NCBI GenBank assembly: GCA_021796835.1
Contig: JAKABO010000009.1
Coordinates: forward strand, 1-64,000
Reading direction: 5' to 3'
DNA: 64,000 bases
From: Pseudomonadota bacterium
GTDB lineage: Bacteria; Pseudomonadota; Gammaproteobacteria; Burkholderiales; Ferrovaceae
In this document: positions 1 through 64,000 of the stretch, in pieces
How the letters are laid out: every line of letters starts with the position of its first letter
How positions within the stretch are numbered: position 1 is the first letter of the stretch
The notes under the pieces: model-generated
Told to the model about the DNA's origin: nothing
The model's database searches: none
The model's input: only the letters and a program-made list of their open reading frames with translations
Translations under genes and position numbers: made by a program

Positions 1-687
1 TTCCGATCTGTGTTGTCCGATGGACGCCTGCCGCCAGTCTTGCCCATTGTGTTGTACAACGGTGGCCAGCGTTGGACGGCGGCAAGGGATGTATTTGACT
101 TGATCCCGTCGGTGCCGGGATTGGTGGAGCAGTTCAAGCCCAGGGCGAAATACCTGCTGGTGGACGAGAATGACTACACCGACGGCGAACTGACCCCGCT
201 CAAGAATCTGGTCGCAGCCATTTTTCGGTTTGAGCATCCCGTCAGTTCGGAAAAGATCGAAGAATTGATTGCTCTGCTGGAGGTGTGGTTGGTGGACCAG
301 CCTGGCCTGCGTAAGATGATTGCCCGCTGGCTCAGGGCCACGTTGATGCGGAAACCGGAGTACCGTATACTCTTACCAGAGGTGGATGATTTACAGGAGT
401 TGAGAATTATGCTATCTGAACGAATGAAAGAGTGGGCCCATCAGCACGAGGCCAAAGGTGTGCAGCGGGGCGTGTTGCAGGGCTTGCAGCAGGGAATGCA
501 GCAGGGCGAATCCTTGGCCCTGCAGAAATTGCTGACCAAGCGTTTTGGCGGGATTACACCGGAAACCTTGGCAAGGATTGCATCGGCCTCACAGGAACAA
601 ATCGAAGCTTGGTTCGATCAAGCCATAGATGCCAGCAGCTACGATGAAGTCTTCGGCCCGACCACGCACTTACCCCCCAAGAGTTGA
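1..687 (+). CDS. Rpn-family PD-(D/E)XK nuclease/transposase-like protein with DUF4351, 5' partial
   Basis: The reading frame is open from base 1 and runs to the TGA at 685-687, so the N-terminus lies outside the window; the GTG at position 10 is probably not the true start. The visible part contains the 'LPIVLYNGG' strand typical of Rpn (recombination-promoting nuclease, YhgA-like) proteins, then a Gln/Gly-rich helical linker (GVLQGLQQGMQQGE), then a C-terminal DUF4351-like segment ('LLTKRFGG...', ending near 'DEVFG'). Family members are RecA-independent recombination nucleases or transposase-like proteins, usually in accessory DNA. Catalytic acidic residues would be in the missing part, so activity cannot be judged. 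Confidence 0.8.
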   Translation, partial: FRSVLSDGRLPPVLPIVLYNGGQRWTAARDVFDLIPSVPGLVEQFKPRAKYLLVDENDYTDGELTPLKNLVAAIFRFEHPVSSEKIEELIALLEVWLVDQPGLRKMIARWLRATLMRKPEYRILLPEVDDLQELRIMLSERMKEWAHQHEAKGVQRGVLQGLQQGMQQGESLALQKLLTKRFGGITPETLARIASASQEQIEAWFDQAIDASSYDEVFGPTTHLPPKS

Positions 688-719
688 TCGCCCCGGATCT
701 CTGTCCAGGGTGGTATGCC

Positions 720-1030
720 CAAGTTCACGCCAACACTATTCGTTCCGATATAAAAAAACCGGATGAAATACCCTGCAGCCTTGGCTTCTCGCATGAAGGC
801 GAGTTTGTCAGGCATGGATAACACGGTTTCGAAGGCCATGCTTTTTCGTTCAGTGAGCAGACTGTTCCGCATCGCTTCTGCGACGACGGCCGCCTTCAGG
901 GAATTGTCGGGGTTGTTCCAATCGCCAAATTGATTCTGAGCGATATTGTCTGGGTTGATGTAGGCGCAATTTTCAGACCACTCATGGGAGATAATCTTGC
1001 TGGTCAGCGAGATTTTGCCAGAACCACTCG
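720..1030 (-). pseudogene. Zeta-toxin / AAA-type kinase-like remnant, truncated at both ends
   Basis: On the minus strand an open frame gives a degenerate P-loop (SGSGKISL, where GK[S/T] is expected), then 'YINPDNIAQ', 'ERKSMAFETVLS' and 'AGYFIRFFYIGT', the order of motifs in zeta-toxin-like (PF06414) kinases. No start codon fits: upstream the frame runs into the 3' end of the SEC-C gene. Similarity stops at about the 'VNL' residues, where an 'R-V..GGH' segment would be expected, and the frame then enters the antisense of the Rpn gene. The lost P-loop Ser/Thr and missing ends argue for a dead fragment. Family assignment is by motif recognition. Confidence 0.6.
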
Positions 1031-1035
1031 CGCAG

Positions 1036-1662
1036 TTACAGGGTGGCGCAGCACTTCTTGTACTTTTTGCCCGAGCCGCATGGGCATAAATCGTTCCTGC
1101 CGACCTTGGGGGCCATGAGCCGCGCGCCGATAGTTTTCATAACGGTGTCGCGGTGTGCGAAACGTTCGAGGTATCGGGGGTGCCTTTGACGGAATGCTGT
1201 CCACAGGCGTTCGAGACGAGGATCGCTGTTTTCTACGGGTATGAGTTTGACCACGCCGGAGAGTTGCACGTTGACATACCCAAGGGATGGTTCGCTCGGG
1301 GCTGACGCGGGTTCAAAGTGGAGGTTGACCTCATCGCACTTGCACTCGGGAATGGGGCAATAGAAATCGAGGGCATCGTAGAGGCCTTCGTCGAGCGCAT
1401 ACAAGTCCTGTCGTACGCCTGTGCAAGTCGCATCCCATGCCAGTTGCTGGCCCCGTTTCCACCCGGGAATCCTTGTCGTCTTGGTGAGTGCAGCCTGTTC
1501 TGGATCCGGCCAGCCCTTGCTGCGATACCAGAGACTTCCAAAGTCGTCGCCAGCACCAGAGCGGATCGGCGCAGCGGTTGAGTCCATCCGTAATCCGGCC
1601 TTGTTTCCCTTGATTTCCAAGCCGAATCCGTTACCCCGGTAGACGCTCGTCTCGTCTGTCAC
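1036..1662 (-). CDS. SEC-C motif domain protein
   Basis: A 208-residue protein of unknown function. The last 20 residues carry a clear SEC-C zinc-binding motif, [13 protein letters not shown], as found at the C-terminus of SecA and of many stand-alone proteins; the motif binds one Zn ion. The remaining ~185 residues are not recognised: no membrane segment or signal peptide, and a Cys-rich patch 'CPIPECKC' near the middle. The start is probably the GTG at 1660-1662, with a weak ribosome site; a Met at about residue 26 is an alternative. It lies in the accessory segment next to a toxin remnant, so a defence or stress role is possible but unsupported. Confidence 0.7.
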
Positions 1663-1781
1663 GGGATCTTAATATGCCGGTGTTAGATTGATCCTTGAGT
1701 TCTTGAAGGTTTTTTGACGGGGTTGCGTCAGGCTGGAAAGGTCGGGTTTCGTGCAGAATCGCTCAAGGGGAATTGACACGG

Positions 1782-3677
1782 ATGGTGTGGTATCTGGAAC
1801 TGGAAGATCATGAACAGTTGGCTGACATTCTCGAAAATGAGCAACTGACGGCGCTCTTTCAACCGGTGGTCGATTTGACGACGGCTCAGATTCACGGATA
1901 CGAGGGGTTGATTCGTGGTCCCTCCAGCAGCATGCTGCATTCTCCCGAAGTCCTGTTGCGCGTTGCGACTGACTGTGGTCTGCGTGGGCAAGTGGAATGG
2001 CTGTGTCACAAAGTATTGAATCGGTCTTTTCAGCGTCTCGGACTGCCGGGAAAACTGTTCCTCAACATCAGTCCCGACGTGCTGGTCCAGCGCAGCCTCG
2101 ACAAACGGTCGGAATCCATGTGGTTGGCGGAACCGCTCGAGCAAGCCCACCAGGTCGTCCTGGAAATCACGGAAGGCGAACGGATTCTCGGTTACGGGCC
2201 GGAGTTGCTTCAGGAGGCGGTCAAACGCTGTCGTGACGAAGGCATTGGGGTGGCGATCGACGACCTTGGCGAAGGTTTCTCCAGCCTGCGACTGTGGTCG
2301 GAATTGCGTCCCGACTACGTCAAGATCGACCGCCATTTTGTTCAGAACATCGAGAACGATCCGGTCAAGGCCCAGTTTGTCCGTTCCATTGTGGAGATTG
2401 CGCGTCAGACCAAGTCCACGGTGATCGCCGAGGGCATCGAGACTGTGTCCGAACTGCTCCTGATCAAGAGTCTGGGGGTGGATCTCGGACAGGGATTCCA
2501 TTTTTCTCGTCCCCATGCCACCCCCATGACCTGTCTCACGGACGAGGCTGCGGCTTTCTTGCAGAGCCAGGCGGTTCCTTCGAAACCCATGGCCGAAGTG
2601 GTCTGGGGGCGGGATTCCCTGGCCGGGCGCAATATCATTCAGATGACGCCCTGCCTGACGCCGGCCATCAGTAATGAGGCTGCGATGGGTTGGTTCGAGG
2701 CCAATCCGGGATCGGATGTCGTGCCCGTGGTCAGGGACGATGGACTGCCGATCGGTCTGCTGGCCCGCACCGCCCTGATCGGCAGTTTTGCCCAGCCCTA
2801 CCGCCGTGAATTGTATGGGCGCAAATCCTGCACCCAGTACATGGACGACAAACCCCTGATCGTCGACAAAAGGATTTCGGTACAGAACATCAGCCAAATG
2901 CTGGGCAATGCCGAGCGCCGTCATTTTTTGCAGGAATTCATCGTCACGGACAATGGTCACTACTTTGGGCTCGCCCATGGTCAGGATGTGATCCGGGTGA
3001 TCACCGAAATGCAGATTCAGGCCGCCAAATACGCAAACCCCCTGACTCAACTGCCGGGAAACGTGCCGGTTCATGAACATCTCGACAACCTGCTGCGGTT
3101 GCGGGTCCCGTTTTATGCCTGTTACTGCGACCTGGATCATTTCAAACCCTTCAATGACGTGTATGGTTTCAGTGCCGGGGACGGGGTGATCCAGATGACG
3201 GCCAACGTCCTGGCCCAGTTTTGCGACTGTGATCTGGATTTTCTGGGGCATATCGGCGGAGATGACTTCATCATCCTGTTTCGCAGCTTCGACTGGGAGA
3301 GTCGCTGTCAACGCATTCTCGGGCGGTTCGCGGATACCGTGGTCCGGCATTTTACCGAGGAAGACCGTATCCAGGGCGGGTATTGCACCGAGAACCGCCG
3401 CTTCGAACGGGAGTTTCACCCCCTGGTCTCCCTGTCCATCGGTGCCGTGGTGGTGCCTCCAGGCCACTTTACGTCCTACATGGAAGTCTCCAAGATTGCT
3501 TCAGAAGCCAAAAAGCAGGCCAAACTGATTCAGGGAAACGCCTTGTTCGTCAATCGGCGCTATAAGACGGAAGCGCCCGGTCATGACCCGAGAAGCAACA
3601 ACCTGGAGTTTTTTTCAGGCGGCGGAGGGGATCAGGGGCGCATCGACGAGTTCCTACCGATCAAGCCCGCTGCATGA
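1782..3677 (+). CDS. EAL - CBS pair - GGDEF cyclic-di-GMP signalling protein
   Basis: A cytoplasmic protein of about 631 residues. The N-terminal EAL phosphodiesterase domain (about 20-250) keeps the catalytic signature: E41 in YEGLIRG, N95 in NISPD, E128 in EITEGE, D160/D161 in AIDDLGEGFS, K181 in VKIDRHF and E217 in VIAEGIET, so c-di-GMP hydrolysis is expected. A region with two CBS-like repeats (about 270-410) follows, then a GGDEF domain (about 420-575) with the variant GGDDF at about 492-496. No membrane helix is seen, so CBS ligand binding is the likely input. ATG 1782 is chosen because AAGGGG at 1765-1770 is well spaced; the in-frame TTG at 1773 is too close. Net activity is uncertain. 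Confidence 0.88.
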   Translation: MVWYLELEDHEQLADILENEQLTALFQPVVDLTTAQIHGYEGLIRGPSSSMLHSPEVLLRVATDCGLRGQVEWLCHKVLNRSFQRLGLPGKLFLNISPDVLVQRSLDKRSESMWLAEPLEQAHQVVLEITEGERILGYGPELLQEAVKRCRDEGIGVAIDDLGEGFSSLRLWSELRPDYVKIDRHFVQNIENDPVKAQFVRSIVEIARQTKSTVIAEGIETVSELLLIKSLGVDLGQGFHFSRPHATPMTCLTDEAAAFLQSQAVPSKPMAEVVWGRDSLAGRNIIQMTPCLTPAISNEAAMGWFEANPGSDVVPVVRDDGLPIGLLARTALIGSFAQPYRRELYGRKSCTQYMDDKPLIVDKRISVQNISQMLGNAERRHFLQEFIVTDNGHYFGLAHGQDVIRVITEMQIQAAKYANPLTQLPGNVPVHEHLDNLLRLRVPFYACYCDLDHFKPFNDVYGFSAGDGVIQMTANVLAQFCDCDLDFLGHIGGDDFIILFRSFDWESRCQRILGRFADTVVRHFTEEDRIQGGYCTENRRFEREFHPLVSLSIGAVVVPPGHFTSYMEVSKIASEAKKQAKLIQGNALFVNRRYKTEAPGHDPRSNNLEFFSGGGGDQGRIDEFLPIKPAA

Positions 3678-3696
3678 TCGGGGCCCGGAAGTACCA

Positions 3697-3724
3697 ACGC
3701 CCGACGGTTGGTATCGTCGGGCGT
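3697..3724 (+). terminator. Perfect 10-bp hairpin downstream of the EAL/GGDEF gene
   Basis: ACGCCCGACG (3697-3706) and CGTCGGGCGT (3715-3724) are perfect inverted copies around an 8-nt loop, 20 bp after the stop codon at 3677. There is no U-tract after it, so it may be a weak or factor-assisted terminator or an mRNA-stabilising 3' hairpin. It also lies downstream of the convergent small gene at 3799-3939 and could serve both. Confidence 0.45.
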
Positions 3725-3798
3725 CACGGTGGGGATCTTTCCGACCCCCGGTTCCCACGCGGTCAGGCAAGGGAGGGTTTGTGTCATTCGCCGGTGAG

Positions 3799-3939
3799 TC
3801 AATGATGGACCAGGTCGGCTTTGTCTTCTTCGATACAACTGTCCCATTCCAGAGTGTCCAGTATGGTGACCAGCACTGCGAAGCCAAAAACCGAAAGAAT
3901 TTCTACCCAAACCAGCGTCTCATGTCCGATGTATCCCAT
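3799..3939 (-). CDS. Small single-pass membrane protein, 46 residues, unknown function
   Basis: The 46-codon frame starts at ATG 3937-3939. Residues about 9-30 (LVWVEILSVFGFAVLVTILD) form one predicted membrane helix, and the C-terminal tail is acidic (EWDSCIEEDKAD). Support for expression is good: an AGGGGG ribosome site lies 5-6 nt before the ATG, and a TTGACA-N17-CATACT promoter lies at 3992-4020. A longer frame starting at 4020 would begin on the promoter's -35 box and is unlikely. No family is recognised. It is transcribed away from the Fic gene and toward the EAL/GGDEF gene. Confidence 0.55.
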   Translation of the reverse strand: MGYIGHETLVWVEILSVFGFAVLVTILDTLEWDSCIEEDKADLVHH

Positions 3940-3991
3940 GATAGCCCCCTGTTTTAAGGGTTTTTCGAGCGGACCGTTGCTCGGTATGTTC

Positions 3992-4020
3992 AGTATGCCC
4001 GAATTTTTGATATTTGTCAA
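3992..4020 (-). promoter_or_regulatory. Sigma70-type promoter of the 46-aa membrane protein
   Basis: Minus strand: a consensus -35 TTGACA (4015-4020), a 17-nt spacer and a -10 CATACT (3992-3997). The start codon is about 55 nt downstream, giving a short leader with a small CGAGC/GCTCG inverted repeat. Confidence 0.55.
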
Positions 4021-4093
4021 TAATTCTGATACCTGTGCCGCAAATCATTCGCGGTCGTCAACGGAACGGCAAATGTGCGCACAACCGGCCCGC

Positions 4094-4108
4094 TGTTCTG
4101 TCAATAAA
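4094..4108. repeat. 15-bp direct repeat, copy A (3' end of the Fic gene)
   Basis: TGTTCTGTCAATAAA occurs here and again at 5657-5671 in the same orientation. This copy covers the final codons and stop of the Fic gene, so the two copies bracket the gene almost exactly. Confidence 0.7.
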
Positions 4109-5639
4109 GTTTGTTATCTGGATCTGTTTTGTCAACAAGGCTGCGTATTTCGTGAGGGTGCAGTAATCTGTTTCGGGTTATGTCGTCGGCAAAAGCATTG
4201 CAGGCAGCCATCTGTTTCCATGTATTCCGAAATTCGGAATAGTCGAATGCCGCCGACCATGCCTGAGCGCGAGTCATTGAACGGAGAAATGGGACCGGGT
4301 CGGCATTCCTGGATAGTGCTTTGAGGGGGAGTAGATAATCCTCGCGGTATGCTGTCGGGATGAGGATGCGACAGGCAGTTGCCTGAGTCAGATAGGCATT
4401 CATGGCCAGACGGGCAGTTCGGCCATTACCATCCTCGAAGGGGTGTGCCTCGGTCACGACGAACATGGCCATCAAAGCGCGCGCAAAGGGGTCTTCCAGA
4501 AGCGCAATACGTTTGAATCCTTCACGCAGGGTGCCTTGCACCAGTTCGGGATGAACGAACAAGGTTGAGCCAGCCTGATTGAGTTTTTCTTTCCATTGTC
4601 CGGGATTTCTCTCGGGTCGACTGGACAGCACCCTATGGTTGGCGCGTTTCAGCCAATCCAGAAATTCATCCTCGTTGCCCGGAGGGGTTGATCGGAAAGG
4701 TTGCTGGGTGATGGCCTGATAAGTGCCGAGCACGTCATGCGAGTCCTCGGGACGTTTCTCGATCATCCTGCCTTCAAAAATGATCTCGCTGGCTTCCTCT
4801 ACAGTGAAGGTCGTGCCCTCGATGTGGTTGGAGAAATAGGACTCGAAGAATGCAAAGTTGATGCTGCTCAACCCGGGGGTTGTTGGATCGGGTACATGCG
4901 GAAACGACTGCCGAAGCGCTGCAAACAGCGTATCAAAAATAACCAGGCGATCGGGATCGTAGGGTTTTCCTGCGGCACGCGCGAGCGCATCAACGGCGCT
5001 CAAACGTCTGGCTCCGCCGGTCTGCATCAATGCCGAGACGATGCGGTTCAGGATTTTGAACTGGGCATCCAGTCCCAGGATCTCGGCCAGTTTCCGGGCG
5101 GTGTCGCGCAGGTCGTTGACCTTGTATTCGCCGCGCAGTGTGCACAGCCGACTCAGGTGGGATTCCACCCAGGCGCGCCCCATCGTCCGGCTGGCAGCAT
5201 TCCGACCGGTATAAAGATTTTCCAGAAGGCGGCGAGCTTCGGACGAGACATACAGTTTGCCGTAAGGGGTGTCGTTCAGTGCCGGTTCCAGGCCCAGGAC
5301 AGGACCGGGGCCGGGGATCGTCATCAGGGTGAGGCCGGGTAATTCAATGCGTCGTGCCCGGTTTCCCTGAACCAGAAAAACCCGCCCCTCCGGATCGGGT
5401 TTCCCCTCCTGTGCCGATCGATAGCCGAGGACCGCTCCTGGATAAAGATACTCGGCGATCTGTCGCCAGTGGGGGCGTACGATCTGTTCCAGAGGCGTTT
5501 CCAGATCGCTGGTGTAAATGCCCCGATGAATGGCGCGCAGCCGCCCGGCGCGTGCCAGTCTGGAAACGCGTTGTGCATTCGCCTGATCTTCTGCAGAACT
5601 GAAAATCAGGGTCGCAAGAGTGTCCATAGGTTTGCGCAT
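4101..5639 (-). CDS. Fic-domain AMPylase with AbiEi-like N-terminal domain
   Basis: About 512 residues. Residues 1 to about 160 resemble the AbiEi/type IV antitoxin winged-helix family ('RLARAGRLRAIHRGIYTS', then 'LGYRSA'). The C-terminal half is a Fic domain: core motif HPFEDGNGRTAR at about 399-410 with the catalytic His, and an inhibitory-helix signature SNHIEG (S/TxxxE) at about 270-275, so the enzyme is probably auto-inhibited. Fic proteins transfer AMP or another nucleotide to target proteins. ATG 5637-5639 is preferred; TTG 5652-5654 and ATG at 5625-5627 are in-frame alternatives. No separate antitoxin gene is adjacent. The target is unknown. Confidence 0.85.
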   Translation of the reverse strand: MRKPMDTLATLIFSSAEDQANAQRVSRLARAGRLRAIHRGIYTSDLETPLEQIVRPHWRQIAEYLYPGAVLGYRSAQEGKPDPEGRVFLVQGNRARRIELPGLTLMTIPGPGPVLGLEPALNDTPYGKLYVSSEARRLLENLYTGRNAASRTMGRAWVESHLSRLCTLRGEYKVNDLRDTARKLAEILGLDAQFKILNRIVSALMQTGGARRLSAVDALARAAGKPYDPDRLVIFDTLFAALRQSFPHVPDPTTPGLSSINFAFFESYFSNHIEGTTFTVEEASEIIFEGRMIEKRPEDSHDVLGTYQAITQQPFRSTPPGNEDEFLDWLKRANHRVLSSRPERNPGQWKEKLNQAGSTLFVHPELVQGTLREGFKRIALLEDPFARALMAMFVVTEAHPFEDGNGRTARLAMNAYLTQATACRILIPTAYREDYLLPLKALSRNADPVPFLRSMTRAQAWSAAFDYSEFRNTWKQMAACNAFADDITRNRLLHPHEIRSLVDKTDPDNKLY

Positions 5640-5656
5640 CAGGCAGGTTTCCAACT

Positions 5657-5671
5657 TGTTCTGTCAATAAA
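5657..5671. repeat. 15-bp direct repeat, copy B (5' side of the Fic gene)
   Basis: Identical to 4094-4108 (TGTTCTGTCAATAAA). It overlaps the last bases of the proposed -10 box and the likely transcription start of the Fic gene, so it could be an operator or a recombination or insertion scar. Confidence 0.7.
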
Positions 5672-5698
5672 TATGCTCTTGTTTGATGGGTGTGTCAA
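5670..5698 (-). promoter_or_regulatory. Sigma70-type promoter of the Fic gene
   Basis: Minus strand: -35 TTGACA (5693-5698), 17-nt spacer, -10 CATATT (5670-5675), about 31 nt before the preferred ATG. Direct-repeat copy B sits directly after it. Confidence 0.5.
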
Positions 5699-5874
5699 CG
5701 TATGAGCAAATCCTCTTGATTCCAGGCGCTTTCATCCCGCTGTTTCAGGGAAATCCGGACTGCGGGTGACCCCTCGGATACCATCCGGGGGCTTCGAGGC
5801 AGAACCGGCAGAATTTCTGGGGTATTATTGCCAGACGGGGGAAGATCATCGGGTTCAATTGCGGAGGGAAGATC

Positions 5875-6309
5875 ATGACGGGAAAAGTGAATCTCAGGGG
5901 AATGCTGGGGCTGGTGCTGGGAAGTTGGATGGTGGTGGCACAGGGGGCGGGGTTGGATCCCGAACTGGACAAGGTGGTGCAACAGGGGAAAGACCTGTTC
6001 AGTCATGCGACCTTTGACGGGAATGGCGCGGTGTGCGAATCCTGCCATCGCAATGGCGGGGTGGGACCGGGACGTCGTCCCGACGGGCAGGCCATTCCCA
6101 GTCTGACCAATGCGGCGGTCATCTTCCCCCGTTACAAGGCGAAGGCGGGGCGGGTGTTCACGTTGCAGGACCAGATCCGGGGCTGTGTGGGCATGGCGCT
6201 CGAGGGCAAGGCGCCCGCCTATGGCAGCGATGAGTTGACGGCCCTGACCGTGTACGTAACCAGTCTGGCGCAGGGCAAGCCTCTGGATATGGGTGGAAAA
6301 CCCCAGTGA
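5875..6309 (+). CDS. Periplasmic mono-heme c-type cytochrome
   Basis: 144 residues with an N-terminal signal peptide (about 1-25, hydrophobic LGLVLGSWMVVAQGAG). One CXXCH heme site, CESCH, lies at about 54-58; a candidate axial Met is in GCVGMALEG at about 106. The fold outline (GKDLF, CESCH, 'PSLTNAAVIFPRYKAKAG', 'YVTSLAQG') resembles the small cytochromes of the SoxX/SoxA/TsdA class I group, but no sox genes are nearby, so an electron-transfer role is all that can be claimed. GGAGGG lies well placed before the ATG. The stop overlaps the start of the OsmC gene, suggesting co-translation. Confidence 0.85.
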   Translation: MTGKVNLRGMLGLVLGSWMVVAQGAGLDPELDKVVQQGKDLFSHATFDGNGAVCESCHRNGGVGPGRRPDGQAIPSLTNAAVIFPRYKAKAGRVFTLQDQIRGCVGMALEGKAPAYGSDELTALTVYVTSLAQGKPLDMGGKPQ

Positions 6310-6767
6310 GTCCGGAGGATGCGGTGCAGGGCGTGACGCTGGTTCAGCAGGAGCGCTTCTGTTTCGAAATTCGATTCGGCACGGGAGGCCCCGTCTGGCT
6401 GGGCGACGAGTCCCCTCCCCTGGGGCAGGGCAAGGGCCCCACGCCAGCGCAATTATTGGTGGCTGCCGTGTCCAGTTGTCTGGCGGATGCCCTGTATTTT
6501 GCCCTGCACAAGTTCAATCCGGATCTGGAAGGGGCATTGAGGGCGGAGGGCCAGGCAGGGATCGGGCGCAACCCGGCCGGGCGCCTGCGCGTGCTGGAGA
6601 TCCGGGTGGCGTTGCACCTGCCTCAGGCGGCGGAGAGATACGCCCATCTCGACCGCACTCTGGGGCAGTTTGAGGAATTCTGTACGGTGGGGCGCAGTGT
6701 GGCCCAGGGGATTCCGGTGCGGATGACCGTGGTGGATGCTGCGGGAGCCGTCCTGAAGGCTGTTTGA
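6306..6767 (+). CDS. OsmC/Ohr family protein
   Basis: 153 residues of the OsmC fold. Both redox cysteines of the family are present: C58 in AAVSSCLADA and C126 in EEFCTVGRS, which in characterised members reduce organic hydroperoxides. The GTG start at 6306 overlaps the TGA of the cytochrome gene (6307-6309), implying translational coupling. The DUF748 gene begins 3 nt after its stop, so cytochrome, OsmC and DUF748 form a likely operon. Whether it is a true peroxidase or a YhfA-like OsmC of other function cannot be told from sequence alone. Confidence 0.85.
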   Translation: MSPEDAVQGVTLVQQERFCFEIRFGTGGPVWLGDESPPLGQGKGPTPAQLLVAAVSSCLADALYFALHKFNPDLEGALRAEGQAGIGRNPAGRLRVLEIRVALHLPQAAERYAHLDRTLGQFEEFCTVGRSVAQGIPVRMTVVDAAGAVLKAV

Positions 6768-6770
6768 ACC

Positions 6771-8969
6771 GTGCGCAAACTGGGGTGGGGGGTCGGAATT
6801 CTCCTGGGCGGCCTGCTGGGGGGGATGCTGACCGCGCCTGAGTGGTTGCCCGGGTTGATCCACCGGGAAGCGCAGCACTGGGCCGAGGGGACCCGTCACC
6901 GACTGGTGATCGGCTCGATACAGGTGGGGATTTTTCCTGTTCGGGTCCGGATCCGTGAGGTTCGGCTCTACGAAGCCGACGGACAGACGCCCGTCCTGGG
7001 GTTCGAAGAACTGGAGGGACATCTGGCGCTCCATTCGGGCCTGCATCCCTTCCCCGTCATCGACGAACTGACTCTCACCCACCCGGTCGTTCACCTGGTG
7101 CGCAACCCTGCGGGTGCCTGGAACCTGGCCAGTCTGGCCGGACCCGCTACGGGCGGCGGCGGGTTCCCCCTCCTTGTGGAAAACTTCCGGATCGTGCGCG
7201 GCGAGGGAACGGTCTGGGACCAGGGGAGCAATACCCATCACGACATCCGCCATCTTCAATTCGACCTGCCTCAACTGTCTTCCCGGCTTCGGGATGAGGA
7301 CGCCTGGCTGTCTCCCTCCCTTCGCGCCGAGGTGGATGGGGCCTCGCTGGCCCTGAAGGCACGGATTCGTCCCTTTGCCGCCGAATTGAGGGGGGAAGGG
7401 GAGTTGTCCGTACAGGGCCTCGATCTGACCTACTGGTTATCACCCTGGTTGGTTTCCCCCAGCGCCCTGTCCACGCGCTTTGCCTTCCGGGGCCCCAACT
7501 GGGGCGCGCTGCAGGGTGAATTGAGCGGTCTCCGGTTGAGCGTTCCCCAGGTCGGGGGGACGGTTGCTGGCCTGGAGACCCGGTGGCAGGGGGTGCAACT
7601 GAGCGCCCGGCGGGTGGATTATGCCGGAGGACAGGTGAATTTCGGGACGGTTCGCCTGACGGGGCATGACGGGCAGATCCACCCGGTGGGGCTGTCTGAA
7701 GCGGCGTTCCCTCCCTTGTTGCTGAGCGGAATCGAGGGAACCGTGGAAAAACTGGCCTGGCCTGTCTCGGCGCAGACTCCGCTGGCCCTGTCCCTGGCGT
7801 TGCAGGTGGGGGCGCAGGGTCATCTTCAAATGACCGGCCCCGTGGATCTGGCGGCGCATGCGGTGTATCTGGCCGTAACTGCCCGACACCTGGATTTACG
7901 GGTCATCCAGCCCTGGCTGACCCGCTATGCCCAGGTCCGGCTGGAACGCGGCCAGTTATCCCTGGCGGGGGTGCTGGACGGGACTTTCGCTTCGCCACAG
8001 ACCTGGCAGGGGCGCTATCGAGGGCGGGCTCAGGCCGATGACCTGGCGCTGCGCGAGGGGCGACACGGTCAACTGCTGTGGCGCAGCAAGACCCTGTTCG
8101 TGCAGGGAGAGGCCAACCTGAACCCCCTGCGTCTGCGCCTGGACCAGGTGGCGCTCAGCGACTTTTATGCCCGGCTCCACCTGTTGCCGGACGCAACCCT
8201 GAACTGGGTGAATTTGCTGAATTCCCCGCCCGTCTCTGCGCCGGAATCCAGGGGCGCTCCGCCCCACCGGAAGGCGCTTCCGGTCTTGTCCGGGGGCGCG
8301 CCGGGGGCGGCCCGGGCGGCGGTGGTGATCCGCAAGATCACCTTGCAGGGGGGGACGATCCACTATCGGGACGACTATGTGCATCCCCCCTATGAAGCCA
8401 ACCTGACCCGTCTGGGCGGGGAGATCGAAGGTCTGTCCTCGGCGGAAAATACCACGGCCCGCCTGGAACTGCGGGGACGCGTTCACGAGGCTCCGCTGCT
8501 GATCGAGGGACAGATCAATCCGCTGGCGCAGAACCTGTTTCTGGACATGACCGCCCAGGTGACCGGAATGGATCTGACGCAGTTCAGTCCCTATTCGGGC
8601 AAATATGTGGGGTATGACATCGAGCGGGGAAAACTGTCCTTCGACGCGCATTATTCGGTCCGCAACCACGACCTGCAAGCCACCAATCACCTGGTCCTGA
8701 ACGAACTGACTTTCGGGAAACCGGTGACCAGTCCGGGGATTACCCGCTTTCCCGTGGCCTTGGCCGTTGCCCTGCTGCAGGATCCCCAGGGCAGGATCAC
8801 GATGAACCTGCCCATTGCCGGATCGCTGGATGATCCCCAGTTTTCAGTGGGGGGGGTCCTGGCGCGCACCCTGGTCCAGGCCCTGGAAAAGGCGGTGGAA
8901 TCGCCTTTTTCCCAACTGGGGAAATGGCTCAAGACGCCCGGTTCAGGGCCCAACCAGACCCGCCCGTGA
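6771..8969 (+). CDS. DUF748 / AsmA-like envelope protein
   Basis: 732 residues. It begins with one hydrophobic helix (about 4-22, GWGVGILLGGLLGGMLTAP), then a long stretch of beta-strand-rich sequence typical of DUF748/AsmA-clan proteins: 'RVRIREVRLYEADG' and 'FEELEGHLALHSGLHPFPVIDELTLTHPVV' near the N-terminus and 'QVTGMDLTQFSPYSGKYVGYDIERGKLSFDA' (given in parts) near the C-terminus. Relatives bridge inner and outer membranes and are linked to lipid transport or envelope integrity. The GTG start at 6771 has only a weak ribosome site and lies 3 nt after the OsmC stop. A direct role is not known. Confidence 0.8.
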   Translation: MRKLGWGVGILLGGLLGGMLTAPEWLPGLIHREAQHWAEGTRHRLVIGSIQVGIFPVRVRIREVRLYEADGQTPVLGFEELEGHLALHSGLHPFPVIDELTLTHPVVHLVRNPAGAWNLASLAGPATGGGGFPLLVENFRIVRGEGTVWDQGSNTHHDIRHLQFDLPQLSSRLRDEDAWLSPSLRAEVDGASLALKARIRPFAAELRGEGELSVQGLDLTYWLSPWLVSPSALSTRFAFRGPNWGALQGELSGLRLSVPQVGGTVAGLETRWQGVQLSARRVDYAGGQVNFGTVRLTGHDGQIHPVGLSEAAFPPLLLSGIEGTVEKLAWPVSAQTPLALSLALQVGAQGHLQMTGPVDLAAHAVYLAVTARHLDLRVIQPWLTRYAQVRLERGQLSLAGVLDGTFASPQTWQGRYRGRAQADDLALREGRHGQLLWRSKTLFVQGEANLNPLRLRLDQVALSDFYARLHLLPDATLNWVNLLNSPPVSAPESRGAPPHRKALPVLSGGAPGAARAAVVIRKITLQGGTIHYRDDYVHPPYEANLTRLGGEIEGLSSAENTTARLELRGRVHEAPLLIEGQINPLAQNLFLDMTAQVTGMDLTQFSPYSGKYVGYDIERGKLSFDAHYSVRNHDLQATNHLVLNELTFGKPVTSPGITRFPVALAVALLQDPQGRITMNLPIAGSLDDPQFSVGGVLARTLVQALEKAVESPFSQLGKWLKTPGSGPNQTRP

Positions 8970-9048
8970 CGCCGGCCTCCACCTGGCCGACTGCGGAATA
9001 TGCCCACTGGCTGGCCGTGGCCTACTTCATCCTGCACTGAGGACGTGA

Positions 9049-9690
9049 TCAGAGCACCAGGTGGTGCGTGATGGCGTAATGGATCAACTCGGCGTTGGTG
9101 CGCATTTTCATTTTTTCCAGGAGGCGGGCACGGTAGACGCTCACCGTTTTGGCGCTCAGGATCATGGTTTCGGCAATCTCACTCAGTTTTTTCCCGGAAG
9201 CGATCAGGCACAGGGTCTGATATTCCCGGTGAGACAGGGTCTGGTGGGGGAGGTCATGGTTTTGTTGGGTCAGATTCTCCGCCAGTTGGACGGCCAGTTC
9301 GCTGCTGATGTACTTGCGTCCGGTGGAGACCTGGCGAATGGCGATCACCATCTGGCTCAGGGCATCCTGCTTGTTGATGTACCCGGAGGCGCCAGCCTTG
9401 AGCGAACGGATGGCGTACTGATCCTCGGGATACATGCTGAGCATCAGGACAGGCAGGTTGGGTTTGAGGTCCTTGATCTTGATCAGCACGTCGATGCCAT
9501 GTTCGCCGGGCATGCTGATGTCCAGCAGGACGACGCTATAGGGGTTGTCACGGATCAGTTGCAGGGCTTCTGCACCGTTTTGTGCTTCGGCCACCACTTC
9601 CATGTCTTCAGTGTCCCGGAGGAGTTGGGTGATCCCTTTGCGAATGATGGCGTGATCGTCCACCACCAGAACTTTTATTTTTTCAGACAT
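9049..9690 (-). CDS. NarL/FixJ-type response regulator
   Basis: 213 residues. Receiver domain (about 5-120) with the acidic pair D11/D12, the phospho-acceptor D57 in VVLLDISMPGEHG and the conserved Lys in GYINKQDA. The C-terminal LuxR-type helix-turn-helix (about 148-207) contains LSHREYQTLCLIASGKKLSEIAE. It should be a DNA-binding transcription factor activated by phosphorylation, but no histidine kinase gene is adjacent, so its partner is unknown. The gene lies downstream of ubiC with 78 bp between and appears to have its own promoter (9747-9776). Confidence 0.93.
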   Translation of the reverse strand: MSEKIKVLVVDDHAIIRKGITQLLRDTEDMEVVAEAQNGAEALQLIRDNPYSVVLLDISMPGEHGIDVLIKIKDLKPNLPVLMLSMYPEDQYAIRSLKAGASGYINKQDALSQMVIAIRQVSTGRKYISSELAVQLAENLTQQNHDLPHQTLSHREYQTLCLIASGKKLSEIAETMILSAKTVSVYRARLLEKMKMRTNAELIHYAITHHLVL

Positions 9691-9746
9691 AAATCCTTGA
9701 GGCCGAAAGTTTGATGGGGTATAGGGGTACCAGAATAAGCGCCTTA

Positions 9747-9776
9747 AGTATATAAGAAAACCTTAAGATTATGCAA
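9747..9776 (-). promoter_or_regulatory. Candidate promoter of the response-regulator gene
   Basis: Minus strand: -35 TTGCAT (9771-9776), 18-nt spacer, -10 TATACT (9747-9752). Two CTTAAG palindromes (9743-9748 and 9762-9767), spaced 19 bp apart centre to centre, overlap it and could be a factor-binding pair. The -35 lies within the last codons of ubiC. Confidence 0.45.
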
Positions 9777-10353
9777 AAAAAGACAGGGCCTGGGCGGGAT
9801 CGGAGTGACCGGGGGGGAGGGTAAGAAAAATTTCGGTGACGAGCAGGGGAGCCCCCTGACGCACATGCAGGGAACGGCGCGCCCAGGGGGGCAGGTCCAG
9901 GGAAAACCGGCGCAGTCGCAGAGACAGTGGATGGTAGCGGGGAAGTTTCCGGAAATGCAGGGGCGTGCGTCGAACCTGGGGATCGGTAAAGAGGCGTTCT
10001 CCGAGGGGGCGGGGATCGCGGGCATCGAGGGTGGGCCAGACGCGCGGCAAATCCTTCAGGGGCAGGAGGCTGCGGGCGAACACCAGGGGCAGGGCTCCGT
10101 CGCACAACAGCACTTCACGGCACCAGACCGGTTGGCGGCAGGAGATCCCGAGCAGGCGCGCCTCGTCGGGAAAAGGAAAGCGGGTTCCCGGTTCCAGGAT
10201 CCTGACCTGGAACCGTGGGCAGACGGTCCTGAGCGCGGCCGTGAGGGAATCCGGCGTGGTCAGCCAGGATCGATGGGCTCGGCACAGGTTTGAGCGCAAG
10301 AGTCGAGCCAACCAGGGGTCCGGGGGCAGGACGGGGAAATGACCGTGGTTCAT
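9769..10353 (-). CDS. ubiC: Chorismate pyruvate-lyase
   Basis: 194 residues. It converts chorismate to 4-hydroxybenzoate and pyruvate, the first step of ubiquinone synthesis, in the cytosol. Family landmarks are in order: WLTTPDSLTAALR, 'DEARLLG', 'PVWCREVLLCDG', 'PLVFARSLLP', 'RPLGERLFTDP' and the C-terminal 'WARRSLHVRQGAPLLVTEIFL'; the conserved Arg and Glu of the active site fall in these. ATG 10351-10353 is chosen because the longer upstream frame has no family similarity. It is divergent from the quinone oxidoreductase gene. No ubiA follows; the response regulator does. Confidence 0.9.
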   Translation of the reverse strand: MNHGHFPVLPPDPWLARLLRSNLCRAHRSWLTTPDSLTAALRTVCPRFQVRILEPGTRFPFPDEARLLGISCRQPVWCREVLLCDGALPLVFARSLLPLKDLPRVWPTLDARDPRPLGERLFTDPQVRRTPLHFRKLPRYHPLSLRLRRFSLDLPPWARRSLHVRQGAPLLVTEIFLTLPPGHSDPAQALSFFA

Positions 10354-10441
10354 GGGCGGATTATCCCACAGACATGCTATGCTCCGCCTGCAGGATGGGC
10401 GAGTGGCTCGCCTGGAGGATTTCGTCAGGGAGGGAAAGACT

Positions 10442-11449
10442 ATGTGGGATGGACCGGTGAACATGGGGTGTGTGGAAATTTCCAGGGCAGGGGGGCCCGA
10501 GGTTCTGGTCTGGACCCATCGTCCGGTGCCGCGCCCGGGGTTGGGAGAGGTCCTGATTCGCGTGGAGGCCGCGGGGGTCAATCGCCCGGATTGTTTTCAA
10601 CGCGCCGGGTTTTATCCCGCGCCGCCCGATGCTTCCGACCTGCCGGGCCTGGAAGTGGCCGGGGAAGTGGTGGCCGTGGGCGAAGGCGTGACCCTGTGGG
10701 AGGAAGGCGATCGGGTCTGCGCCCTGCTGGCGGGAGGGGGGTATGCCGAATACTGTGTGGCGCCAGCCCTGACCTGTCTGCCCTGGCCCCGCGACTTTAG
10801 CGCAGTCATGGCAGCTGCCTTGCCCGAGACTTTCTTCACCGTCTGGAGCAATGTGTTTGAGCGGGCCGCGCTCAAGCCCGGAGAAACCCTGCTGGTTCAG
10901 GGAGGGTCCAGCGGCATCGGGACCACCGCCATCCAGATGGCGCATCATCTGGGACACCGGGTCTTCGTCACGGCGGGGTCGGCTGAAAAATGTGCGGCCT
11001 GTGTCGCCCTGGGCGCCGAGCGCGCCATCCATTACAAGGAAGAAGATTTTCTGGAGGTGATCCGGGAAGTCACGCACGGCAGGGGGGTCGATGTCATTCT
11101 CGACATGGTGGGGGGGGATTATCTGCCCCGGGAAATCAAGGCCCTGGCGGAGGATGGCCGGTTGGTGCTGATCGCTTTCCTGAGGGGTTCCAAGGGGCAA
11201 CTGGATCTGGCCGACCTGATGCGCCGGCGTCTGACGGTCACGGGGTCCACCCTGCGTTCCCGTTCCACCGGATTCAAGGGCGAGATTGCCCAACGGCTCC
11301 AGGAACGCATCTGGCCGCTGCTGGACCAGAAACTCATCCAGCCGGTGATCTACCGGACCTTCCCACTGCAACACGCGGCCCAGGCCCATGAACTGATGGA
11401 ATCCAGCGCCCATACCGGCAAGATCGTCCTGACCGTGGAAACCGCCTGA
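10442..11449 (+). CDS. NAD(P)H quinone oxidoreductase, PIG3/zeta-crystallin type (MDR family)
   Basis: 335 residues from ATG 10442, preceded by a well-spaced GGAGGG; the longer frame from 10352 has no family similarity in its extra part. GroES-like N-terminal domain ('LIRVEAAGVNRPDCFQRAG', 'PGLEVAGEV') and a Rossmann domain with the AxxGxxG-type signature LVQGGSSGIGTTAIQ. No zinc-ligand cysteine set, as expected for quinone oxidoreductases. Relatives reduce quinones or enals with NADPH. The TerC-family gene starts 7 nt after the stop, so the two may be co-transcribed. Confidence 0.9.
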   Translation: MWDGPVNMGCVEISRAGGPEVLVWTHRPVPRPGLGEVLIRVEAAGVNRPDCFQRAGFYPAPPDASDLPGLEVAGEVVAVGEGVTLWEEGDRVCALLAGGGYAEYCVAPALTCLPWPRDFSAVMAAALPETFFTVWSNVFERAALKPGETLLVQGGSSGIGTTAIQMAHHLGHRVFVTAGSAEKCAACVALGAERAIHYKEEDFLEVIREVTHGRGVDVILDMVGGDYLPREIKALAEDGRLVLIAFLRGSKGQLDLADLMRRRLTVTGSTLRSRSTGFKGEIAQRLQERIWPLLDQKLIQPVIYRTFPLQHAAQAHELMESSAHTGKIVLTVETA

Positions 11450-11456
11450 TCCTGGC

Positions 11457-12104
11457 ATGGACATGACGTTCTGGCTGGCCCTGGGACAGATCATCGTCAT
11501 CAACCTGATCCTGAGCGGAGATAATGCGGCGGTCATCGCCCTGGCGGCCCACCGGCTCGAACCAGCCCAGCGGGGCATCGCTCTGTGGTGGGGCAGCCTG
11601 GGCGCGGTGGGGCTGCGCATCGGCTTGACCTTTTTGGCCGCTTCCCTGCTTGCCTGGCCGGGGATTCAACTGCTGGGCGGCGCGGTGCTGCTCTGGGTGG
11701 CCTACGGGTTGGGGGCGCCGGAAGAGGCGCCGGTTGCCGGCGATACGCCGGTGGAAGGACGCTGGCGGGCCATTCGCACCATCCTGGTGGCCGACCTGTT
11801 CATGAGTCTGGATAATGTGCTTTCTCTGGCGGGCGTGGCGCGCGGCGATCATCTGCTGCTCGTGCTGGGCCTGCTGACCAGTTTGCCCCTGGTGGTGGTG
11901 GGCAGTTCCCTGCTGCTGCGCCTCTTCGAACGATTTCCCTGGATGGTGGTGCTGGGTGCCGTCCTGCTCGCCCAGGTCGGCGGGGAGATGCTGGCCAGCG
12001 ACAGCCTCTGGCAGCGGCTGTCCTGGGGGCACTGGCCCCATGCGCCGCTGCTTTTCTCCCTCTTCTGTGCGGGTCTGGTGGGGATTCTGCGCCTGCGTTC
12101 CTGA
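11457..12104 (+). CDS. TerC-family membrane protein (YjbE-like)
   Basis: 215 residues with about six or seven hydrophobic helices. The two family motifs with acidic residues in membrane helices are present: LILSGDNAAVIALA near the N-terminus and LFMSLDNVLSLAGVA in the middle, arranged as inverted repeats. TerC/YjbE proteins act in the inner membrane; some, such as Alx, MeeF and MeeY, export manganese or aid metalation of secreted proteins. Whether this one moves Mn(II) is inferred from family only. No yybP-ykoY-like riboswitch was recognised before it, and it appears coupled to the upstream oxidoreductase. Confidence 0.85.
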   Translation: MDMTFWLALGQIIVINLILSGDNAAVIALAAHRLEPAQRGIALWWGSLGAVGLRIGLTFLAASLLAWPGIQLLGGAVLLWVAYGLGAPEEAPVAGDTPVEGRWRAIRTILVADLFMSLDNVLSLAGVARGDHLLLVLGLLTSLPLVVVGSSLLLRLFERFPWMVVLGAVLLAQVGGEMLASDSLWQRLSWGHWPHAPLLFSLFCAGLVGILRLRS

Positions 12105-12173
12105 ATGGGGGCCGCAAGGATTTGCTAGAATGGTCCTTTTGATGATTTTTTCATCAGGTTCTGGAGGTTAGGG

Positions 12174-12764
12174 ATGTCCTTCGATTCTTCCGCGATGCCC
12201 TGGGTGCGGATGCCGACGGTTTATGGCGAATTCAGTGCCCGGGTGTTCTCCGTGCGGGACGAGGAACATCTGGTACTCAGACGGGGGGATCCGGCCACCC
12301 CCGGCGTGCTGGTGCGGATCCACTCCGAGTGCCTGACCGGGGACGCTCTCTTCTCCCGTCGCTGCGACTGTGGCCCCCAGTTGGCGCGCTCCCTGGAATT
12401 GCTGGGGCAGGCCCGGGCCGGGGTGCTCGTGTACCTGCGCGGACAGGAAGGGCGCGGGATCGGGTTGCGGGCCAAACTGGCAGCCTATGCCTTGCAGGAT
12501 CAGGGGCTGGATACGGTGGATGCCAACCTGCACCTGGGACTTCCCGTGGATGCCCGCAGTTATGAAGGCGTGGTGGAGATATTGACCACCCTGGGGGTGC
12601 GTCGACTGCGTTTGTTGACCAACAATCCGGACAAGATCCGCCAGCTGGAACAGCCTCCGCTGGAAATCGTGGAACGGGTGGCCCTGCAGGTGGCGGTGGA
12701 CGAAGAACACCGCACCTACCTGGAAACCAAGCGCCAGCGCCTGGGACATTGGCTCGATCTCTAG
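12174..12764 (+). CDS. ribA: GTP cyclohydrolase II
   Basis: 196 residues. It opens GTP to 2,5-diamino-6-ribosylamino-pyrimidinone phosphate, formate and pyrophosphate, the first step of riboflavin synthesis. Zinc-binding cysteines are in ECLTGDALFSRRCDCG, the substrate loop is RGQEGRGIGL, and the later motif is LLTNNPDK. It is the stand-alone form with no fused DHBP synthase domain. A GGAGG ribosome site precedes the ATG. The gene stops 2 nt before the stop of the convergent ispF. No FMN riboswitch is recognisable in the 69-nt leader. Confidence 0.94.
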   Translation: MSFDSSAMPWVRMPTVYGEFSARVFSVRDEEHLVLRRGDPATPGVLVRIHSECLTGDALFSRRCDCGPQLARSLELLGQARAGVLVYLRGQEGRGIGLRAKLAAYALQDQGLDTVDANLHLGLPVDARSYEGVVEILTTLGVRRLRLLTNNPDKIRQLEQPPLEIVERVALQVAVDEEHRTYLETKRQRLGHWLDL

Positions 12765-12766
12765 AA

Positions 12767-13240
12767 TCAGAGGGGCATGAGCAGGCACACGGCCTGCGCC
12801 GCGACGCCTTCGCCCCGTCCGGTAAACCCCAGTTTTTCAGTGGTGGTGGCTTTCAGGTTGAGTTGGCTGCGGGGCGTTTCCAGGTCGGCGGCCAGGTGGT
12901 CCAGCATCTGCGCCAGATAGGGGGCGACCTTGGGCGCCTGCAGGATCAGCGTGGCGTCCAGATTGCCCAGACGATAGCCCCGTTCCTTGACGCGCCGGTA
13001 AACGTGACGGAGCAGGACACGGCTGTCGGCGTTTTTCCAGCCTGGGTCGCTGTCCGGAAAATGATGTCCGATATCGCCCAGCCCCGCAGCCCCCAGCAAG
13101 GCGTCGCAAATGGCGTGCAGCAGGACATCCGCATCGGAGTGTCCCTCCAGACCCAGTTCGAAGGGGAGGGTCACGCCGCCCAGGATGAGCGGACGTCCGG
13201 GCACCAGCGCGTGTACGTCAAATCCCTGACCGATGCGCAT
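12767..13240 (-). CDS. ispF: 2-C-methyl-D-erythritol 2,4-cyclodiphosphate synthase
   Basis: 157 residues, the usual family length. It cyclises CDP-ME-2-phosphate in the MEP isoprenoid pathway. Metal ligands D8 and H10 (GFDVHAL) and H42 ([11 protein letters not shown]) are present, as are the '[11 protein letters not shown]' and C-terminal '[16 protein letters not shown]' motifs. Its start overlaps the end of ispD by 23 nt, so the two enzymes of the same pathway are translated from one message. ispG lies separately at 44608. Confidence 0.95.
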
Positions 13241-13919
13241 CGCGAACCTCCAGGATGGCCTGGGCCAATTTCAGGTCGGCGGGCCAGGTGATCTTCAGAT
13301 TGGTGGTTTCACCCATCACCAGACGGGGCGCGTATCCCGAGGCCTCCAGCGCGGAAGATTCGTCGGTGGCGGCGGGGTGCGCGCGCAGGGCTTCGAGCAG
13401 ACTCCCCAGACGAAACATCTGGGGGGTCTGGGCTGCCCACAGTCCGGTGCGATCCAGGGTGGTTGCCACGCAGGTCTGGTCGTTCTGGCGCTTGAGGGTA
13501 TCGCTCAGGGGCACGGCCAACAGTCCGCCCAGCGGGTCGTCCTGCAGGGTCTGGATCAACCGGTCGAGAGCGCTGCGGGACAGGCAGGGGCGTGCGGCAT
13601 CATGGACCAGCACCCAGGTGTCGGGCGCGTGCAGGGGCTGGAGGGATTGAAGGGCGTTGAGCACGGTCTGGGCCCGGGTGGGGCCGGCGCAGGCCAGGGG
13701 CTGGATCCGTGCGGAAGCGAAGGGCCAGGCCAGGCCGAGGGCTTCGGGCAAGGCGGAGAGCACGGGGTAAATCTTGAAAATGTGTGGGTGTGCCTCAAAA
13801 ATACGGAGTGTATGATGCAGGAGGGGAACCCCCCCGAGCAGGGAGAACTGCTTTGGAACCGGACCGCCAAACCGGCTTCCCGAGCCGCCGGCAGGGATAA
13901 TCACCACGCAAGGAGACAT
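13218..13919 (-). CDS. ispD: 2-C-methyl-D-erythritol 4-phosphate cytidylyltransferase
   Basis: 233 residues. It joins CTP and MEP in the MEP pathway. The N-terminal nucleotide-binding loop [17 protein letters not shown] includes the catalytic Arg and Lys; '[10 protein letters not shown]' and 'TPQMF' are later family motifs. The ATG at 13917-13919 is chosen because all family homology starts there; the longer frame upstream overlaps mltF. The start codon falls two bases into the longest possible mltF frame, so the two divergent genes leave almost no space for separate promoters. Confidence 0.94.
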
Positions 13920-13947
13920 GATCGATCTTGAAAAAGGACAACACGGA

Positions 13948-17658
<3,711 letters not shown>

Positions 17659-17662
<4 letters not shown>

Positions 17663-19251
17663 GATTTTTCTCCTTGGGGAAGCGGTTTGACGCTGGATTC
17701 TACCAGCGCCCCCCCCAGTTCGTCACGAACCGCCTGAACGAAAGGATCCCGGGTCAGGGTCTGAAGGGCTTGCTGGTGGGCCTGGGCCTGGGTTCGGGCT
17801 TCCTGTTGGGCGACGCTGGTGCCTTCCTCCTCGCCCAACTCGATGGACAGGTTCAGGTCGCAATCCAGCACGCTTTCCAGACCGGTACGCAAATTCTCCT
17901 GGTACGGCAGCAGATGGGCAAATTTATGCGCCAGACGCAGGCGGATCTGGTGCTGGGTCATGCCCAACCATTCCACGTGGCGGGCCAGTTCATGGGTCAT
18001 GCCCATCAGTTGCAGGCGCTCCACCAGGCCAGCCCAGTCGTCGATGGCGGGGGGGAGGTGGGCACGTTGCGGGGGGGCAGGGGCGGGTGCAGGCGCGGGC
18101 GCCGGATTCGGCAAGGGAGGGGCGGAAGGGGGCGGCGGAGCAGGGAGCGGTCCGGGCGGTCCGGGTTGAAAGGCCAGGAGGCGCAGCAATGCCATGCGAA
18201 ATCCGGCGCGTTCATCGGGCGCAAAGGGCAGGTCGCGGCGTGCCTGCACGGTGATCTGGTACAGCAATTGCAGGGTGGCGGCAGGCCAGCGTGCCTGCCA
18301 GGCTCCCAGTTCCCGGGCACTGTCCTGCAGGGCCGGCGCGTTGGGAATGGCCTGCAGGAGCGCCAGATCATGAAACAGGACGGCCAGTTCCTGCAGGGCA
18401 TGGTCGAAGGACAGGCTATGTTCGGCCAGGGTGTCGGCGCAGGCGATCAGGGTTTCTCCATCGCCCTTGGCCAGTGCGCGCACCAGATCCAGCAGGGCGC
18501 TGCGTTCGAGGGTGCCGAGCATGGCCCGGACCGGTTCCTGGCGCACTTCGCCGCCGCCAAAGGCGAGGGCCTGGTCGAGCAGGCTCAGGGCGTCGCGCAG
18601 GCTGCCCTGGGCGGCAGCAGCCAACAAGGGCAAGGCCGAGGCTTCGAAAGACAACTGTTCCTGTTCGAGCACATAACGCAGACGGTCTGCAATCTGGGCG
18701 GGTGGCAAAGGGCGCAGAGAAAATTGCAGGCAGCGGGAGAGTACCGTGACGGGGACTTTCTGGGGGTCGGTGGTGGCCAGGATGAACTTGACGTGGGGAG
18801 GCGGTTCTTCCAGGGTTTTGAGCATGGCGTTGAAGGCCGAGCGGGACAACATGTGGACTTCATCGATGAGGTACACCTTGAAACGGCCCGCCACGGGCAG
18901 GTACTGGGTGTTTTCCAGCAACTCGCGCATTTCCTCGACGCGGGTGTTGGTGGCGGCATCCACTTCCAGCAGGTCGGGAAAGCGCCCTTCCTCGATGCCG
19001 ATACATGCCGGGCAGTGCCCGCAGGGAACGTCGGTGGGACCCTGTTCACAATTCAGGCCCCGGGCCATGAGGCGGGCCAGGGTGGTCTTGCCGACACCAC
19101 GGGTTCCCGTGAGCAGATACGCCTGGTGCAGGCGTCCGCTCCGGAGGGCATGGCGCAGGGCTTGCACGATCGTCTCCTGTCCCACCATGTCGTCGAAGGT
19201 GCGGGGACGCCACTTACGCGCCAGCACCTGGGAAGGGACGGGGGTGTTCAC
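17659..19251 (-). CDS. dnaX: DNA polymerase III subunit tau/gamma
   Basis: About 530 residues. The clamp-loader ATPase has Walker A GTRGVGKTT at about 49-57, a cysteine zinc module (C..CGHCPAC), Walker B VYLIDEVHML and the SRC sensor LSRCLQF. A Pro/Ala-rich linker (about 18060-18160; PAPAPAPAPP-type) joins it to a C-terminal domain. GTG 19249-19251 is taken as start because 'QVLARKWRP' is the family N-terminus; the longer frame runs into pagL. The start lies 1 nt after the pagL stop. No obvious A-rich slippage heptamer for gamma was found. Confidence 0.94.
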
Positions 19252-19252
19252 C

Positions 19253-19867
19253 TCAGAACCAGTGGGACACGCGCAGTTGCAGAAAATTGATGCCGGGGTT
19301 CGGGTTCTGTATGCCGGCATTGGACAGGTGCTGAAGCCGCATCATGACATCCCAGTCATGTTGGGGCCCCAGGGTGAGGCCGGCGCCGATGTGGTCGCCG
19401 AACTGGAAGTAGGTGGTCATGTCGTGTCCCGCATAGAGGTCGTGCTGGCTGAGGTAATGGACGCCAACCCCGGCTTCCAGGAAGGGGATGCAATCGCCCG
19501 AGGGGGTGGTGGGCGCGTAGCGGAACACGGGCGTGATGCCATAGTCGTTGACTTCATGATTTCCGCCCGAGGCGGCATGGGGCGTCCAGCGTCCCACGCT
19601 GGCATCCCAGTAGCCGCTCAGCGCCCAGGTCTGGTCGCTGAACCAGCGGGTGCCCCAGGAGCGGGAAAAGGAAATCCGTTCCATTTCCGTATGGTAACCG
19701 TAACCGGCCTCCAGCGAGACGGCATCCCGTATGGGCACGGAAACCGGGGATGCCCAGGCGGACGGGGTCGGGGCAGGGTCCTGGGCGGCTGGCGCAGGAA
19801 AGGATACGACCAACGGAAAGCCCGCCGCGATCAATGAAGGCAGGCAGCGCGAAAAGAAACGCGTCAT
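19253..19867 (-). CDS. pagL: Lipid A 3-O-deacylase (PagL family)
   Basis: 204 residues with a signal peptide (MTRFFSRCLPSLIAAGFPL, cleavage near PAPAAQ) and an outer-membrane beta-barrel pattern ending in a C-terminal Phe (VSHWF). The family active-site region is present: RLQHLSNAGIQNPNPGIN, with catalytic His and Ser, followed by a conserved Asn-Pro. PagL removes the 3-O acyl chain from lipid A. ATG 19865-19867 is chosen for the signal peptide; the longer frame passes through the SRP RNA. It sits between ffs and dnaX, which are usually adjacent in related bacteria. Confidence 0.88.
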   Translation of the reverse strand: MTRFFSRCLPSLIAAGFPLVVSFPAPAAQDPAPTPSAWASPVSVPIRDAVSLEAGYGYHTEMERISFSRSWGTRWFSDQTWALSGYWDASVGRWTPHAASGGNHEVNDYGITPVFRYAPTTPSGDCIPFLEAGVGVHYLSQHDLYAGHDMTTYFQFGDHIGAGLTLGPQHDWDVMMRLQHLSNAGIQNPNPGINFLQLRVSHWF

Positions 19868-19888
19868 CGGAAAACTCGTCGACAAGGT

Positions 19889-19895
19889 AAAAAAA
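19889..19895 (-). terminator. U-tract terminating the 4.5S RNA
   Basis: On the minus strand the 4.5S RNA helix is followed closely by seven consecutive T residues, the expected end of this stable RNA. pagL begins 22 nt further on and so needs read-through or its own promoter. Confidence 0.55.
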
Positions 19896-19902
19896 GATCG
19901 GT

Positions 19903-20008
19903 GAGGTGGCGAGCCCGACCCCCGGCACTTGCAGGATGCGGCTGTGGCTGCTTCCTTCCGGACCTGACCCGATTCACCGCTCTGCAATGCGGGGAGACCC
20001 GCCAGAGG
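19903..20008 (-). ncRNA. ffs: 4.5S signal recognition particle RNA (small bacterial type)
   Basis: Minus strand: the invariant SRP domain GGTCAGGTCCGGAAGGAAGC followed by AGCC is present, with the opposing strand ending GTGCCGGGGGTCGG. The ends pair (GGCGGGTC with GGCTCGCC) to form the closing helix. It guides ribosomes making membrane and secreted proteins to FtsY with Ffh. Length of about 105 nt fits the Gram-negative type without an Alu domain. Ends are estimated from pairing; a promoter lies at 20012-20040 and a T-tract follows. Confidence 0.93.
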
Positions 20009-20011
20009 CCT

Positions 20012-20040
20012 ATGATCCTCCAGAATGCGGAAAAATTCAA
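20012..20040 (-). promoter_or_regulatory. Candidate promoter of 4.5S RNA
   Basis: Minus strand: -35 TTGAAT (20035-20040), 17-nt spacer, -10 GATCAT (20012-20017). This would start transcription close to 20005-20010, matching the 5' end of the RNA estimated from its closing helix. The -10 is a weak match. Confidence 0.4.
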
Positions 20041-20073
20041 GGGGGGAGCGAAGCTTTTCATTCGGGCGGCTCT

Positions 20074-21447
20074 TCAGTAGGGAAAGATCGCCTCGGGTTT
20101 GATCTTCAGGATCTCCCGTTTGAAGTCCTGCTGGATGCGTGCCAGGGCCGCGGCATCTTCCGCCTCGAAACGCAGGACGATCACCGGGGTGGTGTTGCTG
20201 GAACGTGCCAGGCCAAAGCCGTCGGCATACTCGATACGAAGTCCGTCCAGGGTGATGCGTTCCTGTGCGTCAGGAAAATCCCCGTGTTCCTGGAGGGTTG
20301 CGATGATGCGAAAATTCTCGCCCTCCTGCAGGCGAATCTGCAGTTCCGGCGTCGCGACGGCATCGGGCAGGGCATCGAGAACCGCGCCCGGGTCGCTGAA
20401 CCGGCTCAGGATTTCGAGCAGGCGGGCACCGGCATACAGGCCGTCGTCGAATCCGAACCAGCGTTCCTTGAAGAAAGTATGGCCGCTCATCTCGCCTGCC
20501 AGCAATGCGCCGGTTTCCTTCATCTTGGTTTTGATCAGGGAATGGCCGGTCTTCCAGAGGAGGGGTTTCCCGCCGCAGGAACGAATCCAGGAAAACAGGT
20601 TGCGGGTGCATTTCACGTCGAAGATGATTTCGGCCCCCGGATTGCGGGACAGGACATCCTCTGCAAAGAGCATCAGCTGGCGGTCGGGATAGATGATATG
20701 ACCTTCCCGCGTGACCACGCCCAGACGGTCCCCATCGCCGTCAAAGGCCAATCCCAGTTCGCCCCGTCCCTGGTTCAGGGCCAGGATGAGGTCCTGCAGA
20801 TTTTCGGGTTGGGAGGGGTCCGGGTGGTGATTGGGGAAATGGCCATCCACGTCGCAGAACAGTTCCACCACGGTACAGCCCATACGCCGGTAGAGTTCGG
20901 GGCCAAAACGTCCGGGGATCCCGTTTCCGCTGTCCACCACGATTTTCATGGGGCGGGCCAGGCGCACCGTGTCCGTGATCTGTCTCAGGTAGTCCTCGCT
21001 GATATCGAGGGATTCCAGCGTTCCCGAGCCGGACACCAGGCGCTGCCGGCACAGCCGTTCGTGGAGGGACAGGATCGTGGAGCCGGACAGGGTTTCTCCG
21101 CCCAGCATCATCTTGAGCCCGTTGTATTCGGGGGGGTTATGGGAGCCGGTGACCATGATCCCGGAACCATGGGTACGCGTATGAGCCGCGTAGTACAACA
21201 TGGGGGTTGCGACCATGCCCACATCCACGACCCTCAAACCGGTGCTTTTCAGGCCCTGGGCCAGCGCATCGCTCAAGGTCGGTCCGGAGAGACGTCCGTC
21301 ACGCCCGATGGAGATGCTGGTCAGTCCCCGTTCCCGGGCCTCGGAGCCGATGGCCCGGCCGATGGCGGTGACGCCTGCAACAGTCAGGGTCTGATCGACG
21401 ATACCCCGGATGTCGTAGGCCTTGAATATCTCTTTGGGTGGGCGCAT
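20074..21447 (-). CDS. algC: Phosphomannomutase/phosphoglucomutase (AlgC type)
   Basis: 457 residues. The alpha-D-phosphohexomutase fold is shown by the phosphoserine loop TGSHNPPEYNG, metal loop FDGDGDRLG, sugar-binding 'GEMSGHTFF' and C-terminal phosphate-binding 'RSSNTTPVIVLRFEA'. It interconverts hexose-1- and 6-phosphates for LPS and exopolysaccharide precursors and could feed glucose-1-phosphate metabolism. A good AAGGA site precedes ATG 21447. It follows the YheT gene by 27 nt in the same direction. Mannose versus glucose preference cannot be set from sequence. Confidence 0.92.
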   Translation of the reverse strand: MRPPKEIFKAYDIRGIVDQTLTVAGVTAIGRAIGSEARERGLTSISIGRDGRLSGPTLSDALAQGLKSTGLRVVDVGMVATPMLYYAAHTRTHGSGIMVTGSHNPPEYNGLKMMLGGETLSGSTILSLHERLCRQRLVSGSGTLESLDISEDYLRQITDTVRLARPMKIVVDSGNGIPGRFGPELYRRMGCTVVELFCDVDGHFPNHHPDPSQPENLQDLILALNQGRGELGLAFDGDGDRLGVVTREGHIIYPDRQLMLFAEDVLSRNPGAEIIFDVKCTRNLFSWIRSCGGKPLLWKTGHSLIKTKMKETGALLAGEMSGHTFFKERWFGFDDGLYAGARLLEILSRFSDPGAVLDALPDAVATPELQIRLQEGENFRIIATLQEHGDFPDAQERITLDGLRIEYADGFGLARSSNTTPVIVLRFEAEDAAALARIQQDFKREILKIKPEAIFPY

Positions 21448-21474
21448 GGCGGGTCCTTGCGGGAGGGGAAAGGG

Positions 21475-22494
21475 TTATTCTGAAGGATTGTGACCGTTCT
21501 GTGAAGGGGGCAGAAAACGCCCCAGATAATCCAGCAGGTGGGCAGGCATCCAGTCGGCCCTGGGCGGCAGGATCCCGGAGATGAATCCCACATGTCCTCC
21601 CCGGGCCTGGAGATCCAGCGTGACGCCCGGCGGCAGGACCTGGCGGGAGGGCAACGCGCAGGGGGGCATGAAGGGGTCGTCCCGCGCCTGCAGAAGCAGC
21701 GTGGGGCGACGGATATGGGGCAGCAGCGGCAGGCAACTGCTGCGTTCCCAATACTCGCTGGCATCGCGAAAGCCGTGCAGGGGCGCCATGCAATGGTCAT
21801 CGAACTGGCGCAGGGTACGCGCCGCCAAGGTGGCTTCGAGGTCGAATGAGCCGGGGAATTGCGCGTGCTTGGCCCGGGCCTTGGCTTTCAGGGTGGTCAG
21901 GAAATGAAGGCCGTAGAATCGGTTCAGGCCCCGGGTCAAATGGTCGCCCACGGCGGTCAGGTCGAAGGGGGTGGCCACGGCCACGCAGCGGTCGACCCAT
22001 TGTCCGGCATCCTCGCCCTGTTCCCCCAGCCATTTGAGGAGCATGTTGCCCCCCAGGGAGAACCCGACGGCGTGACGCAGTACATGCGGGTATTCGGCCT
22101 GGACGCGCCGGAGGATCCAGTGGATTTCCGGGCTGTCCCCGGCGTGGTAGAGACGGGGGCGGAGATTGAGGCGCGAGCCGCAGGCCCGGAAATGGGGGGC
22201 CACCACGCTCCATCCGAGGGCCTGGGCGGCATTGGCCAGGGCGCGGATGTAAGGCGACTCCGCGCTCCCTTCCAGACCGTGGAAGAGGGTCAGGACGGGC
22301 CGGTCCGAGGCGCCGGCCAGGCGCTCGACCTGGAGGATATCCCCGTCCGGGCTGGTCCAGATTTCCTGCCGCCAGGGAGGGCGCGAGACCGGGATCCAGC
22401 GCGCCCCGCCGATGGTCTGGAGATGGGGGTTGCGGAGCCAGAAGGAAGGGGAAAAGGGGGGGGGAGGGAACGGGACGGGAGCGGGACGCAACAT
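21475..22494 (-). CDS. YheT-family alpha/beta hydrolase
   Basis: 339 residues. An alpha/beta hydrolase with nucleophile elbow GFSLGGNM and the YheT signature 'FWLRNPHLQTI' near the N-terminus, 'LFHGLEGSAESPYIRALA' and the final His region 'GGHVGFISG'. Relatives are hydrolases or esterases of poorly known substrate. A short proline-rich N-terminus (PVPFPPPPFSP) precedes the domain. The likely partner gene is algC, 27 nt downstream. It is divergent from alr with 86 bp between. Confidence 0.88.
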   Translation of the reverse strand: MLRPAPVPFPPPPFSPSFWLRNPHLQTIGGARWIPVSRPPWRQEIWTSPDGDILQVERLAGASDRPVLTLFHGLEGSAESPYIRALANAAQALGWSVVAPHFRACGSRLNLRPRLYHAGDSPEIHWILRRVQAEYPHVLRHAVGFSLGGNMLLKWLGEQGEDAGQWVDRCVAVATPFDLTAVGDHLTRGLNRFYGLHFLTTLKAKARAKHAQFPGSFDLEATLAARTLRQFDDHCMAPLHGFRDASEYWERSSCLPLLPHIRRPTLLLQARDDPFMPPCALPSRQVLPPGVTLDLQARGGHVGFISGILPPRADWMPAHLLDYLGRFLPPSQNGHNPSE

Positions 22495-22580
22495 GACGAC
22501 CTGGGGGCGCGTAATGAAAACCCTTCGAGTATACGCGCTGACAACCGGCGAAAGGGAAGGAATTGGGGTAAAGTGCGCGG

Positions 22581-23654
22581 ATGTCCCGTCCTACCTCCAT
22601 TCATGTCAACCTGGAACGTCTGCGCGAAAACTTTCGAAGCGCACGACGCCTTCATGGCGGGGCCCTGCTGGCGGTGGTCAAGGCCAACGCCTACGGGCAT
22701 GGCGCGGTGGTCTGCGCCCGGGCCCTGGCCCCCCAGGCAGAGGGGTTTGCGGTGGCGACCCTGGAAGAGGGTGCGGAACTGCGCACGGCAGGCATCACGC
22801 AGCCCATCGTCCTGCTGGAAGGCATTTTTTCTTCCACGGATCTGGGCCAGGTTCAGCATCAGGCACTGACGGCCGTTCTGCATCAACCCTGGCAGGTGCA
22901 ACTCCTGCTGGGGCAGGCAGTTCCCCCGGCAGGCGGGTTCTGGCTCAAGTTCGACAGCGGGATGCACCGTCTGGGTCTGGATGCATCCGAACTGCGTTGG
23001 GCGGTGGACCAGTTGCGGCGCAAATTTCCCGGGGTCACGGTCACGGTCATGACCCATTTTGCCCATGCCGACGGGGTGAATCCCGGAGCGCTGGATCCGG
23101 CCCTGACCCTTTTTCGTCAGGCGATCCAGGGGCTTTCGGTCCGAACCAGCCTGGCCAATTCCGGGGCCATTCTGGGGTATCCGGAAGCGCGGGGCGATTG
23201 GGGTCGCCCCGGACTGATGCTCTATGGTCTCGATCCTGCCGCTCCCGGACAGCCGGTGCGTGCCGGGCTTCGTCCCGTCATGTCCCTGCGTTCCCGGATC
23301 ATGGTCGAGCGCTGGATCAAACCGGGCGACAGCGTGGGCTATGGCGGACTGTTTCAGGCGCGTCGCCCGGTCCGCATCGGGGTCATCCCCTGCGGCTATG
23401 CCGATGGTTATCCCCGTACGGCCCCCCAGGGGACATGGGTGAGCGCCGGGGAGGATTGCGTGCCCCTGGCGGGACGGGTGTCCATGGACATGCTCACCGT
23501 GGACCTGACCGATGCCCCCCGGGTGACGGTGGGCACGGAAGTGGAACTGTGGGGAGATCGGGTTTCGGTCAGTACCCTGGCCCACTGTTGCGGCACGCTG
23601 GCCTACGAACTGGTGTGCGGGGTGCAACGGGCAGCGCGTTGCACGGTGGGTTGA
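22581..23654 (+). CDS. alr: Alanine racemase
   Basis: 357 residues, standard length. PLP-dependent enzyme making D-alanine for peptidoglycan. The PLP lysine lies in AVVKANAYGHG (about residue 34), and the second catalytic base Tyr is in GDSVGYGGLF. 'SMDMLTVDLT' and the C-terminal 'LAYELVCGVQ' are also conserved. In many betaproteobacteria alr is followed by radA; here the Trb-type secretion operon follows after 76 bp. Confidence 0.95.
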   Translation: MSRPTSIHVNLERLRENFRSARRLHGGALLAVVKANAYGHGAVVCARALAPQAEGFAVATLEEGAELRTAGITQPIVLLEGIFSSTDLGQVQHQALTAVLHQPWQVQLLLGQAVPPAGGFWLKFDSGMHRLGLDASELRWAVDQLRRKFPGVTVTVMTHFAHADGVNPGALDPALTLFRQAIQGLSVRTSLANSGAILGYPEARGDWGRPGLMLYGLDPAAPGQPVRAGLRPVMSLRSRIMVERWIKPGDSVGYGGLFQARRPVRIGVIPCGYADGYPRTAPQGTWVSAGEDCVPLAGRVSMDMLTVDLTDAPRVTVGTEVELWGDRVSVSTLAHCCGTLAYELVCGVQRAARCTVG

Positions 23655-23730
23655 CCGTTCCCCCGGAATAGGGAGATTCCAGGTCGTTTCTCCGCAGGGC
23701 CGGTGGAGGGGGCTGCCCTATGATGGGGGC

Positions 23731-24681
23731 ATGTGGAACGAACCTTCCTATCTCGAATCCCTGCTGGATGACGCCCTGGGCGACCTCTCCCGGTTGCTGG
23801 ACGAGGCGGACGTCCGCGAGGTGATGGTGAATGCCCCGGATGACGTCTGGGTGGAACGGGCCGGGCGCCTGGAGCCGGTTTCCCTGAACTTCAGCGCAGC
23901 AGCCACGCGCACCGTGATCCAGGTGCTGGCGGCCCTGTCCGCCCGCACGGCGGGTTTCGAACAGGCGCGCCCCCTGCTCGATCTGGGTTTCCGCGATTGG
24001 CGGGTTTCTGCCGTGCTTCCCCCGGTGGCGGTACGGGGTCCCACGCTCTGCCTGCGCAAGCATGGAGGAAGAATTTTTCCTCTCCAGCAGTTTACGGACG
24101 GGGCTTCCGTCGGCAGCGAAACGATTCCCCCGGCTTTCGACGCCCCCCATCGCCCCGACCTCCATGACCAACTGCTGCACTGGATCCGGGACAGAAAAAA
24201 TCTGCTGGTCAGCGGCGGGACCGGAACCGGAAAAACCGCCCTGCTCAATGCCCTGATTGCCCAGATTCCGGAAACCCAACGCCTGGTGGTGATCGAGGAC
24301 ACACGGGAACTCCGGGTGGAGCACCCCAACCGGGTGATTTTCGAGGCCCATCCTGCCGCGGGCGTCACCCTGCGCGATCTGGTGCGCCAGGCGCTGCGTT
24401 TTCGCCCGGACCGGATCATCGTCGGCGAAGTGCGGGGGGCGGAGGCCTTCGATCTGTTACAGGCGATGAATACGGGGCATGAGGGGTGTCTGGGCACGCT
24501 CCATGCCAACAGCGCCGGGGAAGCCCTGCATCGTCTCGTTCAACTGGTCTTGCAGGCGGGCATGGGCTGGACGGAAGAGTCGATTGCACGACAGGTTGGG
24601 CGCACCATCGGGGGCATCATCCAGTTGGGGCGGGTGGAGGGACGGCGGCGGGTCGATCACATTCAACGAGTGGGAGGGTAG
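23731..24681 (+). CDS. trbB: TrbB/VirB11-type secretion ATPase
   Basis: 316 residues. A hexameric traffic ATPase with Walker A SGGTGTGKTALLNAL, Asp box 'VVIEDTRELR', Walker B 'RIIVGEVRGAEA' and His box 'GHEGCLGTLHANSA'. These are intact, so ATPase activity is expected. It powers pilus or DNA-transfer functions at the cytoplasmic face of type IV secretion systems. First gene of a compact operon (B-C-D-E-J-L-unknown). No relaxase or coupling protein gene is seen in the window. Confidence 0.92.
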   Translation: MWNEPSYLESLLDDALGDLSRLLDEADVREVMVNAPDDVWVERAGRLEPVSLNFSAAATRTVIQVLAALSARTAGFEQARPLLDLGFRDWRVSAVLPPVAVRGPTLCLRKHGGRIFPLQQFTDGASVGSETIPPAFDAPHRPDLHDQLLHWIRDRKNLLVSGGTGTGKTALLNALIAQIPETQRLVVIEDTRELRVEHPNRVIFEAHPAAGVTLRDLVRQALRFRPDRIIVGEVRGAEAFDLLQAMNTGHEGCLGTLHANSAGEALHRLVQLVLQAGMGWTEESIARQVGRTIGGIIQLGRVEGRRRVDHIQRVGG

Positions 24682-24685
24682 GCGC

Positions 24686-25036
24686 ATGGGCAATATCGGG
24701 ATTACCCCCAAGGGGGCGAAAAATCGGCGGGTGAGGGGGTATGTTCAGGGGGTGTTCTGCGGGCTTCTGTGCGCGGCTCCCCTGGCCATGGCGATGTATA
24801 CCCCGATGCCCTGGGAGGGCCCCATCTGCATGGTGGCCAGCAGTTTGAAAGGGCAGGTGGCGGTGGTGCTGTCGGTCGTGGCCACCATCATGATCGGGAT
24901 CATGTTCATGTATGCGGAAACGGGCGGCGTGGTGGCGCGCATTGCCAGCTGGTTGCTGGGCATGTCCTGTGCGCTCTCCGTGGTAAGCATCATCACGGCC
25001 CTGTTCCCCGGGGTGGTGATGCCCGGATGTCTGTGA
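24686..25036 (+). CDS. trbC: TrbC/VirB2-type pilin
   Basis: 116 residues from ATG 24686, 4 nt after trbB. A long basic N-terminus and signal-like segment (GVFCGLLCAAPLAMA) precede a mature part with two membrane helices (VAVVLSVVATIMIGIMFMY and IASWLLGMSCALSVVSIITAL), the layout of VirB2/TrbC pilins. 'PWEGPICM' before the first helix is typical. The TGA overlaps the ATG of trbD. Family assignment rests on the topology, motif and position in the operon. Confidence 0.82.
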   Translation: MGNIGITPKGAKNRRVRGYVQGVFCGLLCAAPLAMAMYTPMPWEGPICMVASSLKGQVAVVLSVVATIMIGIMFMYAETGGVVARIASWLLGMSCALSVVSIITALFPGVVMPGCL

Positions 25037-25353
25037 TGAGCACGCCTCGCCGTCGGTCCCCCTGCCACCGGTGTTTGTGGGAACCCCTGCTGATCGGGGG
25101 GGTGGAAAAACCGTTTGCCATCGTCAACGCCACCCTGGCCATTGCGCTGGTGGGAGATCTGCATTTTTACGGGTGGTTGCTCGTGGCGGTGCTTTTTCAT
25201 GGCGTGATGCGCCACCTGACGGCCAGTGATCCCTTCCTGCGCCAGATCTATGCCCGTTACAACTGGCAGGCCGACCGGTATGTGCCCTGGCCCCCGGTGT
25301 CCGCCCTTCGGGGAAGGCGCCCGGCGGGTTGGGGCAGGGGCCTGTCATGTTGA
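25036..25353 (+). CDS. trbD: TrbD/VirB3-type inner-membrane protein
   Basis: 105 residues. The start ATG overlaps the trbC stop (TGATG); ATG 25027 is an in-frame alternative. Family features: 'LWEPLLIGGVEKPFAIVNATL' near the N-terminus (given in part), a hydrophobic hairpin (LAIALVGDLHFYGWLLVAVL) and 'DPFLRQIYARYNWQADRYVPW'. VirB3/TrbD binds the VirB4 ATPase at the inner membrane. The 3' end overlaps trbE by 7 nt. Confidence 0.85.
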   Translation: MSTPRRRSPCHRCLWEPLLIGGVEKPFAIVNATLAIALVGDLHFYGWLLVAVLFHGVMRHLTASDPFLRQIYARYNWQADRYVPWPPVSALRGRRPAGWGRGLSC

Positions 25354-27803
25354 ACGTGGGGTCTCCCCCCGGAAAAAACCGGGAGCGGGGCCTGGCCGAG
25401 ATCCTGCCCTGGCTGATCCAGCTTTCCCCCGGGGTGGTTCTGAACAAGGACGGCGGGTTCCTGGCCTGTTTTTCCCTGCGCGGGTTATGCGCGGAAAATC
25501 ATGACCCCCAGGTCCTCGATCAGGCCGTGGAGGATCTGGAGCAGGCCCTCCACGGCCTGGAAGGTCGCTGTACCCTCTGGTGCACGGTGCTGCGGCGCCC
25601 GGTGGTGCCGTTTCAGCCCGGTTGCTTCAGCCACGAGGCCAGCCGGTGCATCGACAGGATTTACGGGGAAGGACTGGCCCGCCACCGGCATCTGGCGAAT
25701 CGTCACTACCTGTCCGTGTTGTGGGCCGCCCCGAAAACGGGGGCATCGCTCCTGCACAAGGCGTACCTCTGGGTCCGAAGTCTGGGGTATGGTCCGGTCC
25801 GAACCCGGGCCTGGGAACAGGTGCAACAGCGCCAGAAACAGTTCGAGGAAATCCTCACCCAGTTCATGCAGGCGGTTCCGGCACTGGGTGCGCGGCGTCT
25901 GGAAGGCACGGCCCTGCTGCAGTTTCTGCAGGAAATGTGCAGTCCTTCCGCGCCCGGCGACCTGCCCCTGGCGTTCCCGCAGGGGGCTTATCTGGATGGG
26001 GCCCTGGGGGAGGACGAGGTGGTGGTGGGCGCGGACCATCTGCGCTGCACCGGCATCCACGGCGTGCGCTATGGTGCCGCCCTGACCCTCAAGGCCTGGC
26101 CCGATCACACGTTTCCGGGCATGTTGGACAGTCTTCTGGAAGTGCCGGCCAGTCTGACCCTGTCCCAGGTTTTTCGTCTGGTGGACCAGGCCCAGGCCCA
26201 GCGCCACATCAAGAATGTCCAGCGGTTCCACCTCAATCTCCAGAAATCGCTCTTCAGTTACGTGCGGGAAGCCCTGTCCGGCGAGGAGAGTGTGGTGCGC
26301 GATACCGGGCGGGCGGTTTCGGCCGCCGAGGCGCGCCAGGCACTGACGGATATGACGGCCCAACGCCGTCTCTACGGCTATGTGAATGTGACCCTCCTGG
26401 TCTGGAGTCCCACCCTCGACACGCTGGACGAGGCCGTCACCCAGGTGGCCCAGGCCATTCGGGGGGAAGGATTTCTGGTTCTGCGCGAGCGGCTCCATCT
26501 CAATTCGGCCTGGTCCGGCACCTTGCCCGGACAGTGGGGCGAACTGGTGCGCTGGCATTTCATCAGCAGCAGCAACTGGGCGGATCTGTTCGCCTTGCGG
26601 ACCGTGCCCGGCGGACAACGGGAGAATCCCTATCTGACCCGGCAGCGGGGGGTGTTTTCTCCCGCCCTGACGGTATTCCGCACGCGCTTCGGCAGTCCCT
26701 ATGCGTTCAACCTGCACCAGCAGGACCTGGCCCATACGTTCGTGGTGGGACCTTCCCGGGCGGGCAAGTCGGTCTGGGTCAACTTCGTGATCAGCCAGTT
26801 CCAGAGGTATGCACCGGTGCATACGGTCATCTTCGACAAGGATCGCTCCTGTCGCATTCCTGTCCTGCTGCAGGGCGGGCGCTGTTTCGAGGTGGCCCGG
26901 CAGGGGATGAGGCTGAACCCCCTGAAAGAGATCCGGGATCCGGCGGAGCGGCTCTGGTTGCTGGGCTGGCTGGAGGGGTTGCTGGGTGCGCGCGGGCATT
27001 CCCTGAGTTCCCCGGAACAACAGGGGCTGCGCCAGGCACTGGAAGACCTCAGCCTCCGGGCCCCGGAACTGCATCGTCTGCGCAGTCTCGCCGGGCTTCT
27101 TCCCCGTCTTCTGGTGGAGGAACTGGAGCCCTGGCTGGGGGGCGGGCAATGGGGCGGGTATTTCGACCATGCGGAGGACGACCTGCAGTGGGCCTCCCTG
27201 ACCTGCTTCGAGATGGGGGAAGTGTTGCGTCATCCCGTGCTGGCCCGCGCCTTTCTGGATTATGCCTTTCACCGCATCGATCAGCGCCTCGCCCAGCATT
27301 CGGGCATTCCCACCCTGATCTACATCGAGGAAGCCTGGTTCATGCTGGCAGACCCGTTTTTTGCCGGGCGCATCCGTGACTGGCTGAAAACCCTGCCCAA
27401 AAAAATGGGCTTTGTCATTCTGGCCACCCAGTCTCTGGACGACCTGTCCGGATCGCAGATTTTTGCGACCCTGGCCGACAATGTCCCGACCCGCATCTTC
27501 CTGCCCAATGCCCAGGCCCGGGTGCACCGGGAACTGTATCGGAACCAGTTCGGCTTGCTCGAGAGTCAGATCGACCTGTTGGCCCGGGCTCGCCCCAAGC
27601 GTCATTACCTGCTTCACACCCCCGGGGAATGTGTTCTGCTCGAGGCAACCTTCGAAGCGGACCTGCTGGCGTGGCTACGTTCCGATGTCCAGGCCCAGCG
27701 TCTCTTCGACCGGCATGTACGGATCGGGGCGCGGGGAGTGGAAGGGCGGGAAGCGTATTTTCAGGCGCTGGCACAGGAAGAAGAGGGAGTGAAGAATTCA
27801 TGA
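25347..27803 (+). CDS. trbE: TrbE/VirB4-type conjugative transfer ATPase
   Basis: 818 residues from ATG 25347, which overlaps the trbD stop. The N-terminal VirB4 domain is followed by an ATPase with Walker A GPSRAGKSVWVNF (about residue 467), Walker B TLIYIEEAWFML and 'ILATQSLDDL', all as in TrbE/VirB4. It is the largest component and energises pilus assembly and substrate transfer. Length is normal and the frame is unbroken, arguing against decay. Its stop overlaps the trbJ start. Confidence 0.93.
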   Translation: MLNVGSPPGKNRERGLAEILPWLIQLSPGVVLNKDGGFLACFSLRGLCAENHDPQVLDQAVEDLEQALHGLEGRCTLWCTVLRRPVVPFQPGCFSHEASRCIDRIYGEGLARHRHLANRHYLSVLWAAPKTGASLLHKAYLWVRSLGYGPVRTRAWEQVQQRQKQFEEILTQFMQAVPALGARRLEGTALLQFLQEMCSPSAPGDLPLAFPQGAYLDGALGEDEVVVGADHLRCTGIHGVRYGAALTLKAWPDHTFPGMLDSLLEVPASLTLSQVFRLVDQAQAQRHIKNVQRFHLNLQKSLFSYVREALSGEESVVRDTGRAVSAAEARQALTDMTAQRRLYGYVNVTLLVWSPTLDTLDEAVTQVAQAIRGEGFLVLRERLHLNSAWSGTLPGQWGELVRWHFISSSNWADLFALRTVPGGQRENPYLTRQRGVFSPALTVFRTRFGSPYAFNLHQQDLAHTFVVGPSRAGKSVWVNFVISQFQRYAPVHTVIFDKDRSCRIPVLLQGGRCFEVARQGMRLNPLKEIRDPAERLWLLGWLEGLLGARGHSLSSPEQQGLRQALEDLSLRAPELHRLRSLAGLLPRLLVEELEPWLGGGQWGGYFDHAEDDLQWASLTCFEMGEVLRHPVLARAFLDYAFHRIDQRLAQHSGIPTLIYIEEAWFMLADPFFAGRIRDWLKTLPKKMGFVILATQSLDDLSGSQIFATLADNVPTRIFLPNAQARVHRELYRNQFGLLESQIDLLARARPKRHYLLHTPGECVLLEATFEADLLAWLRSDVQAQRLFDRHVRIGARGVEGREAYFQALAQEEEGVKNS

Positions 27804-28579
27804 GGGGATGGATGACGGGAATGGTGGGGCTGCTCTGGACGGGCTCGCTCCAGGCCATGGGGATGGTGGTCTACGACCCCATCAACCATATCGAAACGGC
27901 TCTGACCGCCGCCAACGCCGTTCAGCAAACGGCCCAGCAGGTCCAGGCGTACCTGATACAACTGCAGCAATTCGGGGCGCAAATGCGGAATCTGCAAACC
28001 CTGCCGCAGGCCGTGCTGGCGCAGGTCCTGCTGCCCTATACCCAGCAGAGCGCGATGGCCCAGACCCTGGTCCAGACCCTGGCTGTCACGGGGCAGCAGA
28101 TCACGGCTCTGCAACAGACCCTGCTCGATCAGTCCCGCCAGATGAACGCGCTCCAGTTGACGCCACAGGACTATCTGGCGCGCGAAATCCAGTGGTCCCA
28201 GACCCAGGGGAACGGACTGGGGGCAACCCTGCAGGGCGAAGTGGGGGTCCTGCAGGGACTGTCCGGTTCCTATGCCCAACTGCAGCAATTGCAGGGGCAG
28301 ATCGGCACGACGGGGGGGATGCAGCAGAGCCTCCAGACCGCGAATCAGCACCTCAACCTGCTGGCGGGACAGAATGCCCAGTTGATGGGCCTGATCGCCA
28401 GCGCGCAGGCCAATGTTTCGGCCCAGCAGCAACAGGACGCCCTGGTCAATACGGCGGCGGCACAGACGGTACAGCGACGTCTGCAGAATGACCACCTCAA
28501 GATCCAGCAATGGCACGATCAGTTGCAACAGACTGAAAATGGCCAGGGATGGGGCATCCTGACGGCACCGGGACCCTGA
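27800..28579 (+). CDS. trbJ: TrbJ/VirB5-type protein
   Basis: 259 residues; the ATG at 27800 overlaps the trbE stop (ATGA). A signal-peptide-like N-terminus (MRGWMTGMVGLLWTGSLQAMG) is followed by 'VYDPINHIETALTAANAVQQT', the usual TrbJ opening (here given in part), and a Gln-rich helical and coiled-coil body. VirB5/TrbJ proteins are exported and sit at the pilus tip or base. RP4 has trbF, G, H and I between trbE and trbJ; all four are absent here. Confidence 0.85.
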   Translation: MRGWMTGMVGLLWTGSLQAMGMVVYDPINHIETALTAANAVQQTAQQVQAYLIQLQQFGAQMRNLQTLPQAVLAQVLLPYTQQSAMAQTLVQTLAVTGQQITALQQTLLDQSRQMNALQLTPQDYLAREIQWSQTQGNGLGATLQGEVGVLQGLSGSYAQLQQLQGQIGTTGGMQQSLQTANQHLNLLAGQNAQLMGLIASAQANVSAQQQQDALVNTAAAQTVQRRLQNDHLKIQQWHDQLQQTENGQGWGILTAPGP

Positions 28580-28585
28580 CGTACC

Positions 28586-29596
28586 ATGTTGTTCCTCGAC
28601 CCGTCCCTGATCGATCAGATGGCCACGGCCCTTCTGGAGGGCGGACGTCAGTTGCACGTCCGGATGAGCGGCGTGGCAGACAGCCTGTACGGTTCCCTGC
28701 TGGTTCTGACCTTTTCCTGGTCGACGGTGAACCTGTTGATCGAGTCGAGTGTGGGCGAGAGTTTGGGGGCCGTGCTGACCCACCTGATCCGCTTCATCTT
28801 TCTGGCGGGATTCACGCGCTGGTTCCTGGATTCCTATGATTTTGTCTTCTACGACGGGGTGTACCAGGGGTGCGTGACGCTCACCAGCGCCATCGCCGGA
28901 CCGCAGGGACAGAGTCAGGGATTTGCCACGGCCTGGAGCGTGTTTGCCGACCTCATCGGGACGATCTGGGACGGGATGGTGTCCAGTCCCGGGCGCTATC
29001 TGGCGGGCGCCACCCCGTTGTCGAGCGCTTTCTGGGCGGCCCTGGGTGGCTGGGTGATCACCATGGCCTTTCTGTTCGTGGCCCTCTGTGTGTTTACCGT
29101 GGCCCTGACCCTGGTGGCGGTGATTCATATCATGGGGAATGCCCTGGCAGGTCTGGCGCTGGCCCTCGGCCCGTTTTTCATTCCCTGGCTGTTGTGGGAG
29201 AGTACCCGCGAGTTATGCCTGGGGTGGATCCGCTTCCTTTCCATCGCCTGTTTTTACCAGGTGGTGGCGGTGACGGTCCTGGTCATGGCCAAACCGGTGT
29301 TTGTCCTGATCCAGCAATGGATGATGGCGCAGTCCGGGGTCTGGACGCATGCCTCCCCGGCGGACAGCATGGCACTGGCGCTGCTTCTGGTGGTCACCGC
29401 CAGCATCATTGCCCACCTCATGAGTCACGTCCCCCAGATCGCGGCATCCCTGATTGGGCACGGGCGGGTGGATACCGGTTTCGCCGGGCAGACCCAGCGC
29501 TTCGTGCAGACCCGGATGGACCGGGCCAATGACTGGCTGGCCCGGCAGATCAAGAGTTATGGCAAGGCGGAAGTGGAGAAGACCCGGTCTTCATGA
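28586..29596 (+). CDS. trbL: TrbL/VirB6-type polytopic membrane protein
   Basis: 336 residues with about six to seven hydrophobic helices, for example VITMAFLFVALCVFTVALTL and LALALGPFFIPWLL. The VirB6/TrbL pattern is a periplasmic N-terminal loop, a helix bundle and a cytoplasmic C-terminus rich in charged residues (QTRMDRANDW...). It forms part of the inner-membrane channel. It starts 6 nt after trbJ, and its stop overlaps the next small gene. Confidence 0.88.
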   Translation: MLFLDPSLIDQMATALLEGGRQLHVRMSGVADSLYGSLLVLTFSWSTVNLLIESSVGESLGAVLTHLIRFIFLAGFTRWFLDSYDFVFYDGVYQGCVTLTSAIAGPQGQSQGFATAWSVFADLIGTIWDGMVSSPGRYLAGATPLSSAFWAALGGWVITMAFLFVALCVFTVALTLVAVIHIMGNALAGLALALGPFFIPWLLWESTRELCLGWIRFLSIACFYQVVAVTVLVMAKPVFVLIQQWMMAQSGVWTHASPADSMALALLLVVTASIIAHLMSHVPQIAASLIGHGRVDTGFAGQTQRFVQTRMDRANDWLARQIKSYGKAEVEKTRSS

Positions 29597-29853
29597 AACT
29601 GCGGCCCTACCTGCTGACGGACCGGGAATGGAGATCCCTGTGGATGGGGCTGCTCGAGCGGGCCGACTGGCCTGTGGAGGCCCGGCGCGATTATCCCGTG
29701 CCGGACGGGCTGCGCCAGGGTTTCCGGGGCCATTGTGCCTGGGTGCTGGCGATGGAAGCCTACGACCATCCCCTGCGCACGGTGTTCGGGTTGGCGCTGG
29801 CGCTGGGCGAGGGCCTGCGCTGGGGCGGCGAAATGGTGGGGCGCTGGTTTTAG
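29593..29853 (+). CDS. Unknown 86-residue protein, last gene of the trb-like operon
   Basis: The ATG at 29593 overlaps the trbL stop, so it should be translated with the operon. The 86 residues are Trp/Arg-rich (REWRSLWMGLLERADWPVEAR at the start, shown in part) and end in a moderately hydrophobic, Gly-rich helix (FGLALALGEGLRWGGEMVGRWF region). No signal peptide and no known domain is recognised; size and place recall the small TrbK/TrbM-like accessory slots but no similarity is claimed. The last 4 nt overlap the convergent waaF gene. Confidence 0.6.
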   Translation: MKLRPYLLTDREWRSLWMGLLERADWPVEARRDYPVPDGLRQGFRGHCAWVLAMEAYDHPLRTVFGLALALGEGLRWGGEMVGRWF

Positions 29854-30854
29854 GGGGGGGCGGGGAAAGCCGCCAGGACCTGTTCCGGGTCCAGAAGATT
29901 GAGGCAGTTCAGGTGCCCCAGGGGACAGGTGCGCTGGAAACAGGGGCTGCAGGGCAATTCCAGACGCAGGACCCGGGCCTGTGCGCTGAGGGGAGGGGTA
30001 AAGCGTGGGCTGGAAGAGCCAAACAGGGCCACCAGGGGGCGTTCCAGGGCGGCAGCGACGTGCATCAGGCCGGAGTCGTTGGTCACCACCCGTTGTGCCA
30101 GGGACATCAGGTCCACGGCTTCCTCCAGGGCGGTGATGCCGCAGAGGTTCTGCAGGGGGGCGGAAACCTGCTGGGCGATCTCTTCGCCCACCGGACGATC
30201 CCTGGCGGAACCCAGAATCCATATTTGCCAGCCCTGTGCGATCCACTGTTGGGCAACCTGGGCAAAATGGGCGGTGGGCCAACGCTTGGCCGGGCCATAT
30301 TCGGCACCGGGACAGAGGATGGCGATGGGCTGGGCACGGGACAGTTGCAGTCGTTCCAGGGTCCGGGACTGGTTCTCCAGATCGATGACCAGACGCGGAG
30401 AGGGCAGCGGTTCGGGGCATCGGCCCTGCGGATCGGCCAGGGACAGAAAGCGCTGCACCATGAGCGGCAGACGTTCGGGATCGAGGCGGCGGATATCGTT
30501 CAGCAACCAGCGGCGTTGTTCTCCGATGAATCCGGTGCGCTGCGGAATCCTGGCAAACCAGGGGACCAGCGCCGATTTCCAGGAATTGGGCAGAACGATG
30601 GCCTGATCAAAGCCCGAACGGCGTAACGTGCGTCCCAATCGCCAACGCCCGGGCAGGTCCAGGCGACCATGGGGAAAGGGATGGTCGAGGAGGGCATCCA
30701 CCTCGGGCATGCGCTGCAGTACCCCATGGGTCCAGCGCGGTCCCATCACCGTCAGGTGCACGTCCGGGGCGGCCGCGCGCAGGGCGGAGAAAAGAGGTTG
30801 AGCCAGGACGGCGTCGCCCACCCAGGCGGCGCCGACGATCAGGATCCGCTTCAA
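29850..30854 (-). CDS. waaF: LPS heptosyltransferase (WaaF type)
   Basis: 334 residues, GT9 family. 'ILIVGAAWVGDAVLAQPLFSAL' (here in part) at the N-terminus, 'PGAEYGPAKRWP' for the donor-binding loop and 'NDSGLMHVAAALERPLVALFGSSSP' at the C-terminal site are standard for ADP-heptose:LPS heptosyltransferase II. It adds the second heptose to the inner core. The start overlaps the stop of the zinc-finger gene, so it is the third gene of ilvE-zinc finger-waaF. Confidence 0.93.
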   Translation of the reverse strand: MKRILIVGAAWVGDAVLAQPLFSALRAAAPDVHLTVMGPRWTHGVLQRMPEVDALLDHPFPHGRLDLPGRWRLGRTLRRSGFDQAIVLPNSWKSALVPWFARIPQRTGFIGEQRRWLLNDIRRLDPERLPLMVQRFLSLADPQGRCPEPLPSPRLVIDLENQSRTLERLQLSRAQPIAILCPGAEYGPAKRWPTAHFAQVAQQWIAQGWQIWILGSARDRPVGEEIAQQVSAPLQNLCGITALEEAVDLMSLAQRVVTNDSGLMHVAAALERPLVALFGSSSPRFTPPLSAQARVLRLELPCSPCFQRTCPLGHLNCLNLLDPEQVLAAFPAPP

Positions 30855-31045
30855 TGGGCGGCAGGGGCCGGACCGCTCAGTTCATAGACCGTGCCGCAGT
30901 AGGGACAGGCCATCCGTCCGGTGCGCGCCACATCCAGAAAAACGCGCGGATGGGCGTTCCAGAGCGCATCCTTGGGCGGCGGACAATGGAAGGGTAGGTC
31001 GGCGGCGGTGATCTGCACCGGAGGACGGGTGGGCGGGGTACTCAT
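30851..31045 (-). CDS. Zinc-finger domain protein (zf-CHCC / NDUFS6-like)
   Basis: 64 residues. The C-terminal half has a Cys/His pattern: 'LPFHCPPP', 'HPRVFLDV' and 'CPYCGTVY', giving the CHCC ligands of PF10276, which occurs as the mitochondrial complex I NDUFS6 subunit and as short bacterial proteins. Function in bacteria is not established. It lies 3 nt after ilvE and overlaps waaF, a common neighbourhood in betaproteobacteria. Confidence 0.9.
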   Translation of the reverse strand: MSTPPTRPPVQITAADLPFHCPPPKDALWNAHPRVFLDVARTGRMACPYCGTVYELSGPAPAAH

Positions 31046-31048
31046 GTC

Positions 31049-31975
31049 TCAGTCTCCAAGAAAGGTCAGCCAGTCCCGATGCGCGGGCGCGCGCCCCTTG
31101 ACGCAATCGAAATAGGCGGACTGCAGTTTTTCCGTGAGGGGGCCGCGGGCTCCGCGCCCGATGACCCGACGGTCGATTTCGCGGATCGGGGTGACTTCGG
31201 CGGCCGTCCCGGTAAAAAAAACTTCGTCAGCCGTGTAGAGTTCATCCCGGGAAATCCGTCGTTCAAGCACGGTGATCCCCATTTCCTGGGCCAACTGGAT
31301 GATGCTGTCGCGCGTGATCCCTTCCAGCGCGCTGGACAGGTCGGGGGTATGCAGGACTCCGCGCTTGACCATGAACAGGTTTTCTCCGGAACCTTCGGCC
31401 ACGAATCCTTCCACATCGAGAAGCAGGGCTTCGTCGTAGCCATCGGCGGTGGCTTCGTTGTTGGCCAGGATGGAGTTCATGTAGTTGCCGCTGGCCTTGG
31501 CCTTGCACAGGGTGATGTTGGGGTGGTGGCGGGTGTAGGACGAGACCTTGACGCGAATTCCCTGTTGCAGGGCCTCTTCGCCCAGGTAGGCCCCCCAGGG
31601 CCAGGCGGCGATGGCGACATGGGTCTGGGCCCCGCGCGGGGATACGCCCATTTTTTCCGAGCCCAGATAGACCAGCGGGCGGATGTATCCTTCTTCCAGG
31701 CGGTTCTGGGCGACGACCTGGCATTGGGCGTCCATCAGGGTCTCCAGCGTGAAAGGCACGGGGATCTGCAGGATGTGCGCCGAACGGAGCAGGCGCTCGG
31801 TATGTTCGCGCAGACGGAAGACTGCCGTACCCTCCGCTGTCCGGTAGGCCCGCACCCCTTCGAAGACCGCCATGCCGTAGTGCAGGGAATGGGTGAGAAC
31901 GTGGGTGTTGGCGGTACGCCAGGGGATGTATCGACCATCTAGCCAGAGGGTACCATCCCGGTCGGACATGGACAT
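31049..31975 (-). CDS. ilvE: Branched-chain amino acid aminotransferase
   Basis: 308 residues, class IV fold. It transfers amino groups for Leu, Ile and Val synthesis. The PLP lysine lies in 'NITLCKAKASGNYMNS'; 'HSLHYGMAVFEGVRAY' near the N-terminus and 'FFTGTAAEVTPIREID' near the C-terminus are standard. First gene of a three-gene run with the zinc-finger gene and waaF. Confidence 0.95.
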   Translation of the reverse strand: MSMSDRDGTLWLDGRYIPWRTANTHVLTHSLHYGMAVFEGVRAYRTAEGTAVFRLREHTERLLRSAHILQIPVPFTLETLMDAQCQVVAQNRLEEGYIRPLVYLGSEKMGVSPRGAQTHVAIAAWPWGAYLGEEALQQGIRVKVSSYTRHHPNITLCKAKASGNYMNSILANNEATADGYDEALLLDVEGFVAEGSGENLFMVKRGVLHTPDLSSALEGITRDSIIQLAQEMGITVLERRISRDELYTADEVFFTGTAAEVTPIREIDRRVIGRGARGPLTEKLQSAYFDCVKGRAPAHRDWLTFLGD

Positions 31976-32049
31976 GAAAATGACTCCTGAACTGTAAACT
32001 TCCCATTCTAGCGGATGTCTTCTCCCGGCTCCAGAGGGACTGCCTTATA

Positions 32050-35000
32050 ATGTGTCCCATGATCAGTCATCGGGCTTTACTTTTCCATTCCCGCCGCGCT
32101 CTGCTCTGGTTGACGGGGGGAGTGGTCCTGCTGTGCCTGCTCGCCTGGGGGGGGATGCAGTGGATCGTGCTGCACGACGTGGGGCGTTATCGGCCGCAGG
32201 CCATGGCCCTGCTGACCCAAGCCACGGGAAGTCGGGTGGAAGTGGGGAGACTTTCCTCGGGGGCGTTCCACTGGATGCCCACCCTGGTGCTGGATCATGT
32301 CGTCGTGTTCACGCCGCAAAATCAGCCCGGAATCACCATCAAACGTGTGCAGGCGCGCATCGATGTGCTGGATTTTCTGCGCGGCCAGGTGAATTTCGAC
32401 CACCTGCAGATCGAAGAACCCCACCTGACGTTGCGCCGCAGCCCGGAGGGACAGATGTTCCTGTCGGGGATTCTTTTACCCCCTCCCGGACAGGGACCCA
32501 GCCCCTTCCTGGAATGGTTGACCCGGCAAGGGCAGATTCGTGTCCGGGGCGGCGAATTGGTCTGGCAGGATGATCTCCGCCATGCCCCTCCCCTGCGCCT
32601 GCAGGATATCCAGCTGGATTTGAGCAATGGCGGCGGGGTACATCGCTGGGATGTGACCCTGACGCCGCCCCACGCCCTCGCCAGCCCGCTCCATCTGGAG
32701 GGCCGGGTCCGGGGAACGGATCTGGGGCATTGGCCAGATTGGCAGGGCCGGGTACAACTGGATGCCCTCCGGGTGGACTGGGTCGCCCTGGCGCCCTGGG
32801 CGGAAGTGTTGAATGGGGTCCAGCAGGCACGGGGGGGGCTGCATGTGGTGGGCGAATTGACCCCCGCGCATGGCTGGGACCTGCATGCCGATCTGGATTT
32901 GCATCCCCTGGTCTGGCATATTCCGGGCGCGGAACAGGCCCTCCTGGTCAACCGCTTGCAGGGCGAACTGACGATGCGCTGGCAGGGCGGCGTGCGCGCC
33001 TGGGCCCTGCATCAGGTGCGCCTGAGCGGGCCTTCCTTCGCACATTGGGTGCGTCCCCTGGAGGTGAGTTTTCATACGGACGGCACAAGCAACCAGATGG
33101 AGGCCTCCTGGGTGGATCTGGCGGTTCTGCACCCCTTCGCCAAGGTGTTGCCCCTCTCCCCCGAGCAACAAAAAATCTGGCAGGATCTGGCGCCCAGCGG
33201 AGAACTGGAAGGTCTCCGCCTTACCTGGAAAGAGGGCGGGGTTCTTGCCGACTCCCTGGGGTTCCAGGGGACTCTGCATCATGTGTCGGTTCATGCCTGG
33301 CACGGCCTGCCTGCCCTGCAGGCCTTTTCAGGACAGGTGACTTGTGACGCGCAGGGGGGGCAGATCAAGGGGGCGGGGCTGGAGGCCCAATGGGACCTGC
33401 CCGACCTGTTCGTGGTTCCCCTCAAGGCGCATTCCTTCCGGGTGGATGCACGGTGGCAGCGTCGGCAGGACCACCTGGCCCTGACGCTCAAGCAGTTGCA
33501 GGTAAGCAATGAAGATCTGACCGGTTCCGTCGAAGGCGATCTCGATGTGGGGCCTCAGGGGCCTGGGCAGGCGCACCTGAGCGGCAGTTTGACCCACGCG
33601 CGGCCGGATGCGGTATGGCAGTATCTGCCGCTGGTGATCCCGCGCCCGGCGCGTCTCTGGCTTCATCAGGCGCTGCAGGGCGGCGAAGCCAGTCCGGCGC
33701 AGTTTTCCGTGGCTGGCGATCTGTCCCGTTTTCCCTTCGTGGGGGATCAGGGCGGCACTTTCCGGGTGGATGCCCAACTTCATGACGTCAACCTGCACTT
33801 CGATCCGGCCTGGCCCGTCCTTACCCATCTGGAAGGGACGTTGCAGATCCGGGGCGGCGAACTGCTCGTGCTGACCCAGTCGGGGGACGTGCTGGGCACG
33901 CACCTCGGCGCCGTACAGGCCCGTCTTCCCGACATGACGAAACAAGACGCCGTGCTGCTGGTTTCGGGCCAGGCGCAGGGACCGGTGCCCGCTGGCCTGG
34001 CTTTCATCCAGCACAGCCCCCTGAATGCCATGCTCGACCAGGCACTGGAGGGTTGGTCGGGAAAGGGGGATGGGCAGTTGACCCTGCAACTGGGCATTCC
34101 CCTGGATCAGCCCCAGAAAACCCGCGTGCAGGGAGATTATGAATTCCTGGGGGCGGATCTGGCGGAAGGGAGGCTGGGGATTCCCCCCCTGAGCAAGGTC
34201 AGGGGGCACCTCCTCTTCACTGAACGGGAATTGAATTCCCAAGGCCTGACGGCTCGCGTTCTGGGCGGGGATGCGGCACTGGAGTTTCACACGGACAGGC
34301 ACGGGATTCTGCATCTCAAGGCCAGCGGACAGGGCGACTGGTCCCGGTTGCAGACGGTGTATGACGAACCCATCCTGAAAGATGTGACGGGGCAGGAGCC
34401 CTGGCAGGGAGAGTTTGCCTTTGGTCATGGGGGGGTGGACGCGCAACTCCAGACGCAGGGAAGTTATCTGGGCGAACCCTTTGCTTTTCAGTTGTTGGCC
34501 AAGCCGGAACGCGGGGTCGACCTGAAGTTTGCGGGGTCGACTTCCCTGGGCGCACTCCAGCGGCATTTCTCCTCCTTCTGGACCCGGGGCCTGGAAGGGC
34601 CGGTGAATTGGGAAGGCCATGTGCGTCTGCACGACCAGCACGTGCGCGCCGAGGTGCGGGGCGATGCCCTGTGGTTGGGGGGGCACACCACCTTTGTGGC
34701 GATCCGGGGCATCCATCATACCCTGCGGGCTTCCTTCGCCGGGCATATCGAGGCGACGGCCCTGCGGAAATGGACGGCATTGGCTCCGCTGGAGGCCTTG
34801 CAAGGAAAAACCGACTGGTCGGGGCGGCTGGAAAAGAAAGAAAACGAAGATCCTCAACTGTGGATCAACACGTCTCTGGTGGGCATGGCGCTGAATCTTC
34901 CGCAGCCGTTGCAGAAGGATGCGGCAACGGCCCGACCCCTGGAAATCCATGCCCAGTTATTCGGGGCGGAGCGGGAAGTCGAGGGGAGTCTGGGGGATCA

Positions 35001-36294
35001 ACTGGCTTTTCAGGCACTGTATCGTGCCACAAAAACGGAACCGGAAGCGGGAGAGACCTGGCAACTCGAACGGGGGCGACTTTGGTTGGGAAAAGCGGAA
35101 CCCCATGCGCCCCTGGACTCCGGTTTTTCTGTCGAAGGATCCTGGCCCATACTGGATCTGACGGCCTGGCAGCGTTATCTGGCGCACTGGAGTCAGAACG
35201 CGGAGACGGCTCCTGCCGGCGAGAGCAGGGTGAGTCATGTCCATGTGAGGTTTGGCGCCGTGTCCTGGGCCGGGCGACTCTGGCCGGAGGTCGGCGTCGA
35301 TGCCCGGGTCGAGGGGAAACAGTGGTTGATCCGGACCGAAGGGCGCAGCGTGGCCGGGGACCTGATCGGGATGCAGGGGGAACCGGGCCGTCTGACGGGG
35401 CATCTGGCGCATCTCGTCATTCCGGCGGGGTCCCCTCCCGGTGCCTCCTCCGGGGCAGAGGATCATTCCCGGGCCCTGGCTGCGCACATGCCCACGATGG
35501 ACCTGCAGGTGGATCATCTGGCCCTGCCGGACGGGTTGGCGGGGCATGCACACCTGGTGGGCACCCAGGAGGGCGCAGGTATCTGGCATCTGCAGACCCT
35601 GACGCTGGTTTCTCCGGAAACCCAGATTCAGATGGAAGGGGTCTGGCAGGATCAGCCCAAACCGCAAAATCACTATCAATGGGAAGTCAAGACGGAGGAT
35701 CTGGGAAACCTCCTGGTTGGATTGGGGTATCCCGGGCTGGTGGCCCGTGGGCATGGGGAGGGGCACGGACATATCCAGTGGGACGGCGCGCTGGAAGACT
35801 TCGATCTGACGGGGCTGTCGGGGCACGCATCCCTGGATCTCAAGGATGGACAGTTCTCCAAGGTGCAAACGGGGGGGCTGGGGCGTCTGATCAGTTTGTT
35901 CAGCCTGCAAACGTTGCCACGCCGGATCACCCTGGATTTCAACGATGTCTTTTCGGCAGGCTTTGCCTTTGATCATCTGACCGCAGACCTTGCCCTGGAT
36001 CATTCCCAACTGGATACGCGTGATTTCGAGATGGTCGGACCCGCAGCCCACGTCAAGTTGTTCGGGCAGGTGGATCTGGCCCGTGAAACCAGCGATCTGA
36101 CTGCCCAGGTGGCCCCCTCGGTGGGGGGCAGTGTGGCTTTGGCTTCCACCGTGGTGGGGGGGCCGGTGGTGGGGGCGGCTTCCTGGGTGTTGCAGAAGAT
36201 CCTGGGCAACCCCTTTGACCAGGTATTGAGTTATGCCTACACGATTCAGGGACCATGGGACGATCCTCGGATACAATCTGTGGGTCATCCTTGA
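32050..36294 (+). CDS. yhdP: YhdP-type AsmA-like lipid-transfer protein (TIGR02099)
   Basis: 1414 residues. One N-terminal membrane helix (about 20-40: LLWLTGGVVLLCLLAWGGMQ) is followed by a very long periplasmic beta-rich chain, as in YhdP/TamB/AsmA bridge proteins that carry phospholipid to the outer membrane. The C-terminal block 'DLTAQVAPSVGGSVALASTV' and 'NPFDQVLSYAYTIQGPWDDP' is a TIGR02099 hallmark. ATG 32050 and ATG 32059 are both possible; a TATAAT at 32046-32051 overlaps the first. It heads yhdP-nitrilase-tldD, a known arrangement. Confidence 0.92.
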   Translation: MCPMISHRALLFHSRRALLWLTGGVVLLCLLAWGGMQWIVLHDVGRYRPQAMALLTQATGSRVEVGRLSSGAFHWMPTLVLDHVVVFTPQNQPGITIKRVQARIDVLDFLRGQVNFDHLQIEEPHLTLRRSPEGQMFLSGILLPPPGQGPSPFLEWLTRQGQIRVRGGELVWQDDLRHAPPLRLQDIQLDLSNGGGVHRWDVTLTPPHALASPLHLEGRVRGTDLGHWPDWQGRVQLDALRVDWVALAPWAEVLNGVQQARGGLHVVGELTPAHGWDLHADLDLHPLVWHIPGAEQALLVNRLQGELTMRWQGGVRAWALHQVRLSGPSFAHWVRPLEVSFHTDGTSNQMEASWVDLAVLHPFAKVLPLSPEQQKIWQDLAPSGELEGLRLTWKEGGVLADSLGFQGTLHHVSVHAWHGLPALQAFSGQVTCDAQGGQIKGAGLEAQWDLPDLFVVPLKAHSFRVDARWQRRQDHLALTLKQLQVSNEDLTGSVEGDLDVGPQGPGQAHLSGSLTHARPDAVWQYLPLVIPRPARLWLHQALQGGEASPAQFSVAGDLSRFPFVGDQGGTFRVDAQLHDVNLHFDPAWPVLTHLEGTLQIRGGELLVLTQSGDVLGTHLGAVQARLPDMTKQDAVLLVSGQAQGPVPAGLAFIQHSPLNAMLDQALEGWSGKGDGQLTLQLGIPLDQPQKTRVQGDYEFLGADLAEGRLGIPPLSKVRGHLLFTERELNSQGLTARVLGGDAALEFHTDRHGILHLKASGQGDWSRLQTVYDEPILKDVTGQEPWQGEFAFGHGGVDAQLQTQGSYLGEPFAFQLLAKPERGVDLKFAGSTSLGALQRHFSSFWTRGLEGPVNWEGHVRLHDQHVRAEVRGDALWLGGHTTFVAIRGIHHTLRASFAGHIEATALRKWTALAPLEALQGKTDWSGRLEKKENEDPQLWINTSLVGMALNLPQPLQKDAATARPLEIHAQLFGAEREVEGSLGDQLAFQALYRATKTEPEAGETWQLERGRLWLGKAEPHAPLDSGFSVEGSWPILDLTAWQRYLAHWSQNAETAPAGESRVSHVHVRFGAVSWAGRLWPEVGVDARVEGKQWLIRTEGRSVAGDLIGMQGEPGRLTGHLAHLVIPAGSPPGASSGAEDHSRALAAHMPTMDLQVDHLALPDGLAGHAHLVGTQEGAGIWHLQTLTLVSPETQIQMEGVWQDQPKPQNHYQWEVKTEDLGNLLVGLGYPGLVARGHGEGHGHIQWDGALEDFDLTGLSGHASLDLKDGQFSKVQTGGLGRLISLFSLQTLPRRITLDFNDVFSAGFAFDHLTADLALDHSQLDTRDFEMVGPAAHVKLFGQVDLARETSDLTAQVAPSVGGSVALASTVVGGPVVGAASWVLQKILGNPFDQVLSYAYTIQGPWDDPRIQSVGHP

Positions 36295-36319
36295 ATGACA
36301 CAGTCCATAGGGAGAGTGA

Positions 36320-37213
36320 ATGATGAAGCGGGTTCTTGAAACGGCCGGAGAGTCCATCGATGCCGGGTTCGGCAAAGCGCGTCCCCTGCCGGGCAGTTTC
36401 CGGGTGGCGGCGATACAGATGGCTTCGGGCCCCCATCTCGATGCCAACCTGTGTGAAGCAGAGCGGCTGATCAAGATGGCGGCCGATGCCGGAGCGTCCC
36501 TGGTGGCTCTGCCCGAGTTCTTTGCCCTGATGGGGATGCGGGATTCGGACAAGGTGGACATTGCAGAACCCTTCGGTCGGGGACCGGTTCAGGAGTTTCT
36601 GGCGCGCAGCGCACGCCGCTTCGGGGTCTGGCTCGTGGGGGGGACGGTCCCCCTCAAGGGGCATGACGACCGGCGCATCCGTAACAGTTGCCTGGTCTAC
36701 GACAAAGAGGGGCATTGCGTGGCACGCTACGACAAGATCCATTTGTTCGAGTTTCAACGGGCGCAGGAACGTTATGACGAGGCACAGACCATCGAGCCGG
36801 GCGACGAGGTGGTGACCTTCGATTCTCCCTTTGGCCGGATCGGGTTATCCGTCTGCTATGATCTGCGCTTTCCGGAACTGTACCGTGCCATGGGCGAAGT
36901 GGACCTGATTTTCATTCCATCGGCTTTCACGGAAACCACTGGTCGGGCTCACTGGGAACCTCTGGTACGGGCCCGGGCCATCGAGAATCTGGCCTATGTC
37001 GTGGCGCCGGCCCAGGGCGGCTACCACATGAACGGGCGGGAAACCCACGGCGCCAGCATGATCGTCGATCCCTGGGGCGTGATTCTGGATCAGTTGGCGC
37101 GGGGGTCGGGGGTGGTGATGGCCGGCGTCAATCCCGTCCATCAGGCCGATCTGCGCAGTCAGTTACCCGCCTTGTCCCGACGCCGGGTTCCCTTGGAAAA
37201 AGGACGGGTCTGA
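36320..37213 (+). CDS. Carbon-nitrogen hydrolase, Nit1/omega-amidase-like
   Basis: 297 residues with the complete Glu-Lys-Cys triad of the nitrilase superfamily: E in ALPEFFALMG, K in RYDKIHLFEFQR and C in GLSVCYDLRFPELYR. The branch resembles Nit1/Nit2 deaminated-glutathione amidases or omega-amidases, so hydrolysis of a small amide is expected; a true nitrile substrate is less likely. It lies 25 bp after yhdP and before tldD. Confidence 0.9.
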   Translation: MMKRVLETAGESIDAGFGKARPLPGSFRVAAIQMASGPHLDANLCEAERLIKMAADAGASLVALPEFFALMGMRDSDKVDIAEPFGRGPVQEFLARSARRFGVWLVGGTVPLKGHDDRRIRNSCLVYDKEGHCVARYDKIHLFEFQRAQERYDEAQTIEPGDEVVTFDSPFGRIGLSVCYDLRFPELYRAMGEVDLIFIPSAFTETTGRAHWEPLVRARAIENLAYVVAPAQGGYHMNGRETHGASMIVDPWGVILDQLARGSGVVMAGVNPVHQADLRSQLPALSRRRVPLEKGRV

Positions 37214-37260
37214 TTGCATGGCGGCGCCTCATTTCATCTCGTACAGGAATATTTAGGATC

Positions 37261-38706
37261 ATGTCCATGGACCCCATTTCGATTGCCAAAGCGACGTTGC
37301 TGGCGCCGTTTGCCCTTGAAGAAGAAGATTTGTCCCGAACCCTGGGTTTGATGCTGACCCACGATGTGGATTATGCCGATCTGTATTTCCAGTATTCCCG
37401 CTCGGAAGGCTGGAGCCTGGAGGAGGGGGCCGTCAAGTCGGGTTCCTTCCATATCGAGCAGGGGGTGGGCATTCGCGCCATCAGCGGAGAAAAGACCGCG
37501 TTTGCCTATTCCGACGACATTCACGGGGCGGCGCTGGAACAGGCGGCCCGGGCCACGCGGGCCATCGGACGTTCCGGTCAGGAGGCGGTCTGTCCCCTGT
37601 TGCGTGCGAAACCACACCCGGCGGCACTTCTCTATGCCCCCCAGGACCCCCTGTCGACCTTGCCCGACGAAGCCAAGGTACGGCTTCTGGAGCGTCTGGA
37701 GGGAATGGCGCGCCGGATCGACCCGCGGGTCGTCCAGGTCATGGCTTCGCTGGCCGGCGAATACGAAGTGGTCCTGGTGGCGCGCAGTGATGGGGGATTC
37801 CAGGCCGATGTCCGCCCGCTGGTGCGGGTTTCCCTGCAGGTGATTGCCGAGCAGGGGGGGGTGCGCGAACAGGGTTCGGCGGGGGGGGGCGGACGCAGCG
37901 GCTACGAATATTTCAGTGACGCCGTCCTGGAAGGGTATGCCCGTCAAGCCGTCCAGCAGGCCCTGCTCAACCTGGAGGCCCGCCCCGCCCCGGCCGGTAC
38001 CATGACGGTGGTCCTGGGGTCCGGCTGGCCGGGAATCCTCCTGCATGAAGCCATCGGTCACGGCCTGGAAGGGGATTTCAACCGCAAGGGAACCTCGGCC
38101 TTCAGCGGACGAATCGGACAACGGGTCGCGGCTGCGGGCGTGACGGTAGTGGATGACGGAACCCTGCCGGGACGACGGGGTTCCCTGCAATGGGACGACG
38201 AAGGCCAGCCGGGACAATGTACCCCGCTGATCGAGGACGGGATCTTGCGGGGCTATCTGCAGGATGGTCTGAATGCCCGCCTGATGAACATGGCGCCCAC
38301 CGGAAACGGACGGCGCGAATCCTTCGCCCATCTGCCCTTGCCGCGCATGACCAATACCTACATGCGCAACGGAAATCGCCCGCCCGAGGAGATCCTCGCC
38401 TCCCTGGACCGGGGGATCTATGCGGTGAATTTCGGCGGTGGCCAGGTGGACATCACCAGCGGAAAATTTGTTTTTTCCATGTCCGAGGCCTGGTGGGTGG
38501 AAAACGGGAAATGCCTGTATCCGGTCAGGGGCGCAACCCTGATCGGCAACGGGCCGGATGTGCTTACCCGGGTCTCCATGATCGGTCATGATCTGGCGCT
38601 GGACCCCGGGGTGGGGGTGTGTGGCAAGGAGGGGCAAAGTGTGCCCGTGGGCGTTGGCCAACCGACCCTGCGCATCGATGGTCTGACGGTGGGTGGGACG
38701 GTCTAG
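37261..38706 (+). CDS. tldD: Metalloprotease TldD
   Basis: 481 residues, full length. The zinc site HExxxH at about 262-267 (LHEAIGHGLEGD) with the later conserved 'CLYPVRGATLIGNGP' identifies TldD, the catalytic half of the TldD/TldE (PmbA) protease that cleaves unfolded peptides, including microcin and CcdA substrates. AGGA lies just before the ATG. No pmbA is in the window; it is usually unlinked. Confidence 0.94.
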   Translation: MSMDPISIAKATLLAPFALEEEDLSRTLGLMLTHDVDYADLYFQYSRSEGWSLEEGAVKSGSFHIEQGVGIRAISGEKTAFAYSDDIHGAALEQAARATRAIGRSGQEAVCPLLRAKPHPAALLYAPQDPLSTLPDEAKVRLLERLEGMARRIDPRVVQVMASLAGEYEVVLVARSDGGFQADVRPLVRVSLQVIAEQGGVREQGSAGGGGRSGYEYFSDAVLEGYARQAVQQALLNLEARPAPAGTMTVVLGSGWPGILLHEAIGHGLEGDFNRKGTSAFSGRIGQRVAAAGVTVVDDGTLPGRRGSLQWDDEGQPGQCTPLIEDGILRGYLQDGLNARLMNMAPTGNGRRESFAHLPLPRMTNTYMRNGNRPPEEILASLDRGIYAVNFGGGQVDITSGKFVFSMSEAWWVENGKCLYPVRGATLIGNGPDVLTRVSMIGHDLALDPGVGVCGKEGQSVPVGVGQPTLRIDGLTVGGTV

Positions 38707-38754
38707 CCCCCCCTTTGGTAGAATGTCGCTTTTGGCCAGTCGGGAATTCGGGAA

Positions 38755-39834
38755 ATGAAGGATGTTTTACCAGAGAACGACGACGTAAGGGTTCAGGGCA
38801 TCGAGGAATTGGTGACCCCGGACCAGGTGTTGCGCGAAATCCCCAGTACGACCGCCGCCGCCCGGGTGGTCTTCGACACCCGCCAGCAGGTTCATCGCAT
38901 CCTCCATGGGGTGGATGATCGTCTGCTGGTGATCGTGGGGCCCTGCTCGATTCACGATCCCATCGCCGCGCTGGAATACGCCCGGGGGTTGGTTCCCCTG
39001 ATTCAGCACTGGCAGCAGGAACTGCTCCTCGTGATGCGGGTATATTTCGAGAAACCCCGCACCACGGTGGGTTGGAAGGGGTTGATCAACGATCCCGGAC
39101 TCGACGGCAGTTTCAAGATCAATGAAGGCTTGCGGGTGGCGCGTCGTCTGCTGTTGGCCATCAACGAGATGGGGGTTCCCGCGGGGACTGAATTTCTGGA
39201 TTTGATCACCCCTCAGTACCTGGCCGATCTGATCAGTTGGGGCGCCATTGGGGCGCGTACCACGGAAAGTCAGGTGCATCGCGAACTGGCTTCGGGATTG
39301 TCCTGTCCTGTGGGGTTCAAGAATGGAACCGACGGAAACCTGCGGATTGCAGTGGATGCCATCCGGGCGGCCCAGCAGCCCCATCATTTCCTGTCGGTGA
39401 CCAAGGCGGGTCGTTCGGCCATCGTGGCGACGCGAGGCAACGAAGATTGCCACGTGATCCTGCGGGGCGGAAAAGCGCCCAACTATCAGGCGCTCCACGT
39501 GGAGGAGGCCGCCAGCCAACTGGCCCAGGGCGGCTTGAGCGCGCGCATCATGATCGATCTCAGTCATGCCAACAGCGCCAAAAATCCGGAGAACCAGGTG
39601 CATGTGGGGCACGATGTGGCGTTGCAGTTGCGCCAGGGTGAACAGCGCATCATGGGGGTCATGATCGAGAGTCACCTGCGCTCGGGGCGTCAGGATCTGG
39701 TTTCGGGGAAACCCCTGGTCTACGGTCAGAGCATCACCGATGGATGTCTGGCCATGCCGCAGACCGCGCACATCCTGGAAGAGTTGGGGATGGCGGTGCG
39801 GGCCCGGCGGGCCCGGGAAGACGAGGAGGAATGA
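38755..39834 (+). CDS. 3-deoxy-7-phosphoheptulonate (DAHP) synthase, AroG/F/H class
   Basis: 359 residues, type I-alpha. It condenses PEP and erythrose-4-phosphate, the entry to the shikimate route. Active-site segments: 'VGPCSIHDP', 'MRVYFEKPRTTVGWKGLIND' (in part), 'GARTTESQVHREL', 'GFKNGTDG' and 'DLSHANS'. The amino acid that inhibits it (Phe, Tyr or Trp) cannot be read from sequence with certainty. The end of the gene carries a GAGGAGG ribosome site for the next gene. Confidence 0.93.
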   Translation: MKDVLPENDDVRVQGIEELVTPDQVLREIPSTTAAARVVFDTRQQVHRILHGVDDRLLVIVGPCSIHDPIAALEYARGLVPLIQHWQQELLLVMRVYFEKPRTTVGWKGLINDPGLDGSFKINEGLRVARRLLLAINEMGVPAGTEFLDLITPQYLADLISWGAIGARTTESQVHRELASGLSCPVGFKNGTDGNLRIAVDAIRAAQQPHHFLSVTKAGRSAIVATRGNEDCHVILRGGKAPNYQALHVEEAASQLAQGGLSARIMIDLSHANSAKNPENQVHVGHDVALQLRQGEQRIMGVMIESHLRSGRQDLVSGKPLVYGQSITDGCLAMPQTAHILEELGMAVRARRAREDEEE

Positions 39835-39837
39835 ACG

Positions 39838-40410
39838 ATGGAACATGATTTTCACGTTCATGGCGCTCATGAACACGAACTGGAGCACGCGGCCCAGGGG
39901 CATGGAGGGACGGTGGCGCTGGCCCAGCAGGTGGCGATTTTTACGGCGATTCTGGCGGCGATCGGGGCCGTGGTCAGTTACCTGGGGGGGAATACGCAGA
40001 ATGAATCGCTCATGCACAAGAATGAAGCGGTTCTCTACAAAGCCCATGCCAGCGATCAGTGGAGTTTTTATCAGGCCAAGAGCACCAAGGCGCATCTGAT
40101 GTCCCTGGCGGCCCAGTTGGCTCCGGAAGACCGGCGGCGGGGTTATGCGGCCGATCTGGCGCGTTACGAGACGGAAAAGAAGGAGATCAAGGCGCGGGCC
40201 GAGGCTTTTGAGGCACAATCGCGCTACGAGAACGAATTGGCCGACAAGTATTTTCATCCACACCATGCCCTGGCGCTGGCCATGACCTTCATACAAATTG
40301 CCATCGCCCTGGCTTCGGTGACTGCGCTGACCCAGCGGCGCTGGCTGCTCTGGCCAGCCGGTGTGGGAGCGTTGGTGGGCTGTGGGCTGGCGGTTTGGGC
40401 TTATCTCTGA
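39838..40410 (+). CDS. DUF4337-family membrane protein
   Basis: 190 residues. The N-terminus is His-rich (HDFHVHGAHEHELEHA), followed by one membrane helix (about 28-49, VAIFTAILAAIGAVVSYLGG), a helical charged middle and two C-terminal hydrophobic helices (MTFIQIAIALASVTAL and LLWPAGVGALVGCGLAVWAYL). This is the DUF4337 layout, function unknown. The His-rich tail might bind metal, but that is a guess. It is tightly placed between the DAHP synthase (3 nt) and accA (9 nt) and has a strong ribosome site. Confidence 0.82.
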   Translation: MEHDFHVHGAHEHELEHAAQGHGGTVALAQQVAIFTAILAAIGAVVSYLGGNTQNESLMHKNEAVLYKAHASDQWSFYQAKSTKAHLMSLAAQLAPEDRRRGYAADLARYETEKKEIKARAEAFEAQSRYENELADKYFHPHHALALAMTFIQIAIALASVTALTQRRWLLWPAGVGALVGCGLAVWAYL

Positions 40411-40419
40411 GGACGGGCG

Positions 40420-41382
40420 ATGAAAACGGTATTTCTGGAATTTGAACAACCCATTGGGGAACTGGAATCCAAAATCGAGGAACTGCGTTTCATGCAGGAA
40501 GATTCGGCGGTGGATATCTCCCAGGAAATCGAACGGTTGCAAAAGAAGAGTCAGACCCTGACCAAGGATATCTATGCGGGCCTCAAGGCCTGGCAGGTGG
40601 CGCAGGTGGCCCGCCATAGCCAGCGCCCCTATACCCTGGACTACATCGAAGCGTTGTTTACGGGGTTTGAAGAATTGCATGGCGACCGGAGTTTTTCCGA
40701 TGACCCGGCGATCGTCTGTGGGGTGGCCCGTTTTGGTGAACGCCCGGTCGTGGTGATCGGTCATCAGAAAGGACGCGATACCAAGGACCGCATCTACCGG
40801 AATTTCGGGCAGGCGCGCCCGGAAGGTTACCGCAAGGCGCTGCGCCTGATGCGTCTGGCCGAGAAATTCCATCTGCCGATTTTCACCTTTATCGACACGC
40901 CCGGCGCTTATCCGGGGATCGGGGCCGAGGAACGGGGGCAGTCGGAGGCCATCGGGCGCAATCTGCTGGAAATGGCGGCCCTGCAAACGCCGATCATCTG
41001 CACGGTGATTGGGGAGGGCGGGTCGGGGGGAGCCCTGGCGGTGGGCGTGGGCGACGCCACCTTGATGCTCCAGTACGGAATTTACTCGGTGATCTCTCCG
41101 GAGGGCTGTGCCGCCATTCTGTGGAAAACGCCCGAAAAGACCAGCGATGCCGCGGAAGCCCTGGCCATTACCTCCGCGCGCCTGAAATCGCTGGGCCTGG
41201 TGGACAAAGTGGTGGCGGAACCGCTCGGGGGGGCGCACCGGGATCCAGTGACCATGATGCAGAACCTGCGTCGTGCGCTGCAGGATACCTTGAAATCCCT
41301 GGATGCCCTGACCCTGGATGAATTGCTGGCGCGGCGTCATGATCGCCTCATGGGGTATGGAAAGTTCAAGGAAAACCACTGA
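40420..41382 (+). CDS. accA: Acetyl-CoA carboxylase carboxyltransferase subunit alpha
   Basis: 320 residues, standard length. With AccD it transfers the carboxyl group from carboxybiotin to acetyl-CoA, making malonyl-CoA for fatty acid synthesis. Signature blocks: '[18 protein letters not shown]', '[17 protein letters not shown]', '[18 protein letters not shown]' and '[15 protein letters not shown]'. The tilS start overlaps its 3' end. Confidence 0.96.
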
Positions 41383-42349
41383 TCCCCTGTCCCGGCAGGT
41401 ATCCCGGCAGCTGACCGGATTCCTGCAACCGGGGCAACGTCTGGTGGTGGCCCTGAGCGGCGGACTGGATTCGGTCGTGTTGCTGCATGTGTTGCACGGG
41501 CTCCAGTCCGAACTGGGCTTCCGTTTGAGCGCGGTGCATGTCAATCATCGACTTCAATCTGCGGCCAACGACTGGGCGGTATTCTGCGCGCGGTTATGCC
41601 GGCAGTGGCAGATCCCCTGCGCGGAATCTGTCGTGACGGTGACCCGGAAGGGGGGGGAAAGCCTGGAGGCGGTGGCCCGTGCCCGGCGTTATGAGGTTTT
41701 TGCCCGTCAGTCGGCGGAGTGGGTGGCCCTGGCGCATCATCAGGACGATCAGGCGGAAACCGTATTGCTGCAGTTGCTGCGGGGGGCCGGGTTGCCGGGG
41801 CTGCAGGCCATGCCTCAGCAGCGTTTGCTGGGTCCGGATGGACCGTGCCTGGTGCGTCCCCTGCTGGGGGTTCCGCGTGCCGTCCTGCAATCCTACGCCG
41901 AGGCACGGGATCTGGACTGGGTCGAGGACCCCTCCAATCGGGATCCCCGTCATGCGCGGAACTTTCTGCGCCAGCGCGTGGGTCCCTTGCTGGATGAGGC
42001 TTTTCCGGCCTGGCGGGCCACGTTGAGTCGCAGTGCGCGTCATCTGGCGCAGGCGCAGGCCGTCCTCGATGACCTGTCCGCCCAGGACTGGCAAGAGATT
42101 TCCGATGAACGGGGCTTGAAAATCGCGGCATTGCAGCCCTTGACGGAGGCTCGTGCGCTCCATCTCCTGCGCTGGTGGATTCGGCAACAGGGGGCCCCCG
42201 CCTGCTCGGAACGGCGTTTGCAGGAGATTTTGCGCCAGGGCAGGGCACGTCCTGACCATCATCCGGAAATTCGCTGGGCCGGTTGGACCCTGGTGCGGCG
42301 TCAGGGATACTGGCGGATTTCGCCCCCTGCCGGGCAGGAGTTTTCCTGA
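41357..42349 (+). CDS. tilS: tRNA(Ile)-lysidine synthase
   Basis: About 330 residues. The PP-loop ATP site SGGLDS lies at about 34-39, followed by 'HVNHRLQSA', '[11 protein letters not shown]' and 'RPLLGVPRA'. It modifies C34 of tRNA-Ile2 to lysidine so AUA is read as Ile. ATG 41357 overlaps accA; upstream Met and Val codons in the frame are less likely. It is about 100 residues shorter than E. coli TilS and appears to lack most of the C-terminal TilS_C domain. Confidence 0.88.
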
Positions 42350-42432
42350 TCCATCCGGGAGGACGGGCTGCGTTTTCTTTGGGCTCATGATAGAATCGAA
42401 AGGTTTTCCCTCTACTTTTTTGGAGTCCCTGT

Positions 42433-42858
42433 ATGTCCCTCGAGAGAACCCTATCCATTTTGAAACCGGATGCCGTTGCCAAGAACGTGATCGGTGAGAT
42501 TTACACCCGCTTTGAAAAGGCGGGCCTCAAGGTGATAGCGGCCCGCATGGCCTGGCTGTCCCAACGGGAAGCCGAGGGCTTTTATGCCGTCCATCGCGAA
42601 CGTCCATTTTTCAAGGATCTGGTTTCATTCATGATTTCAGGGCCGGTGATGATCCAGGTACTGGAAGGCGAAAATGCGATCCTCAAGCATCGCGACCTGA
42701 TGGGCGCCACCGATCCCAAAAAAGCGGCTCCAGGCACGATTCGTGCGGATTTTGCCGAAAGCATCGACGCCAATGCCGTCCATGGTTCTGATGGTGCAGA
42801 GACTGCCGCGGTTGAAATCGCTTACTTTTTTCCGGCCGCCCAGATTCATTCCCGTTGA
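42433..42858 (+). CDS. ndk: Nucleoside-diphosphate kinase
   Basis: 141 residues, standard. It moves phosphate from ATP to other NDPs through a phosphohistidine. '[18 protein letters not shown]' is the canonical N-terminus and the active-site His lies in '[15 protein letters not shown]'. It is separated from tilS by 83 bp, and rlmN begins 11 nt downstream. Confidence 0.97.
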
Positions 42859-42869
42859 TTTGATGAACG

Positions 42870-43952
42870 ATGACCATCAACCTGTTGGGCTTGAACCGCG
42901 CTGAGCTTACCCAGTTTCTGACAGGATTGGGGGAGAAGCCTTTTCGCGCCCGGCAGGTGATGCGCTGGATTCATCAGGAAGGCGTGGCAGATTTCGGCCA
43001 GATGACCGACCTGTCCAAAACGGCCCGCCAACGTCTGGCAGAACACGCCCATGTGGAGGTGCCCGCCCTGGTTTCCGAGCAGACGGCCGAGGACGGGACG
43101 CGCAAGTGGGTTCTCTCTCTGGGCCCCGGGAATGCCATCGAAACGGTTTTCATTCCCGAAGCTCACCGCGGGACGCTGTGCATCTCCTCCCAGGTGGGCT
43201 GTGCCCTGGAATGTTCTTTCTGTTCCACCGGGCGGCAAGGGTTCAATCGCAACCTGACGACCGCCGAGATCGTCGGACAGGTCTGGTGGGCCAACCAGGC
43301 CCTGGGCGCCAACGAGTCGCATGAACGGGTCATCAGCAACGTCGTTCTGATGGGCATGGGCGAACCCCTGCTCAATTATGACGCGGTGGTGGCGGCCCTG
43401 GATATTCTGCTGGACGATTTTGGCTATGGATTGTCGCGGCGCCGTGTGACTCTGTCCACCTCGGGCGTGATTCCTGCCCTGGATCGTTTGAGCGAACGTG
43501 CTCCGGTGGCTCTGGCGGTCTCCCTGCACGCCCCCACCGACGAGTTGCGCGACCAACTGGTGCCGATCAACCGGAAATATCCGCTTGCAGTCCTGATGGC
43601 GGCTTGTCGGCGTTATCTGAAGGCCGCGCCCCGTGATTTCATCACCTTCGAGTATGTGATGCTGGCTGGGGTCAACGATTCCGACCAGCAGGCACGGCAA
43701 TTGATCGATTGTGTGCGGGACGTCCCCTGCAAGTTCAACCTGATCCCCTTCAATCCCTTTCCGGGGTCCGGGTATCGACGCTCTGCACCGGAAAGAATCG
43801 CCCGTTTTCGTGACCTCCTCATGGCCGCGGGGCTGGTCGTGACGGTGCGCAGGACCCGCGGGGATGAGATCGATGCCGCCTGTGGCCAGCTGGCGGGAAA
43901 GGTGGTGGATCGCAGCCGGCGGCACGAAAAACGCGAGGAAGAGCGGATATGA
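42870..43952 (+). CDS. rlmN: 23S rRNA (A2503-C2)/tRNA (A37-C2) methyltransferase
   Basis: 360 residues. Radical-SAM enzyme with the CxxxCxxC cluster motif in [12 protein letters not shown]. The methyl-carrying Cys lies near the C-terminus in the '[12 protein letters not shown]' region, and the other catalytic Cys is in the '[12 protein letters not shown]' region. It methylates A2503 of 23S rRNA and A37 of some tRNAs. Its stop overlaps the start of the rodZ-like gene. pilF, often found between rlmN and rodZ, is not present. Confidence 0.96.
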
Positions 43953-44611
43953 ATCAGGAAAGTGGCGGACAGTCCCACGTTGGGCAAAGCCTCACCGCAC
44001 TGCGCGAGCAGAAGGGGCTCACGCTTCAGGACATGGTGCAGCGCCTGCGTTTTTCTCCGCACCAGTTGCAGTTGCTGGAAGCGGGCGACTACGATGCCTT
44101 GCCCGACATCATGTTTGTGCGTGCGCTGGTGCGCGCCTATGCCAGTCAACTGGGAGAATCTCCTGCCGCTCTGCTGGCCCAACTCGAGCGGGAGCGGCAG
44201 GATGCACGCCCCCCGCACCTCGTGCCGCTGACTTCCCCGCCTGTTCCGCCCAGGAGACAGCGACCCTGGGGCCGGGAAATTTCGGCTTCCTGGAAACAGG
44301 TGCCGCGTGCGTTCCCGGTGGGGGTGCTGCTGATCGTGGTCATCCTGGGCGCAGCCGGCGTGGCGGGTTGGCAAACGGGCGTTTTTTCGGGAAAGAATCC
44401 CCTGGAAGCGACCACCGTGGCGCATCCGTCTTCCCTCCGGTCTCCTTTTTCCAATGCCCTTCCTCCCCTGGAATCCACACCCGTCCAGGCAGAACCGGCG
44501 CAGCCCCTTCCTGCCGGGAAACTCTCTGAAGAAGACAGGCTGCCCCGGTCGTCCGCTGCTTCCCCCGCGCACCCTGTGCCGCCACAGGGATCGGTGACGG
44601 GGCAGCCATGA
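43949..44611 (+). CDS. rodZ: RodZ-like helix-turn-helix membrane protein, C-terminal domain missing
   Basis: 220 residues. The N-terminal helix-turn-helix (about 12-80: '[19 protein letters not shown]' and '[10 protein letters not shown]') is the cytoplasmic domain that binds MreB in E. coli. A membrane helix follows at about 121-141 ([20 protein letters not shown]), then a Pro/Ser-rich periplasmic tail of about 80 residues. The folded C-terminal DUF4115 domain seen in full-length RodZ is absent. The start overlaps rlmN and the end overlaps ispG, so the shortening does not look like a recent frameshift. Confidence 0.85.
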
Positions 44612-45846
44612 GCAGCTCCATGCAGGAAGGGATCCAGCGGCGCCATTCCCGTCCGGTTCAGGTCGGGTCCCTGTGGATTGGCGGGGATGCACCCATCGTC
44701 GTGCAATCCATGACCAATACTGATACGGCGGATTTCGAGGCGACCCTCCAGCAGATCCAGGCCCTGGCCCAGGCAGGCTCGGAACTGGTGCGGGTGACCG
44801 TGAATACGGCAGAAGCCGCCCGCCAGGTTCCTGCGCTGCGCCAGGCCCTCGACCGGACGGGATATGCCGTTCCTCTGGTGGGGGACTTTCACTTCAACGG
44901 ACACAAACTGTTGAGTGAGTTTCCCGACTGTGCCCGGGCGCTGGCCAAATACCGTATCAATCCCGGCAATGTCGGGCAGGGTTCCCGGCGCGACGAGCAG
45001 TTTGCCCGGTTGATCGAACTCGCGCGGACCCATGATAAACCGATCCGGATCGGCGTGAACTGGGGCAGTCTGGACCCCCAGGTCATGGCCCGCTTCATGG
45101 ATGAAAATGCCCGTCTGGCCGAGCCCCATCCGGTTTCCCGGGTCATGCGCCAGGCGCTGGTGGCTTCGGCACTGGAAAGTGCCGCGCAGGCAGTGGCCTG
45201 GGGTTTGGCGCCCGAGCGCATCGTCCTGTCCTGCAAGGTGAGCGGGGTTCAGGATCTGATCGCCGTTTACCGGGATCTGGCCCGGCGCTGTGACTACCCG
45301 CTGCACCTCGGTTTGACGGAAGCCGGCCTGGGGAGCAAGGGGATCGTGGCCTCTACGGCGGCTCTGGCCGTGCTGTTGCAAGAAGGGATCGGGGATACCC
45401 TGAGGGTATCGCTGACGCCGGAGCCCGGCGGCGACCGCACCCTGGAAGTGCGGGTAGCCCAGGAGATTCTTCAGTCTCAGGGGCTGCGCGCCTTTACGCC
45501 TCAGGTGACGGCCTGTCCCGGATGCGGGCGAACCACCAGTACCTATTTCCAGTCCCTGGCCCAACAGATCGAGGCTTACCTGCGCCGTCAAATGCCCCTC
45601 TGGCGGGATCGGTATCCGGGCGTGGAGCATCTGCAGGTGGCGGTGATGGGGTGTGTGGTCAATGGTCCTGGCGAAAGCAAGCTGGCCGATATCGGCATCA
45701 GCCTTCCCGGCTCGGGCGAGCGTCCGGTGGCCCCCGTCTATGTGGATGGAGAAAAGACCGTAACGCTCAAGGGCGAACGGATTGCAGAAGAGTTTCAGGC
45801 GCTGGTGGAGACCTATGTGGCTCGGCGCTACGGAGTGGGTACATGA
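44608..45846 (+). CDS. ispG: 4-hydroxy-3-methylbut-2-enyl diphosphate synthase
   Basis: 412 residues. Fe-S enzyme of the MEP pathway producing HMBPP. The cluster cysteines lie in '[16 protein letters not shown]' and '[11 protein letters not shown]'; '[15 protein letters not shown]' is the N-terminal signature. The ATG overlaps the rodZ stop and its own stop overlaps the hisS start, so rlmN-rodZ-ispG-hisS are a single coupled unit. Confidence 0.96.
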
Positions 45847-47111
45847 AAGGTGAACAGTTTCAGGCTGTCCGCGGGATGAACGACGTCATCCCGGGGGTGA
45901 GCGAGCAGTGGGCTTTTCTCGAGGAAGAAATTCGCCAGTGGTTGCGTGCTTACGCATATCGGGAGGTCCGGTTCCCCGTGGTGGAACCCACCGGTCTGTT
46001 CGTCCGTTCCATCGGGACGGCAACGGATATCGTGGAAAAGGAGATGTACAGTTTCGTGGATTCCCTCAACGGGGAGGCATTGACCTTGCGTCCCGAAGGA
46101 ACGGCTTCCTGCGCCCGGCTGGTCATCCAGCATCATCTGTTGCACGCCGGACCTCAGCGACTCTGGTACATGGGCCCCATGTTTCGCCATGAACGTCCCC
46201 AGAAAGGACGCTACCGGCAGTTTCACCAGTGTGGCGTGGAAGCGATGGGTTTTGCCGGCCCCGAGATGGATGCCGAACTGATTCTCATGACCGCCCGGCT
46301 CTGGCAGCGCCTGGGACTGAGCGACGTTTCCCTGCACCTCAATACCATTGGGTCCAGTGCCACCCGGGCGCGTTACCGTACGCGCCTGCAGACCTATTTT
46401 TCGGCCCACGCGGATCGTCTGGACGAGGACTCGCGGCGACGCCTCGCCACCAATCCCTTGCGTATCCTGGACAGCAAGAATCCGGCCATGACCGAGCTGA
46501 TCGAGAATGCCCCCCGACTGATGGATGATCTGGATGAGGAATCCCGCGTTCATTTCGAGACCTTGCAAGGGCTGTTGCAGCAGAATGGCGTGGCGTATCG
46601 AATCGATCCGCGCCTGGTGCGCGGGTTGGACTATTACAATGCCACGGTGTTTGAATGGATGACTCCCCTGCTGGGGGCTCAGAGCACCATCTGCGGCGGG
46701 GGACGGTACGACGGGCTGCTGGAGCAGTTGGGCGGGAAACCTGCCCCGGCCTGTGGTTTTGCCCTTGGAATGGAGCGGCTCCTGGCTTTACTGGAACAGC
46801 AACCGCACTGGGCGCAGCGATTCGGCGTTCATCCCGGGGTGTATGTCATGCACCAGCGGCAGGAAGCCTGGGCCCTGCGCGTGGCCGAGACGCTGCGTTC
46901 CTCCGGGTTGGACGTGCACTTTCATGCGGGCGGAGGAAATTTCAAGTCCCAGATCAAGCGTGCCGACGCCAGTGGTGCGGGGTGGGCCATCATTCTGGGC
47001 GAAGAGGAGGCGGCGCACCAGAAGGTTTCGCTCAAGCCGTTGCGTGGTCAGGGTGCCCAGTCGACACTGGATGTCATGGAAGCGATCCAACAAATCAAGT
47101 CAAGTGAGTGA
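45843..47111 (+). CDS. hisS: Histidyl-tRNA synthetase
   Basis: 422 residues. Class II synthetase: motif 1 region '[15 protein letters not shown]', motif 2 '[21 protein letters not shown]' (in part), His-specific '[13 protein letters not shown]' and 'CGGGRYDGL', and motif 3 '[10 protein letters not shown]'. ATG 45843 overlaps the ispG stop. The longer frame starting inside ispG is not homologous. yfgM follows after 4 nt. Confidence 0.97.
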
Positions 47112-47115
47112 ATCC

Positions 47116-47748
47116 ATGTACGATCTCGAAGAACAGGAACAAATCGATTCCCTGAAAGCCTGGTGGCGCCAGTATGGCAGGTGGGTGATGGTGGGGACGG
47201 CGGCAGCCCTGCTGGGGGTCGGCGGATACAACGGCTGGCTCTGGTACGGACACCGTCAGGACAAGGAAGCCGGACGCGCCTTTGAAGCCATACGGGTGGC
47301 TGCCCGCACGGGAGCGGTGACGCCCACTCTGGGGGCTGCCCGCGCCTTGCAGTCTCAGCAGCCCGACAGCGCCCTGGCCACCCGGGGCGCCCTGATTGCC
47401 GCGGCGATCTGCCATGCCCAGGGCAAGGACGGTGACGCCCAGGGCGAACTGGAGTGGGTCGTTCAGCATTCCCGGGAACCGGCCCTGGTTGATCTTGCGC
47501 GCTTGCGCCTGGCGGGGCTGCTGGCGGATCAGAAAAAGTTCGAGCCGGCCCTGCGCTTGCTGGACGATAACCATACGCCGGATTTTGCGGCCCTGACCCT
47601 GGATCTGCGCGGCGATATCCTGTTGGCCCTGAACCGGTTGCCCGAGGCTCGCGCGGCCTATCGGAGCGCCATGGAGAAAGCGCAGCCGATGGATGCGTTG
47701 CATCAGTTGGCGCAAAACAAGTGGGAAGCCCTGGGAGGGGGACGATGA
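47116..47748 (+). CDS. YfgM-family TPR protein (periplasmic chaperone/ancillary Sec factor)
   Basis: 210 residues. A short cytoplasmic N-terminus (YDLEEQEQIDSLKAWWRQYG) is followed by one membrane helix (about 21-42, VMVGTAAALLGVGGYNGWLW) and TPR-like helical repeats facing the periplasm. In E. coli, YfgM works with PpiD at the SecYEG translocon. The hisS-yfgM-bamB-der order is conserved in beta- and gammaproteobacteria and supports the call. Confidence 0.9.
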   Translation: MYDLEEQEQIDSLKAWWRQYGRWVMVGTAAALLGVGGYNGWLWYGHRQDKEAGRAFEAIRVAARTGAVTPTLGAARALQSQQPDSALATRGALIAAAICHAQGKDGDAQGELEWVVQHSREPALVDLARLRLAGLLADQKKFEPALRLLDDNHTPDFAALTLDLRGDILLALNRLPEARAAYRSAMEKAQPMDALHQLAQNKWEALGGGR

Positions 47749-48872
47749 AGAAAATTCGATGGCTGGGCATTGCCCTGGCCGCCCTGGCTGCGGGATGTGC
47801 CGACAAGTTGCCGATCGCCCCCATGCCGCCGCTGAAACCCACGGTGGCCGTGGAGGTCGACTGGAACCTTTCCCTGGGTAAAACGGAGGAAGGCTTTCTG
47901 GTGCCCCTCCTGCACGATCACATGCTCTATGTGGCCGGTGAGAAGGGCGAACTGAGGGCAGTGGACCCGGAGAACGGGAAGACCCTGTGGGACCTGCAGA
48001 CCGGCGAATCTTTTGCGGCGGGGATCGGCGTGGGAGAGCATGAGATCCTGCTGGGCAACAAGAAAGGCGAAGTGCTGGCCTGGTTGCCGACGGGACAGTT
48101 TTTGTGGCGCACGTCCATCGACAGTGAACTGCTGGCTGCGCCTCAGGGTGCCGATGGCATGGTGGTGGTGCGGACGGCGGAGGGCAAGGTGATGGGGCTG
48201 AGTGAAGCGGAAGGCAAGGTCCTGTGGACGCAGGCGCGTCCCATGCCGGCCCTGGTGTTGCGGGGGGTGGGCGGGATGACTCTGGGGCATGGCGTGGCGC
48301 TGGTCAGCATGCCGGGGGGGAAACTGATGTCCCTGAACCTGTCCGATGGCGCCATCCAGTGGGAATCGCTGGTTTCTGCGCCGCATGGGGCAACGGAGCT
48401 GGAACGGATGAATGATGTGCTGGGCGATCCCCTGGTGGGCGATGGCATGGTGTGTACGGCCAGTTATCAGGGACGGGCCGCGTGCCTGGATGGCGAACAT
48501 GGTCAGTTGGTCTGGTCCCGTGATGTGGATGCCCTGGGCCCGGTGGTCGAAGCGGGTTCCCAGCTGGTACTGACCACGGCCAAATCCGATGTCATGGCGC
48601 TGGACCGAAGTTCTGGAGGGGTGATGTGGAAAATGAGTGATCTCGAGGGACGTTATCTGTCTCCGCCCACCGTGACGGCTTCCTATGTCGTGCTGGGCGA
48701 TGCGGAAGGCGTGGTGCATTTCATCAACCGGGAGAACGGCACCGAGGTGGGACGAATCGCCCTGGGCAAGGACCCCATCGTTCAGGCTCCCGTTTACCTG
48801 GGGAATGAACGGGTACTGGTGACGAATCGGACAGGTAAAATGTTTGCGTTGACAGCTCATGCCATCCATTGA
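47745..48872 (+). CDS. bamB: Outer membrane assembly lipoprotein BamB
   Basis: 375 residues. A lipoprotein signal with lipobox LAAGC (C18) is followed by an eight-bladed PQQ-type beta-propeller, visible as repeats of 'VYALD..G..LW'-like motifs ('[16 protein letters not shown]', '[13 protein letters not shown]', '[14 protein letters not shown]'). BamB supports BamA in beta-barrel insertion. The ATG overlaps the yfgM stop, and der overlaps its 3' end by 14 nt. Confidence 0.94.
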
Positions 48873-50295
48873 ATTTCACCCCCTGACCACCGTGGTGATC
48901 GTGGGACGGCCCAATGTGGGCAAGTCCACCCTGTTCAATCGTCTGACCCGCAGTCGGGACGCCCTGGTGGCGGATCTGCCGGGTCTGACCCGGGATCGTC
49001 ACTATGGGCGTGCCGTCTGGGAAGGACTGCCCTATCTGGTCATCGATACCGGTGGCTTCGAGCCCGTGGCGAAGGATGGCATCCTGCGCGAAATGGCCCG
49101 CCAGACGGAGCAGGCGCTGGATGAGGCGGATCGGGTCATTTTCCTGACCGACGGGCGGAGCGGCCTCACTCCTGGGGACCGCACCATTGCCGAACGCCTG
49201 CGTCAGAGGGGGAAACGGGTGACCCTGGCGGTGAACAAGGTGGAAGGCATGGCGCGCGCCGTTGTGACCGCCGAATTCCATGAACTGGGGTTGGGCGATC
49301 CCCTGGCCATCTCCTCTTCCCACGGTGAAGGGATCGGGGATCTGATGGATGAAGTCCTGGGCGGGATTCCGGTCCCCGATCCCTCTGCCCCTTCTTCCGA
49401 GGAACGTCCCGATCGCCCGCGAATCGCCATCGTGGGGCGTCCCAATGTGGGGAAATCCACGCTCGTCAACCGGTTGCTGGGCGAGGAGAGAGTCATTGCC
49501 TTTGACCAGCCGGGAACGACGCGGGACAGCATCGAGGTGGATTTTGAAGAAAATGGACGCCTTTATACCCTGATCGATACGGCAGGATTGCGGCGCCGGG
49601 GCAAGGTCTTCGAGGCGGTGGAAAAGTTTTCCGTATTCAAGACCATGCAGTCCATCGAGGAAGCCAACGTCGTGGTTCTGACGCTGGATGCGCGCCAGGA
49701 CATCTCGGACCAGGATGCGCACATTGCGGGACATGTGCTGACCACAGGGCGGGCGGTAGTACTGGCGGTAAACAAATGGGAGGGACTGGATGCCCATCGG
49801 CGCGACAGGTTGCGCCAGGATATTGCGCGCAAATTGGGTTTCCTTGATTTTGCCCATCATCTGTACATTTCTGCGCTGGATGGGATGGGAGTCAATGGCT
49901 TGTTGCCTGCGGTGGATGCCGCCTATCAGGCCGCCATGGCCCGTTTGCCCACGCCGCGCCTGACCCGCACGCTCATGGCCGCAGTGCAGAAGCACCAACC
50001 TGCCAAGGCAGGGCCGTTTCGTCCGAAACTGCGTTATGCCCACCAGGGGGGGCATAATCCACCCATCGTGGTAATCCATGGATCTGCAGTTGCCCATATC
50101 CAGGATAACTATCGTCGTTACCTGGAAAATACTTTTCGGGAAGCCTTTGAATTGCGTGGGACCCCATTGCGGGTCGAGTTTCGGCAGGGAAGTAACCCCT
50201 TTGCGGACCGCAAACCCAAGCCCCTGACCGAATCCGAGGAAAACAGCCTGCGCCGTCAACGGCGGCGAGGGCGTAAATTGTTTGGGAAACGTTGA
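48859..50295 (+). CDS. der: Ribosome biogenesis GTPase Der (EngA)
   Basis: 478 residues. It has two tandem GTPase domains, each with a G1 motif GRPNVGKST (about residues 17-25 and again near 191-199), plus 'DLPGLTRD' and 'DQPGTTRDS' switch regions and 'NKVEG'/'NKWEG' G4 motifs. A C-terminal KH-like domain and a basic tail ([14 protein letters not shown]) follow. It is required for maturation of the 50S subunit. 18 nt separate it from thrS. Confidence 0.97.
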
Positions 50296-50313
50296 AATGA
50301 AAGGAACAAAACC

Positions 50314-52233
50314 GTGATCACCGTAAAACTGCCTGATGGTTCCCATCGTACCTACCCGGCCCCCCTGACCGTGGCCGATGTGGCCAAAAGTATCGGGTCG
50401 GGACTGGCCAAGGCCGCCCTGGCCGGCAAGGTGGACGGACGTCTGGTGGATACCTCGACCCTGATCGAACAGGACGTCACCCTGGCATTGGTGACGGCCA
50501 AAGATCCGGAGGGAGTGGAGATCCTGCGTCATTCCACCGCCCACCTGCTGGCGCACGCCGTCAAGGAACTTTATCCTGAAGCGCAGGTGACCATCGGTCC
50601 GGTGATCGAGAACGGTTTTTATTACGATTTCTCCTATCTGCGTCCTTTCACGCCGGAGGATCTCGAACGCATCGAAAAGCGCATGGAAGAGATCGTGCGC
50701 CGGGATCTGCCCGTACAACGGGAACTAATGGCGCGGGCCGAGGCGGTCCGGTTTTTTGAGGGACTGGGAGAGAAATACAAGGCAGAGATCATCGCAGCCA
50801 TTCCCACGGATGAGCCCATTTCCCTCTACCGGCAGGACAATTTCGTGGATTTGTGTCGCGGTCCCCATGTGCCTTCCACGGGCAAACTCAAGGTGTTCAA
50901 GTTGACCCGTGTGGCCGGTGCGTACTGGCGGGGAGATGCGAAGAACGAAATGCTGACCCGGGTGTACGGAACGGCCTGGGCCACCCGTGAGGACCAGGAG
51001 ACCTATCTGCACCGCCTGGAGGAAGCCGAACGACGGGATCATCGGCGTCTGGGACGGGAACTGGACCTGTTTCACCTGCAGGAGGAGGCGCCGGGAATGA
51101 TTTTCTGGCATCCCAAGGGATGGGCCCTGTGGCAGGAGATCGAGCAGTACATGCGTCGCATCTATCGGGAGAATGGCTATCAGGAGGTGCGTTGCCCGCA
51201 GATCCTGGATCGGGGTCTATGGGAGAAATCGGGACATTGGGGGCATTTTCACCAGAACATGTTCACCACCCTGTCGGAAGAACGGGAATTTGCCATCAAG
51301 CCGATGAATTGTCCGGGGCATGTTCAGATCTTCAACCAGGGGGTGCGCAGTTACCGGGAATTGCCGGTCCGTTACGGGGAATTCGGCTCCTGCCACCGCA
51401 ATGAGCCTTCCGGCGCCCTGCATGGGGTTATGCGGGTGCGCGGTTTTACCCAGGATGACGGACATATTTTTTGCACCGAGGACCAGATACTGGAAGAAGT
51501 ATCGGCCTTCATCCGTTTATTGCGACGGGTCTATGCAGATTTCGGATTCAACGAAATCCAGTACAAACTGGCGACCCGACCCACTTCGCGCGTCGGTTCC
51601 GAAGCTATCTGGGACAAGGCGGAAGAGGCGCTGCGCACTGCGCTGGAGCATAACGCCGTGGATTTTCAGACCCTGGTCGGAGAAGGGGCCTTCTATGGCC
51701 CGAAGATCGAATTTCACCTGTGCGACAGTCTGGGACGCACTTGGCAGTGCGGCACCATCCAGGCGGATTTTTCCATGCCGGAACGGTTGGGCGCGACTTT
51801 CGTGGCGGCCGACAACAGCCGTCAGACCCCCGTCATGCTGCATCGCGCCATCCTGGGTTCCCTGGAACGGTTCATCGGAATTCTGATCGAGCACTATGCG
51901 GGGGCCCTGCCCCTGTGGCTGTCGCCCGTACAGGTCGTGGTGGCAAATATCAGCGAAGCCCAGCGCGATGCAGTGGAAAAGGTGGCACAACAGCTGCGTG
52001 AGGAAGGGTTGCGCGTGGAGACGGACTTGCGTAATGAGAAAATCAGTTATAAAATACGCACGCACAGTTTACAGAAGGTCCCTTATCAACTGGTGATGGG
52101 TGACCGGGAGGCTGTATCTGGTCAGGCGTCGGTGCGTTTACGGGGCGGAAAGGACCTGGGCGCGCAGCCTGTGGAGGTCGTCGTGTCCCGCATGAAGGCT
52201 GAAATTCTGGCCAGGAGCGAACTCACTGACTGA
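50314..52233 (+). CDS. thrS: Threonyl-tRNA synthetase
   Basis: 639 residues. N-terminal TGS domain ([15 protein letters not shown]), editing domain with zinc-site [10 protein letters not shown], class II catalytic core ('[11 protein letters not shown]', '[19 protein letters not shown]', in parts) and an anticodon domain. It starts with GTG at 50314. First gene of the translation cluster thrS-infC-rpmI-rplT-pheS-pheT. A hairpin and T-tract separate it from infC. Confidence 0.97.
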
Positions 52234-52248
52234 AGTCGAAGGTTTCGG

Positions 52249-52288
52249 GATCAAGATCGGGTCGGGTCTTGATCAGTTATTGTTTTTT
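52249..52288 (+). promoter_or_regulatory. Leader hairpin and U-tract before infC
   Basis: GATCAAGATC (52249-52258) pairs with GGTCTTGATC (52265-52274): a 10-bp stem with one G-U pair and a 6-nt loop. A U-rich run ends in TTTTTT at 52283-52288, directly before the infC ribosome site AGGAG (52289-52293). It could be a partial terminator between thrS and infC, or a leader element affecting infC translation. The 8-nt gap between stem and T-run makes it a weak intrinsic terminator. Confidence 0.5.
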
Positions 52289-52301
52289 AGGAGAAATGGC
52301 G

Positions 52302-52886
52302 ATCGCTCAGGATAAGGAAGTCCGGATCAACGGGGAAATCACCGTCGCAGAAGTGCGGTTGGTGGGGATAGATGGAGAACAATTGGGGATCATGCGTCTG
52401 AATGACGCGTTGCGTCAGGCTGAAGAAGCCGACGTCGATCTGGTGGAAATTGCCCCGACGGCAAGCCCACCGGTCTGTCGCCTGATGGACTTTGGCAAGT
52501 TCAAGTATCGGGAAAGCAAGCGACAACACGAAGCCAAGGTCAAACAGAAGCAGATCCAAGTCAAGGAAATCAAGTTCCGTCCCGGTACCGATGATGGGGA
52601 TTACGCCATCAAGGTGCGCAACCTGATCCGCTTTTTGTCCGAAGGGGATAAAACCAAGGTCACCTTGCGGTTTCGCGGCCGCGAGATGACGCATCAGGAA
52701 TTGGGCTACAACCTGCTCAAGCGGGTGGAAGCCGACCTGATGGCCTATGGGGTCGTCGAGCAGTTTCCCAAGATGGAAGGGCGTCAGATGGTGATGGTGC
52801 TGGCCCCACGCAAGAAGGTTGAAGTGGCCGCCAAGACAGGCAAGGAAAATAAAGTCGGAGCTACGTCGACGGCAGTAGATGCGTAG
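52302..52886 (+). CDS. infC: Translation initiation factor IF-3 (probable AUC start)
   Basis: About 194 residues. N-domain '[16 protein letters not shown]' and '[24 protein letters not shown]' (in part), then C-domain '[13 protein letters not shown]' and '[13 protein letters not shown]', are standard IF-3. The AUC at 52302-52304 is 8 nt after AGGAG, an ideal spacing, and Neisseria-like IF-3 proteins begin with a matching (M)IAQ.. sequence. The ATG at 52296 has only 2 nt of spacing. Non-AUG starts allow IF-3 to limit its own synthesis in other bacteria. If ATG 52296 is used the protein gains two residues. Confidence 0.93.
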
Positions 52887-52905
52887 CAAGCAGTGCCCAC
52901 AAGGC

Positions 52906-52951
52906 GCGGCGGGTCGTCAAGCATCAGGCGCGTAGCCTGTTCACCCGACGC
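52906..52951 (+). promoter_or_regulatory. Predicted stem structure in the rpmI-rplT leader
   Basis: GCGGCGGGT (52906-52914) can pair with ACCCGACGC (52943-52951) with one mismatch, enclosing a smaller AGGC/GCCT hairpin. It lies in the 92-nt infC-rpmI gap, where E. coli has the L20-binding autoregulatory structure. Similarity to that element is only positional. Confidence 0.3.
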
Positions 52952-52978
52952 GGATTACGATAACGATTGGAGCCTTCC

Positions 52979-53176
52979 ATGCCCAAGATGAAAACCAAAA
53001 GCGGAGCCGCAAAACGTTTCCGCGTGCGAGGGAGTGGCAGTGTCAAGCGCTCTCAGGCATTCAAACGCCATATCCTGACCAAGAAAACCACCAAGACCAA
53101 GCGTCAATTGCGTGGGACGGCAGAAATTCATTCCACCAACATGGGCTCGGTCAAGGCCATGTTGCCCTACGCCTAA
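52979..53176 (+). CDS. rpmI: 50S ribosomal protein L35
   Basis: 65 residues, canonical. '[14 protein letters not shown]' is the L35 N-terminus, so ATG 52979 is the start; four codons upstream in frame are not coding. TTGGAG lies 7 nt before it. The protein is highly basic ([12 protein letters not shown]). It is followed after 12 nt by rplT, as in most bacteria. Confidence 0.97.
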
Positions 53177-53188
53177 GGAGAACCGTCC

Positions 53189-54626
<1,438 letters not shown>

Positions 54627-54636
54627 GAGGAGCGCG

Positions 54637-57009
54637 GTGAAATTTTCCGAAGCATGGCTGAGAACCTGGGTGGATCCAGAACTTGACGCGGCCGGGTTGG
54701 CTCATGTTCTGACCATGGGTGGGCTGGAAGTGGAAGCCCTAAGTCCCTCTGCGCCGCCCTTCGACCAGGTGGTGGTCGGTCAGGTTCTGAGCGTGGAAAA
54801 ACATCCTCAGGCCGATCGTCTGAATTGCCTGATGGTGGACGTGGGAACGGCAGAACCTCTGCCCATCGTCTGCGGCGCACCCAATGTGGCGGTGGGGATG
54901 AAAGCCCCTTGCGCCCTGGTGGGCGCAGTCCTTCCCGGTGGGCTCGCCATCCGGGCGGCCAGGGTAAGGGGCATCGAATCGCAGGGCATGATGTGTTCGG
55001 CCCGGGAATTGGGATTGAGCGAAGAAAGCGAGGGATTGCTTGTGCTCGGTGCACAGGCCCCGGTGGGGCAATCCGTTCGGGCCTGGCTGGACCTGGATGA
55101 CCAGCAGTTTACCCTCAAACTGACGCCCAACCGGGCAGACTGTTTGAGTTTGCGCGGCGTGGCCCGCGAAGTGGCGGCGCTGACCCGGTGTCCGCTCCAG
55201 CTCCCGGATTTTGCCTCCAAGGCGTCGAATCCCGAATTCGGTGCGCGCGTGGTCCGGATCGAGGCAAGCGATGGATGTGCGCGCTATGGCGGACGTCGGA
55301 TCCGTCTCGAACGGCCCGATCAACCCACCCCGGACTGGATGGTGCGCCGCCTGGAACGTGCTGGCCTGCGGGCCAAAGCATTGGTGGTGGATGTGACCAA
55401 CTACGTCATGCTGGAATTGGGGCAGCCCCTTCACGCCTTCGCCGATGCCGCACTGACCGGAAACCTGAGCGTGCGTTGGGCGCGGGAAGGGGAATCCCTC
55501 ACCGTGCTTTCTGGCCAAACGCTTGCACTGACCGGGGATCTGTTGGTGGTGGCCGATGAAACGGGCCCCCAGGCCCTGGCCGGCCTGATGGGGGGACAGC
55601 ATTCCGCGGTCTCTGCGCAAACCCGGGACATCTTTCTCGAGGCGGCCTGGTTTTCTCCCGTGGCATTGGCAGGGCGCGCCCGTCGTCTGGGGCTGGCATC
55701 GGAGGCTGCCTTCCGGTTTGAGCGGGGGGTGGATGCCAGTCTGACTCTGGAAGCCCTGGAACGGGCCACTCAACTGTTGTTGGACTGTGCGGGGGGAGAA
55801 GCGGGACCTGTTCTCGATCTCGTCCACCCTGAAAAATTGCCGCAGCGTCTCCCGGTGCGGGTTCGTTCTAACCGAGTGCGCCGTTTGTTGGGCTTTGAGG
55901 TCGCGGCGGACACGATGCGACAAATTCTGACCCGGTTGGGGGTTTGCCTGGAAGGGGACGGTGAAGACTGGACCGCCACGGCCCCCACCTGGCGCGTGGA
56001 CCTGGAACGGGAAGTGGATTATGTGGAAGAAATTGCCCGTTGTGTGGGCTATGACCAGATTCCGATGCAGGTGCCCAAGGCGCCCCTGAGGGCGCTCCAC
56101 TTGCCGGAACGGCAGCGCTCCCGACAAGCGGTCGCCCAGCGTTTGCAGGCGCGCGGATTTCAGGAGGTGATTACCTACAGTTTCGTTTCTGCGGAAGGGG
56201 AGCGGCATCTGGCCATGCAACCTTCGCCTCTCGAGTTGATCAACCCCCTGTCGCAGGATTTGGCTGTCCTGCGTTCCACCTTGTCGGTGGGTCTGATGGA
56301 AACCCTGGGGTTCAACCTCAAACGCAAACAGGAACAGGTACGGATTTTTGAGTGGGGGCGGTGTTTTCTGCCGGCACCGGATGCGGACGGACTTTGCGCC
56401 CAGCCCTTGCGGTTGGGGGGCTTGTGGTACGGTACTCGTTTCCCCGAACAGTGGGGGATCAAGAGCGAACCCGCCGATTTTTTCGATCTCAAGGGGGTCG
56501 TGGAAGAACTTCTGCCGCCTGGCGCAAGTTTCGTTTCGATCCAGCATCCGGCCCTGCATCCTGGGCGTTCCGCCGAGGTTCGGTGGAATGGGCAAAGTAT
56601 CGGCTGGGTGGGGGAGTTGCACCCCCGTTTGGGCCCCGCCTATGACCTCTCCCGCATGCCTTTGTTGTTTGAGTTAGAATGGGCTCCTCTGGCACTGGAA
56701 GCGTGGCCCGAGTATCGTCCTACGCCGCGTTTTCAGCCTGTACGGCGCGATCTGGCCCTGGTGGTGGAAAAGGATGTTCCGGCCACGGCTGTATTGGATG
56801 CCCTGCGTTCAGCGGCCCCGGAAAATGTGGACAGCGTCTTGTTGTTCGACGTTTATCAAGGGGCTGGCGTGGAGGAAGGCAAGAAAAGTTTGGCGTTTTG
56901 TGTGAAGATCCAGGACACGGAACGTTCTTCCACGGAGGGAGAATTGGAGCAGATTTGCCAGGAATTGATACGGATCGCAGAACACCGTTTCGGTGCGGTC
57001 TTGAGATAG
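54637..57009 (+). CDS. pheT: Phenylalanyl-tRNA synthetase subunit beta
   Basis: 790 residues. It starts with GTG after a strong AGGAGG. Domain order is standard: tRNA-binding OB fold (about 40-150, '[15 protein letters not shown]'), B3/B4 editing domain, B5 domain, a catalytic-like core and C-terminal FDX-ACB domain ('[19 protein letters not shown]'). It forms the alpha2-beta2 enzyme with PheS. ihfA begins 10 nt downstream. Confidence 0.96.
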
Positions 57010-57019
57010 GGAGAAAGGT

Positions 57020-57325
57020 ATGACGTTGACCAAGGCGGAACTCGCAGAACAGTTGTTTGAGCGGGTGGGTTTGAACAAACGGGAAGCCAAAGCGTTTGTA
57101 GAATCTTTTTTCGAAGAAATCCGTCTCTCGCTGGAGGCAGGGGAGGAAGTGAAACTTTCGGGTTTCGGCAACTTTCAGGTACGCTCCAAACCTCAAAGAC
57201 CGGGACGCAATCCCAAGACGGGCGAGGAGATTCCGATCACTGCGCGGCGCGTGGTGACTTTTCACGCCAGCCAGAAGTTGAAGTCCATGGTAGAGGAACG
57301 CCGTGGTAAGGCTTCAGCGCGCTGA
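57020..57325 (+). CDS. ihfA: Integration host factor subunit alpha
   Basis: 101 residues. '[23 protein letters not shown]' start and the DNA-bending arm '[20 protein letters not shown]' (in part) identify IhfA rather than HU. With IhfB it bends DNA at specific sites for recombination and transcription. The pheT-ihfA order is conserved. Its 3' end overlaps the MerR-like gene. Confidence 0.97.
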
Positions 57326-57761
57326 ACGCGATCTTCCACCCATCCCTCCCAAGCATTACTTCACGATCGGGGAGGTGAGCCAGTTATGCGACATCAAACC
57401 GCATGTCCTGCGTTACTGGGAGCAGGAGTTCCTGCAACTCCGCCAGGTCAAGCGGCGGGGCAACCGCCGCTATTATCAGCCCCGTGAAGTGGAGCTGATC
57501 CGGCATATCCGCTCTCTGCTCTATGAACGGGGCTTTACCATCACCGGTGCGCGTCACGAATTATCCCATACGGGGAAAGAGAGACGGCGGTCGGCTTCCG
57601 ATTTCACGGAAGGACAGACCGCGCCCACTGGGGAAATGATCGCTGCCCAGGATCTTCCTGCCGAACCGACCCTGAGTGCCCCCCCTTCTCCTCATGAGAG
57701 AACCATGAACGAAGCCCTGCGTGCGGAATTAAACGAAATCCTCCTTCTCCTTTCGCGCTGA
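57303..57761 (+). CDS. MerR-family transcription regulator (ihfA-linked)
   Basis: 152 residues. MerR-type winged helix (about 17-88): '[22 protein letters not shown]' (in part) and '[19 protein letters not shown]'. The C-terminus is short and lacks metal-binding cysteines, so the ligand is unknown. A GTG at 57303 overlapping ihfA is the likely start. This gene follows ihfA and precedes a tRNA-Pro gene in many betaproteobacteria; its targets are not known. Confidence 0.9.
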
Positions 57762-57781
57762 CTGTGTCATAATAACGAACT

Positions 57782-57858
<77 letters not shown>

Positions 57859-58098
57859 GGATTCTGATGTGACATCTGATGTCGCTTTGCCGTTACACCG
57901 GGTGTTTTACACCCCCCCCTCCCCCCACTCTCTCTCCCAAATAAAGTTGACTGATTCCGTAGCACCGGGACAACTGTCCTGAAGTTCGTCACGCAGGTGC
58001 AGTTTCGCCATGGCTGTGTTCGCCAGCGTACGGAAAGTTTGAACATGAAGGTGAATGATGACGACTGGGTTTTTAGCAACTCTTGTCAGGAGCACATC

Positions 58099-58443
58099 AT
58101 GAACAAAAATCAAGTCAAAGAAACCACTGTGGGTACCAAGTTTGCCGGGGCGCTTATCCTGGTGGCACTCCTCGCCCCCGTTCTTTCCCATGCGGAAGAT
58201 AGTTCCACCGATAGCGCCGGTCAATACCTGGATGATGCGACCATCACCACCAAAGTGAAAGCAAGTTTTGCCGAGGACAAGGGGATAAAGGGGCGAGACA
58301 TCAGTGTTCGCACCGATCACGGCGTTGTCGACCTGACTGGAACCGTCGGTAGCAAGAAGCAGTCTGACCGGGCTACGGAACTTGCGACACACGTAAAATC
58401 GGTGAAGGCAGTGCACAATAATTTGAAAGTTGACTCGAATTAA
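58099..58443 (+). CDS. BON-domain periplasmic protein (OsmY-like)
   Basis: 114 residues from ATG 58099, preceded by AGGAG; a longer frame from 57997 is less likely. A signal peptide (about 1-35, ALILVALLAPVLSHAED) is followed by one BON domain ('LDDATITTKVKASFAEDKG', 'GVVDLTGTVGSKKQSDRA', 'VKSVKAVHNNLKV'). BON proteins such as OsmY are linked to osmotic or envelope stress and membrane binding. It ends shortly before glgB and may be co-transcribed with it, which fits a stress-linked trehalose/glucan locus. Confidence 0.85.
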   Translation: MNKNQVKETTVGTKFAGALILVALLAPVLSHAEDSSTDSAGQYLDDATITTKVKASFAEDKGIKGRDISVRTDHGVVDLTGTVGSKKQSDRATELATHVKSVKAVHNNLKVDSN

Positions 58444-58460
58444 GGTTTGCTCGAGTGCCA

Positions 58461-60389
58461 ATGAACCTTCTCGTGGCATCCGTTCCAAAGGCCTGCATGC
58501 TGACGGATCTCGATGTTTATTTGTTTAAGCAAGGCGATCATTTTCGCTTATACGAAAAACTCGGTTCGCACTGTATTACTCTTGAAGGCGTAAAAGGGAC
58601 CTGGTTCGCCGTATGGGCGCCGAATGCGGTGAGTGTCTCGGTGATCGGTGGGTTCAATCATTGGGATGCAACCATCGATGCGCTACGTCTGCGTGACGAT
58701 GGATCGGGGATTTGGGAAGGGTTCATTGCGGATGTCGCGGTCGGGGCAACGTATAAGTACCGCATCGTTTCCCGCGATGGGAAAATAGCCGACAAGGGCG
58801 ATCCCTTTGCCTTTTACTGGGAAATACCGCCGTTAACCGCTTCCCGCGTCTGGGCATTGGATTACGTCTGGAATGACGCTGACTGGATGAGGGTGCGTGG
58901 CGAGAAAAACCGGTTGAACGCGCCTTGTTCCATTTACGAAGTACATCTGGGTTCCTGGCGGCGTATTCCTGAAGAGGGCAATCGTTCTCTCACGTACCGT
59001 GAGATGGCGGAGTGGTTGCCGCGTTATCTGGTCGAATTGAATTTTACTCATGTCGAATTCATGCCGGTGACAGAACATCCTTTTTATGGTTCCTGGGGCT
59101 ACGAGACCATCGGTTATTTTGCCCCGACGGCACGTTATGGCGCGCCGGAGGATTTCATGTTTCTGGTGGATGCCCTGCATCAGCAGGGCATCGGCGTGAT
59201 TCTGGACTGGGTGCCTGCGCATTTTCCTGCCGACGCTCATGGCCTCGGTCATTTTGATGGGACCTTTCTGTACGAGCATGCTGATCCGCGCCAAGGCTAT
59301 CAACCGGACTGGCATAGTTCGTTGTTCAATTATGGCCGAAATGAGGTGCGTGCATTTCTGACCAGCAGTGCTCTGTTCTGGCTTGATCAATATCATATTG
59401 ATGGACTGCGCATCGATGCGGTGACCTCGATGCTTTATCTGGATTATGGTCGCAAGGAAGGGGAGTGGATTCCTAACCGCAATGGTGGGCGGGAAAATCT
59501 GGAAGCGGTCACTTTCTTGCGCACCCTGAATGATGCGATTTATCGGGATTATCCAGATACTCAGACTTTTGCCGAGGAATCGACGGCCTGGCCCATGGTC
59601 TCTCGTCCCGCCAATTTTGGTGGTCTGGGTTTTGGTCTGAAGTGGAATATGGGTTGGATGCATGACACGCTGGGATATTTCTCGGAAAATCCGATCAATC
59701 GAAAATACCACCATACACAGATTATTTTTAGCATTTGGTATGCGTTTTCAGAGAACTTTGTTCTACCTTTGTCCCATGACGAAGTGGTCTATGGCAAAGG
59801 TTCACTGATCGGGAAAATGTCCTGCGATGAATGGCAGCAGTTTGCCAATGTACGCCTGTTGTACGGTTATATGTGGGGGCATCCGGGCAAAAAACTATTG
59901 TTCATGGGCTGCGAATTTGGACAGAAAGGCGAGTGGCAGCACGAAGAAAGTCTGGACTGGTCTGTACTGCAATATCCGTTGCACGCCGGATTGCGACGCT
60001 GGGTCGAAGATCTCAACCGTTTTTACCGCAGTGAAGCAGCACTTTATCAGCAAGATTTCAGCCGTGAGGGTTTTCAATGGATAGACTGTAATGGCGCGGA
60101 AAAAAGTGTGGTGAGTTTTGTGCGTCGTGGCTATAGCGCGGACGATGTGCTGCTGGTGGTCTGCAATTTTACCCCCGTCATCCGCGAAAATTATCTTGTC
60201 GGAGTGCCCAGCGGCGGTTACTGGCACGAAGTACTCAACAGCGACAGTGAACTCTATGGTGGCAGCAGCGTGGGAAATCTGGGCGGGGTAGAAGCCGGTC
60301 CCGTCTCTGCAGGTGAAATGTATCATTCGCTGATGCTGCGTTTGCCCCCCTTGGCCGTTCTGTTCTTCAAACCTGGGGATGGGCCATGA
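58461..60389 (+). CDS. glgB: 1,4-alpha-glucan branching enzyme
   Basis: About 642 residues, GH13 subfamily 9. It makes alpha-1,6 branches in alpha-glucan. A CBM48-type N-terminal module ('GTWFAVWAPNAVSVSVIGGFNHW', in part) is followed by the barrel with nucleophile D319 in GLRIDAV and acid/base E372 in FAEESTAWP; 'LPLSHDEVVYGKG' holds the transition-state His/Asp. It lacks the extra N1 domain of E. coli GlgB. The start is uncertain: GTG 58455, ATG 58461 or ATG 58497; family similarity (MLTDLDVYLF) begins at the last. glgE overlaps its stop. Confidence 0.93.
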   Translation: MNLLVASVPKACMLTDLDVYLFKQGDHFRLYEKLGSHCITLEGVKGTWFAVWAPNAVSVSVIGGFNHWDATIDALRLRDDGSGIWEGFIADVAVGATYKYRIVSRDGKIADKGDPFAFYWEIPPLTASRVWALDYVWNDADWMRVRGEKNRLNAPCSIYEVHLGSWRRIPEEGNRSLTYREMAEWLPRYLVELNFTHVEFMPVTEHPFYGSWGYETIGYFAPTARYGAPEDFMFLVDALHQQGIGVILDWVPAHFPADAHGLGHFDGTFLYEHADPRQGYQPDWHSSLFNYGRNEVRAFLTSSALFWLDQYHIDGLRIDAVTSMLYLDYGRKEGEWIPNRNGGRENLEAVTFLRTLNDAIYRDYPDTQTFAEESTAWPMVSRPANFGGLGFGLKWNMGWMHDTLGYFSENPINRKYHHTQIIFSIWYAFSENFVLPLSHDEVVYGKGSLIGKMSCDEWQQFANVRLLYGYMWGHPGKKLLFMGCEFGQKGEWQHEESLDWSVLQYPLHAGLRRWVEDLNRFYRSEAALYQQDFSREGFQWIDCNGAEKSVVSFVRRGYSADDVLLVVCNFTPVIRENYLVGVPSGGYWHEVLNSDSELYGGSSVGNLGGVEAGPVSAGEMYHSLMLRLPPLAVLFFKPGDGP

Positions 60390-62380
60390 CGGACAGACTC
60401 AAACTCGATGGCAGACGGCGTGTGATCATCGAAAACGTACAACCGGAAATCGAGTCCGGGCGCTTTCCAATCAAGCGGGTCCTGGGCCAGGATGTGGTGG
60501 TACAGGTCGATGCCTTCACCGACAGTCACGATGTTTTGAACTGTATGTTGCGCTACCGGCACAGCACGAAGTCTGACTGGCATGAGGTGATTATGTGTCC
60601 GCTGGGCGATGATCGTTGGCACGCATCGTTCCTGCTCGAGGAACTTGGTCAATATGTCTACACCATAACCGCCTGGATCGATCATTTTTTTTCCTGGCGA
60701 AATGACTTTGTGCATCGCAATGATGCCCAGGATATCGTCCAGACTCTTGGGGTTGGGGCGAAGTGGGTGGAAGAGGCCGCGGCGCGTGCCCAAGGTAAAG
60801 ACCAGGTGCAACTCCAACAGTTTGCCAAGAAAATGCGGACAGCCCGAGCGGATTCAGGCGCCATGCTGGCTCGTTCCGAAGCTTTGGCAAGTTTGATGCA
60901 GCAATATTCCGACCGAAGCCTGGCATCGGATTATCCTTATCTGCTCGGCGTATGGTCCGAGCCAGTAAAAGCACAATACAGTACATGGTATGAATTTTTC
61001 CCTCGTTCCTGTGTCAGTGATGACATGGAGCACGGGAGTTTCGCTGAATGTCAGAAGCGGTTGCCCTATATCTCGGGCATGGGGTTTGATGTGCTGTATT
61101 TACCCCCCATTCATCCGATCGGCTTGACCAAACGAAAGGGCTCAAATAATACGCTGGGAGCCAGTGATACGGATGTGGGCAGTCCGTGGGCAATCGGTGC
61201 GGCGGAGGGCGGTCATAAATCGATTCATCCGCAACTTGGCACATTGGACGATTTTCAGCAGTTGGTGACGAAAGCGCGGGAACTGGGTATGGATATTGCG
61301 CTGGACATCGCCTTTCAGTGTTCCCCTGATCACCCTTATGTGCAGGCGCATCCAGAATGGTTCTGCCATCGAGCGGATGGCAGTATCCAGTATGCCGAAA
61401 ACCCGCCCAAAAAATACGAAGACATTGTTCCGTTTGATTTTGAAACCGATACCTGGCATGAGTTATGGCAGGAACTTCTGGATGTGGTTCTATTCTGGAT
61501 CAGGCAAGGGATTTGCCTATTCCGGGTCGATAATCCACACACCAAACCGCTCCCGTTCTGGGAGTGGCTGATCGGCGAAGTCAAACGCGTACACCCCGAA
61601 ACGATTTTCCTGGCGGAAGCGTTTACCCGACCAAAAATTGCTTACCGTCTGGCCAAGGCAGGATTCAGCCAATCCTATACTTATTTCATCTGGCGCAATT
61701 CGAAACGAGAACTTGAGACGTATTTCACCAAACTTACCCAAACTGAAGTACGTGAATATTTTCGACCGAATCTATGGCCAAATTCACCCGACATCCTGGC
61801 CGAATATTTGCAGTTCGGTGGTCGCCCGGCGTTTATGCTGCGTCTGGTGCTTGCCGCCACGCTGGGCGCGAATTATGGCATCTACGGTCCCGCCTACGAG
61901 TTGATGGAAGCCTCGCCCCGCGTCGCAGGCGGAGAAGAATACCTTGATTCAGAAAAATACCAGGTGCGGCGCTGGAAACTTGATCGTGCAGACAGCCTGA
62001 GGGATTTTATCGCGCGGGTGAACCGCATCCGCAGGGAAAACGCGGCATTGCAACAAGATCATGCGCTGCAATTTTTTGATGTGAATAATGACAACCTGAT
62101 TTGTTACGCAAAAACCACACCGGATCATACTGAAATCATTCTGGTGGTCGTCAATCTGGATCCGCATCATACCCAATCCGGTTGGGTGACATTGCCGCTG
62201 GATACGCTTGGGTTGGATGCGGATCGTTCTTATCAGGTTCAGGATCTGCTGACGGCAGCGTGTTTCTTGTGGAGTGGGGCGATCAACTACGTTGAAATCA
62301 ATCCTCAGGTGGCCCCTGCACATATTTTCAAATTGCGTCGGCGCGTACGCACGGAACACGACTTTGACTACTTTCTGTAG
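60386..62380 (+). CDS. glgE: Alpha-1,4-glucan:maltose-1-phosphate maltosyltransferase
   Basis: 664 residues, GH13 subfamily 3. It extends alpha-1,4-glucan with maltose from maltose-1-phosphate. Family blocks: 'YEFFPRSC', 'GFDVLYLPPIHPIG', 'GSPWAIGAAEGGHKSIHPQL', nucleophile D382 in FRVDNPHTKP and E411 in FLAEAFTRP. The ATG overlaps the glgB stop. Its presence beside glgB and treS indicates the TreS-Mak-GlgE-GlgB route from trehalose. Base composition is lower in GC than the housekeeping genes to the left. Confidence 0.94.
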   Translation: MTDRLKLDGRRRVIIENVQPEIESGRFPIKRVLGQDVVVQVDAFTDSHDVLNCMLRYRHSTKSDWHEVIMCPLGDDRWHASFLLEELGQYVYTITAWIDHFFSWRNDFVHRNDAQDIVQTLGVGAKWVEEAAARAQGKDQVQLQQFAKKMRTARADSGAMLARSEALASLMQQYSDRSLASDYPYLLGVWSEPVKAQYSTWYEFFPRSCVSDDMEHGSFAECQKRLPYISGMGFDVLYLPPIHPIGLTKRKGSNNTLGASDTDVGSPWAIGAAEGGHKSIHPQLGTLDDFQQLVTKARELGMDIALDIAFQCSPDHPYVQAHPEWFCHRADGSIQYAENPPKKYEDIVPFDFETDTWHELWQELLDVVLFWIRQGICLFRVDNPHTKPLPFWEWLIGEVKRVHPETIFLAEAFTRPKIAYRLAKAGFSQSYTYFIWRNSKRELETYFTKLTQTEVREYFRPNLWPNSPDILAEYLQFGGRPAFMLRLVLAATLGANYGIYGPAYELMEASPRVAGGEEYLDSEKYQVRRWKLDRADSLRDFIARVNRIRRENAALQQDHALQFFDVNNDNLICYAKTTPDHTEIILVVVNLDPHHTQSGWVTLPLDTLGLDADRSYQVQDLLTAACFLWSGAINYVEINPQVAPAHIFKLRRRVRTEHDFDYFL

Positions 62381-62389
62381 GAAGTAACC

Positions 62390-64000
62390 ATGAACAAAAC
62401 CAAGGTGAATGAACCCTCCCTACCCGTGGACAACGCGTCATGGATGGAAGACCCGCTCTGGTATAAGGATGCCGTTATTTACGAACTGCACATCAAGGCT
62501 TTTTTTGACAGCGACAATAATGGGGTGGGAGATTTTGTCGGGTTGATTCAGAAACTCGATTATATTCAGGATCTTGGGGTGAATACACTCTGGTTGTTAC
62601 CTTTTTATCCTTCGCCCATGCGCGATGATGGGTATGACATATCCGACTATCGCAATATCCATCCCATGTACGGCACCATGGCCAATTTCAGGCAGTTTGT
62701 GAAGGAAGCACACCGACGCAGCCTCAAGGTCATCACGGAATTGGTCATCAATCACACTTCCGATCAGCACCCCTGGTTTCAAGTTGCCCGTCGGGCACCC
62801 GCCGGGTCGAGCAAGCGGGATTTTTACGTGTGGAGCGATACGGATCAGAAATTTCCAGAGACGCGCATCATCTTCAATGATACCGAGAAGTCCAACTGGG
62901 CCTGGGATGATGAGGCACAAGCCTATTACTGGCATCGCTTCTTTCACCACCAACCAGACCTGAATTTCAATAATCCTCTGGTGGTGAAAGAAGTCATCAA
63001 ACTGATGCGTTTCTGGCTGGATCTGGGTGTGGATGGCTTGCGTCTGGATGCAATTCCCTATCTGTGTGTACAGGAGGGAACGCAAAACGAAAATTTGCCA
63101 GGTACGCACGCCGTGATCAAACAAATGCGTAAGGTACTCGATGCGCATTACACCAACCGAGTTTTTCTCGCCGAAGTCAATCAGTGGCCGGAAGATGTAC
63201 GAGACTACTTCAGTGACGGTGATGAATGTCACATGGCTTACCATTTTCCTCTCATGCCGCGAATGTACATCGCCATCGCTCAGGAGGACCGTCACCCCAT
63301 CGTCGATATCATCCGGCAAAGTCCGAATATTCCGGAAACCTGTCAATGGACCATTTTTCTTCGGAATCATGACGAACTCACCCTGGAAATGGTCACGGAC
63401 AAAGAACGTGACTACATGTACCAGATGTACATCGATGATTCCCATGCGCGTCTGAACATCGGCATTCGATGCCGACTGGCCCCCCTGATGGGAAATGAAA
63501 CCGATAAAATCAAATTGATGAACAATTTGTTGCTGTCCATGCCGGGCTCTCCCTGCATCTATTACGGGGATGAAATTGGCATGGGGGATAATTTTTTTCT
63601 GGGGGATCGCAATGGTCTGCGCACCCCCATGCAATGGAGTCCGGATCGCAATGCCGGGTTCTCGCGCGCTGATCCGCAACGCTTGTACCTGCCGCCCATC
63701 ATGGACCTGGAGTATGGCTACGGCGCCGTCAATGTGGAGGCACAGTTGCGGGAGCGGGGTTCACTGTTGAACTGGATGCGGCGTGTGCTGGCACTGCGTA
63801 AGAACCATCAGGCATTTGGGCGCGGGGCACTGGTTTTTTTGCACCCCCTCAATCGCAAGATACTTGCCTATTTAAGGTCCTACGAAAACGATATTATTTT
63901 GTGCGTCAGCAACCTGTCGCGTAATGCGCAGGCAGTCGAACTCGATCTTTCGGCTTATAAGGGATATGCGCCGGTGGAACTGATGGGGCGCGCGGTTTTT
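62390..64000 (+). CDS. treS: Trehalose synthase (maltose alpha-D-glucosyltransferase), 3' partial
   Basis: The frame is open from ATG 62390 to the window edge, 537 codons. GH13 motifs are clear: 'DPLWYKDAVIYELHIKAFFD' (in part), 'NNGVGDF', 'WLLPFYPSPMRDDGYDI', 'VINHTSDQHPWFQ', 'GVDGLRLDAIPYL' with the nucleophile Asp, 'FLAEVNQWPEDV' with the acid/base Glu and 'FLRNHDELTLEM'. TreS interconverts trehalose and maltose. Many TreS proteins carry a C-terminal maltokinase domain; whether this one does lies beyond the window. It follows glgE by 9 nt. Confidence 0.95.
   Translation, partial: MNKTKVNEPSLPVDNASWMEDPLWYKDAVIYELHIKAFFDSDNNGVGDFVGLIQKLDYIQDLGVNTLWLLPFYPSPMRDDGYDISDYRNIHPMYGTMANFRQFVKEAHRRSLKVITELVINHTSDQHPWFQVARRAPAGSSKRDFYVWSDTDQKFPETRIIFNDTEKSNWAWDDEAQAYYWHRFFHHQPDLNFNNPLVVKEVIKLMRFWLDLGVDGLRLDAIPYLCVQEGTQNENLPGTHAVIKQMRKVLDAHYTNRVFLAEVNQWPEDVRDYFSDGDECHMAYHFPLMPRMYIAIAQEDRHPIVDIIRQSPNIPETCQWTIFLRNHDELTLEMVTDKERDYMYQMYIDDSHARLNIGIRCRLAPLMGNETDKIKLMNNLLLSMPGSPCIYYGDEIGMGDNFFLGDRNGLRTPMQWSPDRNAGFSRADPQRLYLPPIMDLEYGYGAVNVEAQLRERGSLLNWMRRVLALRKNHQAFGRGALVFLHPLNRKILAYLRSYENDIILCVSNLSRNAQAVELDLSAYKGYAPVELMGRAVF

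What the first reader, a model, noticed from the sequence alone, without database searches (positions are those of the whole stretch)
4094..5698. Fic gene bracketed exactly by a 15-bp direct repeat
TGTTCTGTCAATAAA occurs at 4094-4108, spanning the stop codon, and at 5657-5671, at the predicted transcription start. One or two chance 15-mers would be expected in 64 kb, but a pair placed precisely at both ends of one accessory gene is less likely. It could be a scar or substrate of gene-cassette-like insertion, or paired operators read by the protein's winged-helix-like N-terminus.
Basis: partly seen in the sequence, partly recalled or inferred. Interest (0 to 1): 0.5.

Follow-up and report, generated by a model that had tools for sequence, protein, structure and literature searches.

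The report
Self-operator array of a Fic protein
The short DNA repeats at both ends of this Fic gene look like landing sites for the Fic protein's own DNA-binding head, and the unusual spacing of the three sites at the front of the gene is kept in many related genes from quite different bacteria.

Summary
The 15-mer is real: 4094-4108 and 5657-5671, the only two exact copies in the 2.15-Mb genome. As a bare 15-mer it is unremarkable; the window holds 15 same-strand 15-mer pairs, this one included. It marks something larger. Read in the gene's direction, each copy is a TTGACA-centred member of an array. At the 5' end, three direct repeats stand 31 and 41 bp apart, over the -35 box, the transcription-start region and codons 5-7. 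At the 3' end a pair stands 31 bp apart across the stop codon. A motif trained only on other loci's 5' sites picks exactly these two pairs as the best 31-bp pairs in the window. Homologues with other motifs keep the spacing: block 31-32/41-42 ranks 1 of 2116 in 19 distant loci, in 8 loci kept out of discovery and in 24 upstream clusters; control genes show nothing. The protein is a class II-type Fic protein with an AbiEi-like N-terminal head. Best reading: an autorepressor operator. The insertion-scar reading is not supported: fic-free versions of a tRNA-Pro site used in two relatives carry no repeat at the joint. No binding has been shown.

The parts
4101..5639 (-). fic gene: 512 aa, AbiEi-like winged-helix N-terminal domain plus class II-type Fic domain
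   Evidence: Fic PF02661 E 2.5e-12; HPFEDGNGRTAR at residue 399 and SNHIEG at residue 270; start codon by conservation; N-terminal model closest to AbiEi 6y8q
5690..5704 (-). 5' site 1 (TTGACA 5693-5698); also the -35 box
   Evidence: motif rank 5 of 127,972 positions; promoter-like pair
5657..5673 (-).
   Evidence: motif rank 1; 31 bp from site 1; best 31-bp pair in the window
5618..5632 (-). 5' site 3 (TGGACA 5621-5626), inside codons 5-7, 41 bp from site 2
   Evidence: motif rank 45; spacing conserved in homologues
4127..4141 (-). 3' site A (TTGACA 4130-4135), in the Leu-Val-Asp codons before the stop
   Evidence: motif rank 14; second-best 31-bp pair in the window, with site B
4094..4110 (-).
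   Evidence: motif rank 4; 31 bp from site A
4053..4067 (-). possible 3' site C (TTGACG 4056-4061), 43 bp from B; weak in this window, clearer in several relatives
   Evidence: motif rank 730; alignment of 3' ends
4012..4026 (-). TTGACA that is the -35 box of the neighbouring small-protein gene (ORF 3799-4020), at the edge of the fic-bearing stretch; probably not part of the fic unit
   Evidence: motif rank 2; promoter-like pair; TTGACA kept at this place in fic-free G001, G005, G006

Best explanation
The repeats are operator sites for the Fic protein itself. Its N-terminal AbiEi-like winged-helix domain binds TTGACA-centred direct repeats. Three sites 31 and 41-42 bp apart (about 3 and 4 helical turns, so on one face of the DNA) cover the -35 box, the transcription-start region and the first codons, and binding shuts off transcription. 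The gene so limits its own dose of a possibly toxic AMP transferase, much as CccR and AbiEi do. In the Ferrovum/Gallionella/Oxalobacteraceae clade a second set of sites lies at the gene's 3' end across the stop codon; it most likely serves as an auxiliary operator (looping, or blocking read-through). Shown here: motif, spacing, conservation, domain make-up. Inferred: binding, repression, same-face geometry, role of the 3' set.
For: Blind scan of 2209 spacing pairs: (31,41) best in 7 close loci (z 8.6); (32,41) best in 19 distant homologues (z 6.8). With the block fixed at 31-32/41-42, it ranks 1 of 2116 in 8 loci not used in that scan (z about -6.8), in the 19, and in 24 cluster representatives (z -8.3); a further locus, L127, ranks 1 of 2209. 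Pair distances over 24 clusters peak at 31, 41, 73, 42. Controls: 80 of 151 available neighbour-gene upstreams, block rank 1494, 3 of 80 under 0.02; 34 of 34 window genes, rank 738, 4 of 34 under 0.02; against 20 of 24 for fic. A motif from 18 5' sites of six other loci finds the window's 5' and 3' pairs as the two best 31-bp pairs, minimum scores 12.4 and 9.6, next 2.7. TTGAC-N26-TTGAC occurs 3 times in the own genome, 2 of them here. N-terminal model: AbiEi 6y8q first in Foldseek (E 0.14) and VIA-align (Z 4.9, rmsd 4.0, 97 aligned); the AbiEi homologue Rv2827c (1zel) is also listed (Z 3.0, rmsd 6.6). AbiEi_4 is detected in 10 of 14 aligned members at E up to 0.1. Precedents: CccR, AbiEi and Rv2827c.
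Against: No binding or expression data. TTGACA is also the -35 consensus, so 5' site 1 alone proves nothing. 5 of 35 loci (L061, L062, L083, L091, L092) do not show the block, among them the named gammaproteobacterial ones (Alteromonas L092, Woeseiaceae L061 and L062); L083, L091 and L061 show repeats at neighbouring spacings. In some AT-rich upstreams (L085, L086, L104, L105) the 'motif' is weak sequence. At the 3' end the blind scan does not recover a 31/42 triplet in the close set (top is 51/31) and finds nothing in the distant set. AbiEi_4 is below its Pfam cut-off here (15.1 against 25 bits), was not found at E up to 0.1 in 5 of 5 further distant homologues, and the fold match is weak in absolute terms.
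Confidence: 0.75

Rival explanations
1. The repeats are only -35 promoter hexamers (TTGACA) that recur by promoter turnover and not operator sites.
For: TTGACA is the sigma-70 -35 consensus; site 1 is the predicted fic -35 and the nearby 4012-4026 site is the predicted -35 of the next gene.
Against: 5' site 2 lies downstream of the -10, site 3 in the coding sequence, site A in the 3' codons. Distant homologues keep the spacing with other motifs (TTCGGACA, TTCAGACA, AACACGACA). Control genes show no 31/41 signal.
Confidence: 0.12
2. The 15-mer pair is a scar or recombination substrate of cassette-like insertion of the fic gene.
For: The gene looks mobile: close homologues (86-90% aa) in Ferrovum, Gallionellaceae, Oxalobacteraceae and a Glaciimonas-labelled bin. 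blastn homology between close loci does not pass about -78 in 20 of 21 pairs, so the outer 5' site is near the edge of the shared unit.
Against: The 5' sites keep their places relative to the gene in different surroundings. The fic-free tRNA-Pro flank of G003 is identical for 51 bases up to the fic joint and then has no TTGACA within 250 bases; fic-free G001 has one only about 200 bases past the tRNA, far from the joint seen in G005. The five-base core GTCAA does follow the tRNA directly in G003, G005 and G006, but also where no fic is present. Distant homologues show no 3' signal.
Confidence: 0.06
3. The sites are bound by another protein, such as a host regulator or the recombinase of a carrier element, and only travel with the gene.
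For: L050 carries a serine recombinase, two RepB/ParB-type and a DUF3987 gene near fic.
Against: In the eight annotated plasmid loci viewed no neighbour gene is common to all, though some recur in two: HipA (L084, L090), DUF6088 (L086, L089), ParA (L085, L086).
Confidence: 0.07

Closest known systems
CccR of Yersinia pseudotuberculosis (FIC plus helix-turn-helix autorepressor; PMC9755527, abstract, passages and Discussion read)
   Same: A class II Fic AMP transferase fused to a DNA-binding domain that represses its own promoter near the -35 and -10 boxes; widely spaced 10-bp boxes.
   Different: CccR has the FIC domain first and the DNA-binding domain last; its operator is one inverted repeat with a 26-bp spacer, not three direct repeats. 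Here the DNA-binding head is N-terminal and AbiEi-like.
AbiEi (S. agalactiae) and Rv2827c antitoxins of type IV toxin-antitoxin systems (PMC7319586 and PMC3985639, passages read)
   Same: N-terminal winged helix of similar predicted fold; autorepression from several sites in the own promoter.
   Different: They bind 23-bp inverted repeats and pair with a separate nucleotidyltransferase toxin gene; here the putative toxin domain is in the same chain and the sites are direct repeats at 31/41-42 bp.
SoFic/FICD-type class II Fic proteins (PDB, PADLOC and NCBIfam matches)
   Same: Fic fold (FICD Z 21.5, rmsd 2.8 over 218 residues), HPFxDGNGRTAR and the upstream inhibitory motif.
   Different: Full-length NCBIfam equivalog models not reached (18.9 against 550 bits for SoFic); different N-terminus.

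Membership tests
Fic/DOC AMP transferases | Fic domain above Pfam cut-off | tested here: met
   PF02661 47.9 bits against cut-off 24
Fic/DOC AMP transferases | Catalytic motif HPFx(D/E)GNGRxxR (recalled consensus) | tested here: met
   HPFEDGNGRTAR at residue 399; its key residues invariant in the 14-member alignment
Class II Fic | Inhibitory motif (S/T)xxxE(G/N) before the Fic core (recalled consensus) | tested here: met
   SNHIEG at residue 270; S270, N271, I273, E274, G275 invariant
Class II Fic | AMPylation activity | not testable with these tools
   needs biochemistry
AbiEi antitoxins (type IV TA) | AbiEi-type winged helix | tested here: inconclusive
   AbiEi_4 15.1 bits against cut-off 25; detected in 10 of 14 members at E up to 0.1, in 0 of 5 further homologues; 6y8q first match, Z 4.9
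AbiEi antitoxins (type IV TA) | Adjacent AbiEii nucleotidyltransferase toxin gene | tested here: not met
   Pfam scan of fic and five ORFs around it in the window shows none; one was seen beside fic in L053; flanks of most other loci were not scanned
CccR-type Fic autorepressor | Inverted-repeat operator read by a C-terminal HTH | tested here: not met
   direct repeats; the DNA-binding-like domain is N-terminal
Integron gene cassette | attC site and GTTRRRY core (recalled) after the gene | tested here: not met
   GTTGACA does not fit GTTRRRY; Rfam search of 3600-6200 gave one weak hit (SAH riboswitch, below its gathering score, inside the ORF) and none at the 3' end
Integron gene cassette | Empty site with one repeat copy | tested here: not met
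   fic-free tRNA-Pro flanks in G003 and G001 lack the repeat at the joint; no clean empty site was found for the window's own position

The most novel reading that the evidence does not exclude
The operator is read by a Fic-protein assembly that holds three DNA-binding heads on one face of the DNA, 3 and 4 turns apart. In the Ferrovum clade it bridges both ends of its own gene, closing the fic gene into a loop and so coupling autorepression, and perhaps the AMP-transfer state, to the integrity of the whole gene.
Probability: 0.2. Interest if true: 0.75.

Novelty: new variant of a known kind. Interest (0 to 1): 0.5.

Why it matters
The CccR paper (PMC9755527, Discussion) says that class II Fic proteins are 80% of all Fic proteins and that nearly nothing is known of how their activity is modulated. 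If this reading is right, a subfamily found in Alpha- and Betaproteobacteria and Bacteroidota carries its regulator in the same chain and a recognisable operator signature. That would make autorepression predictable from sequence in many genomes and give direct experiments. It also shows a regulatory spacing that is conserved while the site's letters change.

Tried and rejected
Cassette/scar: compared the fic-free neighbourhoods in G001, G003, G005, G006 and the tRNA-Pro flanks. No clean empty site was found for the window's own position: the same interval in G005 holds a YhgA-like fragment and a DUF4143 ATPase, G006 is rearranged, and no single contig of G001 or G003 was seen to span it. The tRNA-Pro flanks gave the useful comparison.

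Transposon-end reading: all sites point one way, not inverted. Repeats between the two edges of the L050 island were only of chance length.

3' RNA hairpin: an apparent stem around site C by eye was not kept by folding. Rfam found nothing at the 3' end.

A simple k-mer family test with 60 shuffles per locus (its printed heading says 200) was too blunt for the close set, where many shuffles equal the observed count, though positive for the Paraburkholderia/Caballeronia, L061, L091 and L093 loci; some start codons in it were wrong and were corrected. It pointed to the spacing test. The 3' 31/42 triplet was expected but not recovered blindly, so only the 31-bp 3' pair is claimed. A mid-gene control in the close set reached z 6.6 at (37,57), so z values within that set are inflated by kinship; the distant, held-out and cluster sets carry the weight.

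An AbiEi-like head fused to HipA (L130, Rhizobium; HipA_C) does not show the block (best rank 315 of 2209); one case only. A search with the N-terminal alignment alone found the same genomes as the full-length one.

Viral contigs and phages: no relatives. Plasmids by DNA: none; by protein: 59 records, all under 60% identity. Paper searches (listings; three papers opened in part) gave no description of AbiEi-Fic fusions with such an operator; supplements were not searched.

Dropped before counts: L110 (match only to the C-terminus; its start was recovered as L127), L097 from the held-out eight (near copy of L096), L006 and L016/L007 from the 5' tests (5' end masked or missing). Of 19 plasmid records covering 80% or more of the query, 10 were fetched; 9 were not (seven looked like near-duplicates; Hymenobacter DG25B and Rhizobium T136 were simply not fetched).

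Full report
Observation. TGTTCTGTCAATAAA is at 4094-4108 and 5657-5671 and nowhere else exactly in the 2.15-Mb genome. The gene between, on the minus strand, runs from ATG 5639 to stop 4101-4103 and gives 512 aa. The window has 15 same-strand 15-mer pairs after merging, this one included, so length alone is no evidence. The copies are AT-rich in a 61% GC window and, in gene direction, read TTTATTGACAGAACA.

Arrays. In gene direction TTGACA lies at 5693-5698 (the -35 box of a TTGACA-17-CATATT promoter-like pair), at 5662-5667 just after the -10, and as TGGACA at 5621-5626 in codons 5-7: spacing 31 and 41. At the 3' end TTGACA lies at 4130-4135 and 4099-4104 (31 bp, across the stop), with a weak TTGACG 43 bp further at 4056-4061.

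Close homologues. Six other loci carry fic at 86-90% amino-acid identity: Gallionellaceae L050, Gallionella L051, Oxalobacteraceae L052, L053, Ferrovum myxofaciens P3G L054 and a Glaciimonas-labelled bin L055. All six have two upstream TTGAC 31 bp apart, and a third, similar site 41-42 bp on in the first codons. By blastn, homology upstream of the start codon reaches 59-78 bases in 11 of 21 pairs, less in 9 (all six pairs with the window among them) and about 157 only in L052/L055. A motif built from the 18 sites of these six loci ranks the window's sites 1 (5' site 2), 4 (3' B), 5 (5' site 1), 14 (3' A), 45 (5' site 3) and 730 (3' C) among 127,972 positions; rank 2 is the -35 of the neighbouring small gene at 4012-4026. 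Among all pairs 31 bp apart in the window the 5' pair (12.4) and the 3' pair (9.6) are first and second; the next is 2.7, and the best outside the region at any of 46 distances is 7.9. In the own genome TTGAC-N26-TTGAC occurs 3 times, 2 of them here; the reversed control pattern occurs 10 times.

Distant homologues. Full-length homologues (about 34-58% identity) came from genome assemblies and plasmids. A scan of all spacing pairs from 14 to 60 bp for three similar 10-mers in -230..+45 gave (31,41) first in the 7 close loci and (32,41), (31,42), (31,41) as the top three in 19 distant loci; without the five Paraburkholderia/Caballeronia loci (31,41) is still first (z 5.7). The block 31-32/41-42 was then fixed and tested on 8 loci not used in that scan: rank 1 of 2116 blocks. 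L127, the recovered start of the dropped L110, ranks 1 of 2209. One representative per upstream cluster (24): rank 1, z -8.3, 20 of 24 with fractional rank under 0.02. Controls: neighbour genes (80 used of 151) rank 1494, 3 of 80; window genes (34 of 34) rank 738, 4 of 34. Over all 35 loci, 30 are under 0.02 and 5 are not (L061, L062, L083, L091, L092). The named gammaproteobacterial loci (Alteromonas, Woeseiaceae) are among the five. The letters change with the clade: TTCGGACA in four of the five Paraburkholderia/Caballeronia loci, TTCAGACA in the fifth (L058), AACACGACA in Variovorax L087. L060 has two complete upstream triplets (offsets from the start codon -184, -152, -111 and -67, -35, 8); L087 has -142, -101 and -67, -35, 6, with a further copy at -173. 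None of the seven loci checked has 3' copies. So extra sites are upstream in some clades and at the 3' end in the Ferrovum clade.

Limits at the 3' end. A blind scan there does not return 31/42 in the close set and finds nothing in the distant set; only the 31-bp pair is well supported. Site B is not exact in all relatives (ATGACA in L052 and L055, shifted in L054).

Protein. Fic domain, catalytic motif and class II inhibitory motif are present; the Fic part of the model matches FICD best (Z 21.5). The model of the first 200 residues (mean pLDDT 69, about 83-91 over residues 11-60) has AbiEi of S. agalactiae as first match in both programs, weak in absolute terms. PADLOC also lists SoFic and weak AbiEi matches. 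AbiEi_4 was detected in 10 of 14 aligned members but in none of five further distant homologues.

Mobility. The gene is sporadic: high-identity matches (84-86%) in 4 of 31 other genomes of the own family (G003, G016, G021, and fragments in G005), and close copies in 2 of 158 genomes of the family of L050's genome, that genome included. In G003 the fic contig carries 51 bases identical to the 3' end and downstream flank of that genome's intact tRNA-Pro locus, then fic; the intact locus continues without TTGACA for 250 bases. In G005 a fic remnant (about residues 111-197 and the 3' tail, on two contigs that overlap) lies behind tRNA-Pro, and its far flank matches fic-free G001 at 89% over 203 bases; G001 has one TTGACA about 200 bases past the tRNA, not at the joint. 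A GTCAA core directly after the tRNA in G003, G005 and G006 is present with and without fic. In G000 the same tRNA-Pro has no fic. Thus the gene enters variable sites, and the repeats belong to the gene unit and not to the target. In L050 fic stands near a serine recombinase, two RepB/ParB-type genes and a DUF3987 gene, a possible carrier.

Mechanism. By analogy with CccR, a Fic protein whose DNA-binding domain represses its own promoter through two widely spaced boxes, and with AbiEi and Rv2827c, the N-terminal head most likely binds the array and represses transcription. 31, 42 and 73 bp are close to 3, 4 and 7 turns of B-DNA, so the sites would lie on one face (inference). The 3' pair may add a second contact. 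All binding and regulation is inferred.

Novelty. Autoregulated Fic-HTH proteins are known. The three-site direct-repeat spacing, conserved across two phyla, and the placement of sites at both ends of one gene were not found in the paper searches made.

Noticed in passing
L098:9642-16563 (same region as L050): Island with large serine recombinase, two RepB/ParB-type proteins, a DUF3987 protein and a Cys-rich small protein divergent from fic; a Cys-rich gene that looks related by eye (MGNKYCAACGQSFRP...) also lies upstream of fic in L052.
   Followed up: partly
L068:5953-8150 against window 4020-5855: The interval that holds fic in the window holds a YhgA-like fragment and a DUF4143 ATPase in G005; an ATPase alike by eye is in rearranged G006, and a DUF4143 ATPase adjoins fic in Ferrovum myxofaciens P3G (L054). 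Looks like an insertion hotspot.
   Followed up: partly
window 57782-57858 and L111-L118: Several different downstream flanks of tRNA-Pro(GGG) among eight Ferrovum-genus genomes; fic sits there in opposite orientations in G003 and G005. G006 has two such loci, one 98% identical to the window, perhaps a mixed bin.
   Followed up: partly
L130:2471-4312: An AbiEi-like N-terminal head appears fused to a HipA kinase domain in Rhizobium NXC24, with a different repeated upstream motif (CGTATTTSARATACGCGA-like, by eye); the head may be shuffled among effector domains. Klebsiella 'ROK family' hits match the same head (listing only).
   Followed up: no
genomes G001-G008, query window 1773-3677: 21 to 45 matches to this EAL-GGDEF protein (domains) per genome of only 1.3-2.7 Mb (some proteins are counted twice), a rich cyclic-di-GMP repertoire for the size.
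   Followed up: no
window 3799-4020: Small conserved protein gene of unknown family (no Pfam match) whose -35 box is the second-best match to the fic motif; it might be co-regulated.
   Followed up: no

Follow-up and report, generated by a model that had tools for sequence, protein, structure and literature searches.

To our knowledge, the ComB system of Helicobacter pylori is the only studied T4SS that imports DNA. Like the system described here, it is of the MPF_T type, chromosomal and divided among three conserved loci, and it does not need VirD4 (PMC13395361), as may also hold here. The rvh "archipelago" of Rickettsia is also vertically inherited and scattered in islets (PMC2653234), but it belongs to intracellular bacteria, lacks VirB5, contains several duplicated genes and has a highly conserved VirD4. 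The gonococcal genetic island (GGI) and GGI-like elements carry a FlhC/Yaf–TraI(MOBH)–TraD–small membrane protein module, which resembles one of the Ferrovum loci (PMC4207684). The transport part of the GGI is, however, of the MPF_F type, and the GGI cannot secrete DNA without its TraI and TraD, whereas the Ferrovum system is MPF_T with a dead-looking relaxase. The same gene set as in Ferrovum, MobH–TraD together with trbBCDEJL and trbFGI, is found on the plasmid pTK9001 of Thioalkalivibrio, on a plasmid of Azonexus hydrophilus NCP973 and on the Cupriavidus megaplasmids of the pMOL28/pHG1 type; the closest TrbE matches on plasmids reach 39–40%. These MOBH + MPF_T plasmids have type IVb pilus genes nearby and, in pTK9001, an intact MobH; in the Azonexus plasmid FlhC lies upstream, as it does in Ferrovum. 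The Ferrovum genes differ from those of the plasmids in being chromosomal and split into three loci, in their degenerate MobH and in having no mobility genes seen at the loci. Passages of the Ferrovum papers (Ullrich 2016; PMC4886054, PMC4725956) record an almost full VirB set, interpreted there as a sign of conjugation, and give VirD4 as absent from F. myxofaciens. The three-way split, its conservation, the dead relaxase and the constraint on the pilin are not described in these passages.

The window, a stretch of 64,000 nucleotides, comes from a Ferrovum species, an iron-oxidising acidophile. The preliminary description presented positions 23,731–29,853 as an intact Trb-type operon of seven genes with a composition like that of its neighbours, and this proved correct. 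All seven genes lie on the plus strand and contain no internal stops, and no gap or overlap between them exceeds 7 nt (Table 1). The proposed identities of TrbB, C, D, E, J and L are borne out by Pfam and NCBIfam, and both ATPases have kept their Walker motifs. The 86-aa product of orf86 gave no convincing match in the Pfam/NCBIfam profile search; a weak homologue is encoded at the equivalent position in Aromatoleum evansii. The GC and GC3 values of the operon are those of alr, waaF and ilvE, and a genomic island was ruled out because both composition and neighbours match. In several other genera, xdhC/mocA-type genes intervene between the operon and waaF.

Table 1. Positions of the T4SS genes, their neighbours and comEC in the source genome (plain ranges refer to the window, C numbers to other contigs)
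Feature	Position	Strand	Description
alr	22581..23654	+	adjoins the operon upstream in most genera
trbB (VirB11-type ATPase)	23731..24681	+	316 aa; Pfam T2SSE 2.8e-45; NCBIfam TrbB_P 2.5e-63; Walker A GGTGTGKT
trbC (VirB2-type major pilin)	24686..25036	+	116-aa precursor; Pfam TrbC 1.2e-9; match to TrbC/VirB2 chain 9vf4, E 2e-8
trbD (VirB3)	25036..25353	+	Pfam VirB3 3.3e-6
trbE (VirB4 ATPase)	25347..27803	+	818 aa; NCBIfam TrbE 1.3e-125; Walker A GPSRAGKS; family orthologues 45-92%
trbJ (VirB5-like minor pilin)	27800..28579	+	NCBIfam TrbJ_Ti 3.5e-12
trbL (VirB6)	28586..29596	+	Pfam TrbL 1.9e-9
orf86	29593..29853	+	small protein with C-terminal hydrophobic segment; immediately 3' of trbL in most Ferrovaceae
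waaF	29850..30854	-	convergent, downstream of the operon; 4-nt overlap with orf86
trbF-G-I (locus 2)	C38:13118-16011		periplasmic and outer-membrane core; profile searches of the source genome
traD (locus 3)	C5:14875-16548		TraD-type coupling protein; SXT-type TraD 3.4e-74
comEC	C32:89817-90572		ComEC 5.3e-51

Using the RP4 gene order as a yardstick, the preliminary description looked for trbF, trbG, trbH and trbI between trbE and trbJ and, as they are missing there, suggested that the operon may be an inner-membrane machine. This yardstick was misleading. In pTK9001 and the Azonexus plasmid the order is B-C-D-E-J-L followed by F-G-I, so that trbFGI are to be expected after trbL; to judge from the gene order, nothing was excised between trbE and trbJ. 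It is true that trbFGI are missing from the window locus, but a second locus of the genome contains them and they accompany trbE throughout the family, which rules out a reduced machine devoid of its periplasmic and outer-membrane core. In the same way, the coupling protein that was not recognised in the window is encoded at a third locus, which consists of flhD-flhC, a degenerate mobH (mobH'), traD downstream of these and a small ORF. An intact relaxase, the remaining part of a split conjugation system, was not found in the source genome with PF07514 and PF03432, the two families searched. Homologues of VirB2, 3, 4, 5, 6, 8, 9, 10 and 11 (trbC, D, E, J, L, F, G, I and B, respectively) are thus all encoded in one genome. 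MPF_T genes are usually, though not by strict definition, expected in single or neighbouring operons; here they occupy three loci on separate contigs, both in the source genome and in long-contig relatives (385, 120 and 94 kb in genome G004). The system is almost certainly a complete MPF_T T4SS that is split into three loci, kept vertically and not borne by a plasmid.

Most of the Ferrovaceae carry the split T4SS. Gene order and neighbours of the window locus are kept in most genera, loci 1 and 2 recur with unchanged gene order, and there is no variable insertion site: the loci lie between housekeeping genes, with the same neighbours across genera. No viral copies of the system were found. The distances of trbE, trbL and trbB follow those of the flanking ilvE and waaF (Spearman 0.89). 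Among the few Ferrovum genomes that are sufficiently close for the calculation, dN/dS of the system genes is 0.05–0.26 (0.05–0.23 for the trb genes, 0.12–0.26 for mobH' and traD), which indicates purifying selection comparable to that on alr, waaF and leuC. The earlier view of the operon as domesticated and not decaying is upheld by its conserved order and place, these dN/dS values and the intact frames. Parts of the system have nevertheless been lost in genomes G010 and G013, and the whole of it is absent from the alr-xdhC-waaF site of genus g3, as might be expected if an element integrated long ago were slowly decaying. Such a relic is largely refuted and highly improbable, given trb genes that are intact in at least six genera at 45–60% identity, their low dN/dS and a near-invariant pilin. 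The absence of trbE from G013 is not informative, as its contig ends within trbL.

In the basal-looking genus g6, mrp-flhDC-mobH'-traD-trbBCDEJL-xdhC (waaF) lies on one contig. This contiguity of the coupling-protein and trbBCDEJL loci implies one insertion that was later broken up. Synteny supports descent from a MOBH + MPF_T conjugative element that, in the ancestor of the family, lay between mrp and xdhC/waaF before it came apart. The ancestor is a plasmid-type element of the kind seen in the Azonexus plasmid, pTK9001 and pMOL28.

The products of mobH' lack the HHH, RH and HD motifs, which are present in the MobH proteins of IncC, pCAR1 and pTK9001; the HHH...H and HD motifs are absent from all ten aligned Ferrovaceae sequences. 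TraD retains its Walker A motif and is found at locus 3 also in the F. myxofaciens P3G genome (G003), contrary to the published absence of VirD4. Together with MobH' it is the least conserved part of the system (median identity between genera 39% for TraD and 33% for MobH'). In G010 (99% complete), flhDC is followed by a transporter gene, and mobH' and traD are gone while trbBCDEJL and trbFGI are intact. G013 has lost flhDC, mobH' and traD from the locus-3 site and kept trbFGI. Continued conjugation, in which the dispersed parts act together with a relaxase that escaped recognition and mobilise plasmids or the chromosome in trans, would agree with the coupling protein of most genomes and with pMOL28, a plasmid reported to conjugate despite an HD-less MobH, so that motif loss is no proof of transfer loss. 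It is nevertheless quite improbable: mobH' is reduced further than the plasmid versions, neither searched family yielded an intact relaxase, the chromosomal neighbours are fixed and G010 has lost relaxase and coupling protein together.

The mature TrbC pilin is 93–100% identical between most genera, compared with about 57% for VirB4, and is near-invariant although about half of the fourfold sites differ. Whereas a peptide bond closes TrbC of RP4, pilins of the MOBH + MPF_T clade have a cysteine close to the beginning of helix 1 and another close to the C-terminus. The AlphaFold model of TrbC has the helices expected for a VirB2-type pilin; its scores are low (mean pLDDT 66, pTM 0.32), and the cysteine distances were therefore left unused.

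The retention of the trb genes where relaxase and coupling protein have been deleted (G010, G013) and the near-invariant pilin point to a domesticated pilus-forming T4SS. By sequence, an old conjugation machine probably now serves some purpose other than the transfer of plasmids. The work that is left would require the pilus and the channel but no active relaxase, and at least one lineage would manage without the coupling protein as well; a pilus function independent of both is on balance likely. The full statement, a three-locus T4SS of conjugative origin with such a function, is favoured by a narrow margin. We propose that TrbE and TrbB may drive assembly of a TrbC pilus, which would pass through a TrbF-G-I-J-L channel, and that a SetCD/AcaCD-like FlhDC activator may control the system; alignment of the upstream regions of the three loci revealed no convincing shared operator. 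By analogy with H. pylori ComB, DNA might be captured, imported and handed to ComEC, although uptake specifically is a tentative first guess that may well be wrong. ComEC is present in seven genomes with the system and absent from two g3 genomes without it, a pattern that amounts to essentially one loss event, in g3; group 2 Ferrovum has shed flagella and nif as well (PMC4886054). G013 has trbFGI without ComEC. ComB lacks VirB5 and VirD4, whereas the Ferrovaceae, with their putative uptake, keep VirB5 and, in most genera, TraD. Most lineages, including that of the source genome, retain traD, and freedom from a coupling protein, as in ComB-like systems, is seen in G010.

The conservation of the pilin fits any pilus function equally well. 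It also speaks for a surface pilus for attachment or biofilm (streamers), with the T4SS building the TrbC pilus and moving no substrate. The retained VirB2-6 and VirB8-11 set and the dispensability of the coupling protein in G010 agree with this. According to passages of PMC4886054, F. myxofaciens makes massive streamers; the group 2-like genus g3 is without the system. However, the streamers already have an explanation in exopolysaccharide/PEP-CTERM, adhesive pilins that are exposed tend to vary instead of freezing, and TraD is kept in most lineages, so that attachment is a doubtful reading, though nearly as likely as DNA uptake. Co-loss of the T4SS with flagella was rejected, as G010 lacks flagellar-type FlhC and keeps the T4SS. 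In most lineages mobH' and traD are open and under selection, which implies that the coupling protein does something there. They could serve contact-dependent delivery or release of protein toxins or ssDNA through TraD, in which MobH' would act as an adaptor for substrates and not as a nickase. The Walker A motif and purifying selection of TraD, a mobH' that is open, though divergent, in every genus with an intact locus 3, and the ssDNA secretion by GGI-like systems with their FlhC-TraI-TraD module (PMC4207684) argue for delivery. It is unlikely in view of the low conservation of TraD and MobH', of their loss in G010 and in G013 (there together with flhDC) while trb genes stayed, and of the lack of recognised effector genes beside the loci.

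The findings correct the published reading of the Ferrovum T4SS genes as conjugation signatures without VirD4. A rather speculative possibility is that a conjugation T4SS was converted a second time, independently, into a DNA-import (or pilus) machine, here in iron-oxidising acidophiles that live freely. TrbC would then be evolutionarily frozen and closed by a disulfide, and MobH would be a non-catalytic accessory protein. In the free-living Ferrovaceae, an MPF_T system that is vertically kept, split and relaxase-dead, its natural deletions affecting relaxase and coupling protein, and related plasmids whose parts are intact together form a stepwise domestication series. The family is thus a place for asking what a T4SS does after transfer is gone.

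The seven genes at 23731-29853 on the + strand contain no internal stops, and adjacent ones lie no more than 7 nt apart or overlap by no more than 7 nt. Profile searches (Pfam, NCBIfam) assigned six of them as trbB, C, D, E, J and L, while the last, orf86, had no convincing Pfam or NCBIfam match. Walker A is kept in both ATPases, and GC and third-position GC resemble those of alr, waaF and ilvE. The anatomy, Walker motifs (for Walker A) and neighbour-like composition given in the preliminary description are thus borne out. The window also holds one tRNA-Pro (ggg) gene, far from the operon.

The periplasmic and outer-membrane core, described as missing, is indeed absent from this locus (locus 1) but present in the genome (2.15 Mb, 64 contigs, 99.5% complete). 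Single VirB8 and VirB10 matches adjoin on contig C38, with VirB9/TrbG in between (locus 2, trbF-G-I), and the proposed inner-membrane machine without such a core is not borne out. A coupling protein, likewise unrecognised in the preliminary description, is encoded on contig C5 (locus 3). Upstream of this traD, two genes resemble FlhD (Pfam 1.7e-11) and FlhC (Pfam 7.9e-30), and another encodes a protein whose MobH match (NCBIfam 1.6e-10) covers just the C-terminal part of that family. No relaxase had been recognised in the preliminary description, and PF07514 and PF03432 had no match in this genome. A second FlhC on contig C7 gives a far stronger match and is presumably the flagellar one, so that the C5 pair forms a regulator distinct from it, which may control the secretion system. 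Activators of this FlhDC sort, SetCD and AcaCD, are used by SXT/IncC elements.

Coordinates of the features discussed
Feature	Sequence	Position	Remark
trbF (VirB8)	C38	13118-13819	
trbG (VirB9)	C38	from 13820	
trbI (VirB10)	C38	14632-16011	
TraD-type coupling protein	C5	14875-16548	SXT_TraD 3.4e-74
Paired-cysteine pilins	window	24686-25036	also L088-L122; L187, L205-L207
MobH/TraI without most HHH/HD residues, plasmid-borne	L187	19896-21755	Azonexus plasmid
same	L205	22291-23532	pMOL28
same	L117	3326-5098	
same	L207	18247-19566	
flhDC beside mrp-dcd, genus g3	L201	9049-10000	genome without such a T4SS
same	L202	9101-10037	genome without such a T4SS
tRNA-Pro (ggg)	window	57782-57858	

The closest plasmid TrbE (40%) is from Azonexus hydrophilus, whose plasmid carries in a single run FlhC-mobH-traD-orf-DUF4400-trbBCDEJL-orf-orf-ATPase-trbFGI-TraH-TcpQ-PilN. 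The order is mobH-traD-DUF4400-trbB-(two trbC)-D-E-J-L-F-G-I in pTK9001 and trbBCDEJL-traI-traD with divergent trbFGI in pMOL28. These orders identify the parent type as a MOBH + MPF_T conjugative plasmid, in which trbFGI is expected after trbL; the RP4 template used earlier, with trbF/G/H/I between trbE and trbJ, was wrong. PLSDB/MOB-suite types the Azonexus plasmid (L187) as non-mobilizable, despite its full MobH-TraD-Trb set. A similar flhDC-(degenerate mobH)-traD-trbBCDEJL cluster occurs in another betaproteobacterial family (L056, L115, L121, L114), with conserved flanking genes including an enoyl-CoA-hydratase-like gene; the element may have settled in this family as well.

Among named genomes, Ferrovum myxofaciens P3G gives the best TrbE match (92%), and every close match comes from a Ferrovum or Ferrovaceae-type genome. 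TrbE orthologues occur in nearly every sampled Ferrovaceae genus (45-92% identity), and TrbI parallels this; the exception is genus g3, whose trb genes are of a different type (only ~27-31% identical). The locus 1 order, trbB-C-D-E-J-L-orf86, has alr and waaF/ilvE as neighbours in Ferrovum and in genera g2, g4, g5, g7 and g8, with contig ends concealing one side in some genomes. In some, xdhC/mocA-type genes precede waaF, and alr is inverted in G004 and G008. Locus 2 adjoins a 220-aa membrane-protein gene in most genomes having locus 1. Locus 3 reads metG/mrp-flhDC-mobH'-traD (mobH' being the degenerate relaxase gene) in Ferrovum (G001, G002, G004), G014 and G024, and lies near mrp in opposite orientation in G008. 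G004 carries its three loci on contigs 385, 120 and 94 kb long, which rules out assembly as the cause of the split. Genus g6 has mrp-flhDC-mobH'-traD-trbBCDEJL in one stretch; xdhC lies farther along that contig, as does waaF in G017. This contiguous order suggests a single insertion between mrp and xdhC/waaF, later broken between traD and trbB. Distances of trbE+L+B track those of the flanking ilvE+waaF (Spearman 0.89, 78 pairs); the trees are similar, not identical.

Three close pairs gave dN/dS values of 0.05-0.23 across the trb genes plus orf86, and of 0.12-0.16 for traD, similar to those of alr, waaF and leuC; flhD values from two pairs, covering 14 codons only, were disregarded. G010 (99% complete) has lost both mobH' and traD: an unrelated transporter gene comes next after mrp-dcd-flhDC. 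No TraD match was found elsewhere in its genome, and trbBCDEJL and trbFGI are intact. At this site G013 has lost flhDC as well as mobH' and traD; it has kept trbFGI, and a contig end cuts its locus 1 in trbL. These deletions show that the coupling protein and relaxase are dispensable, while the pilus/channel genes are retained. Genus g3 has alr-xdhC-waaF without intervening trb genes and still carries flhDC beside mrp-dcd; that FlhDC pair must therefore have another target.

IncC TraI and the MobH proteins of pCAR1 and pTK9001 have (H)HH...RH and HD; in an alignment with them, Ferrovaceae MobH' shows none of these residues. It is shorter and faster evolving within the family (dN/dS 0.18-0.26 in close pairs). 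Most of the motif residues are also lost in the Azonexus, A. evansii, pMOL28 and Robbsia proteins. With most of these residues lacking in plasmid-borne MobH/TraI proteins, an entire branch of 'MOBH' may not work via the HD mechanism. pMOL28 is reported to be conjugative, less so than its derivative pMOL50 (PMC2864759), so absence of the HD motif is by itself no proof of lost transfer. PF03432 relaxases occur in P3G and G004 on other contigs, and a further, unrelated trb system in P3G (G003:C6, C30) and G006:C54 (TrbE identity ~31%); we take these relaxases and the second P3G system as separate mobile elements.

Counted from MPWE, the mature pilin TrbC has 76 aa. The version in the window shares 93-100% identity with those of genera g2, g5, g7, g8 and other Ferrovum, 83% with that of G010 and 75-79% with those of g6, while about half of the fourfold sites differ in inter-genus trbC pairs. 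Between genera, the median identity reaches 80% in the TrbC match, with TrbE at 57% and TrbB at 50%; beyond Ferrovaceae, TrbC (46%) is close to TrbE (44%). Nearly every pilin of the MOBH+MPF_T clade has a pair of cysteines, one close to where helix 1 begins and the other close to the C-terminus; the 9vf4 TrbC chain has none in its aligned part. We hypothesise that TrbC is closed by a disulfide, and the pair could substitute for the peptide-bond cyclisation of RP4 TrbC.

VirB2-6 and 8-11, the Agrobacterium T-pilus assembly set, are kept in the lineages examined, and the system would thus probably assemble a pilus. Of ten genomes tested, seven had ComEC, each of them with the T4SS; ComEC was absent from two g3 genomes without the system and from G013, a weak pattern of at most two independent losses. 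Helicobacter pylori ComB is likewise an MPF_T system split into three loci; it has no VirD4 (PMC13395361), as G010 has no TraD, whereas the genome under study has one. Ullrich and co-workers took the almost full VirB complement of Ferrovum genomes as conjugation signatures and reported VirD4 missing from F. myxofaciens (PMC4886054, PMC4725956); contrary to that reported absence, the genome matching P3G (G003) carries TraD on C19. Given Rickettsia, whose T4SS is also dispersed and vertically kept (PMC2653234), systems of this type are already known, and the Ferrovaceae version is new. On the retained VirB set, the ComEC pattern and the ComB parallel, we favour a pilus-forming T4SS that would function without a relaxase, with DNA uptake as its first candidate role and attachment as the second.
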